DNA of 64,000 nucleotides from Klebsiella sp. BIGb0138. Lineage in GTDB: Bacteria > Pseudomonadota > Gammaproteobacteria > Enterobacterales > Enterobacteriaceae. Below are positions 1 to 64,000 of the stretch, piece after piece. The number at the start of each line of letters is the position of its first letter. Position 1 is the first letter of the stretch. The DNA is taken from contig NZ_SMCV01000017.1 in assembly GCF_004342285.1 (NCBI RefSeq), positions 1 through 64,000 of the forward strand. The letters are read 5' to 3'. The notes under the pieces were generated by a model. The model did no database searches, was not told where the DNA came from, and worked only from the letters and a program-made list of their open reading frames with translations. The translations under genes were made by a program, and so were the position numbers.

Positions 1-49
1 GATGGTAGTGTGGGGTCTCCCCATGTGAGAGTAGGGAACTGCCAGGCAT
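1..49 (+). rRNA. rrf: 5S ribosomal RNA, 3' end only
   Basis: The first 49 bases match the last 49 bases of enterobacterial 5S rRNA, ending in the usual GCCAGGCAT. The rest of the gene and its rRNA operon lie to the left of the window. In E. coli the rRNA operon facing mobB is rrnA, so this is probably rrnA; that assignment rests on the neighbours only. Confidence 0.93.
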
Positions 50-61
50 CAAATCAGTAAG

Positions 62-89
62 AAGCCCATCCTCGCGGATGGGCTTTTTG
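62..89 (+). terminator. rRNA operon terminator
   Basis: A GC-rich hairpin with arms AGCCCATCC and GGATGGGCT is followed by a T tract, twelve bases after the 5S rRNA end. This is the expected intrinsic terminator of the rRNA operon. Bases 90-185 show no further gene. Confidence 0.9.
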
Positions 90-185
90 CGTTTTCAGCC
101 AATGGAAAACCCGCTACGATCTCGCTCGCTATAGCGGGTGCATATCCACTCTTCTGTCGCCCCCGCGCACTTGATTCCGCAGATC

Positions 186-689
186 TTATCTTCTTAGCCA
201 TTGCAGAATAAATGCCGTAATCTGCGGAACATTATTTAAATCGAGCAGCGGTAGTGAAGTTTCCACATAGGTATCGCTGGCCACGGCAATAACGTGCTCA
301 TCCACAACAAGATCGTCGACACTATGCCCGCTGTCCTGGCGAAAAAGCAGGATCTTCGCCACCGGTTCATGCTTAAATCCTTCGACCAGAACTAAATCCA
401 GTTTTGAGGCGTCCATTCTGCTGACCAACCACGTCAAATCAGGTTCTTCTGCATCTGGTGTTTCGGTCATTAGCGCCCAGCGCTGCGAACTGGCTACGAT
501 AGTCTGTGCTGCCCCGGCTTTGCGCAATTCATAGCTGTCTTTTCCGGGTTTATCGACGTCCATATTATGATGGGTATGCTTTATCAGACCGGGACGCAGG
601 CCTTCCGCACATAATGCCGGGATCAGTTTTTTTAGCAGCGTTGTTTTGCCGCTGCCGCTCCAGGCGGAAATGGCGAGAACGGGGATCAT
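186..689 (-). CDS. mobB: Molybdopterin-guanine dinucleotide biosynthesis adaptor MobB
   Basis: This 167-residue P-loop GTP-binding protein assists MobA in attaching GMP to molybdopterin, making the bis-MGD cofactor of enzymes such as the formate dehydrogenase encoded in this window. The N-terminus carries a Walker A motif, GSGKTT at about residues 12-17, in the context SAWSGSGKTTLLKKL. MobB is helpful but not essential in E. coli. The gene starts three bases after the mobA stop, so the two form an operon that converges on the rRNA operon. Confidence 0.95.
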   Translation of the reverse strand: MIPVLAISAWSGSGKTTLLKKLIPALCAEGLRPGLIKHTHHNMDVDKPGKDSYELRKAGAAQTIVASSQRWALMTETPDAEEPDLTWLVSRMDASKLDLVLVEGFKHEPVAKILLFRQDSGHSVDDLVVDEHVIAVASDTYVETSLPLLDLNNVPQITAFILQWLRR

Positions 690-691
690 GG

Positions 692-1267
692 TTACTCCTG
701 CATATTCTGCAAATCATCAAGGGTGTTGACGTTAATGAATGCCGATCTCACATCGCTAAAATCGACGCTATGCCCACCGCTGTTGCGCATAAAGACCATC
801 ACTCGTCGCTCACCGGCGGCAAGATAGGCGGCCAGCGAGGGAATTAAGCGTCGATGCATCAGGGCGATGGCCGGATGATCCCGCTCTCCATCATGCGCCC
901 AGACGACGGCGGCGGATTTTTTCTGCTGTATAAAGCGCTCAACTAAAAACGCGGGGATAAACGGCGTATCGCAAGGACAAAACACAAACCATTCACCCTC
1001 TATCTGCTGCATGATGGATAGCATACCGGCCAGCGGTCCGGGAAAGTCGGTGAGGGTATCGCGATAAATCGGGTAACCACTGGCGTGCCAGCTATCGAGA
1101 TTACGGTTGGCGCTGATCGCCAGGCTTGTTACCTGAGGAGCCAGCGTATCGGCGACATACCGCCACAATGGTTTACCCTTGAGTAGCTGTAACCCTTTAT
1201 CCGCTCCCCCCATCCGGGTGGCCCTCCCACCCGCTAACACGACGCCGGTTATTGCCTCGCCTTGCAT
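692..1267 (-). CDS. mobA: Molybdenum cofactor guanylyltransferase MobA
   Basis: MobA transfers GMP from GTP to Mo-molybdopterin to form the MGD cofactor in the cytoplasm. The nucleotide-binding signature [17 protein letters not shown] lies at the N-terminus (about residues 8-24), and the FPGPLAGM and CPCDTPF motifs of the family follow. The length of 191 residues is close to the E. coli protein (194). An AGAGGCG sequence about ten bases upstream serves as ribosome binding site for the ATG used here. It is first in the mobA-mobB operon and diverges from yihD. Confidence 0.95.
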
Positions 1268-1338
1268 ATGAATATCGCCTCTTTCTTTGTGGGATTGACC
1301 CTGTTAACTTGTCCCTATCAAGAGTAAGGAGCATGACC

Positions 1339-1608
1339 ATGAAATGTAAACGTCTGAATGAAGTAATTGAACTCCTCCAGCCTGCCTGGCAAAAAGAGCC
1401 CGAACTGAACCTGATGCAATTCTTGCAGAAACTGGCAAAAGAGGCCGGTTACGATGGCGAACTGACCGATCTTTCCGACGATATCCTGATTTATCACCTG
1501 AAAATGCGTGACTCGGCAAAAGAAGCGGTTATTCCAGGGATTCAGAAAGATTATGAAGAGGATTTCAAAACGGCGTTACTACGCGCTCGCGGTGTGATTA
1601 AAGAGTAA
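1339..1608 (+). CDS. yihD: Conserved protein YihD (DUF1040)
   Basis: This 89-residue cytoplasmic protein matches E. coli YihD almost residue for residue, with the core [16 protein letters not shown] and C-terminus ARGVIKE. Its biochemical function is not known. An ATG also occurs two codons upstream at 1333, but the AGTAAGGAG ribosome binding site is only two bases from it and eight bases from the ATG at 1339, which also gives the E. coli length. The stop codon lies inside a CpxR-type box that belongs to the next operon. Confidence 0.93.
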
Positions 1609-1619
1609 AAGGTTGTAAG
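1605..1619 (+). promoter_or_regulatory. CpxR-type operator upstream of srkA-dsbA
   Basis: The sequence is GTAAA-aggtt-GTAAG, which fits the CpxR consensus GTAAA-N5-GTAAR. In E. coli the srkA-dsbA operon is a Cpx target, and phospho-CpxR activates it under envelope stress. The box overlaps the yihD stop codon and sits 65 bases before srkA. The cpxRA genes themselves lie at 45145-47213. Confidence 0.75.
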
Positions 1620-1683
1620 TGCTGCCGCGGAACGCGTTATGAGATGATATCCTGAACTATTCGTACGATTATCGGATGTCAGG

Positions 1684-2670
1684 ATGCACGATAAGGCTTT
1701 TAATTTTCAGACGCTTCACCCGGATACCATTATTGATGGGCTATTTGATCTGGGTATGCGGGTAGATTCTGGTCTCACCCCGCTTAACAGCTATGAAAAC
1801 CGGGTTTACCAGTTTCAGGACGAAGATCGCCGCCGCTATGTGGTGAAGTTCTATCGTCCTGAACGTTGGTCTGCTGAACAGATCCTCGAAGAACACCAGT
1901 TCACTCTCCAGCTCGAACAGGATGATGTTCCTGTCGCTGCGCCATTATTGTTCAATGACACTACCCTTCATCAACACCAGGGTTTCTATTTTGCCGTGTT
2001 CCCGAGCCTTGGCGGACGCCAGTTTGAGTCCGATAACCTCGATCAAATGGAGTCGGTCGGGCGTTATCTGGGGCGTTTACACCAGACCGGGCGCAAACAG
2101 CGCTTCGTGGCACGTCCGGAAATTGGAGTGGATGAATATTTACTCGCACCGCGAGAAGTCTTTGAACACGCAAAATTGATACCGGCGGGCCTGAAGGAGA
2201 GCTTTCTCCGTGCCGCAGATAAACTGATTGCAGCCGTCATGGCGCAGTGGCATGGCAATGCGGATACGCTGCGCCTGCACGGCGATTGCCACGCCGGAAA
2301 TATTCTCTGGCGCGATGGCCCGCTGTTTGTCGATTTAGACGATGCCCGCACCGGCCCGGCGATCCAGGATCTGTGGATGCTGCTAAACGGCGATAAAGCC
2401 GAGCAGCGCATGCAGCTGGAGATGATCGTTGAGGCTTACGAAGAATTCAGTCCCTTTAATGCCGATGAGCTCGCGCTTATCGAACCTTTACGTGCCATGC
2501 GGTTAGTTTATTATCTGGCATGGTTGCTCAGACGCTGGGACGATCCTGCTTTCCCTATCAATTTCCCGTGGTTAACCGGGGAAGATTACTGGCGTGGGCA
2601 GATAACAACTTTTCTTGAGCAGGTGAAGGTTCTGCAAGAACCCCCTCTTCAGTTAACGCCAATGTATTAA
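1684..2670 (+). CDS. srkA: Stress response kinase A (YihE/RdoA)
   Basis: SrkA is a Ser/Thr protein kinase of the choline-kinase-like fold that counters Cpx-linked cell death and stress toxicity in E. coli. The Brenner-type catalytic motif LHGDCHAGNILW (about residues 198-209) and the metal-binding segment FVDLDDARTGP (about 215-225) are intact. The protein is 328 residues, the same as in E. coli. It is the first gene of the srkA-dsbA operon, 27 bases before dsbA, and lies behind a CpxR box. Confidence 0.96.
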   Translation: MHDKAFNFQTLHPDTIIDGLFDLGMRVDSGLTPLNSYENRVYQFQDEDRRRYVVKFYRPERWSAEQILEEHQFTLQLEQDDVPVAAPLLFNDTTLHQHQGFYFAVFPSLGGRQFESDNLDQMESVGRYLGRLHQTGRKQRFVARPEIGVDEYLLAPREVFEHAKLIPAGLKESFLRAADKLIAAVMAQWHGNADTLRLHGDCHAGNILWRDGPLFVDLDDARTGPAIQDLWMLLNGDKAEQRMQLEMIVEAYEEFSPFNADELALIEPLRAMRLVYYLAWLLRRWDDPAFPINFPWLTGEDYWRGQITTFLEQVKVLQEPPLQLTPMY

Positions 2671-2697
2671 TCTGATATTTCCAGGAGAGAGTTAAAA

Positions 2698-3321
2698 ATG
2701 AAAAAAATTTGGCTGGCGCTGGCTGGTATGATTCTGGCTTTTAGTGCATCCGCTGCCCAGATCACCGACGGTAAGCAGTATATCACCCTTGATAAGCCGG
2801 TGGCCGGGGAGCCTCAGGTACTTGAGTTCTTCTCGTTCTACTGCCCACACTGCTATCAGTTTGAAGAGGTGCTGCACGTTTCTGATAACGTGAAGAAAAA
2901 GCTGCCGGAAGGCGTCAAAATGACCAAGTACCACGTTGAGTTCCTGGGGCCGTTGGGTAAAGATTTAACCCAGGCATGGGCGGTCGCGATGGCGCTGGGC
3001 GTTGAAGATAAAGTGACGGTACCGATGTTTGAAGCGGTGCAGAAAACGCAAACCGTACAAACGGTAGCCGATATCCGTAAAGTCTTTGTTGATGCCGGCG
3101 TGAAGGGGGAAGATTACGATGCGGCCTGGAACAGCTTCGTGGTGAAATCTCTGGTTGCCCAACAAGAGAAAGCCGCCGCTGACCTGCAGCTGCAGGGAGT
3201 CCCGGCCATGTACGTTAACGGTAAATATCAGCTGAACCCGCAAGGGATGGATACCAGCAATATGGACGTATTTGTCGCCCAGTATGCGGATACCGTTAAG
3301 CAGTTGGTTGAGAAGAAGTAA
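2698..3321 (+). CDS. dsbA: Thiol:disulfide interchange protein DsbA
   Basis: DsbA is the periplasmic oxidase that introduces disulfide bonds into secreted proteins and is reoxidised by DsbB. A signal peptide ([18 protein letters not shown]) is followed by a mature thioredoxin-fold domain with the CPHC active site at residues 49-52 of the precursor (30-33 mature) and the cis-proline loop GVPAMYVNG. The 207-residue length is close to the E. coli protein. An AGGAGAG ribosome binding site precedes the ATG, and a hairpin terminator follows. The E. coli neighbour yihF is absent upstream and downstream. Confidence 0.98.
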
Positions 3322-3326
3322 AAAAA

Positions 3327-3356
3327 ACGCCGGTCGATGACCGGCGTTGTTGTTTT
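3327..3356. terminator. Bidirectional terminator between dsbA and yihG
   Basis: The hairpin ACGCCGGTC-gat-GACCGGCGT sits between the convergent dsbA and yihG stops. It is flanked by an A tract on the left and a T-rich stretch on the right, so it can end transcription from both sides. Confidence 0.88.
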
Positions 3357-3370
3357 CAGACGTAATAATC

Positions 3371-4270
3371 CTACTTTTCATTCCGCCGCATGATTTCCGT
3401 CAGCTGGGCGTCTTTCTCTTCCCATAACGTATTTAGCCAACGCTGAAAGCGGCGCTTAAAGTTTTTGTCGTTCACGTAGTCGCCATGCAGATCGTCAGCG
3501 ACGGGGAGCATATTGACGCGTACTACGATACGGGTCAGGCGGCCGCTTAGCATGTCGAAAAACGGTCTCTGATTGTTCTCCGGGTAGCATAATGTCACGT
3601 TCAGCAGCTTATCAAACTGGGCGCCAAGGACGTTTAACGCCATTGCGATACCTGCCGCTTTCGGCGGTAATAAATTACGGTAAGGCGAACGGGTCTGGCG
3701 CTGCTTCTCTTCCGTAAAGCGCGAACCTTCGACGAAGTTGACGATAGTGGTCGGGTGCGAACGGAATTTTTCGCAGGAACGACGGGTGGTTTCAACGTCT
3801 TTACCGCGACGCTCCGGGTGGCGAATTAAATAGCCACGCGAGTAGCGGCGCATGAAGGGCATATCCAGCGCCCAGCAGGCCAGACCGATAAAGGGCACCC
3901 AGGCGAGCTGCTGCTTGAGAAAGTATTTATTCATCGGGATGTGCTTACGGAACAACACGCAAAGCACCACGATATCTGCCCAGCTATGATGGTTGCTGAT
4001 AAGCAGATACCAGTTTTTTTTATTTAAGCCATCAAGGCCCTGCACGTCCCATTTCAGCCCGGGGTTCAGGTAAAGCAGTATCGCCAATCCCTCACACCAG
4101 CAGTACATCATGAAATTGCAGAAACGGGATATCGCACGCCATACCGCAGGAATGGGTACAAGAAGTTTAATCAGCCCGGCGAAGATTATCGGTACGGAAC
4201 AGATAATGGTGACTACGATGGTAAGGGCGATACTCAGCGGAAGTGTTATCGCAGCGAGTAATCTCGACAT
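3371..4270 (-). CDS. yihG: Inner membrane acyltransferase YihG
   Basis: This 299-residue protein belongs to the PlsC/LPLAT acyltransferase family; in E. coli YihG is a minor lysophosphatidate acyltransferase. A hydrophobic N-terminal segment (about residues 8-35) anchors it in the inner membrane. The catalytic HX4D motif appears as NHHSWAD, and the acceptor-binding motif as FVEGSRFT. It is monocistronic and converges on dsbA. The ATG start matches the N-terminus expected for the family. Confidence 0.93.
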
Positions 4271-4666
4271 AGTTAGTTTATTCAGAAAGTTAGGCTGATA
4301 AAGAGCGCAGTTAAACCGTGCAAGAGGCTGATTTTACCAGAAAACGCGGCAAATGACGGGTCTTCGCAGAACAGAAAAACAGGCGGATCTTATATCCACA
4401 TGGAACATTGAGTCATTAGAATGATATTAAAAACCAGGATCTATGATTAACTATATGATTAATAAGCATTAATTATATTTCCGTTTATTTTGTTTAGGGT
4501 GGATCGGCTACTCTGATAAAACTATGCACAAACTTATCCACAGATATCACCACCGCACGATCGACCAGATCGATGAATCTTTTTGGTGAAATGCGGGAAA
4601 AATTCAGGTTTTCAGGCGCGTCTGTGGCATCCTTTACCCATAATCTGATAAACAGGCACGGAAATT
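4271..4666. other. yihG-polA intergenic region with polA control elements
   Basis: No gene is seen in these 396 bases. The left half is AT-rich and holds the outward promoter of yihG. The right half leads into polA and contains two DnaA-box-like nonamers and five GATC sites (starting at 4386, 4438, 4502, 4559 and 4568). Confidence 0.7.
4522..4542 (+). promoter_or_regulatory. DnaA box pair upstream of polA
   Basis: TTATCCACA at 4534-4542 is a perfect consensus DnaA box, and CTATGCACA at 4522-4530 differs from TTATNCACA only at its first base. The two are in the same orientation, three bases apart. DnaA control of E. coli polA has been reported; binding here is inferred from sequence. Confidence 0.65.
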
Positions 4667-7456
4667 ATGGTTCAGATCCCAGAAAACCCTCTCATCCTCG
4701 TTGACGGCTCCTCTTACCTTTACCGGGCGTATCACGCTTTCCCGCCGCTGACCAACAGCGCAGGTGAGCCGACCGGCGCAATGTATGGCGTGCTGAATAT
4801 GCTGCGCAGCCTGATCCTGCAGTATCAACCGACTCATGCTGTTGTGGTTTTTGATGCTAAAGGAAAAACCTTCCGTGACGAACTGTTTGAGCATTACAAA
4901 TCCCACCGTCCGCCGATGCCGGACGATCTGCGGGCGCAGATCGAACCGTTGCATGCCATGGTGAAGGCGATGGGGCTGCCGCTGATGGCGGTTCCGGGCG
5001 TCGAGGCGGATGATGTTATCGGAACGCTGGCGCGTGAAGCGGAAAATGCGGGCCGCCCGGTGCTGATCAGCACCGGTGATAAAGATATGGCGCAGCTGGT
5101 TACGCCGGGCATTACCCTGATTAATACCATGACTAACACCATCCTTGGTCCGGATGAAGTGGTGACGAAATACGGCGTCCCGCCGGAGCTGATTATCGAT
5201 TTCCTCGCGCTGATGGGCGACTCCTCGGATAACATTCCGGGCGTACCCGGCGTGGGTGAGAAAACGGCTCAGGCGCTGCTGCAGGGGCTGGGTGGGCTGG
5301 ATACCTTATACGCTGAGCCCGATAAAATTGCCGGTCTGAGCTTCCGCGGCGCCAAAACGATGGCCGCGAAACTGGAGCAAAACAAAGAGGTGGCCTACCT
5401 CTCGTATCAGCTGGCCACCATTAAAACCGACGTCGAGCTGGATCTGCGCTGCGAAGAGCTGCACGTCCTGCAGCCGGCAGCGGACGATCTACTGGCGCTA
5501 TTCAAAAAATATGAATTTAAGCGCTGGATCACCGATGTTGAATCCGGCAAATGGATGCAGGCAAAGGGCGGTAAACCGGCGGCAAAACCGGCAGAAGCTG
5601 CCGCTGTCGTTGCGGAAGAGGACGTTGAGGCCGCGGCCACGCTGTCTGCGGAAAACTACGTCACGATTCTTGATGAACAGACGTTGACTGAATGGATCGC
5701 GAAGCTGAAGAAAGCGCCGCTGTTTGCCTTTGATACGGAAACGGACAGCCTGGATAATATCTCCGCCAATATGGTGGGCCTGTCGTTTGCTATTGAACCC
5801 GGTATTGCGGCCTACGTCCCGGTTGCACATGATTATCTCGATGCGCCGGATCAGATCCCTCGGGAGCGCGTGCTGGAGCTGCTGAAACCGCTGCTGGAAG
5901 ATAAGAATCTGCTGAAGGTCGGGCAAAACCTGAAATATGACCGCGGCATTCTGGCTAACTATGACATTGAGCTTCGCGGTATCGCCTTTGACACCATGCT
6001 GGAGTCCTACATCCTCGATAGCGTGGCGGGACGTCATGATATGGATAGTCTCGCCGATCGTTGGCTGAAGCATAAAACCATTACCTTTGAAGAGATTGCC
6101 GGGAAGGGGAAAAACCAGCTCACCTTTAACCAGATTGCGCTGGAAGAAGCAGGCCGCTATGCGGCGGAAGATGCTGATGTCACCTTGCAACTGCACCTGA
6201 AAATGTGGCCGAAACTGCAGCAGCATGAAGGCCCGCTGAATATTTTTAAAAATATTGAGATGCCGCTGGTGCCGGTGCTATCCCGCGTTGAACGTAACGG
6301 GGTCAAAATTGACCCGGCCGTACTGCATGCCCATTCACAGGAAATCGCTAAACGCCTGATCGAGCTGGAGCAGAAGGCCTACGAGATCGCGGGCGAAGAG
6401 TTCAACCTCTCTTCACCCAAACAGCTACAAACTATTCTTTTTGAAAAACAGGGTATTAAGCCGCTGAAGAAAACGCCGGGCGGCGCGCCTTCCACGTCGG
6501 AAGAGGTGCTGGAAGAGCTGGCGCTGGATTATCCGCTACCGAAAGTCATTCTCGAGTATCGCGGGCTGGCGAAGCTGAAGTCGACGTATACCGACAAACT
6601 GCCGCTGATGATAAACCCAAAAACCGGCCGCGTGCATACCTCTTATCATCAGGCCGTAACGGCGACCGGACGCCTGTCTTCGACCGATCCGAACCTGCAG
6701 AACATTCCGGTGCGTAACGAAGAAGGGCGTCGTATTCGCCAGGCGTTTATTGCTCCGCAAGATTACCTCATCGTTTCTGCCGACTACTCGCAAATCGAGT
6801 TGCGCATTATGGCGCATCTGTCACGCGATAACGGCCTGCTGACCGCCTTTGCCGAAGGTAAAGATATCCACCGTGCGACGGCGGCAGAGGTCTTTGGCCT
6901 GCCGCTTGAGAGCGTGAGTAACGAGCAGCGCCGGAGTGCCAAAGCGATTAACTTTGGCCTGATTTATGGTATGAGCGCATTTGGCCTCGCGCGGCAGCTC
7001 AACATTCCGCGTAAAGAAGCGCAGAAATACATGGATCTCTACTTCGAGCGCTATCCGGGCGTGCTGGATTATATGGAACGTACCCGGGCGCAGGCGAAAG
7101 AGCAGGGGTATGTCGAAACGCTGGATGGCCGTCGTCTGTACCTCCCGGACATCAAATCCAGTAACGGAGCCCGGCGTGCCGGCGCTGAACGTGCGGCGAT
7201 CAACGCCCCGATGCAGGGTACCGCCGCGGACATTATCAAGCGCGCGATGATCGCCGTTGATCAATGGCTGCTGAGCGAGAAACCGCGGGTGCGGATGATC
7301 ATGCAGGTGCACGATGAACTGGTCTTTGAAGTGCATAAAGACGATCTCGACACCGTGGCGAAAAAGGTCCATGAGCTGATGGAAAATAGCACGACGCTGG
7401 CGGTGCCGCTGCTGGTGGAAGTGGGAAGTGGGGAAAACTGGGATCAAGCGCACTAA
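4667..7456 (+). CDS. polA: DNA polymerase I
   Basis: Pol I removes RNA primers and fills gaps in Okazaki fragment maturation and repair. The 929-residue protein contains, in order, a 5' nuclease domain (about 1-325; [18 protein letters not shown]), a 3'-5' proofreading exonuclease domain with the FAFDTETDS motif near residue 353, and a family A polymerase domain with YSQIELRI (motif A), [14 protein letters not shown] (motif B) and QVHDELVF (motif C). All catalytic residues are present. It is a single gene with its own promoter and is followed by Spot 42 RNA. Confidence 0.98.
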
Positions 7457-7603
7457 GTATTCAGTGGATAAGGTGATTTTCTGTAAGTAAGCAACATAAC
7501 TTATAGCGTTTTGTGATGACCATTTGAATTTGCTATGTAAAGAGTGAAAAAAAACTACAAAAAGTGCTTTCTCCGTAACCAAAAGAAGAGTAGAGTTAAC
7601 GAC

Positions 7604-7713
7604 GTAGGGTACAGAGGTAAGATGTTCTATCTTTCAGACCTTTTACTTCACGTAATCGGATTTGGCTGAATATTTTAGCCGCCCCGGTCATTTATGACCG
7701 GGGCGTTTTTTAT
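7604..7713 (+). ncRNA. spf: Spot 42 small RNA
   Basis: The sequence begins GTAGGGTACAGAGGTAAGAT and runs to the terminator GCCCCGGTCA-N5-TGACCGGGGC followed by T residues, matching the 109-nt Spot 42 RNA of E. coli in sequence, length and position after polA. Spot 42 is an Hfq-dependent RNA that represses secondary-carbon genes such as galK and is itself repressed by CRP-cAMP. The unpaired target-binding regions in the 5' half are conserved, and changes are confined to the terminator loop and stem. Confidence 0.96.
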
Positions 7714-7756
7714 TGCGCGAAAGAAATGTTTTGCGCGCAGTGGCGGGGAAACGATG

Positions 7757-7792
7757 CCGCCCGGACAAGGCGCGAGCGCCGCTATCCGGGGG
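7757..7792. repeat. REP-like palindrome
   Basis: CCCGGACA and the partly complementary TATCCGGG flank the inner palindrome GGCGCGAGCGCC, the form of enterobacterial REP/PU elements. It lies in the gap between Spot 42 and the 3' end of engB. Confidence 0.65.
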
Positions 7793-7804
7793 AAACAACG
7801 GAGA

Positions 7805-8437
7805 TTATTCCCCGTCGGCGATCTCTTCCTGAGGAGGGATCTCGTTGAACCAGCTATCGAGTTTCTGTCGCAGTTTATCCACGCCGGATTTCTTCAGCGA
7901 AGAGAAAGGTTCGACCTGTACATCGCCATTAAAGGCGAGAACCGCTTCGCGCACCATATTCACCTGCGCTTTACACGCCCCGCTGGCCAGCTTATCGGCT
8001 TTTGTCAGCAGCACCAGAACCTGAATATCGCTTTCTACCGCCCATTCAATCATTTGCTGGTCAAGGTCTTTCAGCGGATGGCGGATATCCATCAACACCA
8101 CCAGTCCTTTCAGGCACAGACGTTTCTCCAGGTATTCACCCAGCGCCCGCTGCCATTTGATCTTCATCTCCTCGGGGACCTGAGCGTAGCCATAGCCCGG
8201 AAGGTCGACCAGGCGTTTGCCTTCGGCGACTTCGAACAGGTTAATAAGCTGGGTGCGGCCAGGCGTCTTTGAAGTACGCGCCAGGCTTTTCTGGTTGGTG
8301 AGCGTATTCAGGGCGCTGGATTTCCCCGCATTTGAGCGGCCAGCAAACGCGACTTCGATGCCGGTATCGGCTGGAAGATGGCGGATATCGGGTGCGCTGG
8401 TGACAAAATGCGTCTGTTGATAATTCCAGTTGGTCAA
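7805..8437 (-). CDS. engB: Ribosome biogenesis GTPase EngB (YihA/YsxC)
   Basis: EngB is an essential small GTPase that acts in assembly of the 50S ribosomal subunit. The G1 P-loop GRSNAGKSS (about residues 33-41), G3 [10 protein letters not shown] and G4 LLTKADKL motifs are all present in the 210-residue protein. It converges with Spot 42, is transcribed alone, and diverges from csrC. Confidence 0.96.
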
Positions 8438-8706
8438 GACAGTCGTCTCCGTTAAATAAGGCTATGGTGGGGAGTATACCTGAACAGCAGAAAAAGACTG
8501 TTTTTACCGCATTTCTCTGATGTAAGTAAAAACCACATGCTTTGTGAGACATTGTCCATTCAATATAGGGGAGATTGATGAGAAACGCCCGACATTAACA
8601 TAATAAAAATATTAAAAATCAAACCATTAAATAAAAAGAAAAATCTTAAATACCAAAATTTACCCGCGGGTTGGTTGTCGATTTCTCTTAACCCGGTAAA
8701 GTAATG
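8438..8706 (+). promoter_or_regulatory. engB-csrC divergent promoter region
   Basis: This AT-rich stretch has no plausible gene. It must contain the csrC promoter. A TGTGAGACA sequence at 8544-8552 resembles half of the BarA/UvrY recognition palindrome (TGTGAGA-N-TCTTACA) known upstream of csrB/csrC, and TGTAAGTA lies just before it. UvrY binding is an inference from weak sequence similarity. Confidence 0.45.
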
Positions 8707-8957
8707 GGCAACGGCGAGGAAGCCGGGAGGATGAAGACTCAGGATGAGGGGTCAGGAGCGCCAGGAGGCGAAGACCAGGGATGACTGTCAGGATGACAAA
8801 CGTCTGGAGACGTTTTGACAAGGAAAGGGATGTAACAGGGAACGTTATTCGCCAAAGGAAAGACAGGGTGCGTCGTTGGCGAACAGGGAAAGTGGAAACC
8901 CGTTGCGGGTTTGTGAGTGAGGAAAAAGGCGGCAGAGTAATCTGTCGCCTTTTTTCT
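8707..8957 (+). ncRNA. csrC: CsrC small RNA
   Basis: CsrC sequesters the RNA-binding regulator CsrA through repeated GGA-containing hairpins. The segment is dense in GGA trinucleotides (about 16 by eye), contains AGGATGAGGG, CAGGAGCGCCAGGAGGCGAA and CGTCTGGAGACG, which match E. coli CsrC, and ends in the conserved terminator AAGGCGGCAGA-gtaa-TCTGTCGCCTT plus T tract. Position between engB and yihI is also conserved. The 3' end is firm; the 5' end is placed by alignment from memory and may be off by several bases. Confidence 0.93.
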
Positions 8958-9024
8958 TTGCTTGCTTTCTGCTAGATTCCGCCTCAATTCTATACTGAAG
9001 AAAACGAATCTGAAGATCACACAC

Positions 9025-9531
9025 ATGAAAAAACCGACATCCGTACCCCGTGGCAAAATACATCGCAAGACGCGTGAAGAAATGAATCAGGAATCTCGCG
9101 ATCGTAAGCGCCAGAAGAAACATCGTGGTCACGCGGCGGGTAGTCGCGCAACCGGCGGTGATGCAGTTTCGTCCGGTAATAAGCAGGGCCAACAGCAAGA
9201 TCCGCGTATTGGTAGTAAAAAACCGATTCCGCTGGGCGTGACTGAAAGCACCCCGGCTATTAAGCAGCACAAACCGAAGAGCGAGAAACCTATGCTTTCA
9301 CCACAGGCTGAGCTGGATTTGCTGGAAAACGATGAGCGCCTGGACGCGCTGCTGGAACGTCTGGAAGAGGGGGGTTCCCTGAATGCTGAAGAGCAGTCCT
9401 GGGTCGATGCCAAACTCGATCGTATTGATGCGCTGATGCAACAGCTGGGTCTGTCCTACGATGATGACGAGGATGAGGAAGAAGAGGAGCGTCAGGAAGA
9501 TATGATGCGCCTGCTGAAGGGTGGAAACTAA
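9025..9531 (+). CDS. yihI: Der GTPase-activating protein YihI
   Basis: YihI stimulates the GTPase activity of Der (EngA), a 50S assembly factor, and so tunes ribosome maturation. The 168-residue protein has the expected layout: a very basic N-terminal tail ([20 protein letters not shown]) and an acidic C-terminal region ending in a run of Asp/Glu ([11 protein letters not shown]). The ATG at 9025 gives the [11 protein letters not shown] start of E. coli YihI. An in-frame ATG at 8962 lies inside csrC's terminator region and is rejected. CsrC, EngB and YihI adjacency places ribosome-assembly genes together. Confidence 0.95.
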
Positions 9532-9534
9532 CGT

Positions 9535-9717
9535 TTGCACTCAGTCGGATTCCCGGTCCTGCTTATAACCCTTCTGGTTATATGTTATCTGCTGTGGTTA
9601 TTCGTTAAACTACGACGGTTGTCGCGGCGTCAGAAATGGCTGCGCAACCGGCTCATTACCCGAGGTGCGGTTGGGCCGGGGCGGCGTACCCGCCGGCGGC
9701 ACCATCGGAAGGAGTGA
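9535..9717 (+). CDS. Putative small membrane protein between yihI and hemN
   Basis: This 60-codon frame begins with TTG three bases after the yihI stop and ends two bases before the hemN ATG. The GAAGGGTGG sequence at the end of yihI is about ten bases from the TTG and could act as ribosome binding site. The product would have one hydrophobic helix (about residues 5-24, GFPVLLITLLVICYLLWLFV) and a strongly basic tail rich in Arg. I do not recognise it. From memory, some gammaproteobacteria have a longer DUF2489 membrane protein gene at this locus, so it may be a shortened relative or a remnant. Tight packing supports co-translation with both neighbours, but expression is unproven. Confidence 0.5.
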   Translation: MHSVGFPVLLITLLVICYLLWLFVKLRRLSRRQKWLRNRLITRGAVGPGRRTRRRHHRKE

Positions 9718-9719
9718 GC

Positions 9720-11093
9720 ATGTCTGTGCAGTTAATCGACTGGGATCTGGCCCTGATCCAGAAATATAACTATTCCGGGCCGCGTTATACTTCGTACCCC
9801 ACCGCGCTGGAGTTTTCCCCTGAATTCGGCGCCGCTGAGTTCAATGAGGCGGTGGCCCGCTATCCGCAGCGCCCGCTATCGCTGTATGTGCATATCCCGT
9901 TTTGCCATAAGCTCTGCTATTTCTGCGGCTGCAATAAAATCGTGACCCGCCAGCAGCATAAAGCCGACCAGTATCTGGATGTGCTGGAACAGGAAATTAG
10001 CCACCGTGCGCCGCTTTTTAGCGCGCGTCAGGTCAAACAGCTGCACTGGGGCGGCGGTACGCCAACCTATTTGAACAAAGCGCAAATCAGCCGTCTGATG
10101 CATTTGCTGCGCAGCCATTTCCATTTTACCGCCGATGCCGAAATCTCGATCGAAGTCGACCCGCGTGAAATTGAGCTGGATGTGCTGGATCATTTGCGAT
10201 CCGCCGGCTTCAATCGCCTGAGTATGGGCGTGCAGGACTTCAATAAAGAGGTGCAGCGCCTGGTGAACCGTGAGCAGGATGAAGCGTTTATCTTTGCGTT
10301 GCTTAACCATGCGCGTGAGATTGGCTTTACCTCCACCAATATCGACCTGATTTACGGCCTGCCGAAACAAACGGCGGAAAGTTTTGCTTTTACGCTGCAA
10401 AAAGTGGCCGAGCTCAATCCCGATCGCCTGAGCGTATTTAACTATGCGCATTTGCCGACGCTCTTCGCTGCGCAACGTAAAATCAAAGATGTCGACCTGC
10501 CTTCGGCGCAACAGAAGCTGGATATCCTGCAAGAGACCATCGCCTCGCTCACTGACGCAGGCTACCAGTTTATTGGTATGGATCACTTTGCGCGCCCGGA
10601 TGATGAGCTGGCTATCGCTCAGCGCGAGGGCGTGCTGCATCGCAACTTCCAGGGCTACACCACCCAGGGCGATACGGACCTGCTGGGGATGGGGGTGTCG
10701 GCGATCAGCATGATTGGCGACAGCTATGCGCAGAACCAGAAAGAGCTGAAGCACTATTATCAACAGGTTGATGAAACCGGGAACGCCCTGTGGCGCGGTA
10801 TTACGCTGACCCGTGATGACTGCATTCGTCGCGATGTGATCAAAGCGCTGATTTGCCAGTTTGCGCTCGATTTCGCCGCGGTCGAAGCGCAATGGGAGGT
10901 GGATTTCCCGTCCTATTTTGCTGAAGATCTGGCGCTGCTGGCGCCGTTGGCAAAAGATGGGCTGGTGGATGTGGACGAAAAGGGAATTCAGGTGACGGCG
11001 AAAGGTCGGCTGCTGATTCGCAATATCTGCATGTGCTTTGATACCTACCTGCGCCAGAAAGCGCGGATGCAGCAGTTCTCCCGGGTCATTTAA
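9720..11093 (+). CDS. hemN: Oxygen-independent coproporphyrinogen III oxidase HemN
   Basis: HemN is a radical-SAM enzyme that converts coproporphyrinogen III to protoporphyrinogen IX without oxygen, in heme synthesis. The iron-sulfur cluster cysteines are at residues 62, 66 and 69 (CHKLCYFCGC), followed by the GGGTP motif. At 457 residues it equals the E. coli enzyme. The ATG at 9720 follows a GGAAGGAG ribosome binding site and gives the N-terminus MSVQLIDWD. Anaerobic heme supply suits the formate dehydrogenase cytochrome further along. Confidence 0.97.
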   Translation: MSVQLIDWDLALIQKYNYSGPRYTSYPTALEFSPEFGAAEFNEAVARYPQRPLSLYVHIPFCHKLCYFCGCNKIVTRQQHKADQYLDVLEQEISHRAPLFSARQVKQLHWGGGTPTYLNKAQISRLMHLLRSHFHFTADAEISIEVDPREIELDVLDHLRSAGFNRLSMGVQDFNKEVQRLVNREQDEAFIFALLNHAREIGFTSTNIDLIYGLPKQTAESFAFTLQKVAELNPDRLSVFNYAHLPTLFAAQRKIKDVDLPSAQQKLDILQETIASLTDAGYQFIGMDHFARPDDELAIAQREGVLHRNFQGYTTQGDTDLLGMGVSAISMIGDSYAQNQKELKHYYQQVDETGNALWRGITLTRDDCIRRDVIKALICQFALDFAAVEAQWEVDFPSYFAEDLALLAPLAKDGLVDVDEKGIQVTAKGRLLIRNICMCFDTYLRQKARMQQFSRVI

Positions 11094-11099
11094 GCGCTT

Positions 11100-11127
11100 C
11101 CCCGGCGGGCGTGATGCCTGCCGGGGG
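11100..11127. terminator. Hairpin between convergent hemN and glnG
   Basis: CCCGGCGGGC and GCCTGCCGGG form a near-perfect stem seven bases after the hemN stop. There is no clear T tract on either side, so it may act as a weak bidirectional terminator or a REP-like mRNA-stabilising element. Confidence 0.55.
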
Positions 11128-11136
11128 AGAGAGCCG

Positions 11137-12546
11137 TTACTCCATACCCAGTTCTTTTAGCTTGCGCGTCAGCGTATTACGCCCCCAGCCCAGCAGGCGT
11201 GCCGCCTCCTGCTTGTGCCCTTGCGTATGGCGCAGCGCGGTGGTCAGCAGCGTCCGCTCCATTTCCGGCTGAGCCTCAGAGAGCAGGTTTTGATGACCGG
11301 AACGCAGGGCGCGATCGGCCCATTGCCCTAACAAGGTTGCCCAGCTATCAGGCTGCATATGGGTGGGACTATCCGGAATCGAGGTTTCAAACAGTTCGCT
11401 GGGAAGATCCTGAGTCAGAACTTCCTGACCCGCGGCCATCACCGTCAGCCAGCGGCAGGTGTTTTCCAGCTGACGTACGTTACCGGGCCAGGCTAAACGG
11501 GTTAACGCGGTTTCGGTTTCCGGATGAAGCTGTTTGGCTTCGACTCCCAGCTCGCGGGCGGCAATCTGCAGGAAATGGCGCGCCAGGCGGGGAATATCCT
11601 CACGGCGTTCGCGCAGCGGCGGGAGATGAACGCGAATGACGTTCAGGCGATGGAACAGATCCTCGCGGAACTTGCCCTCCTGCACCCGCTGCTCAAGATT
11701 CTGGTGGGTCGCGGCAATAATCCGCACGTCCACCTTCACCGGCGCATAGCCGCCCACGCGGTAGAACTGGCCATCGGCCAGCACGCGCAGCAGGCGCGTC
11801 TGCACATCGAGCGGCATATCGCCAATTTCATCAAGAAACAGCGTCCCGCCGTCGGCCTGCTCGAAACGCCCCTGGCGCACGGTATTGGCGCCGGTAAAGG
11901 CCCCTTTCTCGTGGCCGAACAGTTCGGATTCGATCAGATCTTTTGGAATCGCCGCCATATTCAGCGCGATAAACGGCGCTTTGACCCGCGGGCTATGGCG
12001 ATGTAAAGCATGGGCGACCAGCTCTTTACCGGTACCGGACTCGCCGTTGATCAAGACGCTGATGGAGGAGCGCGACAGGCGGCCAATGATGCGAAAGACG
12101 TCCTGCATCGCTGGCGCTTCGCCAATAATGTCGGCCGTCGGGCTGGTGACCGTAATATTGCGCGGCTGCTGCTGCTCCTGATAGTGGCTGATAGCGCGAT
12201 CAACCAGAGCGACCGCTTCATCAATATCAAACGGCTTCGGCAGATAATCAAAGGCACCCTGCTGGTAGGCGCTAACCGCGGCATCCAGATCCGAGTGCGC
12301 GGTCATTATGATGACCGGAAGCATGGGGTGACGCTGTTTAATTTGTTTCAGTAGCGCCAGACCGTCCATCCCCGGCATACGGATATCAGACAACAAAACA
12401 TCCGGGGTTTTGGTGGTGAGCGCATCAAGCACTTCGCTGCCGCTTTCAAACGTTGCACAACTCAAGCCTGCCCCGGTGAGCGCGCGTTCAAGCACCCAAC
12501 GGATGGAGCTATCGTCATCAACGATCCAGGCTATCCCTCGTTGCAT
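11137..12546 (-). CDS. glnG: Nitrogen regulation response regulator NtrC (NRI)
   Basis: NtrC is the sigma-54 activator that switches on glnA and other nitrogen-scavenging genes when phosphorylated by NtrB. The 469-residue protein has a receiver domain with phosphorylated Asp54 (LLSDIRMPG), a AAA+ domain with Walker A GESGTGKE and the sigma-54 contact loop GAFTGA, and a C-terminal Fis-type helix-turn-helix (QEAARLLGWGRNTLTRKLKE). The ATG at 12546 gives the conserved MQRGIAWIVDDD start; an upstream in-frame ATG at 12603 lies inside glnL and is rejected. It is the last gene of glnA-glnL-glnG. Confidence 0.98.
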   Translation of the reverse strand: MQRGIAWIVDDDSSIRWVLERALTGAGLSCATFESGSEVLDALTTKTPDVLLSDIRMPGMDGLALLKQIKQRHPMLPVIIMTAHSDLDAAVSAYQQGAFDYLPKPFDIDEAVALVDRAISHYQEQQQPRNITVTSPTADIIGEAPAMQDVFRIIGRLSRSSISVLINGESGTGKELVAHALHRHSPRVKAPFIALNMAAIPKDLIESELFGHEKGAFTGANTVRQGRFEQADGGTLFLDEIGDMPLDVQTRLLRVLADGQFYRVGGYAPVKVDVRIIAATHQNLEQRVQEGKFREDLFHRLNVIRVHLPPLRERREDIPRLARHFLQIAARELGVEAKQLHPETETALTRLAWPGNVRQLENTCRWLTVMAAGQEVLTQDLPSELFETSIPDSPTHMQPDSWATLLGQWADRALRSGHQNLLSEAQPEMERTLLTTALRHTQGHKQEAARLLGWGRNTLTRKLKELGME

Positions 12547-12554
12547 AAACACCT

Positions 12555-13604
12555 CTACTTCCGAATAGGCAGGTATACCGAGAATTCGGTATGCCCTGGC
12601 CAACTGGTAAATTCAATTTTGCCGGAGTGCTGATCGATAAGACTGCGGGCAATGGAGAGCCCCAGACCGGTACCGCCTTCGCGACCGCTTACCATGGGAT
12701 AGAACAGCGTATCCTGTAACTGGGACGGAATGCCCGGACCGTTATCTTCGACATCAATACGCGCGGTCAGACGGTAGCGGACGCCGTGCAGCGTCAACTG
12801 GAAGGCGGTACGGGTGCGCAGGATAATCTCACCGCCTTCTGGCCCCAGCGCCTGCAGCGCATTGCGTACGATATTCAGCAAAACCTGTTCGATTTGGTCA
12901 GGGTCGTGCGGAAGCTCCGGCAGGCTAGGGTCATAATCACGGATAAGTTTGACGTTATCCGGCAGCTCCATGGAGACCAGCTTCACAACCCGTTCTGCGA
13001 CCTTATGAATGCTTTCAGTGACGTGCATGCCGGGATGCTGTGGCCCCAGCAGGCGGTCGACCAGATTTCTCAAGCGATCGGCCTGTTCGATAATCACGTT
13101 GGTGTATTCCATGAGCGCCGGGTCAGGCAAGGCTTTACTCAACAATTGCGCGGCGCCCCGCAGTCCACCTAACGGATTTTTAATCTCATGAGCCAGCCCG
13201 CGGACTAAGTCCCGCGCGGCGATTTGCTGCGCGTGCTGCAGCTGCTCCTGGCTCAATCGGCGCTGATTATCCATGGGGGCCATCTCCAGCAGGATATAGC
13301 CTTCCGGCAGGCGCTGTGCCGTCAGAGACAGGATATGCGAGCGGCCGTCGATCACCAGCGTCACTTCGTTATCGGTAAAGCCCTGGCCCGCCAGCAGGCT
13401 TTCCTGCATCAGGCCGATATTCAGGGAAAAATAACTCAACAGCTCAGGGAGCGGCGTACCGAAGAGTTTACGTGAACTTTGCGCCAGCAGCTGCTGTGCG
13501 GCCGGGTTCGCGTAATGCACCGCCAGCTCGTCATCGACCAATAAGATACTGTTGATTAAAGAGTTAAGGATCTGCCCAGCATCGGGCTGAGTGCCTGTTG
13601 CCAT
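12555..13604 (-). CDS. glnL: Nitrogen sensor histidine kinase/phosphatase NtrB (NRII)
   Basis: NtrB phosphorylates NtrC under nitrogen limitation and dephosphorylates it when bound to PII. The 349-residue cytoplasmic protein has an N-terminal PAS domain, the phospho-acceptor His139 in [12 protein letters not shown], and the ATP-binding N, G1 and G2 boxes ([26 protein letters not shown]). It lies eight bases upstream of glnG and is preceded by its own NtrC-repressed promoter and the glnA terminator. Confidence 0.97.
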
Positions 13605-13625
13605 CTGACAGTCTCCTGAAAAGAG

Positions 13626-13642
13626 TGCACCAATTTAGTGCA
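13626..13642 (-). promoter_or_regulatory. NtrC operator at the glnL promoter
   Basis: TGCAC-CAATTTA-GTGCA is a 17-bp inverted repeat fitting the NtrC site TGCACY-N5-GGTGCA. In E. coli NtrC bound here represses the weak glnL promoter, keeping NtrB and NtrC low except when glnA readthrough occurs. Confidence 0.82.
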
Positions 13643-13691
13643 GTATAGCTTTTTATGAATAAAAAGCGCATGAGATCAGCATGTTGGTGGA

Positions 13692-13717
13692 GAAAAAAGC
13701 CCATCCTGAGATGGGCT
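13692..13717 (-). terminator. Intercistronic terminator after glnA
   Basis: On the minus strand AGCCCATC-tca-GGATGGGCT is followed by six T residues. It lies about 75 bases past the glnA stop and limits transcription from glnA into glnLG, as in E. coli. Confidence 0.87.
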
Positions 13718-13791
13718 GAAAGTTTCCACGGCAACAAAATATCCCGGATACCCCACGCCACAACACGGAATACCCTGGATTTACAGCAAAA

Positions 13792-15201
13792 TTAGACGCT
13801 GTAGTACAGCTCGAACTCAACCGGGTGCGGAGTCATACGGATACGGTCATTTTCTTCCATACGCAGAGCAATGTAAGCATCGATAGCGTCGTTAGTGAAC
13901 ACGCCGCCAGCCGTCAGGAACTCACGGTCCGCGTCCAGCGCGTTCAGTGCTTCTTCCAGAGAACCAGCAACCTGTGGGATCTCTTTCGCTTCTTCCGGCG
14001 GCAGATCGTACAGGTTTTTGTCCATCGCTTCGCCCGGATGGATTTTGTTCTTGATACCGTCAAGGCCTGCCATCAGCAGTGCTGCGAAGCACAGGTACGG
14101 GTTAGCCGCCGGGTCCGGGAAGCGCACTTCAATACGGCGTGCTTTCGGAGAGGTGACGACCGGGATACGGATAGAGGCAGAGCGGTTACGGGCAGAGTAA
14201 GCCAGCATAACCGGCGCTTCATAACCCGGGACCAGACGCTTGTAGGAGTTAGTGGTCGGGTTCGCCAGGGCATTGATCGCTTTAGCGTGTTTGATAACGC
14301 CGCCGATGTAGTACAGCGCTTGCTCAGACAGGCCGGCATATTTGTCGCCAGAGAACAGGTTAACGCCGTTCTTGGACAGAGACATGTGGCAGTGCATACC
14401 GGAACCGTTATCGCCAAACATCGGTTTTGGCATGAAGGTCGCGGTTTTACCGAAGCGGTGAGCGACGTTATGAACCACATATTTGTAGATCTGAATTTCG
14501 TCCGCTTTTTTGGTCATGGTGTTAAAGCGGGTCGCGATTTCGTTCTGACCAGCGGTGGCCACTTCGTGGTGGTGAGCTTCAACAACCAGGCCCATCTCTT
14601 CCAGGATCATACACATGGTGGAACGGATGTCCTGAGAGGAGTCTACCGGCGGAACCGGGAAGTAACCGCCTTTCACGCCAGGACGGTGACCTTTGTTACC
14701 ACCTTCATATTTGGTGGCGGAGTTCCATGCGCCTTCGATATCATCGATAGCGACGTGGGAGCCAGAGATAGAGGCGCCAAAGCGGACGTCATCGAACAGG
14801 AAGAATTCTGGTTCTGGCCCGAACAGGACGGTGTCTGCCAGACCGGTAGAGCGCAGGTATTCTTCAGCGCGTTTCGCGATGGAGCGCGGATCGCGGTCAT
14901 AGCCCTGCAGGGTGCCTGGTTCCAGGATATCGCAGCGGATGATCAGCGTCGGTTCTTCATAGAACGGGTCGATCAGCGCGGTGGTCGCATCCGGCATCAG
15001 AACCATGTCTGATTCGTTAATACCTTTCCAGCCGCCAATCGAGGAGCCATCAAACATTTTGCCTTCTTCGAAGAATTCGGCATTTACCTGATGAGAAGGA
15101 ATCGTGACGTGCTGTTCTTTACCTTTGGTATCGGTGAAGCGCAGATCGACAAACTTCACTTCGTGCTCGTTCAGCATCGTCAAAACGTGTTCAGCGGACA
15201 T
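13792..15201 (-). CDS. glnA: Glutamine synthetase, type I
   Basis: GlnA makes glutamine from glutamate, ammonia and ATP as a cytoplasmic dodecamer. The 469-residue protein carries the family signatures FDGSSIGGW, the ATP-binding region [14 protein letters not shown] and the adenylylation loop [11 protein letters not shown], whose Tyr (about 398) is modified by GlnE when nitrogen is ample. It leads the glnA-glnL-glnG operon. Transcription is driven by a sigma-54 promoter with distal NtrC sites in the typA intergenic region. Confidence 0.98.
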
Positions 15202-15290
15202 ACTTAAACTCTCCCGGATTGGTCATTGTCGTCGTGGTAACGAAAACTTTTTTACTACTTAATGTGGCGTTGTTGCCTTAAAATATATAA

Positions 15291-15307
15291 AGCGAAATCT
15301 GTGCCAA
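15291..15307 (-). promoter_or_regulatory. Sigma-54 promoter of glnA (glnAp2)
   Basis: On the minus strand the sequence is TTGGCACAGATTTCGCT, with the invariant GG and GC dinucleotides ten bases apart as in the -24/-12 class. It matches the known glnAp2 sequence of E. coli and sits about 90 bases before the glnA start. Confidence 0.92.
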
Positions 15308-15337
15308 CTTTTAAATTAGCGGTAAAACGCTGTATCA

Positions 15338-15428
15338 TGCGCACCATAGTGCAAAAGAACTGCACCACGATGGAAATAATGCACCAAAATAGTGCCTCAG
15401 TGTGAACATTGAGCACTATTTTGGTGCA
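15338..15428. promoter_or_regulatory. Array of NtrC sites in the glnA-typA region
   Basis: Dyad sites are visible at 15341-15354 (GCACCATAGTGCAA), 15381-15395 (GCACCAAAATAGTGC) and 15412-15427 (GCACTATTTTGGTGCA). A half-site TGCACCACGATGG lies at 15361-15373. This is the enhancer of glnAp2; the strongest dyads also overlap the place of the upstream sigma-70 promoter glnAp1, which NtrC represses in E. coli. Confidence 0.82.
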
Positions 15429-15579
15429 GTTTTTGTTGCAGTGCCCTTTTATCGCTCCGTGAAAGCGATCACAAAGAAACTCTGCAATACTTGTTTGCGG
15501 AGGATGTTTGTGATCCTGTTCAGTCCTTCGCTTATTACGTGTACAATAACGCGCTATTTCTAATGCCTGAGGCAAAGTT

Positions 15580-17403
15580 GTGATCGAAAATCTGCGTAAC
15601 ATCGCCATCATCGCGCACGTTGACCATGGTAAAACTACCCTGGTTGACAAGCTGCTCCAGCAATCCGGTACGTTCGATGCACGTGCCGAAACACAAGAGC
15701 GTGTGATGGACTCCAACGATTTGGAGAAAGAGCGTGGGATTACCATCCTCGCGAAAAACACCGCAATCAAATGGAATGATTACCGTATCAACATCGTTGA
15801 TACTCCCGGGCACGCCGACTTCGGAGGTGAAGTTGAGCGTGTTATGTCCATGGTTGATTCTGTGCTGCTGGTGGTTGATGCCTTTGACGGTCCGATGCCG
15901 CAAACGCGCTTCGTCACCAAGAAAGCCTTTGCCCACGGCCTGAAGCCGATCGTGGTCATCAACAAGGTTGACCGTCCGGGCGCGCGCCCTGACTGGGTTG
16001 TCGATCAGGTCTTCGACCTGTTCGTTAACCTCGACGCTACTGATGAGCAGCTGGACTTCCCGATCGTTTATGCGTCTGCGCTGAACGGTATCGCGGGTCT
16101 GGACCACGAAGATATGGCGGAAGACATGACTCCGCTGTATCAGGCGATCGTTGACCACGTTCCGGCACCGAACGTCGATCTGGATGGCACTCTGCAGATG
16201 CAGATCTCCCAGCTGGACTACAACAACTATGTTGGTGTTATCGGTATCGGCCGCATTAAACGCGGTAAAGTGAAGCCGAACCAGCAGGTCACCATCATCG
16301 ACAGCGAAGGCAAAACCCGTAACGGTAAAGTCGGTAAAGTGCTGACCCACCTGGGTCTGGAACGTATCGACAGCGACATCGCCGAAGCGGGCGATATCAT
16401 TGCGATCACCGGCCTGGGCGAGCTGAACATCTCCGACACCATCTGCGACCCGCAGAATGTTGAAGCGCTGCCGGCACTGTCCGTTGATGAGCCGACCGTG
16501 ACCATGTTCTTCAACGTCAACACCTCTCCGTTCTGCGGTAAAGAAGGGAAGTATGTGACCTCTCGTCAGATTCTCGACCGTCTGAACAAAGAGCTGGTCC
16601 ACAACGTGGCGCTGCGTGTTGAAGAAACTCCGGATGCGGACGCATTCCGCGTTTCCGGTCGTGGTGAGCTGCACCTGTCTGTTCTGATCGAAAACATGCG
16701 TCGTGAAGGTTTCGAAATGGCGGTTTCCCGTCCGAAAGTTATCTTCCGCGAAATCGACGGCCGCAAACAAGAGCCGTTCGAGAACGTAACGCTGGACGTT
16801 GAAGAGCAGCATCAGGGTTCTGTCATGCAGGCCCTGGGTGAGCGTAAAGGCGACCTGAAAAACATGAATCCAGACGGCAAAGGCCGCGTACGTCTCGACT
16901 ACGTGATCCCAAGCCGTGGTCTGATCGGCTTCCGTTCTGAATTCATGACCATGACTTCCGGTACCGGTCTGCTGTATTCCACCTTCAGCCATTACGACGA
17001 TGTTCGTCCGGGTGACGTTGGTCAGCGTAACAACGGCGTACTGATCTCCAACGGTCAGGGCAAAGCGGTGGCCTTCGCCCTGTTCAGCCTGCAGGACCGC
17101 GGTAAGCTGTTCCTGGGACACGGTGCAGAAGTTTACGAAGGCCAGATCATCGGTATTCACAGTCGTTCTAACGACCTGACTGTCAACTGCCTGACCGGTA
17201 AGAAACTGACCAACATGCGTGCGTCCGGTACTGACGAAGCAACGGTTCTGGTTCCGCCGATCAAGATGACCCTGGAGCAAGCTCTGGAGTTCATCGATGA
17301 CGACGAACTGGTAGAAGTGACCCCGCTTTCTATCCGTATCCGTAAACGTCACCTGACCGAGAACGATCGTAAACGCGCGATGCGCGGCGCGAAAGAAGAC
17401 TAA
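15580..17403 (+). CDS. typA: Ribosome-associated GTPase TypA/BipA
   Basis: TypA is a translational GTPase of the EF-G/LepA group that binds the 70S ribosome and helps 50S assembly and growth at low temperature. The 607-residue protein has G1 [10 protein letters not shown]3 [11 protein letters not shown] and G4 [10 protein letters not shown] motifs, then EF-G-like domains and the family-specific C-terminal domain. The start is GTG, giving the N-terminus [11 protein letters not shown] known in E. coli. It diverges from glnA. In E. coli the sulfoquinovose genes follow typA; here yihX does. Confidence 0.98.
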
Positions 17404-17426
17404 TTCTCGCTGCTTGTTGATGCCTG

Positions 17427-17458
17427 AACCCCGCCTCGATGGCGGGGTTTCTTTTTTT
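17427..17458 (+). terminator. typA terminator
   Basis: The stem AACCCCGCC-tcgat-GGCGGGGTT is followed by a T tract, about 25 bases after the typA stop. Confidence 0.92.
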
Positions 17459-17537
17459 GGCGCAAAGCGCTCACCTCATAGTCAAACCCCTCCTTTCCCG
17501 CTACAGTTAATCTTCCACGGTGCGCAAGGAGACACAA

Positions 17538-18128
17538 ATGCTCTATATCTTTGATTTAGGTAATGTGATTGTCGACATCGACTTCAACCGGGTGCTGGGG
17601 ACATGGAGCGATTTCAGCCGCATCCCGCTCGCAACGCTGAAGCAGGATTTCACGATGGGCGAAGCGTTCCATCAGCACGAACGCGGTGAAATCAGCGATG
17701 AGGCCTTTGCCGAAGCGATGTGCCATGAAATGAATATGCCGCTGAGCTATGAGCAGTTTTCCCACGGCTGGCAGGCTGTTTTTGTTGCGCTGCGCCCGGA
17801 AGTCATCACCATCATGCAGACATTGCGCGAGCAGGGGCATCGCGTCGTGGTCCTGTCGAATACGAACCGTCTGCATACCACTTTCTGGCCGGATGAATAC
17901 CCGCAGGTACGTGCCGCTGCCGATCGAATCTATCTTTCCCAGGAGATGGGAATGCGTAAACCCGAGCTGCGGATCTATCAAAGCGTCCTGCAGTCGGAAG
18001 GTTTTTCGCCGGCGGACACGGTCTTTTTTGACGATAACGCCGATAATATCGCGGGTGCTAACCAGCTGGGGATTACCAGTATTCTGGTGACCGGGAAGGA
18101 GACCATCCCTGACTACTTTGCGAAATAA
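17538..18128 (+). CDS. yihX: Alpha-D-glucose-1-phosphate phosphatase YihX (HAD family)
   Basis: E. coli YihX dephosphorylates alpha-D-glucose-1-phosphate. This 196-residue HAD-superfamily protein has motif I FDLGNV (Asp6), motif II VVLSNTN, motif III Lys in GMRKPE and motif [20 protein letters not shown] ribosome binding site lies seven bases before the ATG at 17538, which gives the E. coli N-terminus; an earlier in-frame start would overlap that site. Two bases separate it from yihY, so yihX-yihY-dtd-fabY look like one operon. Confidence 0.95.
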
Positions 18129-18130
18129 CT

Positions 18131-18991
18131 ATGCTAAAAACCGTTCATCAAAAAGCAAAGCACTGGATCAGGCCCCTCCTGGCCTGGCTAAAACTGCTCT
18201 GGCGGCGTATTGATGAAGACAATATGACGACGCTGGCGGGAAACCTCGCCTACGTGTCGTTACTCTCCCTGGTGCCGCTGATCGCCGTGATTTTTGCGCT
18301 TTTCTCGGCATTTCCGATGTTTTCCGAGGTTAGTGCCCAGATTCGCCACTTCATCTTTGCTAATTTCATCCCGGCGACGGGGGATGTCATTCAGGGCTAC
18401 ATCGAACAGTTTGTCGCTAACTCCAGCCGGATGACGGCGGTGGGCGCCTTTGGGTTGATTGTGACCTCGCTGCTGCTGATGTATTCGATCGATAGCGCGC
18501 TGAATACCATCTGGCGCAGCGCGCGAACCCGGCCGAAAATTTACTCTTTTGCCGTGTACTGGATGATTCTGACGCTGGGGCCGCTGCTGGCGGGGGCAAG
18601 CCTGGCCATCAGCTCCTATCTGCTGTCACTACGCTGGGCCAGCGATCTGAACAGCGTGATTGATGACGTGCTGCGTATTTTCCCGCTGATTTTATCGTGG
18701 GCGGCGTTCTGGCTGCTGTACAGCATTGTGCCGACGACGCAGGTGGCAAATCGTGATGCGCTGGTGGGATCGCTGGTGGCGGCGCTGCTCTTTGAGGCGG
18801 GTAAAAAAGCGTTTGCCTTATATATCACCGCTTTCCCGTCGTATCAGCTGATTTACGGCGTGATAGCCGTGGTGCCTATTTTGTTTGTCTGGGTGTACTG
18901 GACGTGGTGTATCGTCTTGCTTGGGGCAGAAATTACTGTCACTCTCGAGGAATACCGCAAACTTAAAAAAGAAGAAACACAACAACTATGA
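18131..18991 (+). CDS. yihY: YihY/BrkB-family inner membrane protein
   Basis: This 286-residue polytopic protein (UPF0761) has about six membrane segments, beginning near residues 40-65 ([18 protein letters not shown]) and ending in [22 protein letters not shown]. It was once called ribonuclease BN in error; its function is unknown. The [14 protein letters not shown] signature of the family is present. It overlaps the dtd start by four bases. Confidence 0.93.
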
Positions 18992-19425
18992 TTGCATTAA
19001 TTCAACGCGTATCCCGTGCAAGCGTTACCGTGGAGGACGAAGTGACGGGTGAAATCGGCCCGGGGCTTCTGGTGTTACTGGGCGTTGAGAAAGACGATGA
19101 TGAGCAAAAAGCGAATCGCCTGTGCGAGCGCGTGCTTGGCTATCGTATTTTCAGCGATACGGAAGGCAAAATGAACCTGAATGTTCAGCAGGCCGGCGGC
19201 AGCGTACTGGTGGTTTCACAGTTCACGCTGGCGGCGGATACTGAACGTGGCATGCGTCCGGGCTTTTCCAAAGGCGCAGCCCCTGACAAAGCGGAAGCGC
19301 TGTATGAATATTTCGTTACGCGCTGCCGCCAGCAGGAGATGAATACACAGACCGGGAGATTCGCTGCGGATATGCAGGTCTCGCTGGTTAATGATGGTCC
19401 TGTGACCTTTTGGTTGCAGGTATGA
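18988..19425 (+). CDS. dtd: D-aminoacyl-tRNA deacylase
   Basis: Dtd hydrolyses D-amino acids (and glycine) from mischarged tRNAs, a cytoplasmic proofreading step. The 145-residue protein has the two active-site motifs SQFTLAA and NDGPVTF (the Gly-cis-Pro loop). The ATG overlaps the yihY stop as ATGA-type coupling, and its own stop overlaps the fabY start. Confidence 0.97.
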
Positions 19426-20411
19426 GCCAGCTTCCGGGCCGGCTGCGGGTAACAAAAGAGAGTACAGCTATGTATCACCTTCGTGTACCGCAAACAGAAG
19501 ACGAACTAGAGAGCTACTATCAGTTCCGCTGGGAGATGCTGCGTAAGCCTCTGCATCAGCCTAAAGGGTCGGAGCGCGACGCCTGGGATGCGATGGCGCA
19601 TCATCAGATGGTGGTCGATGAAGAGGGGAATCTGGTTGCCGTCGGGCGGTTGTATATCAACGCTGAGAATGAAGCCTCCATACGTTTTATGGCCGTACAC
19701 CCTTCGGTGCAGGATAAAGGCCTTGGGACGCTGATGGCGATGACGCTGGAGTCCGTCGCCCGTCAGGAAGGGGTTAAGCGTGTGACCTGTAGCGCTCGCG
19801 AAGACGCGATGGATTTTTTTGCCAAGCTTGGTTTTGTTAACCAGGGCGAGATTACCACACCGACCACCACGCCGATTCGCCACTTCCTGATGATTAAACC
19901 GATCGCCTCGCTGGACGATATTCTGCATCGCGGCGACTGGTGCGGGCAGCTACAGCAGGCCTGGTATCAGCACATTCCGCTCAGCGAAAAAATGGGCGTG
20001 CGCATTCAGCAGTACACCGGCAAAAATTTCATCACCACCATGCCTGAAGCCGGCAATCAGAATCCGCACCATACTCTGTTCGCCGGGAGTCTGTTTTCAC
20101 TGGCGACGCTGACCGGCTGGGGGCTGATCTGGTTGATGCTGCGCGAGCGGCATTTAGGCGGCACGATTATCCTCGCCGATGCCCATATTCGCTATAGTCA
20201 GCCGATCAGCGGGCGCCCAAGCGCGGTTGCCGATCTGGGCTCGTTAAGCGGCGATCTCGATCGCCTGGCTCGCGGGCGCAAAGCGCGCGTGCAGCTGCAG
20301 GTCGAGCTGTTTGGCGATGAGAATCTGGGCGCCATTTTTGAAGGCATTTACATCGTCCTGCCGGCGAAGCCGTTTGGCTCGTATGAAGAGGGCGGTAACG
20401 AAGAAGAGTAA
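19422..20411 (+). CDS. fabY: Acetyl-CoA:ACP-type initiation protein FabY (YiiD)
   Basis: E. coli YiiD (FabY) can support initiation of fatty acid synthesis when FabH is missing. The 329-residue protein joins an N-terminal GNAT acetyltransferase domain (about 15-155; acetyl-CoA motif [10 protein letters not shown]) to a C-terminal hot-dog thioesterase-like domain (about 175-320; [17 protein letters not shown]). The ATG at 19422 is inside the dtd stop (ATGA overlap), giving the MSQLPG start; an earlier ATG at 19410 lacks support. It ends the four-gene cluster. Confidence 0.93.
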
Positions 20412-20426
20412 CGCCCGCCCCTCATC

Positions 20427-21350
20427 TCATGAGGGCTGGCCTGGCGAGCGGACTCGCCAGGCGATATCCCGCATGGCATCGCGCGCCGCCTGGCTGACGC
20501 CTGCCAGCTGAAAGAAACCGTGAATCACTCCGAGGTAGCGCTGGCAGGTACAGGCCACATTTTGCTCCGTCATCCGCTGGTACAGCGTTTCACCCTCATC
20601 ACGCAGCGGGTCGTATTCGGCGGTCAGAATATGCACGGGCGGCAGACCGCTGAAGTCGTCACGCCATAGCGGGCTGGCCTCAGGGTGCGAAAATGCCGTG
20701 GAAGGCAGATACATTTCGTAGCCGCTCAGCAGCGTATCCCGGGTGATGATGTAATCGTTGCCGTTGCTGACGTAGCTGGCCGAACCGGCGGTCGCATCGA
20801 GCATGGGGTAAATCAGAATCAGCTGTGCGGGCTGCCAGCCCTGCGCGGCTTTCAGCCGTAGTGCGGTGATGAGGGCCAGATGCCCGCCCGCGCTGTCGCC
20901 GGCGAGCGTGACACGCGCTATGTCGATCCCAAGCCGCCCGGCATAGCGGTGGATAATCAAGGCCCCTTTTTCCGCATCATCATGCGCGGCGGGAAAGGTC
21001 TCTTCGGGAGCCAATCTGTACTGCACGGCAATCACCCGGCAGCCGCTGCTATACGCCAGTTGCCGAAGCTGCCGATCGTGGGTGGCGAACCCACCGCTGA
21101 CAAAACAACCGCCGTGATAGTAGATGACGGCTGGCAGCACGCCCTCGGCATTGAGCGGCGATACCACGCGAAAAGTCATGTCTTCGAGCGTGATGTCCTC
21201 TACCTGAACGCGGCTTTCAGCCTCTCCGGCCAGCACCGTACTGGCCACATAGCCTGCTCTCCGGTCATCAATATTCTGTTCTCGCGAAGAGGGACGTCCC
21301 GCGGCAATAAACTCGTCAACCAGTTGGCTAATGCCTTTTTCCAGTGCCAT
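20427..21350 (-). CDS. Alpha/beta hydrolase of the hormone-sensitive lipase family
   Basis: The 307-residue cytoplasmic protein has the layout of HSL-type esterases (such as E. coli Aes): an oxyanion-hole motif HGGC at residues 79-82, a nucleophile Ser153 in GDSAGG, Asp247 in EYDPLRDEG and His277 in HGFF. The usual motif is HGGG, so the third-position Cys is a deviation. The substrate is not known; short-chain esters are the family norm. It is not at this place in E. coli K-12 and lies convergent to fabY with only 15 bases between. Confidence 0.88.
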   Translation of the reverse strand: MALEKGISQLVDEFIAAGRPSSREQNIDDRRAGYVASTVLAGEAESRVQVEDITLEDMTFRVVSPLNAEGVLPAVIYYHGGCFVSGGFATHDRQLRQLAYSSGCRVIAVQYRLAPEETFPAAHDDAEKGALIIHRYAGRLGIDIARVTLAGDSAGGHLALITALRLKAAQGWQPAQLILIYPMLDATAGSASYVSNGNDYIITRDTLLSGYEMYLPSTAFSHPEASPLWRDDFSGLPPVHILTAEYDPLRDEGETLYQRMTEQNVACTCQRYLGVIHGFFQLAGVSQAARDAMRDIAWRVRSPGQPS

Positions 21351-21451
21351 CTGTCACTCCTTTTTTCTGTATGGATATACAGCCTTATAACCTGGTTGTT
21401 AGCAAAAGAAAATCGGGAACGCTGGCGACAGAGAGAGATAGGGTGAGAAAG

Positions 21452-21475
21452 GGCCACATCGACTCTCCTGTGGCC
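21452..21475 (-). terminator. Hairpin between fdhE and the hydrolase gene
   Basis: GGCCACA and TGTGGCC pair around a 10-base loop. On the minus strand a short CCCTTTC tract follows, so this may be a weak terminator ending fdo-fdhE transcription. Confidence 0.5.
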
Positions 21476-21495
21476 TTTGCGTGCGAGGCGTTGCG

Positions 21496-21528
21496 GTATG
21501 CCGGGTAACCTGCGTCACCCGGCAATAC
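21496..21528. repeat. REP-like palindrome after fdhE
   Basis: TGCCGGGT and ACCCGGCA are perfect arms around a ten-base loop, extended by GTA/TAC with one bulged base. It sits eight bases downstream of the fdhE stop. Confidence 0.6.
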
Positions 21529-21536
21529 GGGAGGGC

Positions 21537-22466
21537 TTACTCTCCTTCACCCGGGAACATAAACGGGTTGATGGAGCTTCTGGCAAAGCCTTCCTGCTCC
21601 ATGTGGGCGTCCAGCACCAGCGAGGCGAGATCGTCGGCGACGGCCTCCACTTTCGGGTCCTTTTCCTGATACAGGATCTTCAGGTAAGTCCCGCAGTCGC
21701 CGCAGCTTTCGGCCTTAACCGCCGCCTGTTCATTATCCAGCGACCAGTAATGCAAATCGCGGCTCTGCTCGCAGTTGCTGCACTTCACGCGCACCACGTG
21801 CCATTCGGTTTCGCACAGGTTGCAGTGCAGATAGCGCAAACCCTGCGTGGTGCCAATTTGCACCATGCTGGATACCGGCATCGAACCGCAAACCGGGCAA
21901 AACTGGCGCTGTTCGCCGTACTCGGCACGCGCTTTGCCTGGGATCAGGCTCGCCATCTGCGCCCAGTACAGCGATAGAGCGGCCCAGATAAACGGCGCCT
22001 TATCGCTACTGACCGAGGCAAAGTCGGAGACGAAAAGGGCGCTGGCCATCAGCTCCAGCTCTTGTTCCGAAGCCTTTTCCAGGTTTTCGATGACCGCCAG
22101 CGCCGGGCCGCTCATCTCTGGCTTCAGCTCGGCGATGAGCGAATGCAGCAGCTTATGCCAGTGCTTATCGCGCGGCAGTACGTGAATATCCAGCGGCGGC
22201 TTGCCCCGTTCGTTCGCCTCTTTGAGGCGCGCGGTCAGGTCCATCTGTAGCGGATGGTCGTAGAGCACCACTTCCTGGGCGTGAGCAATCAGCGCGGCAA
22301 AGCGCAGATAATCGCCCAGCGGGTTGCTCTCCGCCAGTTCGCGCAGACGTTCCGCGCGGCGGTTATAAAGATTTTTCAGCCTGGGGAACAGTAACGGCGG
22401 AATGTATTCCGCCGTGCGTTTCTCGCTCGAACCCAGCTCATCTTGCGGGATTATGCGAATACTCAT
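21537..22466 (-). CDS. fdhE: Formate dehydrogenase formation protein FdhE
   Basis: FdhE is a cytoplasmic rubredoxin-like factor required for activity of the membrane formate dehydrogenases; it interacts with the catalytic subunits. The 309-residue protein has four CXXC motifs in its C-terminal half (FCPVCG, LHCNLCE, VKCSNCE, ESCGDCG), which bind iron. Its ATG overlaps the fdoI stop by four bases, making it the last gene of fdoGHI-fdhE. Confidence 0.97.
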
Positions 22467-23098
22467 TCAGTCTTGTTTTCCTGTTTCTGGCGAACCTCAC
22501 GGTACCAGCGGGGGTGATGTTTCTTCGCCCATGTTTTGGTAACCCAGCCTTCCACCATCGCGGTAATGGTGCCTTTCACCCACAGGGCGGCGTAAATATG
22601 CACCATGATAACCACAATTAAGGCGACCGCGGCAAATGAATGCAGCATGAGCGCCAATCGGATTACCGGGATTGAGAACGCAGGCGCAAAATACGGACGC
22701 CAGATAATCACCCCGCTCACCAGCAGCAGAACCAGCAAAATAATCGCCGCCCAGAATACGCATTTCTGGCCGAAGTTATAGCGCCCGGTGTCACCTACCT
22801 CCTCGTTGACGACGATCTTACGAATATTCTTCGCCCAAAAGATATCATCCCGATTGATTAGGTTGTGGTGCCAGTAGCGGAAAAACATGATGATGAAGGA
22901 AGCAAACATGATCACGCCAACAAACGGGTGCAGTATTCGCGCCAGCTGCGGTGTCCCCATGATGTGCATCAGCCAGTTGAAGGACGGGAAAAAGAATCCC
23001 AGCCCGCTGATTGCCGCCAGCACGAAGCAGAAGGCGGTCACCCAGTGGTTGATGCGTTCCGGCGCCGTGTAGCGCACGATGGTGTCACGTCTTTTCAT
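22463..23098 (-). CDS. fdoI: Formate dehydrogenase-O cytochrome b556 subunit
   Basis: FdoI is the inner-membrane gamma subunit that takes electrons from FdoH and reduces quinone. The 211-residue protein has four predicted membrane helices and the conserved histidines of the family, for example in [11 protein letters not shown] and [18 protein letters not shown], which bind two b hemes. Four-base overlaps join it to both fdoH and fdhE. Confidence 0.97.
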
Positions 23099-23997
23099 TT
23101 GCGCACCTCGTCATTCTCTTCATGCAGGTTATCTTCTTCCTCGTCTGCGCGGTTCGGACCGACGCCGACATAGTGGAAGATACTGGCGGCGAAGGTGGCG
23201 GCAAAACCGACCGCCGCGAGCGGTTTCCAGATGCCTTTCCAGAACTTCACGGTGGCGCTGATTTCCGGGTTTTCCGGCAGACCGTGATACAGATTCGGCT
23301 TGTCGGCGTGGTGCAGCACGTACATCACGTGCGTACCGCCGACGCCGGCCGGATCGTACAGGCCCGCGTTATCATACCCGCGGGTTTTCAGTTCGGCGAC
23401 GCGCTCGCCGGCCAGCACTTTCATATCCTCTTTGGAGCCAAAGTGGATAGCGCCGGTCGGGCAGGTTTTCACACACGCCGGCTCCTGGCCGACGGAAACA
23501 CGGTCTACGCACAGCGTACATTTGTAGACGCGGTTGTCTTCCGGGTTGAGTCGCGGCACGTCGAACGGACAGCCGGCGATGCAGTAGCCGCAGCCGATGC
23601 ACTGCTCGGACTGGAAGTCGACAATACCGTTGGCATACTGAATGATCGCGCCTTCCGAGGGACACGCCTTCAGGCAGCCCGGATCGGCGCAGTGCATACA
23701 GCCATCCTTACGGATCAGCCACTCCAGTTTGTCGTTCTGCTCCACTTCCGAGAAACGCATCACCGTCCACGATTTGGCGGTTAGATCCGCCGGGTTATCG
23801 TACACCCCGACGTTGTGACCGACTTCATCACGGATGTCATTCCATTCTGAACAAGCGACCTGACAGGCCTTACAGCCGATACAGGTGGTCACGTCGATAA
23901 GCTTCGCGACTTCCTGCTGGTGGTCCCGCGCCTGCGGCGCGGGAGTGAAACCGTTAGTCGCGGAACGACGAATGATGTCTTGCGATTGATAAGCCAT
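23095..23997 (-). CDS. fdoH: Formate dehydrogenase-O iron-sulfur subunit
   Basis: FdoH carries electrons from FdoG to the cytochrome subunit through four [4Fe-4S] clusters. The 300-residue protein has several ferredoxin-type cysteine clusters (for example [51 protein letters not shown]) and a C-terminal membrane anchor at about residues 258-280. The large part faces the periplasm, carried out with FdoG by the Tat system. Confidence 0.97.
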
Positions 23998-24009
23998 AAG
24001 TCGTCTCCG

Positions 24010-27000
24010 TTACACCTTTTCCACGTTCACGAGGAAGGCTTTAAACTCCGGCGTTTGCGTGTTCGCATCGCCGACGAACGGCGTCAGCGTGTTGGCGATA
24101 AAGCCTTTCTTCGCCACCCCTTCATAGCCCCAGTGGATAGGAATACCGATAGTATCGATATCCTTGCCGTCCACTTTCAGCGTGCGAATGCGCTTGGTCA
24201 CCACCGCCTTGGCTTTGATATAGCCGCGGTTGGAGGAGACTTTGACGGTATCGCCATGGCCGATACCAAGCTTGTTCGCCAGCTTCTCGCCGATTTCCAC
24301 GAACTGTTCCGGCTGCGCGATCGCGTTGAGCAACGCGTGCTTGGTCCAGTAGTGGAAGTGCTCGGTGAGACGATAGGTGGTACCGACGTACGGGAACCTA
24401 TCCGCTTTCCCCATCTGTTCCAGGTCGCCGCTGAAGACGCGGGCGGCCGGGTTGGAGACGACATTCGGGTGCAGCGGGTTGGTACCCAGCGGCGTTTCGA
24501 ACGGCTCGTAGTGTTCCGGGAACGGCCCCTCCGCCATCTTATCGAGGGCGAACAGGCGGCCCATCCCTTCAGGCTGCATGATAAACGGCCCGACATCGCT
24601 GCCCGGCGCTGCCGCGCTGTAGTCCGGAATATCCATACCGGCCCATTTGGCGCCATCCCATTTCAGAATCTGACGTTTCGGATCCCACGGTTTACCCTGC
24701 GGGTCCGCGGAGGCGCGGTTATACAGGATGCGGCGGTTGAGCGGCCACGCCCAGGCCCAGCCCAGCGTATTACCCAGTCCTGACGGGTCGGCGTTATCGC
24801 GGCGGGCCATCTGGTTGCCTTCCGGCGTCCAGCTCCCGGCGAAGATCCAGCAGCCGCTGGAGGTGGTGCCGTCATCGCGCAGCTGCGCAAAAGAGCTGAG
24901 CTGCTGGCCTTTCTTCACCACCACCGCGCCGGTGACCGGGTCGGTCAGGTCCGCCAGCGCCTTACCGTTGCTCTCCATCGCCACTTCTTCCGAAGCCGGT
25001 TCGTGCGGCGTGGAGTAGTCCCACGTCATATTCAACACCGGTTCTGGCGTCGGGCCGCCTTCTTCGGCGTACATTTTCCGCAGGCGTAAGAAGATACCGG
25101 CCAGAATTTCACCATCGGTGGTCGCAATCCCCGGGGCGTCCGCGCCTTTCCAGTGCCACTGCAGCCAACGCCCGGAGTTGACGATAGAACCGTTCTCTTC
25201 GGCGAAGCAGGTGGAGGGCAGGCGGAAGACTTCGGTCTGGATTTTCGCCGGGTCAACATCGTTCGACTCACCGTGGTTTTGCCAGAAGGTAGAGGTTTCG
25301 GTGTTGAGCGGATCGATGGTCACCAGAAACTTCAGTTTCGACAGCGACTCGACGACCTTGTTTTTATTCGGGAACGATGCGACCGGGTTAAAGCCCTGGC
25401 ACAGATAGCCGTTCACTTTGCCCTGGTGCATCATGTCGAAGTACTGCAGCACGTCGTAACTCTTATCCCACTTCGGCAGCCAGTCGAAGCCCCAGCTGTT
25501 CTCAGCCGTCGCTTTATCGCCAAAGAAGGCCTTCATCATCGAGACGAAGAATTTCGGATAGTTGCCCCAGTAGTTCACCTGATCTTTCAGCAGCGGTTTC
25601 GGCGTGTTGGCGGTCAGGTAGGTTTGCAGGTCGGCCTGTTTTTCGCCTGGCAGGTTCATATAACCCGGCAGGCTGGTGGAGAGCAGTCCCAGGTCGGTCA
25701 GCCCCTGAATATTAGAGTGACCGCGCAGGGCGTTCACGCCGCCGCCGGCCATCCCCATATTGCCGAGCAGCAGCTGAATCATCGCCATTGTACGGATGTT
25801 CTGCGCCCCGATAGAGTGCTGCGTCCAGCCGAGAGCGTAGAGGAATGACGCGGTTTTATCCGGCGCGCTGGTTTCGGCGATGTACTCGCAGACTTTCAGG
25901 AAGTCGGCCTTTGGCGTACCGCAGATATTTTCCACGACGTCCGGGGTATAGCGGGAAACGTGCTGTTTCAGCAGGTTCCATACGCAGCGCGGATGTTGCA
26001 GAGAGGTATCGCGTTTGGCGAAGCCGTTTTCATCCAGCTCATAGTTCCAGCTGGTCTTATCGTAGCTGCGTTTTTCCGCGTTATAGCCGCTGAACAGGCC
26101 ATCGTCGAAGCTGTAATCCTCACGCACGATCAGGCTGGCGTTGGTATAGGCTTCGGTGTACTCGCGGTTGAATTTTTCGTTATTCAACAGGTACAGGATA
26201 ACGCCTGACAGGAAGGTAATGTCAGTCCCGGAACGAATCGGGGTATAGAAGTCGGCTACCGACGCGGTACGCGTAAAGCGTGGGTCGATAACAATCAGCT
26301 TCGCGCCGTTGTGAATTTTGGCTTCCATCGCCCAGCGGAACCCTACCGGGTGCGCTTCAGCGGCATTACCGCCCATTACCACGATCAGGTTGGCGTTTTT
26401 AATGTCAACCCAGTGGTTGGTCATCGCACCGCGACCAAATGTTGGAGCAAGACTTGCTACCGTTGGTCCGTGTCAGACGCGCGCCTGGTTGTCGACCGCG
26501 AGCATACCGAGCGCGCGGGTGAATTTCTGCGTTAAATAGCCGGTTTCGTTACTTGATGCGGAGGCGCACAGCATCCCGGTGGTCAACCAGCGGTTGACGG
26601 TGGTGCCGGCGTCGTTTTGCGCAATAAAGTTGGCATCGCGGTCTTCTTTCATCAGCTTCGCGATGCGATCGAACGCTTCATCCCAGCTGATTTGCTGCCA
26701 TTTGTCGGAGCCTGGCGCGCGATATTCCGGGAATTTCAGGCGGCTTTCGGAATGGATAAAGTCTACCAGTCCCGCCCCTTTCGGGCAGAGCGCACCACGG
26801 TTGACCGGATGGTCCGGGTCACCTTCGATATGAAAAATGGATGCTTTGGCGTTTTTTGCACCGTCACCGAGGCTATACATTAACAGCCCACAACCGACAG
26901 AACAGTACGTACAGGTGTTACGGGTTTCACGGGTACGCAGCAGCTTATATTGCCGGGTTTCCGCGAGCGCAGCGCCTGGGGCAAAACCCAGCGCTGCAGC

Positions 27001-27060
27001 CGTTGTGCCTGCCATACCGCCAGCGCAGATCTTAAAGAACTGCCTTCTGCTGACCTGCAT
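24010..27060 (-). CDS. fdoG: Formate dehydrogenase-O catalytic subunit, selenoprotein
   Basis: FdoG oxidises formate to CO2 at a molybdenum bis-MGD centre on the periplasmic side during aerobic or nitrate growth. The gene must be read through an in-frame TGA at 26473-26475, which encodes selenocysteine 196, the Mo ligand; the full product is 1016 residues. A Tat signal (SRRQFFK, residues 4-10) and an iron-sulfur cluster set (Cys50, 53, 57, 92) precede it. A SECIS hairpin follows the TGA at once. Automatic gene calling would split it into pieces of 195 and about 800 residues. Confidence 0.97.
26434..26475 (-). promoter_or_regulatory. SECIS element of fdoG
   Basis: Directly after the TGA codon the minus strand folds as a bacterial SECIS. 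The apical stem is AGCAA-GTCT-TGCT with the needed bulged T just before it and a GT in the loop; an outer ACCAA/TTGGT pairing closes the base. SelB binds this structure to deliver Sec-tRNA. Confidence 0.9.
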
Positions 27061-27216
27061 GGTTCACTCCTTGTATCGACATTGTCACATGTAGTTATTT
27101 ACTTTGCGGTAAGGGTCGCAAAGGTTCAGAATTGGGGGTGATCACTCTTTTACTTGAAGGGGTATGTAAAGAATACCACATTGTGTGTATGCCTGTTCCA
27201 ATACGGTTAAGACAAA

Positions 27217-28053
27217 GTGAATAAGAACCCTCATCAACAAGTTGGAAATGTGACGAATATCACAGGTTACCGTCAGGTCACGCTCTGGAAGCGCGAGAAT
27301 TTGCAACATCCTCAGTCTGACGAGTTAGCGGAGGAGGTTCCCGTTGCGCTGGTCTATAACGGCATCTCACACGTCGTGATGATGGCCTCTCCCAGCGATC
27401 TTGAACGGTTTGCCGTGGGGTTTTCGTTATCCGAAGGGATTATCGAAAACCGACGAGAGATCTACGGGATGGAGGTGGTGCAGGCATGCAACGGTCTGGA
27501 AGTGCAGATTGAGCTCTCCAGCCGCCGTTTTATGGGGCTTAAAGAGCGTCGGCGCGCGCTGGCCGGGCGAACGGGCTGCGGTGTATGCGGCGTTGAGCAG
27601 TTAAATGATATCGGCAGGCCGGTGAAACCATTACCTTTTACACAAACCTTCAACCTGGCGCATCTCGATCGCGCGCTGGAGCATCTGAATGATGTTCAGC
27701 CGATCGGTCGGGTGACCGGATGTACTCATGCGGCGGCGTGGCTGCGTCCGTCCGGTGAGCTGACGGGCGGGCATGAAGATGTCGGTCGTCACGTGGCGCT
27801 GGATAAACTGCTTGGCCGGCGTGTGGAGGAGGGGGACGACTGGCAGCACGGGGCGGCGTTAGTCTCCAGCCGTGCCAGCTACGAGATGGTGCAGAAGGCG
27901 GCGATGTGCGGCGTCGAGATTCTGTTTGCCGTTTCCGCCGCCACCGCTCTGGCGGTAGAAGTGGCGGAACGTTGTAACCTGACGCTGGTGGGTTTTTGCA
28001 AGCCAGGCAGGGCAACGATTTACACCCATCCGCAGCGGTTAATCGCGGCTTAA
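27217..28053 (+). CDS. fdhD: Formate dehydrogenase sulfurtransferase FdhD
   Basis: FdhD passes sulfur from IscS to the molybdenum cofactor, a step needed for FdoG activity. The 278-residue protein has the key CXXC motif at Cys121-Cys124 ([11 protein letters not shown]) and the conserved GCTHAAAWL and [14 protein letters not shown] segments. The start is GTG, as the upstream sequence has no in-frame ATG. It diverges from fdoG across 156 bases that must hold both promoters. Confidence 0.96.
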
Positions 28054-28181
28054 ATTTAAGTCAGTTTTTTTGAATGATGACAACAAATCCTTCTGCTTTT
28101 TGTTCGGCGATGTGAGGGCTATTATTTATCACATCAAGGCACAGCGCCTTATCCAAACAACTAACGTAAAGGGTTTATCTC

Positions 28182-28394
28182 ATGAAAAGCATCAAAACTT
28201 TTGTCGCAGTTATCGCTCTGGCCGCTTCTTTTGGCTCCTTCGCTGCGCAGTCTGTCAGCGCTAGCGCGTCGACAATGGACGGTGCAGAAGCGAAAATCGC
28301 CGCCCAGGCTCAGGCCGCAGGTGCATCGTCTTACACCATCACCGAAGCCTTCACCGGTAACCGTGTACATATGACGGCAGAACTGAACAAATAA
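28182..28394 (+). CDS. YdgH/BhsA/McbA-like (DUF1471) periplasmic protein
   Basis: This 70-residue protein starts with a signal peptide (KTFVAVIALAASFGSFA, cleaved near residue 21), leaving a small domain that ends ITEAFTGNRVHMTAELNK, typical of the DUF1471 family. Enterobacteria have many paralogs, several induced by stress and affecting biofilm or envelope traits; this one's role is not known. A terminator follows. The E. coli locus has yiiG and frv genes here instead. Confidence 0.85.
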   Translation: MKSIKTFVAVIALAASFGSFAAQSVSASASTMDGAEAKIAAQAQAAGASSYTITEAFTGNRVHMTAELNK

Positions 28395-28425
28395 GCGTAT
28401 TCCAGAGGGAGTATTGCTCCAGTCG

Positions 28426-28450
28426 AAAGAGCGCCTACGGGCGCTTTTTT
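28426..28450 (+). terminator. Terminator of the DUF1471 gene
   Basis: AGCGCC-tac-GGGCGCT is followed by six T residues. The last bases overlap the stop codon of the convergent azlD gene. Confidence 0.85.
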
Positions 28451-28772
28451 AGTGAATACCCGCCAGACGCAGCAGCGCTGTGGCTACGGCCGCCGCGATA
28501 ATCACCACGATCAGCGGCATCTTACGCCAGGCGAGAAAAACGGCGCAGCCGACCCCCAGCACCCGTGCCATGCCGGCAAAATGTTCACCCTCATAAAAGG
28601 TGGTGGCCAGGGCGACCGAAAACAGCAATACCGTTGCGGCGTCAGACAGTAGCGCCTGAGAACGTTCAGAGAGCGCTAAGCGATTGCCGAGTTTCGCCCC
28701 GCCGAGACGCATCAAATAGGTCCCTCCCGATAGAATCGCCATGCCGACGATCAACAGCGTGATGTGAGCCAT
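28449..28772 (-). CDS. azlD: AzlD-family branched-chain amino acid export subunit
   Basis: AzlD proteins are the small partner of AzlC in exporters of branched-chain amino acids or their analogs (E. coli YgaH-YgaZ is the valine exporter). The 107-residue hydrophobic protein has about four membrane helices and begins MAHITLLIVGMAILSGGTYLMR, typical of the family. Its ATG overlaps the azlC stop. The substrate here is not shown by sequence. Confidence 0.85.
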   Translation of the reverse strand: MAHITLLIVGMAILSGGTYLMRLGGAKLGNRLALSERSQALLSDAATVLLFSVALATTFYEGEHFAGMARVLGVGCAVFLAWRKMPLIVVIIAAAVATALLRLAGIH

Positions 28773-29431
28773 TATTTTTTCCTCGTCATTAAGCCCAGCA
28801 GAGAGAGCAGTACCGGCAAGCCTGGCGGGGCAAAAGGCACCGCGGCGAGAGATAACGCGGCACCGCTACAGGCCCGGATCAGGGTCGTGCGGTTTTTAAA
28901 CGCCGGTACCACCAGGGCCAGCAGAATGGCGGGGAACACCGCATCCAGGCCGATGGTTTCCGGGGCGGGCAACAGTTTGCCGACCATGGCGCCGAGTAGC
29001 GCTCCCGCGGGCCATAAAATCGCCACGCCCAGCCCGCACAGCCAGTAGGCGGCTTTACGCTGCTCCGGCGTTTTTTGTGATAAGCCGAACACCACGCTTT
29101 CATCATTCATAATGTGGCAGCCCAACAGGCTGGCGCCGCGCTTGCCGACCAGGTCGCGTACCGTGACGCCAAACGGCACATGCCGGGCGTTAACCAGTAA
29201 GCCTGCGGCAGCGGCCGCCAGCGGGTTACCGCCGCTGGCTACGATGCCGATAAACATAAATTCCGATGCGCCTGCCAGCACGGAAACAGAGAGCACGAAC
29301 GGTACCCACATCGGGAAACCATAGGCCATCGCCAGCGAGCCATAGGACATGCCGACGATGCCGACCGCCAGGCATACTAAAAATATCGCTTTTAGCGTGT
29401 CTCCTTTGAGACGAGAGAAATATTGCCGCAT
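28772..29431 (-). CDS. azlC: AzlC-family permease
   Basis: AzlC is the large membrane subunit of AzlCD exporters. The product has about five to six helices and the family features VPFGVTVRDL and ASEFMFIG. I place the start at 29431 (MRQYFSRLKGD, 219 residues, normal for the family). A more upstream ATG at 29461 directly follows a TATAAT -10 hexamer and lies within operator sequence, so it probably precedes the transcript. The start remains the weak point. It is co-transcribed with azlD and diverges from an XRE-cupin regulator. Confidence 0.82.
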   Translation of the reverse strand: MRQYFSRLKGDTLKAIFLVCLAVGIVGMSYGSLAMAYGFPMWVPFVLSVSVLAGASEFMFIGIVASGGNPLAAAAAGLLVNARHVPFGVTVRDLVGKRGASLLGCHIMNDESVVFGLSQKTPEQRKAAYWLCGLGVAILWPAGALLGAMVGKLLPAPETIGLDAVFPAILLALVVPAFKNRTTLIRACSGAALSLAAVPFAPPGLPVLLSLLGLMTRKK

Positions 29432-29442
29432 ACATTTTAGCC

Positions 29443-29512
29443 ATATCGAACGAATTTCCATTATAATGAACGCAACACTATCGACTTTCAAGTCGAACGA
29501 ATCGTTCGATAT
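29443..29512. promoter_or_regulatory. Operator array between azlC and the XRE regulator
   Basis: A 17-bp palindrome TCGAACGA-a-TCGTTCGA lies at 29493-29509. A second dyad, TCGACT-ttca-AGTCGA, overlaps it at 29481-29496. The same TCGAACGAAT decamer recurs at 29446-29455, just past a TATAAT hexamer (minus strand, 29462-29467 region) that looks like the azlC -10. The layout suggests the divergent XRE protein binds here and controls both promoters. Confidence 0.72.
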
Positions 29513-29531
29513 AAAAAACACGGAGCCGTGT

Positions 29532-30080
29532 ATGACACCGCCAATCAGCCTGATTGCCAAAAGTCTGGTGCGCGAGCGTGCGAGAACCGGTCTCTCGCTG
29601 GCAGAAGTCGCGCGCCGGGCGGGGATTGCCAAATCAACGTTATCGCAGCTGGAATCCGCTAACGGCAACCCGAGCCTGGAAACCCTGTGGGCGCTCTGTG
29701 TCGCGCTCGATATTCCTTTTGCCCGGCTGCTGGAGCCGCAGACGCAAAAAACGCAGGTATTGCGTCGCGGTGAAGGAACAAAAGTGGTGGCCGAACAGGC
29801 CCACTATCAGGCCATCCTGCTGGCTACCTGCCCGCCGGGCGCCCGTCGCGATATCTATTTATTGTTGACCCAGCCTGGCGCTGACCGGGTCTCGCACCCG
29901 CATCCGCCGGGTTCGGTTGAACACATCATTATCACCCAGGGGCGGGCGCGGGTTGGCTTGACCGAAGCCCCGGAAGAGCTGGGTGAGGGGGACTACATCT
30001 GCTATCCGGCGGATCAGGAACATCTCTTCCAGGCGCTGGAGCCGGATACCCAGGCCATCCTGGTTGCCGAGCAAAACTAG
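29532..30080 (+). CDS. XRE-family regulator with C-terminal cupin domain
   Basis: This 182-residue regulator has an N-terminal helix-turn-helix (about residues 8-66; TGLSLAEVARRAGIAKSTLSQLE) and a C-terminal cupin fold (about 105-175; HPHPPGSVEHIIITQGRARV, YPADQEHLFQAL) that would bind a small ligand. The ATG at 29532 follows GGAGCCGT and is preferred to in-frame upstream ATGs that lie in operator DNA. Divergence from azlCD with palindromes between makes it the likely repressor or activator of that exporter. Confidence 0.85.
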   Translation: MTPPISLIAKSLVRERARTGLSLAEVARRAGIAKSTLSQLESANGNPSLETLWALCVALDIPFARLLEPQTQKTQVLRRGEGTKVVAEQAHYQAILLATCPPGARRDIYLLLTQPGADRVSHPHPPGSVEHIIITQGRARVGLTEAPEELGEGDYICYPADQEHLFQALEPDTQAILVAEQN

Positions 30081-30207
30081 CCTGCTGCCGGGATTTGGGC
30101 ATGCGGTTTCCGCGGAGGGACGTGGAAGTATGTTGTCGGGCGATGGCGCAGCAAAACGACGTCCCGAAAGCCAGGGCGTCGTTTGTTCAGGCGGTAGATT
30201 GTGTGAT

Positions 30208-30522
30208 TCAGTCGAGATAAAACACTTCTTTTAGCTCCGCGCTGAGCGGGCTGTTGTCCGGATTAGCAGGCATCACGTCGCGCATATGTCGCCACCAGCG
30301 CTGGCACACTTCGGTACCGGCGACGGCATTCCAGCGCTCTTCCGATTCAATCTCCACCGTGGCGAACAGCAGGTGGCGTGCTTTATCGAGATAAATCGCG
30401 TAATGATGCGCCCCGTGGGCCTTCAGCACGTCTTCCAGCTCCGGCCAAATCGGAGCGTGGCGGCGCTGATACTCTTCGTGCGCCTCGGGATGCACCTGCA
30501 TCACAAAAGCTTTACGAATCAT
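30208..30522 (-). CDS. rhaM: L-rhamnose mutarotase
   Basis: RhaM interconverts alpha and beta anomers of L-rhamnose so that RhaA receives its preferred form. The 104-residue protein begins [18 protein letters not shown] and contains the catalytic His22 in [10 protein letters not shown]. It is the last gene of the long rhamnose operon and overlaps fucO by four bases. Confidence 0.95.
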
Positions 30523-31667
30523 AATGCCTCCAGATACAGCTCACGAACTTCATCGCGGCTGGCGGCGCGTGGATTGCACGGCGCGCAGGGGTCGGCCAAC
30601 GCCTTGTCCAGCCAGCCTTCGATATCGGTTTTGCTGACGCCGAGCTGGCTGAAGCCCTGCGGAATACCGACGCGTTTGCTCAGCGCGCGGATGGCGTTGA
30701 TGGCCTCCATGCTGGCGGCTTCATCGCTCATGCTGCGGGTATCGACGCCCATCGCCTGCGCGACGCGGGCAAAGCGGGCGATGGCGTTCGGGCGGTTAAA
30801 GTTTTCGATGATCGGCAGCAGGATAGCGTTGCACACGCCGTGCGGCAGGTTGTGGGTTGCCCCCGGTTGGTGGGCCAGCGCGTGGACCAGGCCGAGACCG
30901 GCGCTGTTGAATGCCATTCCCGCCAGATATTGACCAAAAGCCATCTGCTCGCGGGCTTCGAGGTTATGCCCGTCGGCAACCGCTTCCGGCAGCCACAGGT
31001 TTATCAGGCGAATCGCTTCCAGCGCGTTGGCATCGGTGAGCGGGTGGGCGCCAACGGAAACGAAGGCTTCAATAGCGTGGGTCAGCGCGTCCATGCCGGT
31101 GGCGGCGGTGATTGAGGCCGGGATATCCAGCATCACGCTGGCATCGTCCACGGCAATATCCGGGATAATATTGGGGTCGATAATGACCTCCTTCACCTGG
31201 CGTTCAGAGTCGATGATCACCGCATTGCTGGTCATCTCAGCCGCCGTTCCGGCGGTGGTGTTGATCGCCACCAGCGGTACGCCGGCGTTTTTCACCTTAC
31301 CGACGCCGGCGTAGGCGGTGGACGGAGCCGGGTTGGCGGTCAGGATTTTCACCGCTTTGGCGGTATCAATCGGGCTGCCGCCGCCAAAGGCGATAATAAA
31401 GTTGCAGTTTGCTTTCCGGTACGCCGTATAGCCCTTTTGCACCAGCGCTTCGGTCGGATTAGGGAAGACGTCATCAAACAGATGATAAGACATCTGCCGG
31501 GCGTCCAGCGCGGCGAACAGGCTGTCGAGCAGGCCCATTTTTACCAGATGGCCGTCGGTGACGATCAGCGCCTTGCCCCACCGTTTACCTGCGACCAGAT
31601 TGACCATATCGCCAATGGCGCCCGCGCCGTGGAGGCTGATTTTGGGTAGTGCCAGCATAAAGCTCAT
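30519..31667 (-). CDS. fucO: Lactaldehyde reductase (iron-dependent alcohol dehydrogenase)
   Basis: The enzyme reduces L-lactaldehyde, the aldol product of rhamnulose-1-phosphate, to 1,2-propanediol with NADH, mainly without oxygen. The 382-residue protein has the [10 protein letters not shown] nucleotide-binding loop and the iron ligands in [11 protein letters not shown] and [16 protein letters not shown]. In E. coli fucO sits in the fucose operon; here a closely similar gene is in the rhamnose operon, where it is sometimes called rhaO. A separate fuc locus copy may also exist outside the window. Confidence 0.92.
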
Positions 31668-31694
31668 GATAATTCTCCTTGATCTCTATTTTGT

Positions 31695-31740
31695 GAAATC
31701 CGTTTTCCCTCGCCCCGTTCCTCCTGGAAGAGGGCCAGGG
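31695..31740. repeat. GC-rich imperfect palindrome between permease and fucO
   Basis: The stretch TTTTCCCTCGCCCC-N-AGAGGGCCAGGGCAGGGGG looks like a decayed copy of the CCCTCTCCC/GGGAGAGGG type of intergenic hairpin seen intact at 35286-35310. It may process or protect mRNA between the transport and enzyme parts of the operon. Confidence 0.45.
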
Positions 31741-31750
31741 CAGGGGGCAA

Positions 31751-32755
31751 TTAACTCCGTCTTCGCTGCATCATCCGCCGCGTAATAATCGGCAGCGAGA
31801 TCACCACGATCAGCATCGCGCCGATGATGATCGACATCACGATGCCCGGTACGTTGAGCAGGCTCAGGCCGAAGGTCACCAGACCCATCAGGAAGGCGGC
31901 GATAATCACCCCCACCATGCTGCCGGAACCGCCGAGAATATTGACGCCACCGAGAACCGCCATGGTGACCACCGCCAGCTCCCAGCCCATTGCCAGCGTT
32001 GGACGGGTGCTGCCGAGCCTGGAAGTCAGCAGTACCGCGGCCAGCCCGGCCATCAATCCGACCAGCGCGAACAGCACCAGGTTGTGGCGCTTCACGTTGA
32101 TCCCGGAAAACCAGGCCCCGGTCGGGTTATTGCCGATGGCGTAGGTCCGGCGGCCGAAGTTGGTCTTGTGCAGCAGGAAGGTAAAGGCGGCGGCGAGGAG
32201 GATAAACAGCGCGAACTCGAACGACAGCGCCCCCCACACGTAGCCCTGGCCGAACCACGCGAAGCTGTCCGGATAGTGATTGAGCGCCTTGTCGCCCAGC
32301 AGGATGTAGGTCATACCGCGATACAGGCTCATGGTGCCGATGGTGATCACGATCGACGACAGGTTAAAGCGCGTCACCAGAATGCCGTTAAACAGGCCGC
32401 ACAGCAGGCCGACGCCCAATCCGATGACAACCAGCAGCGACGTGTCTATCCCCGCCGCGGCGCAGAAGCCCATGACCGTTGAACTTAACGCCATCGTTGA
32501 GGCCACCGAGAGGTCGATTTCGCGGGCGATAATCAGCATCGCCATCGGCAGCACGATAATCGCTTTTTCGGTGAAGTTAAACGTGGCGTCCGACAGATTC
32601 CAGATATTGAGGAAGTAGGGCGACGCCAGGGCGTTTACCGCGAATACCGCCAGGGTGACCGCCAGCAGGAAGCCTTCCCAGCACAGCAGGCGGCTCAGCG
32701 GCGACGACGCGACCGGGGCGCTTTTCATCTCTTCAGACATCATCATTTTACTCAT
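31751..32755 (-). CDS. Rhamnose ABC importer permease, RhaQ type
   Basis: This 334-residue protein of the RbsC/BPD_transp_2 family has eight to ten membrane helices and would form half of the inner-membrane pore of a class II sugar importer. Typical family segments include PMAMLIIAREIDLSVAS and GGVNILGGSGSMVGVIIAA. It overlaps the preceding permease gene by four bases. The rhamnose substrate is inferred from its place in the operon and from RhaSTPQ importers known in rhizobia. Confidence 0.88.
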   Translation of the reverse strand: MSKMMMSEEMKSAPVASSPLSRLLCWEGFLLAVTLAVFAVNALASPYFLNIWNLSDATFNFTEKAIIVLPMAMLIIAREIDLSVASTMALSSTVMGFCAAAGIDTSLLVVIGLGVGLLCGLFNGILVTRFNLSSIVITIGTMSLYRGMTYILLGDKALNHYPDSFAWFGQGYVWGALSFEFALFILLAAAFTFLLHKTNFGRRTYAIGNNPTGAWFSGINVKRHNLVLFALVGLMAGLAAVLLTSRLGSTRPTLAMGWELAVVTMAVLGGVNILGGSGSMVGVIIAAFLMGLVTFGLSLLNVPGIVMSIIIGAMLIVVISLPIITRRMMQRRRS

Positions 32756-33756
32756 GATTTCACCGCCTGTTTCTGCCGGGCTAACGCCGCGTTACGCAGG
32801 ATTAACCGTCCGTGGCCTCTATTGCCGCGCTCGTTAAGCAGCACCGCAATGACGATCACCGCGCCGGAAATCGCCATTTGCCAGAACGGCGAAATACCGA
32901 TTACCGGCAGCGCGTTATTGATAACGCCGAGGAACAAAGCGCCGCACAGGCAGCCGAGCACCCGACCGGTACCGCCCATGGTGCTGATACCGCCGATAAC
33001 GCAGGCGGCGACCACCTGCAGTTCAAAACCGTTGGCGACATCGACGTAGGCGACGGCAAAACGCGAGATCCACAGATAGCCGCAGAATCCGGCCAGCGCG
33101 CCGGAAAGGCAGAAGCTGACGAACTGCATTTTTCCGGCGTTAATTCCGGTGTAATACGCCGCCGTGGCGTTGCCGCCTGCGGTGTACAGGGCTCGCCCGG
33201 TGCGGCTATAGCGTAAGAAATAGCCGACCAGCAGCAACGCGCCGATGGCGTACCAGCTCAGCAGCGGCAGGCCCAGCAGCGAAGCGCGCGGCAGGCCGAG
33301 AAAATCGGCGCTCATCTGGTGCGAGTTAACCCAACCGCCGTCGGAGAGCAGAAAGATAATGCCGCGATAGATACTCATGGTACCGAGCGTAACCACGATG
33401 GCCGGAATACCGAGACGCCAGACCAGCAGGCCGTTGATTACCCCCATCAGCAACCCCAGTACGGTGGCCAGAATCAGCAGCGCCCATACCGGTACGCCGG
33501 GATAGTGGGCGTTGAGCAGAGCGACGATCATCCCGGTCAGCGCCAGGTTGGCGGCCATCGACAGATCGATACCTTTCGTCAGCAGCACCATCATCTGGCC
33601 AAGCGCGAGAATGATCAGAATCGAGGTGTCGTTAAACATTTCCACCAGGTTTTCCGGGGCGATAAACGACGGCGCCCGGCTGCCGATGGCGCCGATCATC
33701 AACACGATGACCGCCGCCAGCAGCGCTTCGCGGTGGTTAAGCAGTTGTCGCCACAT
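32752..33756 (-). CDS. Rhamnose ABC importer permease, RhaP type
   Basis: The second permease, also 334 residues and of the same family, has the signatures MMVLLTKGIDLSMAANLALTG and GGISTMGGTGRVLGCLCGA. It is a distinct paralog of the neighbouring permease, not a duplicate copy. Its ATG shares one base with the ATPase stop (TAATG), and its stop overlaps the next gene, so translation of the ATPase and both permeases is likely coupled. Confidence 0.88.
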   Translation of the reverse strand: MWRQLLNHREALLAAVIVLMIGAIGSRAPSFIAPENLVEMFNDTSILIILALGQMMVLLTKGIDLSMAANLALTGMIVALLNAHYPGVPVWALLILATVLGLLMGVINGLLVWRLGIPAIVVTLGTMSIYRGIIFLLSDGGWVNSHQMSADFLGLPRASLLGLPLLSWYAIGALLLVGYFLRYSRTGRALYTAGGNATAAYYTGINAGKMQFVSFCLSGALAGFCGYLWISRFAVAYVDVANGFELQVVAACVIGGISTMGGTGRVLGCLCGALFLGVINNALPVIGISPFWQMAISGAVIVIAVLLNERGNRGHGRLILRNAALARQKQAVKS

Positions 33757-35267
33757 TACGCTGCCTCCTGACCAATGCCGCTGGCGGCGCTGACGATGGT
33801 TTCCGCCGTCGCTTCACCCGCGCGGTATTCGGCAACCATCAGCCCTTCGTGCATCACGATGATGCGATCCGCCATCCCCATCACTTCCGGCAGCTCTGAC
33901 GACACCATGATCACCGCCAGTCCCTGGCTGACCAGTTCGGACATAAACTGATGTACCGCCGCTTTGGAACCGATATCGATCCCCTTCGTCGGTTCATCAA
34001 GGATGATCACCTCCGGATGGGTGGCCAGCCATTTGCCGATCACCACTTTTTGCTGATTACCGCCGGAGAGGGTTTCGACCGCCTGCTGCCAGCTAAAGGC
34101 TTTAACCTGTAAGCGCGAGGCGTATTCATCGGCCAGCCGCCATTCGCGCGCGGCGTTAAGCACGCCGCGGGGGTTGAGTTTGCGCAGCTGCGGCAGGCTG
34201 ATGTTCTGGGCGATCGACAGGGCAATAATCGCCCCCTGCTTCTGCCGTTCCTCCGGGACGCAGACGATACCGGCGCTGATGGCATCGGCAGGCTGACGAA
34301 AGCGCATGCTTTTGCCTTTCAGTACGATCTCGCCGGAAGAGGGATGCGAAACCCCGGACAGCGCCTGCATCAGCTCGGTACGCCCGGCGCCGACCAGGCC
34401 GTAAAAGCCGAGAATTTCCCCTTTGCGCAGGCTGAAGTTGATATGCGCGAACTCGGTGGGATGGCTGAGGTCTTTCACCTCCAGCACCGTCTCCCCGGGG
34501 GGCGAGTCGACTTTTGGGTAGGTTTGAGTGATGGCGCGACCGACCATCATCGCTACCATCCGCTCTTCGGTGATGTCGTTAATCGCGCCGGAGCTGACGT
34601 AAGCGCCGTCGCGCAGAATGGTGTAGTAGTCCGCCAGTTCGAAAATCTCGTCGAACTTATGCGAGATAAACAGAATCGCTTTCCCCTCCTGCTTCAGACG
34701 CTCAACGATTTGATAAAATTCCAGGATTTCATGCTGAGAAAGCGCGGCGGTCGGCTCATCAAGAATCACCACCTGGGCTGCAAAAGAGAGCGCCCGGGCA
34801 ATGGCTACCATATGACGCTGGGCGATGCTCAGGGTTTTCAGCGTAGCGCGCGGGTCAATCTGCACCTCAAGACGGTTGAGGATCTCGCTGGCTTTACGGT
34901 GCATGGCGGGCCAGTCGAGCTTTTTCAGCAGGCCGGTATGCAGATACTGGCCGGCGAAAATATTCTCGGTGACTGAGAGCTCGTCAAACAGCACGGTTTC
35001 CTGATGAATGGCGGTGATCCCGACCTTATGCGCCGACTCCGGATTCGGTAGCTGGATTGGGATCGCTTTATAGAGAATTTCGCCCTCTTCGGGCTGATAA
35101 ATGCCGGTCATCACTTTGACCAGCGTGGATTTGCCCGCGCCGTTCTCGCCAATTAAGGCGGTGACTTTGCCGGGCCAGAGATCGAGCTGTACGTTCTCAA
35201 GGGCACGTACACCAGGAAAAACCTTGGTGATGCCCTTAAGCGACAGCAGAGGAGTGGATGCCGTCAT
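33756..35267 (-). CDS. Rhamnose ABC importer ATP-binding protein, duplicated domain
   Basis: This 503-residue protein has two fused ATPase domains like RbsA. The N-terminal one has Walker A GENGAGKST, signature LSIAQRHMVAIA and Walker B VVILDEPTAA; the C-terminal one has a degenerate P-loop GLVGAGRTEL with an intact LSGGNQQKVVIGKWL and VIILDEPTKGID, the usual asymmetry in this class. The ATG at 35267 follows GGAGAATTATC; an in-frame start at 35321 would run through the upstream hairpin and is rejected. It powers the adjacent permeases. Confidence 0.9.
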   Translation of the reverse strand: MTASTPLLSLKGITKVFPGVRALENVQLDLWPGKVTALIGENGAGKSTLVKVMTGIYQPEEGEILYKAIPIQLPNPESAHKVGITAIHQETVLFDELSVTENIFAGQYLHTGLLKKLDWPAMHRKASEILNRLEVQIDPRATLKTLSIAQRHMVAIARALSFAAQVVILDEPTAALSQHEILEFYQIVERLKQEGKAILFISHKFDEIFELADYYTILRDGAYVSSGAINDITEERMVAMMVGRAITQTYPKVDSPPGETVLEVKDLSHPTEFAHINFSLRKGEILGFYGLVGAGRTELMQALSGVSHPSSGEIVLKGKSMRFRQPADAISAGIVCVPEERQKQGAIIALSIAQNISLPQLRKLNPRGVLNAAREWRLADEYASRLQVKAFSWQQAVETLSGGNQQKVVIGKWLATHPEVIILDEPTKGIDIGSKAAVHQFMSELVSQGLAVIMVSSELPEVMGMADRIIVMHEGLMVAEYRAGEATAETIVSAASGIGQEAA

Positions 35268-35285
35268 GATAATTCTCCAGTTTTT

Positions 35286-35310
35286 CCCCTCTCCCGCGCA
35301 GGGAGAGGGG
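35286..35310. repeat. Perfect hairpin after the binding-protein gene
   Basis: CCCCTCTCCC and GGGAGAGGGG are perfect 10-bp arms around GCGCA, eight bases past the binding-protein stop. No T tract follows on the minus strand. A strong stem at this point often shields the upstream mRNA from exonucleases and so raises binding-protein yield over the membrane parts; that role is inferred. Confidence 0.7.
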
Positions 35311-35317
35311 AGCGGGG

Positions 35318-36304
35318 TCAAAAGATTTTTGAGAATTTATCGATGTTGCTGGCATCGTAGACGAACGGCTCGGCCATCGCCCCGTTACCGTCGGCATCCA
35401 GCGTCACTTTGCCCAGCTTGCCCATGCTGGCTTCGGTTTTCGTCGCCGTGCCTTTGACTAAGTCGTCGGCCAGATAGGTGGCGGCGTAGCCAAGGTCAAT
35501 CGGGTTCCAGATAGCGAAGCTTTTGCTGGCGCCGGACTTAATCGCCCCGGCCATTTCCGACGGTAGCCCCAGCCCGGTCACGTAGACCTTGCCGATTTTG
35601 CCCTGATCCTTCACCGCCTGCGCGGCGGCAACGATCCCTACCGATGAAGGGGAAACGATGACTTTCAGATCGGGATATGACTTCAGCAGGCCCACCGCTT
35701 CGCGGTAGCTTTTATCAGACAGATCGTCACCATAGGCGACGGTGACCAGATCGACGGACGGATACTTCGGCAGCACCTTTTTCATCTCCGCAATCCAGAT
35801 ATTCTGGTTCGTGGAGGTCGGGGTGGCGCTTAACACGGCCACCTCCCCTTTTTCAACATTCAGCGCTTTTAAGGCATCGGCGGCAAGCTTAACGTTGGTT
35901 TCGCCAATCAAGGCATTATTGGAGGGATTTAAATGAATCTGCCGCCCCGCCGGGGCGACGCCGGAGTCCCAGGAGACGACCTTAATACCGCGCTGCATGG
36001 CTTTTTTCAGTACCGGGACCACGGCGTCAGGATCGTTGGCGGAGATAGCGATCGCATCCACTCCCTGGGCGATCAATCCGTTCAGTACTTCGATCTGCGC
36101 TTCCGCCGTGGTGGTGGTCGGCCCGGTATAGATCACTTTCACATCGCCTAACTCTTTGGCCGCTTCCTGTGCGCCGACGTTCGCTGCTTCGAAGAATCCA
36201 TTTCCCAACGATTTCGCCACCAGGGCGATTTTAACTTCTGCTAAAGCGGAACCGGACAGCGCCAGGGCGGCAACGGTGAGGATCAAGCTTGGTTTTATTT
36301 TCAT
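35318..36304 (-). CDS. Rhamnose ABC importer periplasmic binding protein
   Basis: The product is a 328-residue sugar-binding protein of the RbsB/XylF (Peripla_BP_4) type. It has a signal peptide (SLILTVAALALSGSALA) and a mature domain starting EVKIALVAKSLGNGFF. The ATG at 36304 follows GTGGAG. The frame is open for 62 codons further upstream through a palindromic repeat, but those residues look nothing like a protein of this family. Rhizobial homologs are called RhaS, which clashes with the AraC-type RhaS in this locus. Confidence 0.92.
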   Translation of the reverse strand: MKIKPSLILTVAALALSGSALAEVKIALVAKSLGNGFFEAANVGAQEAAKELGDVKVIYTGPTTTTAEAQIEVLNGLIAQGVDAIAISANDPDAVVPVLKKAMQRGIKVVSWDSGVAPAGRQIHLNPSNNALIGETNVKLAADALKALNVEKGEVAVLSATPTSTNQNIWIAEMKKVLPKYPSVDLVTVAYGDDLSDKSYREAVGLLKSYPDLKVIVSPSSVGIVAAAQAVKDQGKIGKVYVTGLGLPSEMAGAIKSGASKSFAIWNPIDLGYAATYLADDLVKGTATKTEASMGKLGKVTLDADGNGAMAEPFVYDASNIDKFSKIF

Positions 36305-36334
36305 TGCTTTTACTCCACATGATTGAGTTAGCTT

Positions 36335-36498
36335 CCCGTCGTCTTGCGCCTTGCAGATGCCTTGGCTTGTCGTACCCGGTCTGTCCGTGGACCTCGCCCC
36401 TTTGGGACTGCTGCAAGCGGCGTTCAAATCGGCTTCTTGCCGATTTGTCAGCTCCGGGGAGCTGCGACGCCGCCTTCCTGCATGGCGCATATTCAGGG
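36335..36498. repeat. Putative 164-bp enterobacterial intergenic repeat
   Basis: The unit starts CCCGTCGTCTTGCGCC and ends GCCGCCTTCCTGCATGG-N-ATATTCAGGG. From memory, this frame matches a family of intergenic repeats common in Klebsiella and relatives (CCCGTCAT-CTT at one end, GCCGCCTTCCTGCA-N-AGGG at the other). Inside are the hairpins AAATCGGC-N5-GCCGATTT and CAGCTCC-gg-GGAGCTG. The copy appears diverged. No second copy is seen in this window. Confidence 0.55.
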
Positions 36499-36521
36499 AA
36501 TGATTTGCAGGCGACAGAGTT

Positions 36522-36545
36522 CGCCCCGTCTCCGTGAGCGGGGCG
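36522..36545 (-). other. Stem-loop just after rhaD
   Basis: CGCCCCG and CGGGGCG form a 7-bp stem with a 10-base loop, eight bases beyond the rhaD stop. With no T tract it is more likely an mRNA-stabilising or attenuating structure than a full terminator. Confidence 0.5.
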
Positions 36546-36553
36546 CGATGTTG

Positions 36554-37384
36554 TTATTGATACAGATCTAAAGCGGACTGCATGGGTTGTACCGCAAAGC
36601 GTTTGCCCAGCGCGATGAGCTCTTCGCGGGTGATGGTCTGCTTCATGCCGCCCATGGAATAGACTTTCACCAGCACTTCGGCGGATTTTTCGGCGGTGTC
36701 GATCAGACCGAAGGTTTCGTCCAGCGTCGGGCCGCTGCCGAAGACGCCGTGGAAGGGCCACAGCACCAGCGAATGCTGGCGCATTTCCTGGGCGGTGGCC
36801 TGGCCGATTTCATCGGTACCCGGCACCATCCACGGTAGAATGCCGACGCCGTCCGGGAAGACCACCAGGCATTCGGTACTGCCTTCCCACAGTTTGCGGG
36901 TGAACAGATCGCTGTCGTTCTCCAGCACATAGGTCAGGGCGATCAGGTTGGTGGCGTGGCAGTGCATGATTACGCGGTCTTTACCGTGGGTCAGTTTGAT
37001 GCGCTCGCTATGGGAGAGGAAATGCGCCGGTAATTCCGAGGTCGGTACCGCATCCTCCTCCAGGCCCCATAACACGTGATAACCCGCGCCGTCGCTGTCG
37101 ACTTTGACCACCCCTAGATTGGCGGCGGGATCGAGCTGGACGTTGCGGAAAAATTTGCCGGAACCGGTCACGATAAACGGCTGGTTCGCCAGCGCCGGCA
37201 TCGGCTGGCTGAGGGCGATATAGCGCGGCCTGGCGTGAAAATCGGCGGTAAACGGTTCGATATCCGCTTCGTCCAGGCGCAGCGTCAGGTTACCGCCGTT
37301 GCGTTCGTCCCAGCCCTTCAGCCAGGCATCGGAAGTGGCTTTAATCATGCCCTGGACGAACCAGGAATGGATGATGTTATGCAT
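36554..37384 (-). CDS. rhaD: Rhamnulose-1-phosphate aldolase
   Basis: RhaD is a class II zinc aldolase that splits L-rhamnulose-1-phosphate into dihydroxyacetone phosphate and L-lactaldehyde. The 276-residue protein has the zinc-binding HCHATN motif and the GSGKFFRN and [11 protein letters not shown] segments of the family. The ATG at 37384 gives the [12 protein letters not shown] start seen in E. coli; an ATG eight codons upstream is less likely. It is third in the rhaBAD part of the operon. Confidence 0.96.
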
Positions 37385-37474
37385 AGTCTTGTGTTTCCTG
37401 TTCATTCGGTGCGGGGATTGCCCCCACCGTAAATAGGTTGTTTATCTGCCGTGGGTCCTGTGATGGCGTCGCAA

Positions 37475-37543
37475 ACGGCTTATCCGGACGAGCAGAATGC
37501 GCCGATCCGTAGCCCGGGTCAGGCGTCAGCCGCGACCCGGGGG
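37475..37543. repeat. BIME/REP element between rhaA and rhaD
   Basis: CCCGGGTC (37513-37520) and GACCCGGG (37534-37541) form a palindrome preceded by GTAG, the usual REP head. A half unit CGGCTTATCCGGACG lies about 30 bases to the left in the opposite sense, giving the paired structure of a BIME. Confidence 0.68.
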
Positions 37544-37554
37544 AAAATCCGGCA

Positions 37555-38814
37555 TTATCCGCGCTGGCTCAGAACCGCTTTTTCGTAAGCCCGTACGCTA
37601 TCCAGCCACTGGCTACCGGCCGGGGTGTCATGACGCTGGCAGTACATTTCCCAGATCGCCTGCCACGGCAGGCATTTTTGCTCTTCCAGCAGCGCCAGAC
37701 GGGCGGTGTAATCGCCATCACCTTCCAGCTGACGCAGCTGTGCCGTCGGTTCCAGCAGCGCGCGCAGCAGCGCTTTCTTCATATTGCGGGTACCGATAAC
37801 CCATGCCGCGATGCGGTTGATGGAAGCATCAAAGAAATCGAGGCCGATATGTACGCGGTCAAACAGGTTGTGACGGATGATTTCGCTGGCGATCGCCTGG
37901 GTTTCATCGTCCAGCAGCACCACGTGGTCGCTATCCCAGCGGACCGGGCGGCTGACGTGCAGCAGCAGGCGCGGGATATAGAGCATGGCGGCGGAGATCT
38001 TGTCGGAAATCACCTCCGTGGGATGGAAGTGACCGGCATCGAGGCACAGCGCGGTCTGGCGGCTGGTGGCGTAGCCCATGTAGAACTCGTTGGAGCCGAC
38101 GGTGTAGCTTTCGGCACCGATGCCAAACAGCTTGCTCTCCACGGCATCGATATGGTGCGCCGGGTCGAGTTTTTCGCTAATCACTTCATCCAGCGCATTC
38201 AGCAGACGCTGGCGCGGCGCGAAGCGGTCAACGGTGATGTCCTTCATGCCGTCCGGGATCCAGATATTCATCACCGACGGGGTGCCGAGCTGTTCGCCGA
38301 AATACGCCGAGACGCGGCGGCTGGCCTTGCAGTGATCGATCCAGAACTGGCGGATCTCATCATTGGCATGCGACAGGGTAAAGCCGTCGGCGCTCAGCGG
38401 GTGTGAGAAACAGGACGGGTTAAAATCCAGCCCCAGTTTGTTGGCTTTGGCCCACTCAACCCAGTTTCTGAAGTGTTCCGGTTTGATTTCATTGCGCGCA
38501 ACCGGCGTCTGCGATTCCAGATAAAGGGCGTGCAGATTCAGGCGTTTTGGTCCGGGGATCAGGCTCAGCGCCTGCTCAAGATCGGCGCGCAGTTCGCTGG
38601 CGTTGCGCGCTTTGCCCGGATAATTGCCCGTTGCCTGGATGCCGCCGGTTAAATTTCCTTCCGGGTTTTCGAAGCCGGCGACGTCATCGCCCTGCCAGCA
38701 GTGCATTGATACCGGTAGGCGGTCCAGCTGGCGCAAGGCCTCCTCGACATCTACGCCGACGGTAGCGTAGCGCTGTTTAGCAATCTCCCAGGCTTGTTCA
38801 AGTTGAGTGGTCAT
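37555..38814 (-). CDS. rhaA: L-rhamnose isomerase
   Basis: RhaA converts L-rhamnose to L-rhamnulose, using Mn or Zn. The 419-residue protein is the E. coli length and shows the conserved segments [20 protein letters not shown] and [12 protein letters not shown] that build the metal site. The ATG at 38814 overlaps the rhaB stop (ATGA), which favours it over an ATG two codons earlier. Confidence 0.97.
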
Positions 38815-40277
38815 GCGCAAAGCTCCTTATTCTGTTGCGACTGAAACTGCGCCACGAAGCGGGCAATTTCGTTTTCAGGATTGGGGGTAAACGTGGTGAG
38901 CGCAGAGTTGTGGCGCACCACCTGACGGAAATCGTCGACGTTATTCAGCTCATCCAGCGTCATCAGCTGGATACCGATATTGCCCAGCGTAGAGGCCTCG
39001 ACAGGGCCGGCGACCACCGTGACGCCGCAGGCGTCAGCGCACAGCTGGTTGAGCAGCGCGTTCTGGCAGCCGCCGCCCACGATATGCAGCTGGCTGAACG
39101 GCTGTCCGCGCAGCCGGGTGAGTTCGTTGAGCACGCGGGCGTAGAGCAGAGCGAGACTGTCGAAAATGCAGCGCGCCAGTTCGACGGCCTCCATGGGTAC
39201 CGGCTGCCCGGATTCGCGGCAGGCGGCCTGAATTTCGCCGCTCATATTGGGCGGATTGATAAAACGGTCGTCGTTGCAATCAATCACAAAGCGGCAGGCC
39301 GGAAGCCGCTCGGCGCGGGCGATCAGCGTAGAGAGTTCACCGATGTTTTGCTCTTGCAACACCCGCTGTAGCAGCCAGAGCCCCATGATATTTTTCAGCA
39401 CCCGATAGCGCCCTTCGGCACCGCCTTCATTGGTGATATTGGCCTTCAGCGCTTCGCTGCTGGTGTAAGGCGTTCGGCTTTCAAAGCCCATCAGCGACCA
39501 GGTGCCGGAAGAGAGATAAGCGGCGTTCTGAGAGGACAGCGGCGCGGCGATCACCGCGCTGGCGGTATCGTGACTGGCGACAGCGACCACCGGAATGGCG
39601 TTCCCCTGCGGACACGTCCAGTGGCCGATCACGTTACCCGGATGACGCGGCGTGCCGAACCACGCGCGCGGCGCCCCGGTCCAGCTCAGCAGGTCGTCAT
39701 CCCAGCTATCGCTATCAATATTGACCAGCTGGGTGGTGGTGGCGTTGGTGTATTCCCAGTTCATCCTGCCGGTCAGACGGAAGCTGAAATAGTCGGGGAT
39801 CAGCAGCGCATGCACGGCCTGGCTGACCAGTTCAGGCTGTTGTTCAACCAGTGCGCGCAGCTGATACAGGGTGTTGAAGGGCATAAACTGGATGCCGCTG
39901 CGACGGTAGATCTCGGCGCGTCCTATCTGCTCTTCAGCATGCTGCATCAGACCGTGGGTGCGAGCGTCGCGGTAGGAGATCGGTAGGCCGACGCGTTGCC
40001 CCTGCTCGTTCAGCAGCACATAATCCACGCCCCAGGTATCAATACCGATGCTATCGATGGCGATTCCCTGTTCGCAGACCTTTGCCAGCCCGCGGCGAAT
40101 TTCGCCTTCCAGACGGTCGATATCCCAACAGTCATAGCCCGCCACCTTGCGCAGACTATTGGTGAAACGATGAATCTCACGCAGCGTCAGCGCACGCTGC
40201 GCGCGGTCGTAGCGGGCAAGCATGACCCGCCCGCTGGAGGCGCCTAAATCAACGGCTACACAATGACGAAAGCTCAT
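38811..40277 (-). CDS. rhaB: Rhamnulokinase
   Basis: RhaB phosphorylates L-rhamnulose at C1 with ATP. The 488-residue FGGY-family kinase has the N-terminal phosphate motif [10 protein letters not shown], the catalytic region [14 protein letters not shown] and the C-terminal adenosine motif HIVGGGCQN. It is the first gene after the rhamnose promoter and is translationally coupled to rhaA. Confidence 0.97.
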
Positions 40278-40589
40278 GGGGAGATCCTTGTGAAAATCAT
40301 TGTCAGCAGTCTAAAAAAGTCATGCGCCGCCGACCTTCTTGCCACGGACAGGGAAAATTGGCGGCTGGCAACAAAGCAAAGGTGACCGTGAGAGAGGTCA
40401 CAATTTCGCTTAATCAGCGGGACGGTCAGGGATGTGATGTTGTCCGCAGTTCCCGATCTTTCCGGCTATTTCTTGAAAATGCGGCAGGCTTTACGAATTT
40501 TGCGGTCAAAAATTGAAGGCCGGAATGCTAACCCTTAATTACTATTTGCTTCACTGATTGATAACATTTCTCATTTCGAGGGCGCAGCT
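40278..40589. promoter_or_regulatory. rhaB-rhaS divergent control region
   Basis: The 312-base gap has no gene and controls both transcripts. Facing rhaB are a -10 hexamer TAGACT (minus strand, 40308-40313) and a RhaS region at 40331-40371 that, on the minus strand, reads TTGCCAGCCGCCAATTTTCC then AAGAAGGTCG, matching E. coli rhaI half-sites. A CRP site lies at 40387-40402. Facing rhaS, ATCTTTCCGGC-N-TTTCTTGAAAAT (about 40456-40480) resembles the RhaR half-sites of E. coli. Confidence 0.78.
40387..40402. promoter_or_regulatory. CRP site for the rhamnose operons
   Basis: CGTGA-gagagg-TCACA has both half-sites of the CRP consensus TGTGA-N6-TCACA, with one mismatch. It is placed just beyond the RhaS sites, where CRP-cAMP assists activation of rhaBAD in E. 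coli. Confidence 0.82.
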
Positions 40590-41426
40590 ATGACCATATT
40601 GCACAGTGTGGATTTCTTTAAGTCCGGGACTTCTGCTGTTGCCATTGAGCCACGCCTCCCTCAGTCGGCGTTTCCGGAACATCACCACGATTTCCATGAA
40701 ATCGTCATCGTTGAGCACGGCACCGGGATCCACGTTTTTAACGGGCAGCCCTATACCATCAGCGGTGGCTCGGTGTGTTTTATTCGCGATCACGACCGTC
40801 ATCTCTATGAGCACACCGACAATTTGTGTCTGACCAACGTGCTGTATCGCGCGCCGGATGCCTTTCGCTTTCTCAACGGGGTTAATCAGCTGTTGCCCCA
40901 GGAGCAGGAGGGAAACTATCTCTCCCACTGGCGGGTGAATCAGACGGTGCTGCAGCAGGTACGGCAGATTGTCGATCGGCTGGACCATGCCGGCCACGAA
41001 GCGGATATGCATACCATCGCCGGCCGCGAGATTCTGTTTATGCAGCTGCTGGTGCTGCTGCGTAAAAGCAGCCTTGCGGAAGAGGCGGCGGACAACGAAG
41101 CGCGGCTCAATCATCTGCTGGCCTGGCTGGAAGATCACTTCGCCGACGAGGTGTGCTGGGAGGAGGTGGCGGCGAAGTTTTCACTGTCGCTGCGGACCTT
41201 GCATCGTCAGCTTAAGCAGCAAACGGGTTTGACGCCGCAGCGCTACCTCAACCGGGTGCGGTTAGTGAAGGCGCGTCACCTGCTGCGCCATAGCGATGAA
41301 AGCGTGACGGATATCGCCTATCGCTGCGGATTTGGCGACAGTAACCACTTTTCGACGCTTTTTCGCCGGGAGTTTTCATGGTCGCCGCGCGATATTCGCC
41401 AGGGGCGGGACGCTATTCTTCAGTAA
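40590..41426 (+). CDS. rhaS: AraC-family activator RhaS
   Basis: RhaS binds L-rhamnose and activates the rhaB operon and rhaT. The 278-residue protein has an N-terminal cupin sensing domain ([17 protein letters not shown]) and a C-terminal double helix-turn-helix ([21 protein letters not shown] and [22 protein letters not shown]). It diverges from rhaB and lies 73 bases before rhaR in one operon. It is not the periplasmic binding protein that also goes by RhaS in other bacteria. Confidence 0.96.
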
Positions 41427-41499
41427 CGCGAGAGCAGTCAACGTTTTAGCCAGCAAGAACGCCAATAATAAAATGTTTTTTGGCGGTGGAGTTCTTGTC

Positions 41500-42357
41500 G
41501 TGGCCGGTCAGCTGATTCTTCGCAAAGATGAGTTTTTTGCTTCTCCTTCTCAGGCGGTAGCGGTCGCCGATCGTTACCCGCAAAATGTCTTCGCCGAGCA
41601 TACCCACGAGTTCTGTGAGCTGGTGCTGGTGTGGCGTGGAAACGGCCTGCACGTCCTTAACGATCGTCCCTGGCGCATCACCCGTGGCGATCTGTTCTAC
41701 ATTCGCGCCGAAGATAAACACTCCTATGCTTCGGTTAACGATTTAGTCCTGCAAAACGTGATTTATTGCCCGGACCGGCTGCGGCTGAATTTTGACTGGG
41801 CGGCTCATATTCCCGGTCTGTTTGGCACGCCGTGGAGCCCGCACTGGCGGATCGGCAGCTCCGGTATGACCCAGGTGCGCCAGGTGATTACCCAGCTCGA
41901 GCAGGAGAGCTCCCGCGGCGATGCGCAGGCGAATAACATGGCCGAGCTGCTGTTTGCGCAGCTGGTGCTGGTTCTCCAGCGTCACCGCTATGCCACCGAT
42001 AACCTGGCGGCGACCCAAAGCGAAACGCTCCTCGATAAACTGCTGACCGAACTGGCGGGCAGCCTGAACCGGCCTTTTGTCCTCGACCGCTTTTGTCTGC
42101 GGGAAGGGTGCGGCGAACGCGCGCTACGCCAGCAGTTTCGCCAGCAGACCGGGATGACGATTAACCACTATCTGCGGCAGCTGCGGATTTGCCACGCGCA
42201 GTATTTATTGCAGCATACGGAGCGCTTGATTGGCGAAATCGCCATGCAGTGCGGGTTTGAAGACAGCAACTACTTTTCCGTGGTGTTCAACCGGGAAATC
42301 GGCATGACCCCCGGACAGTGGCGGCAACGCAGCCGCGTTGCCGCCTGGGAGGGTTAG
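41500..42357 (+). CDS. rhaR: AraC-family activator RhaR
   Basis: RhaR activates rhaSR transcription in response to L-rhamnose, starting the cascade that makes RhaS. The 285-residue form begins with GTG at 41500 ([13 protein letters not shown], like MAHQLKLLKDDFF in E. coli), nine bases after a GGTGGAG ribosome binding site. Longer in-frame starts run back into rhaS and lack such a site. The C-terminal AraC domain ends [24 protein letters not shown]. Its TAG stop overlaps the convergent rhaT stop by two bases. Confidence 0.94.
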
Positions 42358-43388
42358 TTCGCCATCCCGAGGCCGACGATATTGGCGGCGATAATAATCA
42401 CCACGCAGCCCAGGCTTAACACGCTGACCGGCCGACGGCCGGCGTTGTTCCACTCCTTCAGCACCAGCCCGACCAGGCCGCCGCACAGCACATAGAAGCT
42501 CATATGCAGCATCCAGCTCATGTAGTCATACTGCGCGGGAATGCTGGCGTGACCCCAGGCATAGAAGAAGAACTGCAGGTACCACATCAGGCCGCCAAGC
42601 GCCGACAACAGCACGTTGGCCACGATCAGCGGTTTGGCCAGCGAGAAGTCGGCTCTGAGCGACAGACTTTTCACTTTCGCCAGGCGAATAAAGCAAAAGC
42701 CAAGGTTGACCAGCGCGCCGCCGCCCATAATCACCACGTAGCTGGGCAGGGCGGTGTACAGCGGATCGACGCCCAATGCTGCCGCGGCATCGTGCATCGG
42801 CCGGGCGGCGTTCATCGCAAAAGACATGCCGGCGGAAAAAACACCGCACATCACCGCCAGCATCAGCCCTTTTTTCAGGTTGAAATCTTCGGCTTTAATG
42901 CCCATTTTGCGCTCTTTCAGCTGGCCTGCCCGCGTGACGATGGCAACGCCAACCACCGCCACCAGCACCCCGAGCAAGGTCATCTGGCCGCCCTGGGTGT
43001 GAATTAATATCGCGAACTGGCCGTTGATAATCGGGGTCATCAGGGTGCCGACAATCAAGGTGATACCAATCGCGATACCGATCCCCATCGACATACCGAG
43101 GTAGCGCATCGTCAGGCCGTAATTGATGTTGCCGATCCCCCACATGGCGCCAAACAGAAATACCGGCAGCAGCGTGGAGGCGTTGAAAGAGCGGTAATAG
43201 GCCCAGAAATCGGGCAGCAGCATGGCGCTAATGGCCCACGGAAGAACCAGCCAGGAGACAATCCCGCCGATAGACCACATGGTTTCCCATGACCACTGTT
43301 TAACTTGTTTGAACGGGGCATAGAAACAGGCTGCACTGGCCGCACCTATCAAATGCCAAAAAATACCCATCGTAATCGCGTGACTCAT
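42354..43388 (-). CDS. rhaT: L-rhamnose-proton symporter
   Basis: RhaT imports L-rhamnose with a proton across the inner membrane. The 344-residue, ten-helix protein matches E. coli RhaT throughout ([40 protein letters not shown]). The ATG at 43388 gives [11 protein letters not shown]; an ATG five codons upstream is discounted. Its presence beside a complete ABC importer means the cell has two rhamnose uptake routes at one locus. Confidence 0.97.
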
Positions 43389-43585
43389 TGATTTTATCCT
43401 CATCTATTTTTTTATCGGATAAATCTTCTTCCGACACGATGAGTGTAAAAATCGGTCAGTTTTTTCACCTTCAGGCTGTTGCCATGTGATGTTGAACCCT
43501 GGCAATCAACGGCTTAATTACTTGTTCCAGCTCACAAAAATGCGCCTATGCCTTGCAGTTATAACCTTATTAAAAATACGGCATT

Positions 43586-43621
43586 GATAAGCGTTTTCAA
43601 TATCATTTAATTAACTATAAT
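43586..43621 (+). promoter_or_regulatory. sodA promoter with Fur-like site
   Basis: GATAAGCGTTTTCAATATC (43586-43604) matches 13 of 19 bases of the Fur box, and TATAAT at 43616-43621 is a perfect -10. The stretch TCAATATCATTTAATTAACT is the same as in the E. coli sodA promoter, which is also controlled by SoxRS, ArcA and FNR. Confidence 0.75.
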
Positions 43622-43680
43622 GAACCAACTGCTTACGCGGCCTTAACACTTCCTGCCGCTTGACAATAATGGAGAGGATT

Positions 43681-44301
43681 ATGAGTTATACACTACCAGC
43701 CCTGCCGTACGCTTATGACGCCCTGGAACCGCACTTCGATAAGCAGACGATGGAAATCCATCACACTAAACACCACCAGGCCTACGTTAACAACGCCAAC
43801 GCGGCGCTGGAAAGCCTGCCAGAATTCGCCAGCCTGCCTGTTGAAGAACTGATCGCTAAACTGGATCAGCTGCCGGCCGACAAAAAAGGCGTTCTGCGTA
43901 ACAACGCAGGCGGCCACGCGAACCACAGCCTGTTCTGGAAAGGCCTGAAAACCGGCACGACCCTGCAGGGTGACCTGAAAGCCGCGATCGAACGTGATTT
44001 CGGTTCCGTTGATAACTTCAAAGCTGAGTTTGAAAAAGCGGCAGCGACCCGTTTCGGTTCCGGCTGGGCGTGGCTGGTACTGAAAGGCGACAAACTGGCC
44101 GTGGTTTCTACCGCAAACCAGGACTCCCCGCTGATGGGTGAAGCTATTTCTGGCGTTTCCGGCTTCCCGATTCTGGGCCTGGACGTATGGGAACACGCTT
44201 ACTACCTGAAATTCCAGAACCGTCGCCCGGACTACATCAAAGAGTTCTGGAACGTGGTTAACTGGGACGAAGCAGCAGCGCGTTTTTCCGCCAAAAAATA
44301 A
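43681..44301 (+). CDS. sodA: Manganese superoxide dismutase
   Basis: SodA disproportionates superoxide in the cytoplasm. The 206-residue protein has the metal ligands in [18 protein letters not shown] and DVWEHAYYL, and the Mn-type signature GGHANH. The ATG at 43681 follows GGAGAGGA and gives [13 protein letters not shown]; an ATG seven codons upstream overlaps that ribosome site. It has its own terminator. The E. coli neighbour kdgT is absent. Confidence 0.98.
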
Positions 44302-44322
44302 GGTTGCATTGTGCTGAACGAG

Positions 44323-44349
44323 AAGCGAGTCTGATGACTCGCTTTTTTT
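44323..44349 (+). terminator. sodA terminator
   Basis: AAGCGAGTC-tgat-GACTCGCTT is followed by a T tract about 20 bases after the sodA stop. Confidence 0.92.
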
Positions 44350-44371
44350 GTATCGGCACAAGGAGCAGCAG

Positions 44372-45046
44372 ATGCACTATCCGCTAAATGTCTACATCGG
44401 TCGCGTCCGCGACTATCCCGGCAGCCGCCCGAGCGCGATTGATAAAATTCAGGTCGATGGCGAGTTAACCCTCGGCGAGCTTGGGCTGGAAGGCGATGAG
44501 CAGGCGGAAAAGAAAATTCATGGCGGGCCGGATCGCGCGCTGTGCCACTACCCGCGCGAGCACTATGCCGACTGGATCCGCGAATTCCCCGAGCAGGCCG
44601 ATCTGTTCTGCTCCCCGGCCTTTGGCGAAAATCTTTCTACCGAAGGGCTGACCGAGAAAAACGTCAATATCGGCGATATCTTCCGCTGGGGCGAGGCGCT
44701 GATTCAGGTTACGCAGCCCCGATCGCCATGTTTTAAACTCAATTTCCATTTTGGCATCAGCGATATGGCGCAGCTGATGCAGAACAATGGCCAAACAGGC
44801 TGGCTGTATCGCGTGGTGGCGGGCGGGCAGGTCTCCAGCGATGCGCCGCTGGAACGGGTCTCCCGGGTGAGCGACGTGAGCGTTCAGGAAGCCGGGGCGA
44901 TAGCCTGGCACCTGCCGTTCGACGATGAGCAGTATCATCGCCTGCTGTCTGCGGCAGGACTGTCGGCGAGCTGGACCCGGACCATGCAGAAACGACGTCT
45001 GAGCGGAAAAATCGAGGATGCTTCGCGCCGCCTGTGGGGAGAATAA
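44372..45046 (+). CDS. yiiM: MOSC-domain 6-hydroxyaminopurine reductase YiiM
   Basis: YiiM is a small molybdoenzyme that detoxifies N-hydroxylated purines; its MOSC domain binds molybdenum cofactor through a conserved Cys, here in QPRSPCFKLN. The 224-residue length and ends (MHYPLNVY, RRLWGE) match E. coli. The ATG at 44372 follows AAGGAGCAGC. With mobAB and fdo it is another cofactor-dependent enzyme of this window. Confidence 0.94.
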   Translation: MHYPLNVYIGRVRDYPGSRPSAIDKIQVDGELTLGELGLEGDEQAEKKIHGGPDRALCHYPREHYADWIREFPEQADLFCSPAFGENLSTEGLTEKNVNIGDIFRWGEALIQVTQPRSPCFKLNFHFGISDMAQLMQNNGQTGWLYRVVAGGQVSSDAPLERVSRVSDVSVQEAGAIAWHLPFDDEQYHRLLSAAGLSASWTRTMQKRRLSGKIEDASRRLWGE

Positions 45047-45064
45047 TTTCCCCACAGGCGCCAA

Positions 45065-45136
45065 CGCCTTATCCGGGCTACGAGGGTTGCGCAGTTCACC
45101 GCGTGTAGCCCGGCTAAGCGCAGCGCGAGCCGGGGA
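45065..45136. repeat. BIME/REP pair between yiiM and cpxA
   Basis: GCCTTATCCGGGCTAC and, inverted, GTAGCCCGGCTAAGCGCAGC-N-AGCCGGG are two REP units in opposite orientation between the convergent yiiM and cpxA genes. Confidence 0.78.
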
Positions 45137-45144
45137 TGAACGTA

Positions 45145-46518
45145 TCAGGTGCGCTTATACAGCGGCAGCCAGATCGTCAGGCGTAAACCGCCTAATGGGC
45201 TGTCATCGGCTTTGACCCAACCGCGATGCTGTTGAATCGCCGCTTCGACAATCGCCAGTCCCAGACCGGTGCCGCCAGACTCGCGATCGCGCGCTTCGTC
45301 GGTACGGTAGAACGGACGGAAAATCTGCTCGCGATCCTCCGGGCTGACGCCCGGACCGTCGTCATCGACGTTAACCGTGATGCCGTCTTTATCCACCGAA
45401 AAACTGACCGAAATTTTGGTATGCGAGTAGCGCAGCGCGTTGCGCACGATATTCTCCAGCGCGCTTTCCAGCGCATTGGGGTTGCCGTACAGCGGCCAGG
45501 GACCCGGCGGATACTCCACGGTGAAGGATTTGCCAACCTGCTCAGCCTCGAATGCGGCGTTATCCAGCACTTCACCCCATAGCTGATTGGCTTTCACCGT
45601 TTCGCTCACCAGGGCGTTGTTCGCCTGGTTGCGCGACATCACCAGCAGGTCGTTGATCATGCTGTCCAGCCGGTGGGCTTCCGTCTCAATACGCTCAAGC
45701 TCTTTGCTCTCGCCGCTGCGACGGCGCAGCAAGGCGGTGCCGAGCTGCAGGCGCGTAAGCGGCGTACGCAGTTCGTGGGAAATATCGGACAACAAACGCT
45801 GCTGGCCGGTCATCATTCGCTCCAGCGCCGTCACCATCTGGTTAAAACTGGCCCCGGCGGCTAAAAACTCCTGCGGGCCGGCTTCCAGCTCAGGATGCTG
45901 ACGCAGGTTGCCTTGCGCGACCTCATCGGCGGCATTTTTCAGCTTACGCGCCGGCTTGGCCAAGCTCCACGCGAGCCACAGCAGCAGCGGTGAACTGACC
46001 AGCATCGTGACAATCAGCAGCAGTAACGGGCGGTCGAACAGCAGGTTGATAAAATCGGATTGGGAGGTGCTGGCAGGGCGGATAAGATAGAGCTGGTAAT
46101 TATCTTCCCCATCCCTGACGGAAAACGGCCCGACCATTTCCAGGCGCCCGTAGCGTTTTTTCTGCGGATGATCGGCATTATCGGCCTGGCCGATAAAGTT
46201 ACGAATGATCTGCATTTCGTTGCGTTCTGCGCCGATAACGCGCCCTTCGCTGGTGACCAGCAGTAAACGCTGTCCCGGCGGGGCCCACTTATCGATGGCG
46301 CGGAACAGACGCCGCCACCACATCAGGTCATTTGGCGGATCGGTCGCCAGTTCGGCCTCGACGTGCTGTTCGATCATGGTGCCCTGGCGCTGCTCGCTTT
46401 CCAGGAGTTCGGTCATCTGGCGCGAATCCAGCTTGGGCAACATCAGAACCAGCATCAACACCAGCGCCAGCGTGAGCCAGAAAATAGCGAAGATGCGTGC
46501 GGTTAAACTTCCAATCAT
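45145..46518 (-). CDS. cpxA: Envelope stress sensor kinase CpxA
   Basis: CpxA senses misfolded envelope proteins and lipid or adhesion stress and phosphorylates CpxR; CpxP restrains it. The 457-residue inner membrane protein has two helices (about 7-29 and 164-185) around a periplasmic sensor, then HAMP, the phospho-His in SDISHELRTPLTRL (about 248) and ATPase boxes NIVRNALRYS, DDGPGV and GGTGLGLAIV. Its ATG overlaps the cpxR stop. Confidence 0.98.
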   Translation of the reverse strand: MIGSLTARIFAIFWLTLALVLMLVLMLPKLDSRQMTELLESEQRQGTMIEQHVEAELATDPPNDLMWWRRLFRAIDKWAPPGQRLLLVTSEGRVIGAERNEMQIIRNFIGQADNADHPQKKRYGRLEMVGPFSVRDGEDNYQLYLIRPASTSQSDFINLLFDRPLLLLIVTMLVSSPLLLWLAWSLAKPARKLKNAADEVAQGNLRQHPELEAGPQEFLAAGASFNQMVTALERMMTGQQRLLSDISHELRTPLTRLQLGTALLRRRSGESKELERIETEAHRLDSMINDLLVMSRNQANNALVSETVKANQLWGEVLDNAAFEAEQVGKSFTVEYPPGPWPLYGNPNALESALENIVRNALRYSHTKISVSFSVDKDGITVNVDDDGPGVSPEDREQIFRPFYRTDEARDRESGGTGLGLAIVEAAIQQHRGWVKADDSPLGGLRLTIWLPLYKRT

Positions 46519-47213
46519 GAAGCTGAAACCATCAGGTAGCCACGGCCGCGCAGGGTTTTAAACCACGGATGACCGTCTTTACGCTCCGGCAGCTTACGCC
46601 GCAGGTTGGAAATATGCATATCGATGGCGCGGTCAAATGGCGTCAGGCGTTTGCCCAACACCTCCTGACTCAGATGTTCACGTGACACCACCTGACCAAG
46701 ATGCTGCGCCAGCAGGTAGAGCAGGGTGAACTCGGTGCCGGTCAGCTCCAGCGTTTGTCCGTCAAAATTGGCTTCCTGACGGCCTGGGTTGAGGCTCAAC
46801 GCATCAACTTCCAGCGTCGGTGAGCCGGCTTCGGTGGTTTGTTGCTGCTCGCTCCAGTGAGAACGACGCAGAATCGCGCGTATGCGCGCCACCAGTTCAC
46901 GATCGTTAAACGGCTTAGGTAAGTAGTCATCCGCGCCCAGCTCAAGGCCGAGAACGCGATCCAGCTCGCTGCCGCGGGCAGTTAGCATGATAACCGGGGT
47001 CTGGTGTGTCTGACGCAACTCTTTAAGCGTATCGATACCGTTTTTCTTCGGCATCATCACATCAAGTAAAAGTAAATCGATGCTGTCGTCCAGAAGGGCC
47101 AGCGCCTGTTCCCCGTCATGGGCCACGAGCACGTTAAATCCTTCCATATCGAGCAGCTCTTTTAACAGGGAGGTGAGCTCCCGGTCATCATCAACTAACA
47201 GGATTTTATTCAT
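46515..47213 (-). CDS. cpxR: Envelope stress response regulator CpxR
   Basis: CpxR controls envelope folding and proteolysis genes, including dsbA and cpxP in this window. The 232-residue OmpR-type protein has a receiver domain with Asp51 (LLLLDVMMPKKNG) and a C-terminal winged helix (EVLGKRLTPFDRAIDMHISNLRRKL). It leads the cpxRA operon and diverges from cpxP across a shared CpxR box. Confidence 0.98.
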   Translation of the reverse strand: MNKILLVDDDRELTSLLKELLDMEGFNVLVAHDGEQALALLDDSIDLLLLDVMMPKKNGIDTLKELRQTHQTPVIMLTARGSELDRVLGLELGADDYLPKPFNDRELVARIRAILRRSHWSEQQQTTEAGSPTLEVDALSLNPGRQEANFDGQTLELTGTEFTLLYLLAQHLGQVVSREHLSQEVLGKRLTPFDRAIDMHISNLRRKLPERKDGHPWFKTLRGRGYLMVSAS

Positions 47214-47268
47214 TGTTTAAATACCTCCGAGGCAGAAATTACGTCATCAAGGCTCGCTAATCCATGAC

Positions 47269-47283
47269 TTTACGTTGTTTTAC
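47269..47283 (-). promoter_or_regulatory. CpxR box between cpxR and cpxP
   Basis: On the minus strand the sequence is GTAAA-acaac-GTAAA, a perfect match to GTAAA-N5-GTAAA. It lies 80 bases before cpxP, which is among the strongest Cpx targets in E. coli, and also permits autoregulation of cpxRA. Confidence 0.9.
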
Positions 47284-47362
47284 ACCCCCTGACGCATGTT
47301 TGCAGCCCGAATCGTAGACTGGCTCTCGTTGAATCGCGACACAAACGTTTTGGGAGTATGTG

Positions 47363-47866
47363 ATGCGCAATGTTATTGCTGCCGTCATGGCCTCAACGCT
47401 GGCGCTAAGTGCATATAGCCAGGCCGCTGAAGTCGTTACCAGCGTTAACTGGCTCCCCGGAGACGATGGGGCACAGCGCAGCAGCCAGAGTCATATGTTT
47501 GACGGCATAAGTCTAACCGAACAGCAACGACAGCAGTTACGAGATCTTATGCAACGGGCACGCCATGACCGGCAACCCATTAATGTTAGCGAAATGGAGG
47601 CAATGCATCGCCTTGTCACCGCAGAAAATTTTGATGAGAACGCTGTGCGCGCTCAGGCCGATAAGATGGCTCAGGAGCAGGTTGCTCGCCAGATTGAAAT
47701 GGCGAAGGTCCGCAACCAGATGTATCACCTGCTAACGCCGGAGCAGCAAGCGGTTCTCAATGCGAAACACCAGCAACGAATGGATCAGTTGCGTGAGGTT
47801 GTAAGGATGCAAAAAGGTTCAGCAACCATGCTGTCGAGTAGTAGCAATACCGTGCAACCCCAGTAG
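47363..47866 (+). CDS. cpxP: Periplasmic Cpx inhibitor and adaptor CpxP
   Basis: CpxP binds the CpxA sensor domain and dampens signalling, and delivers misfolded pilins to DegP. The 167-residue precursor has a signal peptide (cleaved near residue 21, after AYSQA) and two LTxxQ motifs ([11 protein letters not shown] and [10 protein letters not shown]). The ATG at 47363 matches E. coli; a GTG one codon earlier is possible but less likely. Its 3' UTR yields the small RNA CpxQ. Confidence 0.96.
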
Positions 47867-47875
47867 TAAACCCTG

Positions 47876-47934
47876 TTTTCCTTGCCATAGACACCATCCC
47901 TGTCTTCCCCCCTCATGATGAGGGGGTTTTTTTT
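47876..47934 (+). ncRNA. cpxQ: CpxQ small RNA from the cpxP 3' UTR
   Basis: The sequence TTTTCCTTGCCATAGACACC followed by ATCCCTGTCTT and the terminator CCCCCTCATGATGAGGGGG with eight T residues matches the 58-nt CpxQ of E. coli and Salmonella, which RNase E releases from cpxP mRNA. CpxQ works with Hfq to repress envelope protein mRNAs. The seed region TTTTCCTTGCC is unchanged, and the loop of the terminator differs. Confidence 0.9.
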
Positions 47935-48025
47935 GTCTGTCATTCAGCTAAACGACTTCTCCCTTGCGCCCCGTCGCAACAAAAGTTCGGGTTATACTAA
48001 GCGCATCGCCGGAAAAGGAGCGTTT

Positions 48026-48922
48026 ATGGATCAATCTTATGGGCGGCTGGTCAGTCGTGCGGCCATTGCGGCGACGGTGATGGCCTCCGCGTTACTTTTG
48101 ATTAAAATTTTTGCGTGGTGGTATACCGGATCGGTGAGTATTCTGGCGGCGCTTGTGGACTCGCTGGTGGATATTGCCGCCTCGTTAACCAACCTGCTGG
48201 TGGTGCGTTACTCGCTTCAACCCGCTGATGAGGAACATACTTTTGGCCACGGCAAGGCGGAATCGCTGGCCGCGCTGGCGCAAAGTATGTTTATCTCCGG
48301 GTCGGCTCTGTTCCTGTTTTTGACCGGCATCCAGCATCTGGCGCGGCCGGAGCCGATGCAGGCGGCGGGCATCGGCATGATTGTGACCCTGATTGCGCTG
48401 GCCAGCACGCTGGTGCTGGTGACTTTCCAACGCTGGGTGGTGAGAAAAACGCGAAGCCAGGCGGTGCGAGCAGATATGCTTCATTATCAGTCTGATGTTA
48501 TGATGAACGGCGCAATTCTGGTGGCGCTGGGCCTCTCCTGGTATGGTTGGCATCGCGCCGACGCGCTGTTTGCCCTTGGAATTGGCATCTATATTTTATA
48601 TAGCGCGCTGCGTATGGGTTACGACGCCGTTCAGTCGTTGTTAGACCGCGCACTTCCTGATGAGGAGCGTCAGGACATTATCAATATCGTGACCGCGTGG
48701 CCAGGCGTCAGCGGGGCGCACGATCTACGGACGCGGCAGTCAGGGCCGACTCGCTTTATTCAAATACATCTGGAAATGGAAGATAACCTCCCGCTGGTGC
48801 AGGCGCACGTGATTGCCGACCAGGTGGAGCAGGCGATTCTGCACCGTTTCCCGGGTTCTGATGTGATTATCCATCAGGATCCCTGTTCTGTGGTGCCGCT
48901 GGCGCGACAGGGCGTTTTTTGA
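48026..48922 (+). CDS. fieF: Ferrous iron and zinc efflux protein FieF (YiiP)
   Basis: FieF is a cation diffusion facilitator, a proton-driven exporter of Fe(II) and Zn(II). The 298-residue protein has six helices, the transport site residues in LVDSLVDI and [10 protein letters not shown], and a cytoplasmic domain with further metal ligands (HLEMED, IIHQDPC). The ATG at 48026 follows AAAAGGAG; an open frame upstream overlaps CpxQ and is not coding. Confidence 0.96.
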
Positions 48923-49007
48923 GCTTTCGGTTATAGTCTGTAAACTCGATGTAAAATGTGGGGCGGATCGGCATTTTTTGTATAAATTACCGCCATTTGG
49001 TCTGACC

Positions 49008-49019
49008 TGAATCAATTCA
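49008..49019 (+). promoter_or_regulatory. Cra (FruR) operator upstream of pfkA
   Basis: TGAATCAATTCA is a perfect palindrome that fits the Cra consensus TGAATCGNTTCA apart from the centre. Cra represses pfkA in E. coli. A -10-like TATACT follows at about 49034. Confidence 0.8.
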
Positions 49020-49124
49020 GCCAGAAGCGTTTGATATACTATTGCAATTATCGTCGTGCACTCCTGGTGAAGGAGCGCTTCAGGCAACAGGATTATTTTT
49101 TGCTTCCTAAGTTCAGAGGTAGTC

Positions 49125-50087
49125 ATGATTAAGAAAATCGGTGTATTGACAAGTGGCGGTGATGCGCCGGGCATGAACGCAGCAATTCGTGGCGTTGTGC
49201 GCGCAGCATTAACGGAAGGTCTGGAAGTTTTTGGAATCTATGACGGTTACCTCGGCCTGTATGAAGATCGCATGGTTCAGCTCGACCGCTATAGCGTTTC
49301 CGATATGATCAACCGTGGCGGCACCTTCCTGGGCTCAGCGCGCTTCCCGGAATTCCGCGAAGAGCACATTCGCGCCGTGGCGCTTGAGAACATGAAAAAG
49401 CGCGGCCTGGATGCGCTGGTTGTTATCGGCGGCGACGGTTCCTACATGGGGGCGATGCGTCTGACCGAAATGGGCTTCCCGTGCATCGGCCTGCCCGGCA
49501 CCATCGATAACGACATTAAGGGCACCGACTACACCATCGGTTTCTTCACCGCTCTGAGCACCGTTGTTGAGGCCATTGACCGCCTGCGCGATACCTCCTC
49601 TTCCCACCAGCGTATTTCTGTGGTGGAAGTGATGGGCCGTTACTGCGGCGACCTGACCCTGGCCGCGGCGATTGCCGGCGGTTGTGAGTTCATCATGGTG
49701 CCGGAAGTGGAATACTCGCGTGACGATCTGGTCGCCGAAATCAAAGCGGGCATCGCCAAAGGTAAGAAACACGCCATCGTGGCGATTACCGAACACATGT
49801 GCGATGTGGACGAGCTGGCGCACTACATTGAGAAAGAGACCGGCCGCGAAACCCGCGCGACCGTTCTGGGCCACATTCAGCGCGGAGGTTCTCCGGTTCC
49901 TTATGACCGTATCCTGGCGTCCCGCATGGGTTCCTACGCGATTGAACTGCTGCAGCAGGGCTTTGGCGGCCGCTGTGTCGGTATTCAGAACGAGAAGCTG
50001 GTGCACCATGACATCATCGACGCTATCGAGAACATGAAGCGTCCATTCAAGAATGACTGGCTGGACTGCGCGAAGAAACTGTATTAA
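49125..50087 (+). CDS. pfkA: 6-phosphofructokinase I
   Basis: PfkA commits fructose-6-phosphate to glycolysis using ATP. The 320-residue protein has the ATP site [11 protein letters not shown] and [12 protein letters not shown], and the catalytic [12 protein letters not shown] loop with Asp127. The allosteric regions of the ADP/PEP-controlled enzyme are present. It has its own terminator. In E. coli it is followed by sbp-cdh-tpiA; here rraA follows directly. Confidence 0.98.
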
Positions 50088-50105
50088 TTCTGCCGCAACG
50101 GCAAC

Positions 50106-50137
50106 AAAAAGGCCTTCTCAGAGAGAAGGCCTTTTTT
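50106..50137. terminator. Bidirectional terminator between pfkA and rraA
   Basis: AAAAAGGCCTTCTC-agA-GAGAAGGCCTTTTTT is a near-perfect palindrome with A and T tracts at its ends. It lies between convergent pfkA and rraA. Confidence 0.93.
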
Positions 50138-50147
50138 CATGGGCGGG

Positions 50148-50633
50148 TCATTCGATATCCAGCGCGTCCTCGGAGAGGATAATCCCGGTATTATCGGCAT
50201 ACAGATGGTCGCCGGAGAAGAAGGTCACGCCGCCGAAATTGACGCGTACGTCGCTTTCGCCGATGCCTTCGCCCGCGGCGCCCACCGGGATGGCGGCCAG
50301 CGCCTGGATGCCGATATCCAGATCTTCGAGATCGTCAACCTGACGAACCGCGCCGTAAACCACTATCCCTTCCCACTCATTTTGTACGGCCAGACGCGCC
50401 AGGTCGGCGTCAATCAACGCACGTCGGACGGAACCCCCGCCGTCGATCAGCAAGATGTGACCACGGCCGTTCTGTTCGAGCATATCGTATAGCAACCCGT
50501 TATCCTCGAAACATTTCACCGTGATGATTTGTCCACCAAACGACGACCGTCCGCCAAAATTGGAGAACAGAGGTTCCACTACGTTGACATCTTCCTGGTA
50601 GATGTCACAAAGCTCGGAAGTATCGTATTTCAT
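50148..50633 (-). CDS. rraA: Regulator of ribonuclease E activity A
   Basis: RraA binds RNase E and inhibits its processing of mRNA. The 161-residue protein starts [21 protein letters not shown] and contains the conserved [13 protein letters not shown] segment. It lies 92 bases downstream of menA in the same direction. The E. coli gene zapB, which diverges from it there, is not in this window. Confidence 0.96.
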
Positions 50634-50725
50634 AGGCTTAACGTTCAGTTGCTGCGAGAGTTTTTAGTATATCTCGCGAATCGCATTGTTGGCAAAATCA
50701 TCAATTGTTAATTGATATTTGTCAG

Positions 50726-51652
50726 TTAACCCACCAGCTTGCTGCAAATAATCCCAATGACAAACAGCAGGTTGGTCAGGAGCGCCGCTTTTACCGTACG
50801 TTCCAGCATTGGACGCATCGCCACGGGAGCGCGTTCACGCAGCACAAATCGCGCCTGCTTCACCAGCAGCGGCATGGCGAGCAGGAACAGCCAACCCCAT
50901 GGGTTATGTAGAGAAATCAGATTAAACAGCGCCAGACACAGCGGAGCGCCGATGAGCAGGCAGCTGTGGTAGCGGCGGGCGTTAAGCGGCCCCAGACGCA
51001 CGGCGAGGGTATTTTTACCGTTCTCCCTGTCGCTATCGATATCGCGCAGATTATTGATATTCAGCACCGCTGCGGCTAACAGACCGCAGGCGGTGGCGGG
51101 CAGGAAAATCGTCGCGGCAATGCTGTGGGCCTGCAGGTACCAGCTTCCGACGACGCTCAGCCAGCCGAAGAACACCAGCACGGAGATATCGCCAAGGCCG
51201 ATATAACCATAGGGGCGAGTGCCGACGGTATAGGTAATGGCGGCGATTATCGATAAGCTCCCCAGCACCATAAAGCCAATAAAATCGGCCATCGTCTGCC
51301 AGGCGCAGAACAGCAGCGCCAGCCCGGAAAGACAAATCAGCACCACGGTGACGATCAGCGCGCGCTTCATCTGCGCCGGGGTGATCGCCCCTTTTTGCAT
51401 CCCGCGCAGCGGGCCGAGACGATCGGGCTTATCGCTGCCCTTAACCGCATCACCGTAATCATTGGCCAGATTGGATAAGATTTGCAGCAGGCCGGCGGTA
51501 ACCAGCGCCAGCAGGGCTACCCAGGGATCGAAGTACCCCTGCTGCCACGCCAGCGCCGTGCCGACAACAATGGCGGAGAAGGCCAGCGGTAACGTTTTTG
51601 GCCGCAGGCTTTCCAGCCAGGCCTGGGTTCGGTTTATCGGTTGTTCAGTCAT
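50726..51652 (-). CDS. menA: 1,4-dihydroxy-2-naphthoate octaprenyltransferase
   Basis: MenA attaches the octaprenyl chain to 1,4-dihydroxy-2-naphthoate in menaquinone synthesis. The 308-residue membrane protein (UbiA family) has about eight to nine helices and the Asp-rich motifs NLANDYGDAVKGSDKPDR and NNLRDIDSDRENGK. The ATG at 51652 gives MTEQPINRTQAWLESLRPKT; an earlier ATG would run through the hslU terminator. Confidence 0.97.
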   Translation of the reverse strand: MTEQPINRTQAWLESLRPKTLPLAFSAIVVGTALAWQQGYFDPWVALLALVTAGLLQILSNLANDYGDAVKGSDKPDRLGPLRGMQKGAITPAQMKRALIVTVVLICLSGLALLFCAWQTMADFIGFMVLGSLSIIAAITYTVGTRPYGYIGLGDISVLVFFGWLSVVGSWYLQAHSIAATIFLPATACGLLAAAVLNINNLRDIDSDRENGKNTLAVRLGPLNARRYHSCLLIGAPLCLALFNLISLHNPWGWLFLLAMPLLVKQARFVLRERAPVAMRPMLERTVKAALLTNLLFVIGIICSKLVG

Positions 51653-51662
51653 AATTCCTGGC

Positions 51663-51689
51663 CAAAAAAATGGGGCTATATAGCCCCAT
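51663..51689 (-). terminator. hslVU terminator
   Basis: ATGGGGCTATATAGCCCCAT is a perfect 20-base palindrome, followed on the minus strand by seven T residues. It lies between hslU and menA. Confidence 0.9.
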
Positions 51690-51718
51690 CGATTGTGATG
51701 AAAATACATTGAACCGGA

Positions 51719-53053
51719 TTATAGGATAAAACGGCTCAGATCTTCATCTGCCACCAGTACATCCAGATGTTTACCGACATACTCAGCATCAATGGTGATG
51801 CTCTGGCCATTCATTTCGCTGGCATCGTAGGAGATGTCTTCAATCAGACGCTCCAGCACGGTGTGCAGACGACGCGCGCCGATGTTTTCGGTGGTTTCGT
51901 TCACCTGCCATGCCGCCTGAGCAATACGCTTGATGCCCTCTTGCGTAAACTCGATGTTAACGCCTTCGGTAGCCATCAGGGCTTTGTACTGGACGGTGAT
52001 AGAGGCGTTCGGCTCGGTCAGGATGCGCTCGAAATCTTCCGTCGTCAGCGCTTTCAGCTCGACGCGAATAGGCAGACGGCCCTGCAGTTCCGGGATCAGA
52101 TCGGACGGACTCGCTACCTGGAACGCGCCGGAGGCGATAAACAGGATGTGGTCGGTTTTCACCATCCCGTGCTTGGTCGACACGGTGCAGCCCTCTACCA
52201 GCGGCAGCAGGTCGCGCTGAACGCCTTCGCGGGATACATCCGGGCCGGAGCTGTTGCCGCCGCGCTTACAGATTTTGTCGATTTCGTCGATAAACACAAT
52301 ACCGTGCTGTTCAACGGCATCGATGGCGTCCTGCTTGAGTTCTTCCGGGTTGACCAGCTTCGCCGCTTCTTCTTCGATCAGCAGCTTCATCGCATCTTTG
52401 ATTTTCAGCTTACGCGGTTTTTGCTTCTGCCCGCCCAGATTCTGGAACATCGACTGCAGCTGGCTGGTCATCTCTTCCATGCCCGGCGGGGACATGATTT
52501 CAACGCCCATCGGCGCAGCGGCGAGATCGATCTCGATCTCTTTATCGTCGAGCTGACCTTCGCGTAGTTTCTTACGGAATGCCTGACGCGCAGCGGACGG
52601 TTCCTGAGTCTGCTCCGCCTGGCCCCAGTTATTTTTTGCCGGTGGGATCAGCACATCCAGAATGCGCTCCTCCGCCAGCTCTTCCGCGCGATAGCGGTTT
52701 TTATCGATGGACTGCATGCGGACCATTTTGATCGCCGCATCGGTCAGATCGCGGATAATAGAATCCACTTCCTTGCCCACATAGCCCACTTCGGTGAATT
52801 TGGTTGCTTCAACTTTGATGAACGGCGCGTTGGCCAGCTTCGCCAGACGGCGAGCGATTTCGGTTTTACCGACGCCGGTCGGGCCGATCATCAGAATGTT
52901 TTTCGGCGTGACTTCATGGCGCAGCTCTTCATTCAGCTGCATACGGCGCCAGCGGTTACGCAGCGCGATGGCGACAGAACGCTTCGCCGCGTCCTGACCG
53001 ATAATATGTTTGTCCAGTTCGCTGACAATTTCGCGTGGGGTCATTTCAGACAT
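51719..53053 (-). CDS. hslU: HslUV protease ATPase subunit
   Basis: HslU is a AAA+ hexamer that unfolds substrates such as SulA and feeds them to HslV. The 444-residue protein has Walker [12 protein letters not shown] (about 57-67), an I domain insertion (about 110-240), Walker B VFIDEID, and the C-terminal ending DEDLSRFIL that contacts HslV. It is 9 bases downstream of hslV. Confidence 0.98.
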
Positions 53054-53062
53054 GGGAGATCC

Positions 53063-53593
53063 TTACGCTTTAGAAGCTAATTCTTCGATGGTGTGGAAAT
53101 GGTTGGTATAGATGCAGATATCGCCTGCAATATTCAACGCTTTCTCTGCGATGTCGCGAGCGCCCATATCGGTATTTTCCAGCAGAGCGCGAGCAGCGGC
53201 CTGGGCGTAGGGACCACCGGAGCCGATAGCAATCAGGTCGTTTTCAGGCTGTACCACATCACCGTTACCAGTAATGATCAGCGACGCATTTTCGTCGGCG
53301 ACGGCCAGCAGGGCTTCCAGCTTGCGCAGCATGCGGTCGGTACGCCAGTCTTTCGCCAGCTCCACGGCGGCTTTGACCAGGTGACCCTGATGCATTTCCA
53401 GTTTACGTTCAAACAGTTCGAACAGCGTGAAGGCGTCGGCAGTACCGCCAGCGAAGCCAGCGATCACTTTGTCGTTATAGAGACGACGGACTTTTTTCAC
53501 GTTACCTTTCATGACGGTGTTGCCCAGCGTGGCCTGGCCATCACCGGCAATAACCACATGGCCGTTACGGCGAACACTAACTATTGTTGTCAC
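53063..53593 (-). CDS. hslV: HslUV protease peptidase subunit
   Basis: HslV is the proteasome-like peptidase of the complex, a double hexamer. The 176-residue protein has the nucleophile Thr right after the initiator Met ([20 protein letters not shown]) and the conserved [11 protein letters not shown]. It is the first gene of a heat-shock operon with a sigma-32 promoter in front. Confidence 0.98.
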
Positions 53594-53627
53594 GAGCAGA
53601 CCCCTTGGTTACAAAAGCGGAATAGGG

Positions 53628-53648
53628 GCCCCGCGGCTGACGCGGGGC
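53628..53648 (-). promoter_or_regulatory. 5' UTR hairpin of hslVU
   Basis: GCCCCGCG and CGCGGGGC pair perfectly around a five-base loop, between the heat-shock promoter and hslV. E. coli has a similar GC-capped hairpin (CCCCGTAC-N-GTACGGGG) in the hslVU leader that stabilises the mRNA. The sequence differs here but the position and form agree. It might also help end ftsN transcription. Confidence 0.68.
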
Positions 53649-53660
53649 AGAATGCAATTA

Positions 53661-53688
53661 TAGATGGGGGGGATTTTTAGGGTTTCAA
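53661..53688 (-). promoter_or_regulatory. Sigma-32 promoter of hslVU
   Basis: On the minus strand a -35 TTGAAA (53683-53688) and a -10 CCCCATCTA (53661-53669) are 13 bases apart, matching the heat-shock consensus CTTGAAA-N13-CCCCATNT closely. The -35 overlaps the ftsN stop codon. Confidence 0.85.
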
Positions 53689-54659
53689 CCCCTGGCGGCG
53701 AGACGAATGCAGTTTGCGTGTCCGGCCATTTTCAGACGAGTGATCATATCGTTGGCGCTATCCTTGCCTTTCAGCGGCCCAATCACCACGCGATTCCAGC
53801 CATTGTTAGTGGTGATGCGTGAGGAAAATCCTTCAAATGCCAGCTGAGCGCGGACGGTTTCCGCCTGCTCGGCGCCTTTAAAGGAGCCGCATTGAATCAT
53901 CCAACTGCGATCGTCTTTCTTCTCGACAGGCGCTTTCGGCGCCTCTTCAACGCGAGCGACCGGTGCGGCCGCCTGGGTTTTCGGCTGCGTGGTAGTATGC
54001 GCAGGCGTCTGCAGCAGATCCTGATACGGCTGCGTCGTCGAGGCGGTTTGTTTCGGCTGTTGTACCGGCTTAGGCTGCGATACCGGCTGCTCGGCAACCC
54101 GCTGCTGTGCGCGCGGCTGCTGGACAGGTGCTGCCTGCTGCTGGGCCTGTTGCTGCTGTTGTACCTGCTGCGCCGCGAGGCGCTGACGCTGCAGCGTCTG
54201 CTGGCGCTGAGCCGGCGTTTGTTCGTTCCACGGCACTTCGGTTAGCTGAGTCGGCTGCTGGCGCATATCCGCCTGCATCTGTGCCAGCAGCTGACGCTGT
54301 TCGTTGGTCAGCTGTTCCGGCTTCATAACTTCCCCGCCGGCCGTGGGTTCGGTAGGCGCACGGACGCCAGGCTGGCGACTTTCCAGCTCTTTGATATAGC
54401 GCCAGCGCTCTTCGGGTTTTGGCGGCAGGCCGTTACCCGCCACCTGACGGTTTTGCAGCGCTTCCGCTTCTTCTTTTTTATGGTGCGTGATGAAGTACAG
54501 TCCACCGATAAAGGCCACCAGCACTGCCGCCGCGATCGCAACCATAGTAGGTGAAACCGCCGGAAGGCTGCTTTGTTTATTCCTTGAGCTGCGGGTATTG
54601 CCCTTTTTGCGCCGCGAAGAAGCCGGTTGGCTGCGGCGTACATAATCTCGTTGTGCCAC
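53685..54659 (-). CDS. ftsN: Cell division protein FtsN
   Basis: FtsN triggers septal wall synthesis once it reaches the divisome. The 324-residue bitopic protein has a basic cytoplasmic tail, one helix (about 35-57), a long Gln- and Pro-rich periplasmic linker (about 120-230) and a C-terminal SPOR domain (about 247-324; WMIQCGSFKGAEQAETVRAQL) that binds denuded peptidoglycan. The linker is low-complexity and variable between species, as expected. Confidence 0.96.
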   Translation of the reverse strand: MAQRDYVRRSQPASSRRKKGNTRSSRNKQSSLPAVSPTMVAIAAAVLVAFIGGLYFITHHKKEEAEALQNRQVAGNGLPPKPEERWRYIKELESRQPGVRAPTEPTAGGEVMKPEQLTNEQRQLLAQMQADMRQQPTQLTEVPWNEQTPAQRQQTLQRQRLAAQQVQQQQQAQQQAAPVQQPRAQQRVAEQPVSQPKPVQQPKQTASTTQPYQDLLQTPAHTTTQPKTQAAAPVARVEEAPKAPVEKKDDRSWMIQCGSFKGAEQAETVRAQLAFEGFSSRITTNNGWNRVVIGPLKGKDSANDMITRLKMAGHANCIRLAARG

Positions 54660-54750
54660 TATCGTTTCGCTGTTTTATTCGTTCGTCAGTCCGCCATGTT
54701 ACTTAAGCGGCGGGCCTTTGACCAGAAGAGCAGGCCCGAAAGCCTGATGG

Positions 54751-55779
54751 TTATGTTCTGATTTTGCGTGTACTACCGCGTACGATCAGTTCGCAGTCCA
54801 GCAATCGTGAACCGCTGTTCACATTATGACCGTGGAGCTGGTCCAGTAATAGCAGCATCGCTTCGCGGCCAATATCAAAGCGCGGTTGTGCAACGGTCGT
54901 CAATGGCGGATCGCAAAATTCAGACAAAGAGATATTATCGAAACCCACAATAGACAGGTCGTCAGGCACTTTCAGGCCGCGGCGTTTTGCCAACGACAGG
55001 GCACCCAGCGCCATAATATCGCTGTGGCAGAATACCGCGGTCGGCGGCACCGGGAGCGCCAGAAGCTGTTCCAGGGCGTTGGCCCCGGCCTCGTAGGTAA
55101 AATTACCGCGCGCAATATAGTGGGGGTCAATGGTTATCCCGCTGCGGCGCAGCGCCTGCACGTAACCCTGGAGGCGGTAATGGCAGAGCGGCATCTCTTC
55201 CGGACCGGCGATACAGCCAATGCGCTGGTGCCCGAGTTCGTGCAGATAGTTCACGGCATTGAACGCGGCGGTGAGGTTATCGATATGCACCGTCGGTAGC
55301 TCAAGCTCAGGCGCAAATTCATTCGCCATCACCATCGGCGGGAGATTGCGCTGCTCTTCCACACCGGCGTCGAACGGCAGACGGGAGCCTAACAGCAGCA
55401 TCCCGTCGATCTGCTTGGTAATTATCAGGTCGATAAAGGTTTTTTCCTGCCGGTTCTGATGGGCGCAGTCGCCGATCAGTACCAGATACCCCTGTTCCGC
55501 AGCGGTGATTTCGATACCCCGGATAATCTCGCTGAAAAAGGGATCGCAAATATCCGGCACGATGACCAGAATCGTACGCGACTCGTTGCGTTTCATATTG
55601 CGCCCGAGCGACTGCGGTAAATAACCGACTTCAAGCGCCGCCTGTTCCACGCGGTTACGGGTGGTCTGCGAAACCTTATCGGGATTCATTAACGCTCGGG
55701 ACACGGTTGCCGTTGAAACGTTTGCCTTCAGGGCAACGTCTTTCATCGTGGCGGCAACCACCTGTTTTTTGGGCTTCAC
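54751..55779 (-). CDS. cytR: LacI-family repressor CytR
   Basis: CytR represses nucleoside uptake and catabolism genes together with CRP and is released by cytidine. The 342-residue protein has the LacI helix-turn-helix (ATMKDVALKANVSTATVSRALMNP) and a periplasmic-binding-like C-terminal domain. I choose a GTG start at 55779, seven bases after GAGGAG, giving VKPKKQVVAATMKDV like E. coli MKAKKQETAATMKDV; an ATG eleven codons upstream would overlap that ribosome site. Confidence 0.95.
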   Translation of the reverse strand: MKPKKQVVAATMKDVALKANVSTATVSRALMNPDKVSQTTRNRVEQAALEVGYLPQSLGRNMKRNESRTILVIVPDICDPFFSEIIRGIEITAAEQGYLVLIGDCAHQNRQEKTFIDLIITKQIDGMLLLGSRLPFDAGVEEQRNLPPMVMANEFAPELELPTVHIDNLTAAFNAVNYLHELGHQRIGCIAGPEEMPLCHYRLQGYVQALRRSGITIDPHYIARGNFTYEAGANALEQLLALPVPPTAVFCHSDIMALGALSLAKRRGLKVPDDLSIVGFDNISLSEFCDPPLTTVAQPRFDIGREAMLLLLDQLHGHNVNSGSRLLDCELIVRGSTRKIRT

Positions 55780-55930
55780 CTGTTTTCTCCTCGCTGACTG
55801 GCGCAGACACATCCCTTGCGATCTGACATCAGCAACATTTTTAGCAGATAGTCGATGTAGAGAGTTACAGAATTTTCATAAAAAACGTGATGGTTGTTGA
55901 ATTTTTTCGATCCGTCTCGCAAGAGAAGGC

Positions 55931-58607
<2,677 letters not shown>

Positions 58608-58616
58608 GTTGCTGGA

Positions 58617-58647
58617 AGAAAAAGCCGCCTCAGGGCGGCTTTTTTTG
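58617..58647 (+). terminator. rpmE terminator
   Basis: AAAGCCGCCT-ca-GGGCGGCTTT is followed by a T tract ten bases after the rpmE stop. Confidence 0.92.
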
Positions 58648-58691
58648 TTTCTGGCGTCATACGCTGCCCGGCAGCCAGGGCCGAACAGAGA

Positions 58692-58727
58692 CAAAAAAGG
58701 GCAGAAGGAAGCTTCTGCCCTTTTTAT
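58692..58727. terminator. metJ terminator, bidirectional
   Basis: GGGCAGAAG-ga-AGCTTCTGCCC lies between A and T tracts, nine bases past the metJ stop on the minus strand, and can serve both strands. Confidence 0.88.
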
Positions 58728-58735
58728 TTATTGAC

Positions 58736-59053
58736 TTAGTATTCCCACGTATCCGGGTCGATACCCATCTCGCGCATAATCTGTTTCGCCGCTTCCGGAA
58801 TCTCATCGCTGCGCTCTTTACGCAGGTCTTCATCGTTCGGTAACGGTTGACCGGTAAATGCATGCAGGAACGCTTCACACAGCAGTTCGCTATTGGTGGC
58901 GTGACGCAGGTTGTTGACCTGCCGACGCGTGCGTTCATCGGTGAGGATCTTCAACACCTTCAGAGGAATGGATACCGTAATTTTTTTTACTTGCTCACTC
59001 TTCTTACCGTGCTCAGCGTATGGGCTGATATATTCGCCGCTCCATTCAGCCAT
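58736..59053 (-). CDS. metJ: Methionine repressor MetJ
   Basis: MetJ with S-adenosylmethionine represses methionine biosynthesis genes by binding tandem met boxes. The 105-residue ribbon-helix-helix protein has the DNA-contacting strand [15 protein letters not shown] (about residues 22-36) and [20 protein letters not shown]. It diverges from metB across 304 bases that include met boxes controlling both. Confidence 0.98.
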
Positions 59054-59357
59054 GAGATACCTTTAATCCTCTAGTCATTAGTTAAGGGCCTGAATATCTG
59101 TCCGTCATACTGCAAGCTGCCTGTATGACGGGTAGAGAACCCGGACCATAATTGCGCATAGTTTACCGTAGAGGGGGCGTTCTGACACCCGATAAGCCCC
59201 TGCCGATGTGCGCTAATGCATATAATTTTAACGGCTATTCGCTGTTTGCTCAATCTATACGCAAAGAAGTTTAGATGTCCAGATGTATTGACGTCTATTG
59301 TGACAATGATTACTCTGGTGCCTGACTTTTCACCGATTCAGCCCAGGAACTGCCCAA
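59054..59357. promoter_or_regulatory. metJ-metB divergent control region
   Basis: No gene is seen in this 304-base gap. It holds promoters for metJ and for metBL; the met boxes lie in the half nearest metB. Confidence 0.8.
59273..59296 (+). promoter_or_regulatory. Tandem met boxes (MetJ operator)
   Basis: Three contiguous octamers, AGATGTCC, AGATGTAT and TGACGTCT, match the met box AGACGTCT at six, five and seven positions. MetJ dimers bind side by side on such arrays. A fourth weak octamer may follow. Confidence 0.82.
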
Positions 59358-60518
59358 ATGACGCGTAAACAGGCCACCATCGCAGTGCGTAGCGGTTTAA
59401 ATGACGACGAACAGTACGGCTGCGTTGTCCCGCCGATTCACCTTTCCAGTACCTATAACTTCACCGGCTTTAACGAACCCCGTGCCCACGACTATTCCCG
59501 TCGCGGTAACCCAACCCGTGATGTGGTGCAGCGCGCGCTGGCGGAGCTGGAAGGTGGAGCGGGCGCCGTGCTGACCAATACCGGCATGTCGGCAATCCTG
59601 CTGGTGACGACCGTGTTCCTGAAACCGGGCGATCTGCTGGTGGCCCCGCACGATTGCTACGGCGGCAGCTATCGCCTGTTTGATAGCCTGGCGAAGCGCG
59701 GCTGCTACCGCGTACTGTTTGTCGATCAGAACGATGAGCAGGCGCTGAACGCGGCGCTGGCGGAAAAACCGAAGCTGGTATTAGTCGAAAGTCCAAGTAA
59801 TCCGTTGCTGCGGGTGGTGGATATTGCGAAAATCTGCGCGCTGGCTCGTGAAGCGGGGGCGGTGAGCGTGGTGGATAACACCTTCCTGAGCCCGGCGTTG
59901 CAAAACCCGCTGGCGCTGGGCGCCGATCTGGTTCTGCATTCGTGCACCAAATACCTCAACGGTCACTCCGATGTGGTGGCTGGGGTGGTGATTGCCAAAG
60001 ATCCGGAGACTGTCACCGAACTGGCATGGTGGGCGAATAACATCGGTGTCACCGGCGGCGCGTTCGATAGCTATCTGCTGCTGCGCGGTTTACGTACGCT
60101 CTCTCCGCGTATGGAAGTGGCGCAGCGCAACGCGCTGGCGATTGTCGACTATCTGAAAACCCAGCCGCTGGTGAAAAAACTGTATCATCCGTCTCTGGCG
60201 GAGAATCAGGGGCACGAGATTGCTGCGCGTCAGCAAAAAGGTTTTGGCGCGATGTTAAGCTTTGAGCTGGAGGGCGATGAGCAGACATTGCGCCGTTTTC
60301 TGAGCGGATTATCGCTATTTACGCTGGCTGAATCGCTGGGGGGCGTAGAAAGTCTGATTTCGCACGCCGCGACGATGACCCACGCAGGCATGGCGCCTGA
60401 AGCACGTGCGGCAGCGGGGATTTCAGAAACGCTCCTGCGTATTTCGACCGGTATTGAAGATGGTGAAGATTTAATTGCCGACCTGGAAAATGGCTTCCGG
60501 GCAGCAAACGAGGGATAA
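59358..60518 (+). CDS. metB: Cystathionine gamma-synthase
   Basis: MetB joins O-succinylhomoserine and cysteine into cystathionine. The 386-residue PLP enzyme has the conserved YSRRGNPTRD segment and the Schiff-base Lys in HSCTKYLNGHSDVV (about residue 198). It is first in metBL, two bases before metL, and under MetJ control. Confidence 0.98.
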   Translation: MTRKQATIAVRSGLNDDEQYGCVVPPIHLSSTYNFTGFNEPRAHDYSRRGNPTRDVVQRALAELEGGAGAVLTNTGMSAILLVTTVFLKPGDLLVAPHDCYGGSYRLFDSLAKRGCYRVLFVDQNDEQALNAALAEKPKLVLVESPSNPLLRVVDIAKICALAREAGAVSVVDNTFLSPALQNPLALGADLVLHSCTKYLNGHSDVVAGVVIAKDPETVTELAWWANNIGVTGGAFDSYLLLRGLRTLSPRMEVAQRNALAIVDYLKTQPLVKKLYHPSLAENQGHEIAARQQKGFGAMLSFELEGDEQTLRRFLSGLSLFTLAESLGGVESLISHAATMTHAGMAPEARAAAGISETLLRISTGIEDGEDLIADLENGFRAANEG

Positions 60519-60520
60519 AC

Positions 60521-62953
60521 ATGAGTGTGATTGCGCAGGCAGGGGCGAAGGGTCGTCAGCTGCACAAATTTGGTGGGAGTAGTTTAGCGGATGCGAAATG
60601 TTACCTGCGCGTCGCGGGGATCATGACGGAATACTCGCAGGCCGGCGACATGATGGTTGTCTCCGCCGCGGGCAGCACCACCAACCAGCTGATTAGCTGG
60701 CTGAAGCTCAGCCAGACCGATCGCCTCTCTGCGCATCAGGTGCAGCAGACGCTGCGCCGTTATCACATCGATCTGATTACCAGCCTGCTGTCAGCGGAGG
60801 CCGCTGATACGCTGATCGCGACCTTTATTCACGATCTTGAACGTCTTGCCGGCCTGCTGGATAGTGGCGTGACCGATGCGGTATACGCTGAAGTCGTCGG
60901 CCACGGTGAAGTGTGGTCCGCGCGCCTGATGGCGGCGGTCCTCAACCAGCTGGGTCTGGAAGCGGCCTGGCTTGATGCGCGCAGTTTCCTGCGCGCCGAG
61001 CGCTCCGCTCAGCCGCAGGTGGATGAAGGTTTATCCTACCCGCTGCTGCAGCAGCTGATGGCGCAACATCCCAATAAACGCCTGGTGGTAACCGGATTTA
61101 TCGCGCGTAACAACGCCGGTGAAACCGTCCTGCTGGGGCGTAACGGTTCCGACTATTCCGCCACCCAGATCGGCGCTCTGGCGGGCGCCTCCCGCGTGAC
61201 CATCTGGAGTGACGTTGCCGGAGTCTACAGCGCTGACCCGCGCAAGGTGAAAGACGCCTGCCTGTTGCCGCTGCTGCGTCTCGATGAAGCCAGCGAGCTG
61301 GCGCGTCTGGCGGCGCCGGTGCTGCACGCCCGCACGCTTCAGCCGGTCTCCGGCAGCGATATCGATTTGCAATTACGCTGTAGCTATACGCCCGATCAAG
61401 GTTCTACGCGTATTGAACGCGTCCTGGCTTCCGGTACCGGCGCGCGCATCGTCACCAGCCACGATGACGTATGCCTGATTGAGTTCCAGGTGCCTGCCGG
61501 TCAGGATTTCAAGCTGGCGCACAAGGAGCTGGATCTTATCTTTAAACGCGCCCAGCTGCGTCCGCTGGCGGTGGGCGTGCATGCCGACCGTAAGCTGCTG
61601 CAGTTCTGCTACACCTCGGAGGTGGCCGACAGCGCGCTGCGCCTGTTGGATGAAGCCGGTCTGCCGGGTGAACTGCGTCTGCGTCAGAAGCTGGCGCTGG
61701 TGGCGATGGTGGGCGCAGGCGTTAGCCGTAACCCGCTGCATTGCCACCGTTTCTGGCAGCAGCTGAAGGGACAGCCGGTTGAGTTTACCTGGCAGTCGGA
61801 AGAGGGAATTAGCCTGGTGGCGGTGCTGCGCGCGGGTCCGACGGAAAGCCTGATTCAGGGTCTGCATCAGACTCTGTTCCGCGCGGAGAAACGCATTGGC
61901 CTGGTGCTGTTCGGTAAAGGCAATATCGGTTCGCGCTGGCTGGAGCTGTTCGCCCGCGAGCAGACCACGCTCTCTGCCCGCACCGGCTTTGAGTTCGTGC
62001 TCGCCGGGGTGGTCGATAGCCGCCGCAGCCTGCTCAACTACCAAGGTCTGGACGCCAGCCGCGCGCTGGCGTTCTTTAATGATGAAGCCGTAGAACAGGA
62101 TGAAGAGTCGCTGTTCCTGTGGATGCGCGCCCATCCGTATGATGATTTAGTGGTGCTGGACGTCACCGCCAGCGAGCAGCTGGCCGATCAGTACCTCGAT
62201 TTCGCCAGCCATGGTTTCCACGTGATCAGCGCCAACAAGCTGGCCGGCGCCAGCAGCAGCGACAAATATCGCCAGATTCACGACGCGTTTGAGAAAACGG
62301 GCCGCCACTGGCTGTACAACGCCACCGTCGGCGCCGGCCTGCCGGTCAACCACACGGTGCGCGATCTGATTGATAGCGGCGATACCATCCTCGCGCTGAG
62401 CGGTATTTTCTCCGGTACGCTCTCCTGGCTGTTCCTGCAGTTTGACGGTAGCGTGCCGTTTACCGATCTGGTCGATCAGGCCTGGCAGCAGGGTCTGACG
62501 GAGCCGGACCCGCGCGTTGACCTGGCGGGGAAAGACGTGATGCGTAAGCTGGTTATTCTCGCCCGTGAAGCCGGTTATGACATCGAACCGGATCAGGTAC
62601 GGGTCGAATCTCTGGTGCCCGCGCATTGCGAAGAGGGGTCCGTCGATCACTTCTTTGAGAATGGCGAGGAGCTGAACGAGCAGATGCTGCAGCGTCTGGA
62701 AGCCGCCCGTGAGCTGGGGCTGGTTCTGCGCTACGTAGCGCGTTTTGATGCCAACGGGAAGGCGCGCGTCGGCGTTGAAGCCGTACGTGAGGAGCACCCG
62801 CTGGCGGCGCTGCTGCCGTGTGATAACGTCTTCGCCATCGAGAGCCGCTGGTACCGCGATAACCCGCTGGTGATCCGTGGCCCGGGTGCCGGTCGCGATG
62901 TCACCGCGGGCGCGATTCAGTCGGATATTAACCGCCTGGCGCAGCTGCTGTAA
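60521..62953 (+). CDS. metL: Bifunctional aspartokinase II/homoserine dehydrogenase II
   Basis: MetL carries out the first and third steps from aspartate to homoserine for methionine. The 810-residue protein has an N-terminal aspartokinase (KFGGSSLAD, then NGSDYSATQIGALAGA), a central region lacking strong ACT regulation, and a C-terminal homoserine dehydrogenase (GKGNIGSRW cofactor motif at about 465 and GIFSGTLSWLF). It ends the metBL operon. In E. coli metF and katG follow; they are not seen here. Confidence 0.97.
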   Translation: MSVIAQAGAKGRQLHKFGGSSLADAKCYLRVAGIMTEYSQAGDMMVVSAAGSTTNQLISWLKLSQTDRLSAHQVQQTLRRYHIDLITSLLSAEAADTLIATFIHDLERLAGLLDSGVTDAVYAEVVGHGEVWSARLMAAVLNQLGLEAAWLDARSFLRAERSAQPQVDEGLSYPLLQQLMAQHPNKRLVVTGFIARNNAGETVLLGRNGSDYSATQIGALAGASRVTIWSDVAGVYSADPRKVKDACLLPLLRLDEASELARLAAPVLHARTLQPVSGSDIDLQLRCSYTPDQGSTRIERVLASGTGARIVTSHDDVCLIEFQVPAGQDFKLAHKELDLIFKRAQLRPLAVGVHADRKLLQFCYTSEVADSALRLLDEAGLPGELRLRQKLALVAMVGAGVSRNPLHCHRFWQQLKGQPVEFTWQSEEGISLVAVLRAGPTESLIQGLHQTLFRAEKRIGLVLFGKGNIGSRWLELFAREQTTLSARTGFEFVLAGVVDSRRSLLNYQGLDASRALAFFNDEAVEQDEESLFLWMRAHPYDDLVVLDVTASEQLADQYLDFASHGFHVISANKLAGASSSDKYRQIHDAFEKTGRHWLYNATVGAGLPVNHTVRDLIDSGDTILALSGIFSGTLSWLFLQFDGSVPFTDLVDQAWQQGLTEPDPRVDLAGKDVMRKLVILAREAGYDIEPDQVRVESLVPAHCEEGSVDHFFENGEELNEQMLQRLEAARELGLVLRYVARFDANGKARVGVEAVREEHPLAALLPCDNVFAIESRWYRDNPLVIRGPGAGRDVTAGAIQSDINRLAQLL

Positions 62954-62964
62954 TCCTGACTTTT

Positions 62965-62993
62965 CATGAGACCAGGCTGCGCCTGGTCTCATG
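62965..62993. terminator. Perfect hairpin after metL
   Basis: CATGAGACCAGGC and GCCTGGTCTCATG are perfect 13-bp arms around a three-base loop, between convergent metL and the next gene. Neither side has a good T tract on its own strand, so termination efficiency is uncertain. Confidence 0.65.
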
Positions 62994-62996
62994 GCG

Positions 62997-63368
62997 TTAG
63001 CGCGCCGCCAACACCTCTTTTGCGGCGAACAGACCATTCAAGGCTGCCGGGAACCCGGCATATACCGCCATCTGCATGATCGTTTCGATAATCTCCTCCT
63101 GCGTCAGACCCACGTGTAATCCCGCGGCGATATGTACTTTTAGCTGTGGCGCGGCGTTGCCCAGCGCCGTTAAGGCGGCAATGGTGGCGATTTCACGGCT
63201 GCGTAAATCCAGCCCCGGTCTGGCGTAGATATCGCCAAACGGGAACTCAATCAGGTAGCGGGCAAAGTCGGGGGCGATAGCCTGCAGGCTCCTGACGACG
63301 GCATCGCCGCCTTTACCGTCAACGCGCCGCAGCATTTCCAGACCGGTGGTATAACGTTCTGATGTCAT
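62997..63368 (-). CDS. Carboxymuconolactone decarboxylase-family protein
   Basis: The 123-residue protein matches the CMD/PcaC fold with the signatures LRSREIATIAALTALG and LTQEEIIETIMQMAVYAGFPAALNG. It has no cysteine at all, so it cannot be an AhpD-type CXXC peroxidase; it is nearer to gamma-carboxymuconolactone decarboxylase-like proteins of unknown substrate. The stop is three bases beyond the metL hairpin. It diverges from a LysR gene across about 90 bases, which suggests that LysR protein controls it. Confidence 0.85.
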   Translation of the reverse strand: MTSERYTTGLEMLRRVDGKGGDAVVRSLQAIAPDFARYLIEFPFGDIYARPGLDLRSREIATIAALTALGNAAPQLKVHIAAGLHVGLTQEEIIETIMQMAVYAGFPAALNGLFAAKEVLAAR

Positions 63369-63458
63369 GACCTTTCCTCTTTATTTTCGTGTGTTGTGAG
63401 CAAGGTTAGGGATGTTTAGCGGACTTGAGTAATACCCTTTTCGTGATACCTTTCCGGT

Positions 63459-64000
63459 ATGACAAATTTACACCTCCATGCTCTTGATATCCGTCTGCTG
63501 CGCTATTTTGCGGTGGTAGCGGAAGAGAACAATATCAGTCGGGCTGCGCAGCGGTTATTCATCTCCCAGCCGCCGCTGAGCCGCCATATCCGCCATCTGG
63601 AAGCGCAGCTGGGAGTCCGGTTGTTTATCCGCCATACCCGGGGGTTGATTCTTACCGGGGATGGCCAGCGGGTGCTGGAGATCGTCCGTCCGCTGCTGGC
63701 GTTGCAGGAGCAGACGCTGGGCGCCCTCAGTCAGCTTGCCGATAACCGACAGCAGCCGTTGCGGCTGGGGTTGACCACCGCCTTTGAACAGGGGGTCTTT
63801 GCGCCTGTGGAAGCGGCTCTGGGTGGCCATGTCAGCGCGCGACATATCTTTCGCCAGGCTTCGCCCACGCTGGCTCAACAGGTACGTAAAGGTAAGCTGG
63901 ACGCCGCGCTGGTCGCGCTGCCGCTGGATGCCGAAGGCTTAACGCTTTCCCCCTTGCCCTATCAGGAAGCGCTGATTGTCGCGCTGCCAGCGTCATGGCC
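63459..64000 (+). CDS. LysR-family regulator, cut by the window end
   Basis: The first 180 codons of a LysR gene are present; the frame is open to the last base. The start MTNLHLHALDIRLLRYFAVV leads into a helix-turn-helix (about residues 24-62; NISRAAQRLFISQPPLSRHI) and the beginning of the ligand-binding domain (about residue 95, QPLRLGLTTAFEQGV). The ATG at 63459 has a weak ribosome site. Divergence from the CMD-family gene fits the usual LysR layout, with the shared operator in between. Confidence 0.9.
   Translation, partial: MTNLHLHALDIRLLRYFAVVAEENNISRAAQRLFISQPPLSRHIRHLEAQLGVRLFIRHTRGLILTGDGQRVLEIVRPLLALQEQTLGALSQLADNRQQPLRLGLTTAFEQGVFAPVEAALGGHVSARHIFRQASPTLAQQVRKGKLDAALVALPLDAEGLTLSPLPYQEALIVALPASW

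Follow-up and report, generated by a model that had tools for sequence, protein, structure and literature searches.

The direct junction of pfkA and rraA in Klebsiella sp. BIGb0138 is real, it is ordinary for the genus, and it has an explanation: a gene block has been relocated across the replication origin. We consider it probable (roughly 0.7) that pfkA and rraA came together when two overlapping oriC-spanning inversions in a common ancestor carried this block from one replichore to the other. The relocation is clade-wide and of a kind already known, and its anatomy is unusual and well resolved.

The pfkA-rraA junction

The window is the whole stretch of 64,000 nucleotides that was analysed. 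Its features around the junction are the following:

48026-48922, plus strand: fieF, flanking gene in ancestral order; open reading frame (ORF) shortened by eye so as to start with the ATG at 48026; tblastn match
49125-50087, plus strand: pfkA, last gene ahead of the junction, ancestrally followed by sbp; ORF, comparison with E. coli, NCBIfam
50088-50147, no strand: junction left by the departed block; gap coordinates, genus comparison, hairpin conservation
50106-50136, no strand: two-way terminator-like hairpin, perfect 14-bp stem and 3-nt loop; repeat, folding, conservation
50148-50633, minus strand: rraA, first gene past the junction, ancestrally adjoining zapB; ORF, comparison with E. coli, NCBIfam
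50726-51709, minus strand: menA, ORF as listed, true start perhaps further inside; tblastn match
51719-53053, minus strand: hslU; ORF, tblastn match
53063-53593, minus strand: hslV; ORF, tblastn match

Since pfkA ends at 50087 and rraA, on the opposite strand, ends at 50148, the gap is exactly 50088-50147 (60 bp). Both genes scored above their NCBIfam equivalog cut-offs, and the junction lies in the interior of an 84,767-base contig (C17). The gap contains a single perfect 14-bp inverted repeat (50106-50119/50123-50136), and T-runs end it on both strands. The folding energies of the hairpin were -27.4 and -27.5 kcal/mol (z = -4.46 and -4.83), and none of 200 shuffled sequences folded as low on either strand. 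A stem of the GCCTTCTC type recurs in the junctions of all 19 further genus members, as well as in those of Yokenella and Trabulsiella. Because a simple terminator scan, with its loop and stem rules, did not list this hairpin, the reading as a terminator rests on the repeat, the folding and the conservation. Coordinates, repeat and folding thus agree with the sequence-only reading, which had described pfkA as joined to rraA across 60 bases with one bidirectional terminator.

In E. coli B-StaR, the pfkA-rraA interval holds sbp, cdh, tpiA, yiiQ, yiiR, yiiS, uspD, fpr, glpX, glpK, glpF and zapB. These are the 12 genes that the sequence-only reading had named as missing; two of them, yiiS and uspD, may not have belonged to the block that moved.

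The block lies across oriC

When the genome itself was searched at the DNA level with the E. coli block as query, counterparts of 10 of the 12 genes were located on another contig (C4:143831-158862), between xanP and recG and across oriC from pfkA-rraA, in circularly permuted order. Between 143 and 162 kb, this contig reads xanP(-), glpK(-), glpF(-), zapB(+), sbp(+), cdh(+), a five-gene cluster, tpiA(-), yiiQ(-), yiiR(+), fpr(-), glpX(-), recG(-), trmH(-) and spoT. The former outer ends of the block, zapB and sbp, are now joined, and the block has been opened between glpX and glpK. One simple transposition of the block is ruled out by the permuted order. The oriC region is on the same contig as the block (C4:13779-18181), and pfkA-rraA is on C17.

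The counterparts on C4 rule out gene loss for these 10 genes, and they bear out the expectation that tpiA, fpr and glpFKX had been moved rather than lost. This does not extend to yiiS and uspD, which had no DNA match in the genome in the same search. Among 80 named loci these two genes were seen in five Escherichia loci alone, and they therefore need not belong to the moved block.

In the closed genome G007, whose hit coordinates are those of Enterobacter sp. JUb54 (the JUb54 genome below), the block lies 158-147 kb to the left of oriC and matches E. coli on the minus strand, with plus-strand flanks; in E. coli B it lies 201-211 kb to the right of oriC. As the block is both reversed and on the other replichore, its orientation to the replication fork is kept.

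The relocated region has several local peculiarities. A four-gene cluster (L015:6272-10412, on C4) stands between cdh and an anion-symporter-like gene. It encodes a GPH-family symporter (above the NCBIfam cut-off) and sugar-kinase-like, ADP-ribosyl-hydrolase-like and GntR-like proteins (all three below the cut-offs), and it also occurs in loci of Raoultella terrigena, Klebsiella grimontii and K. oxytoca. The anion-symporter-like gene, the fifth of the cluster, is found in most ancestral-order loci too, so only the four genes ahead of it are extra. The gene gltS, usually located between xanP and glpK in derived loci, is missing there in this genome (L015:591-833) and in L048, L057, L091 and L122. 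The space between glpF and zapB contains a repeat of about 110 bp (L015, about 3607-3716) with many further copies across the genus genomes.

Distribution in the genus and the family

The genus sample represents Klebsiella in the wide sense, as two of its genomes agree in their hit coordinates with Enterobacter sp. JUb54 and Klebsiella pneumoniae ATCC 13883. The pfkA-rraA junction was recovered in one contiguous match in 20/20 genomes, some of them single-contig, and the 19 others were 86-93% identical to ours. The zapB-sbp junction was likewise in one piece in all 20, and glpX-recG in 19 of them, with a 0.9-kb gap in the remaining one. The named locus nearest to our own was that of Raoultella ornithinolytica (92%). 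It had been anticipated that the arrangement would be unexceptional if all close relatives shared it; they do, and it is the rule in the genus and in several neighbouring genera.

At the family level, 295 genomes were searched, and 202 of them (105 genus codes) gave any match; among the matches listed, the junction was contiguous in at least 15 genomes from at least 7 genus codes. The 80 named ZapB loci comprised 49 with the E. coli-like order, 26 with the Klebsiella order, 4 with a third order and 1 that could not be placed. The derived order, found in 30 of the 80, is not confined to Klebsiella: it also occurs in Kluyvera, Pseudocitrobacter, Superficieibacter, Yokenella and Trabulsiella. Some records under the names Enterobacter, Citrobacter and Pluralibacter have the derived junction as well. 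Among the 30 derived named genomes, 29 have pfkA next to rraA, either directly or with no more than 3.3 kb between matched pieces; the exception is Pseudocitrobacter faecalis.

Polarity and tree of the derived order

Outside the family, zapB stands beside rraA in 9 genomes from 5 other families of the order; the genes were apart in 4 genomes there, and in most others only one of the two was seen. The E. coli-like order is the ancestral one, a polarity that is established in part. The adjacency in the 5 outside families speaks against the suggestion that pfkA-rraA could be the ancestral arrangement. Of the three origins that had been considered, a lineage-specific translocation is the one that holds, with the block sitting elsewhere in the genome. 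The sequence-only reading was right about relocation and did not foresee the permutation, the inversion or the carriage across oriC.

We built a tree from seven genes of the block itself (80 rows; row L087 was dropped, and five rows filled less than half of the columns) and counted changes from the group table, leaving the unclassified row L111 uncounted. On the free tree, 27 of the 30 derived rows clustered together. Two rows of Superficieibacter and that of Enterobacter sp. BIGb0383 were placed among ancestral rows with weak support, which raises the count from one change to two; the starred branches force only one change between ancestral and derived order. Holding all 30 derived rows together gave a likelihood 3.21 log units better than that of the free tree (AU p = 0.529). 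A single origin of the derived order is thus not rejected.

Two origin-spanning inversions as the proposed mechanism

To reconstruct the path between the orders, we described the region as eight signed blocks and searched their possible orders breadth-first. Two inversions convert the E. coli-like order into the Klebsiella order along a unique route with one possible intermediate, and both inversions span oriC. With inversions that do not span the origin, the Klebsiella order was not reached within the four steps searched. The two successive inversions would have taken place in the common ancestor of Klebsiella/Raoultella, Kluyvera, Pseudocitrobacter, Superficieibacter, Yokenella, Trabulsiella and a few relatives. 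The first would have had its ends at recG|gltS and glpX|glpK; those of the second would have been zapB|rraA and sbp|pfkA, the latter by then on the far side of the origin. This second step would return the origin region to its former orientation and leave the block on the opposite replichore in inverted and circularly permuted form. The expected end state is recG-[glpX...cdh-sbp]-[zapB-glpF-glpK]-gltS-xanP, with pfkA joined to rraA.

A segment that lies on the other replichore, inverted and with its fork orientation kept, is what an origin-spanning pair of inversions leaves behind, and this is what we found. The one-step intermediate was absent among the 80 named loci: none combined gltS-glpK with zapB-rraA, and none had recG-glpX with the old neighbours of glpX. 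The break points are at unequal distances from oriC, namely about -120 versus +200 to +211 kb in E. coli B and -158/-147 versus about +82 kb in the JUb54 genome, and the events are therefore not textbook symmetric inversions. In E. coli B, whose present-day layout was measured, the ends do not have the equidistance from oriC that a strict definition of symmetric inversion asks for.

All four break points of the main event are in ordinary intergenic spaces, and no mobile elements or rrn operons were noticed at them when our own junctions were read and the junction spaces were compared. This comparison also matched no repeat pair common to the break points. The E. coli-type pfkA-sbp space carries a dispersed repeat (query 1184-1345) with many copies in the genomes G431 and G436, and palindromic runs occur in several glpK-glpX, gltS-glpK and zapB-rraA spaces; these sequences are probably elements of the REP/BIME and ERIC types.

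An alternative path, which we regard as rather unlikely, is that the block was excised from between pfkA and rraA as a circle, closing zapB onto sbp, and that the circle was reopened at glpX|glpK and inserted at recG|gltS. This would explain the circular permutation naturally, it takes two cut-and-join steps and so no more than the two inversions, and the Klebsiella order is exactly among the 20 circle outcomes that we enumerated. The same-orientation exchange of rrn-bounded segments in the JUb54 genome (see below) also demonstrates block transpositions near this origin. The joining of the old ends and the opening elsewhere fit a circle and two inversions equally and are therefore not decisive. 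However, the kept fork orientation would be a one-in-two accident for a circle, all relocated segments seen are inverted across the origin, and, as inferred from the search, the exchange in Yokenella and Trabulsiella would need two separate circle events against only two inversions. No direct repeat was demonstrated at the excision points, and among the ORFs of 130 amino acids or more in L015, none beside the new block ends was noticed to encode a recombinase.

The arrangement could also have arisen repeatedly, or have passed from one genus to another through homologous transfer of the region. The two changes on the free tree would agree with this, as would the reuse of the glpX|glpK break in Phytobacter massiliensis and in Escherichia sp. 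MOD1-EC7003 (the latter on a short draft contig), but three new junctions (pfkA-rraA, zapB-sbp and glpX-recG) would have to recur together. The better likelihood of the derived rows held together, which is not rejected, and the single change forced by the starred branches likewise make such a history improbable. An assembly error at 50088-50147 has a negligible probability: the genome is a draft of 32 contigs, but the contiguous junction in 20/20 genus genomes makes the assembly deletion that had been considered very unlikely, and the hairpin within the gap is conserved; we reject this option. For the two-inversion explanation, we infer the use of inversions rather than a circle, the single origin and the manner of breakage.

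Further rearrangements in relatives

The search also places the order of Yokenella regensburgei and three Trabulsiella genomes. All four have the junctions pfkA-rraA, yijD-sbp, recG-glpX and zapB-trmA, and three have gltS-glpK, glpK being split in the fourth. Here the argE-yijD and selC/yicJ...zapB segments have been exchanged between the replichores; an argE|yicL junction was seen in two of the four genomes and ppc|selC-yicJ in one, the stretches of the others having ended short. Exactly two more origin-spanning inversions lead from the Klebsiella order to this one. The E. coli-like order is four inversions away from it, and no shorter route by way of the one-inversion intermediate was found; several routes are equally short, and one of them passes through the Klebsiella order. 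In Trabulsiella odontotermitis TbOT1.10 (L087), glpK is split over two contigs, and phage-like ORFs on the zapB side make an insertion in glpK likely.

In Pseudocitrobacter faecalis (L206, L207-L208), pfkA adjoins selC-yicJ on one contig, and rraA is followed after 19 kb by yicL on another. This is one standing origin-spanning inversion at the pfkA-rraA junction itself, and it is a later event; in P. vendiensis and a Pseudocitrobacter metagenome-assembled genome (MAG), pfkA and rraA are still together. Such later inversions demonstrate that sister genera undergo the process and are not proof that it made the pfkA-rraA junction. Every segment seen changing sides, i.e. the main block, both exchanged segments and the tpiA-glpX segment of Phytobacter massiliensis, is inverted, as inversions require.

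Phytobacter massiliensis (L209, L212) is otherwise ancestral in order. Its tpiA-yiiQ-yiiR-fpr-glpX segment lies beside nepI, inverted and across the origin, and at the old place the anion-symporter-like gene is joined to glpK. Compared with E. coli B, the JUb54 genome has two rrn-bounded segments swapped in the same orientation at +21 to +169 kb to the right of oriC, so that the rrnA-rrnB stretch (with pfkA-rraA) now precedes the rrnC-rrnA stretch; this exchange is an event separate from the block move. In Escherichia sp. MOD1-EC7003 (L111), glpK-glpF-zapB is apparently inverted in place next to glpX. As this is a short draft contig (6.3 kb), an assembly fault is possible.

Consequences for glpX

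The upstream region of sbp travelled with its gene. The gene glpX was separated from the glpFK operon and is now behind recG. The distance from the recG stop to the start of glpX is 40-68 nt in the 19 named loci that include this junction and 53 nt in our genome. All 46 ancestral glpK-glpX spacers contain the motif TGnTAnACT, 31-43 nt ahead of glpX, compared with 0.6% of letter-shuffled spacers; the pattern was defined after inspection of the spacer sequences. Among 24 derived recG-glpX spacers, it is kept in 7, five of them from Kluyvera and two from Pseudocitrobacter. The motif is a putative promoter of the extended -10 type, and a regulatory change is predicted for glpX, now split from glpFK and behind the spoT-recG operon.

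Tentatively, and with more doubt than confidence, we propose that gene blocks around oriC are exchanged repeatedly in this part of the Enterobacteriaceae, and that paired origin-spanning inversions at a few reused break points (after pfkA, after zapB, at glpX|glpK and beside selC) swap them between the replichores while the rest looks untouched. Many apparent origin-near translocations in bacteria might then be paired inversions, and one such swap may have put glpX (class II fructose-1,6-bisphosphatase) behind spoT-trmH-recG, its own promoter decaying afterwards in most lineages.

As a character, the 60-bp gap is derived and shared by a group of genera that includes Klebsiella/Raoultella, Kluyvera, Pseudocitrobacter, Superficieibacter, Yokenella and Trabulsiella; it is therefore useful for placing genera whose names conflict with kinship. 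The region would also offer a worked case of a small origin-near translocation that can be broken down into two origin-spanning inversions, accompanied in sister genera by a single inversion still in place and by another exchange.

Comparison with known rearrangements

A search of the open-access literature found no paper on this arrangement, by which its absence from print is not established. Related rearrangements have been described. Origin-spanning 'symmetric' inter-replichore inversions are known from Yersinia, where break points are reported to be reused more often near the origin (PMC2483231), and inter-replichore inversions have been surveyed across 247 species (PMC9584773). Like these, the events proposed here have break points that flank oriC, keep the fork orientation and recur within a lineage. 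Unlike them, they would form a pair whose net effect is a small block on the other replichore in an apparently unrearranged region, their break points miss equidistance by 80 kb or more, and the result is fixed across several genera instead of varying within a species.

Translocations are enriched near the origin according to another study, which defines them as orientation-keeping and argues that strand symmetry does not explain the enrichment (PMC12863080). Our block was likewise relocated near oriC; in contrast to those translocations, it is inverted in map orientation and can be read as the product of two origin-spanning inversions. Finally, host-specific Salmonella serovars are reported to have rrn-mediated rearrangements (PMC2957434). 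Both cases involve large changes in the origin half of an enterobacterial chromosome, but the breaks of the main event described here are not at rrn operons, and it is the exchange in Enterobacter sp. JUb54 that is of the Salmonella kind.
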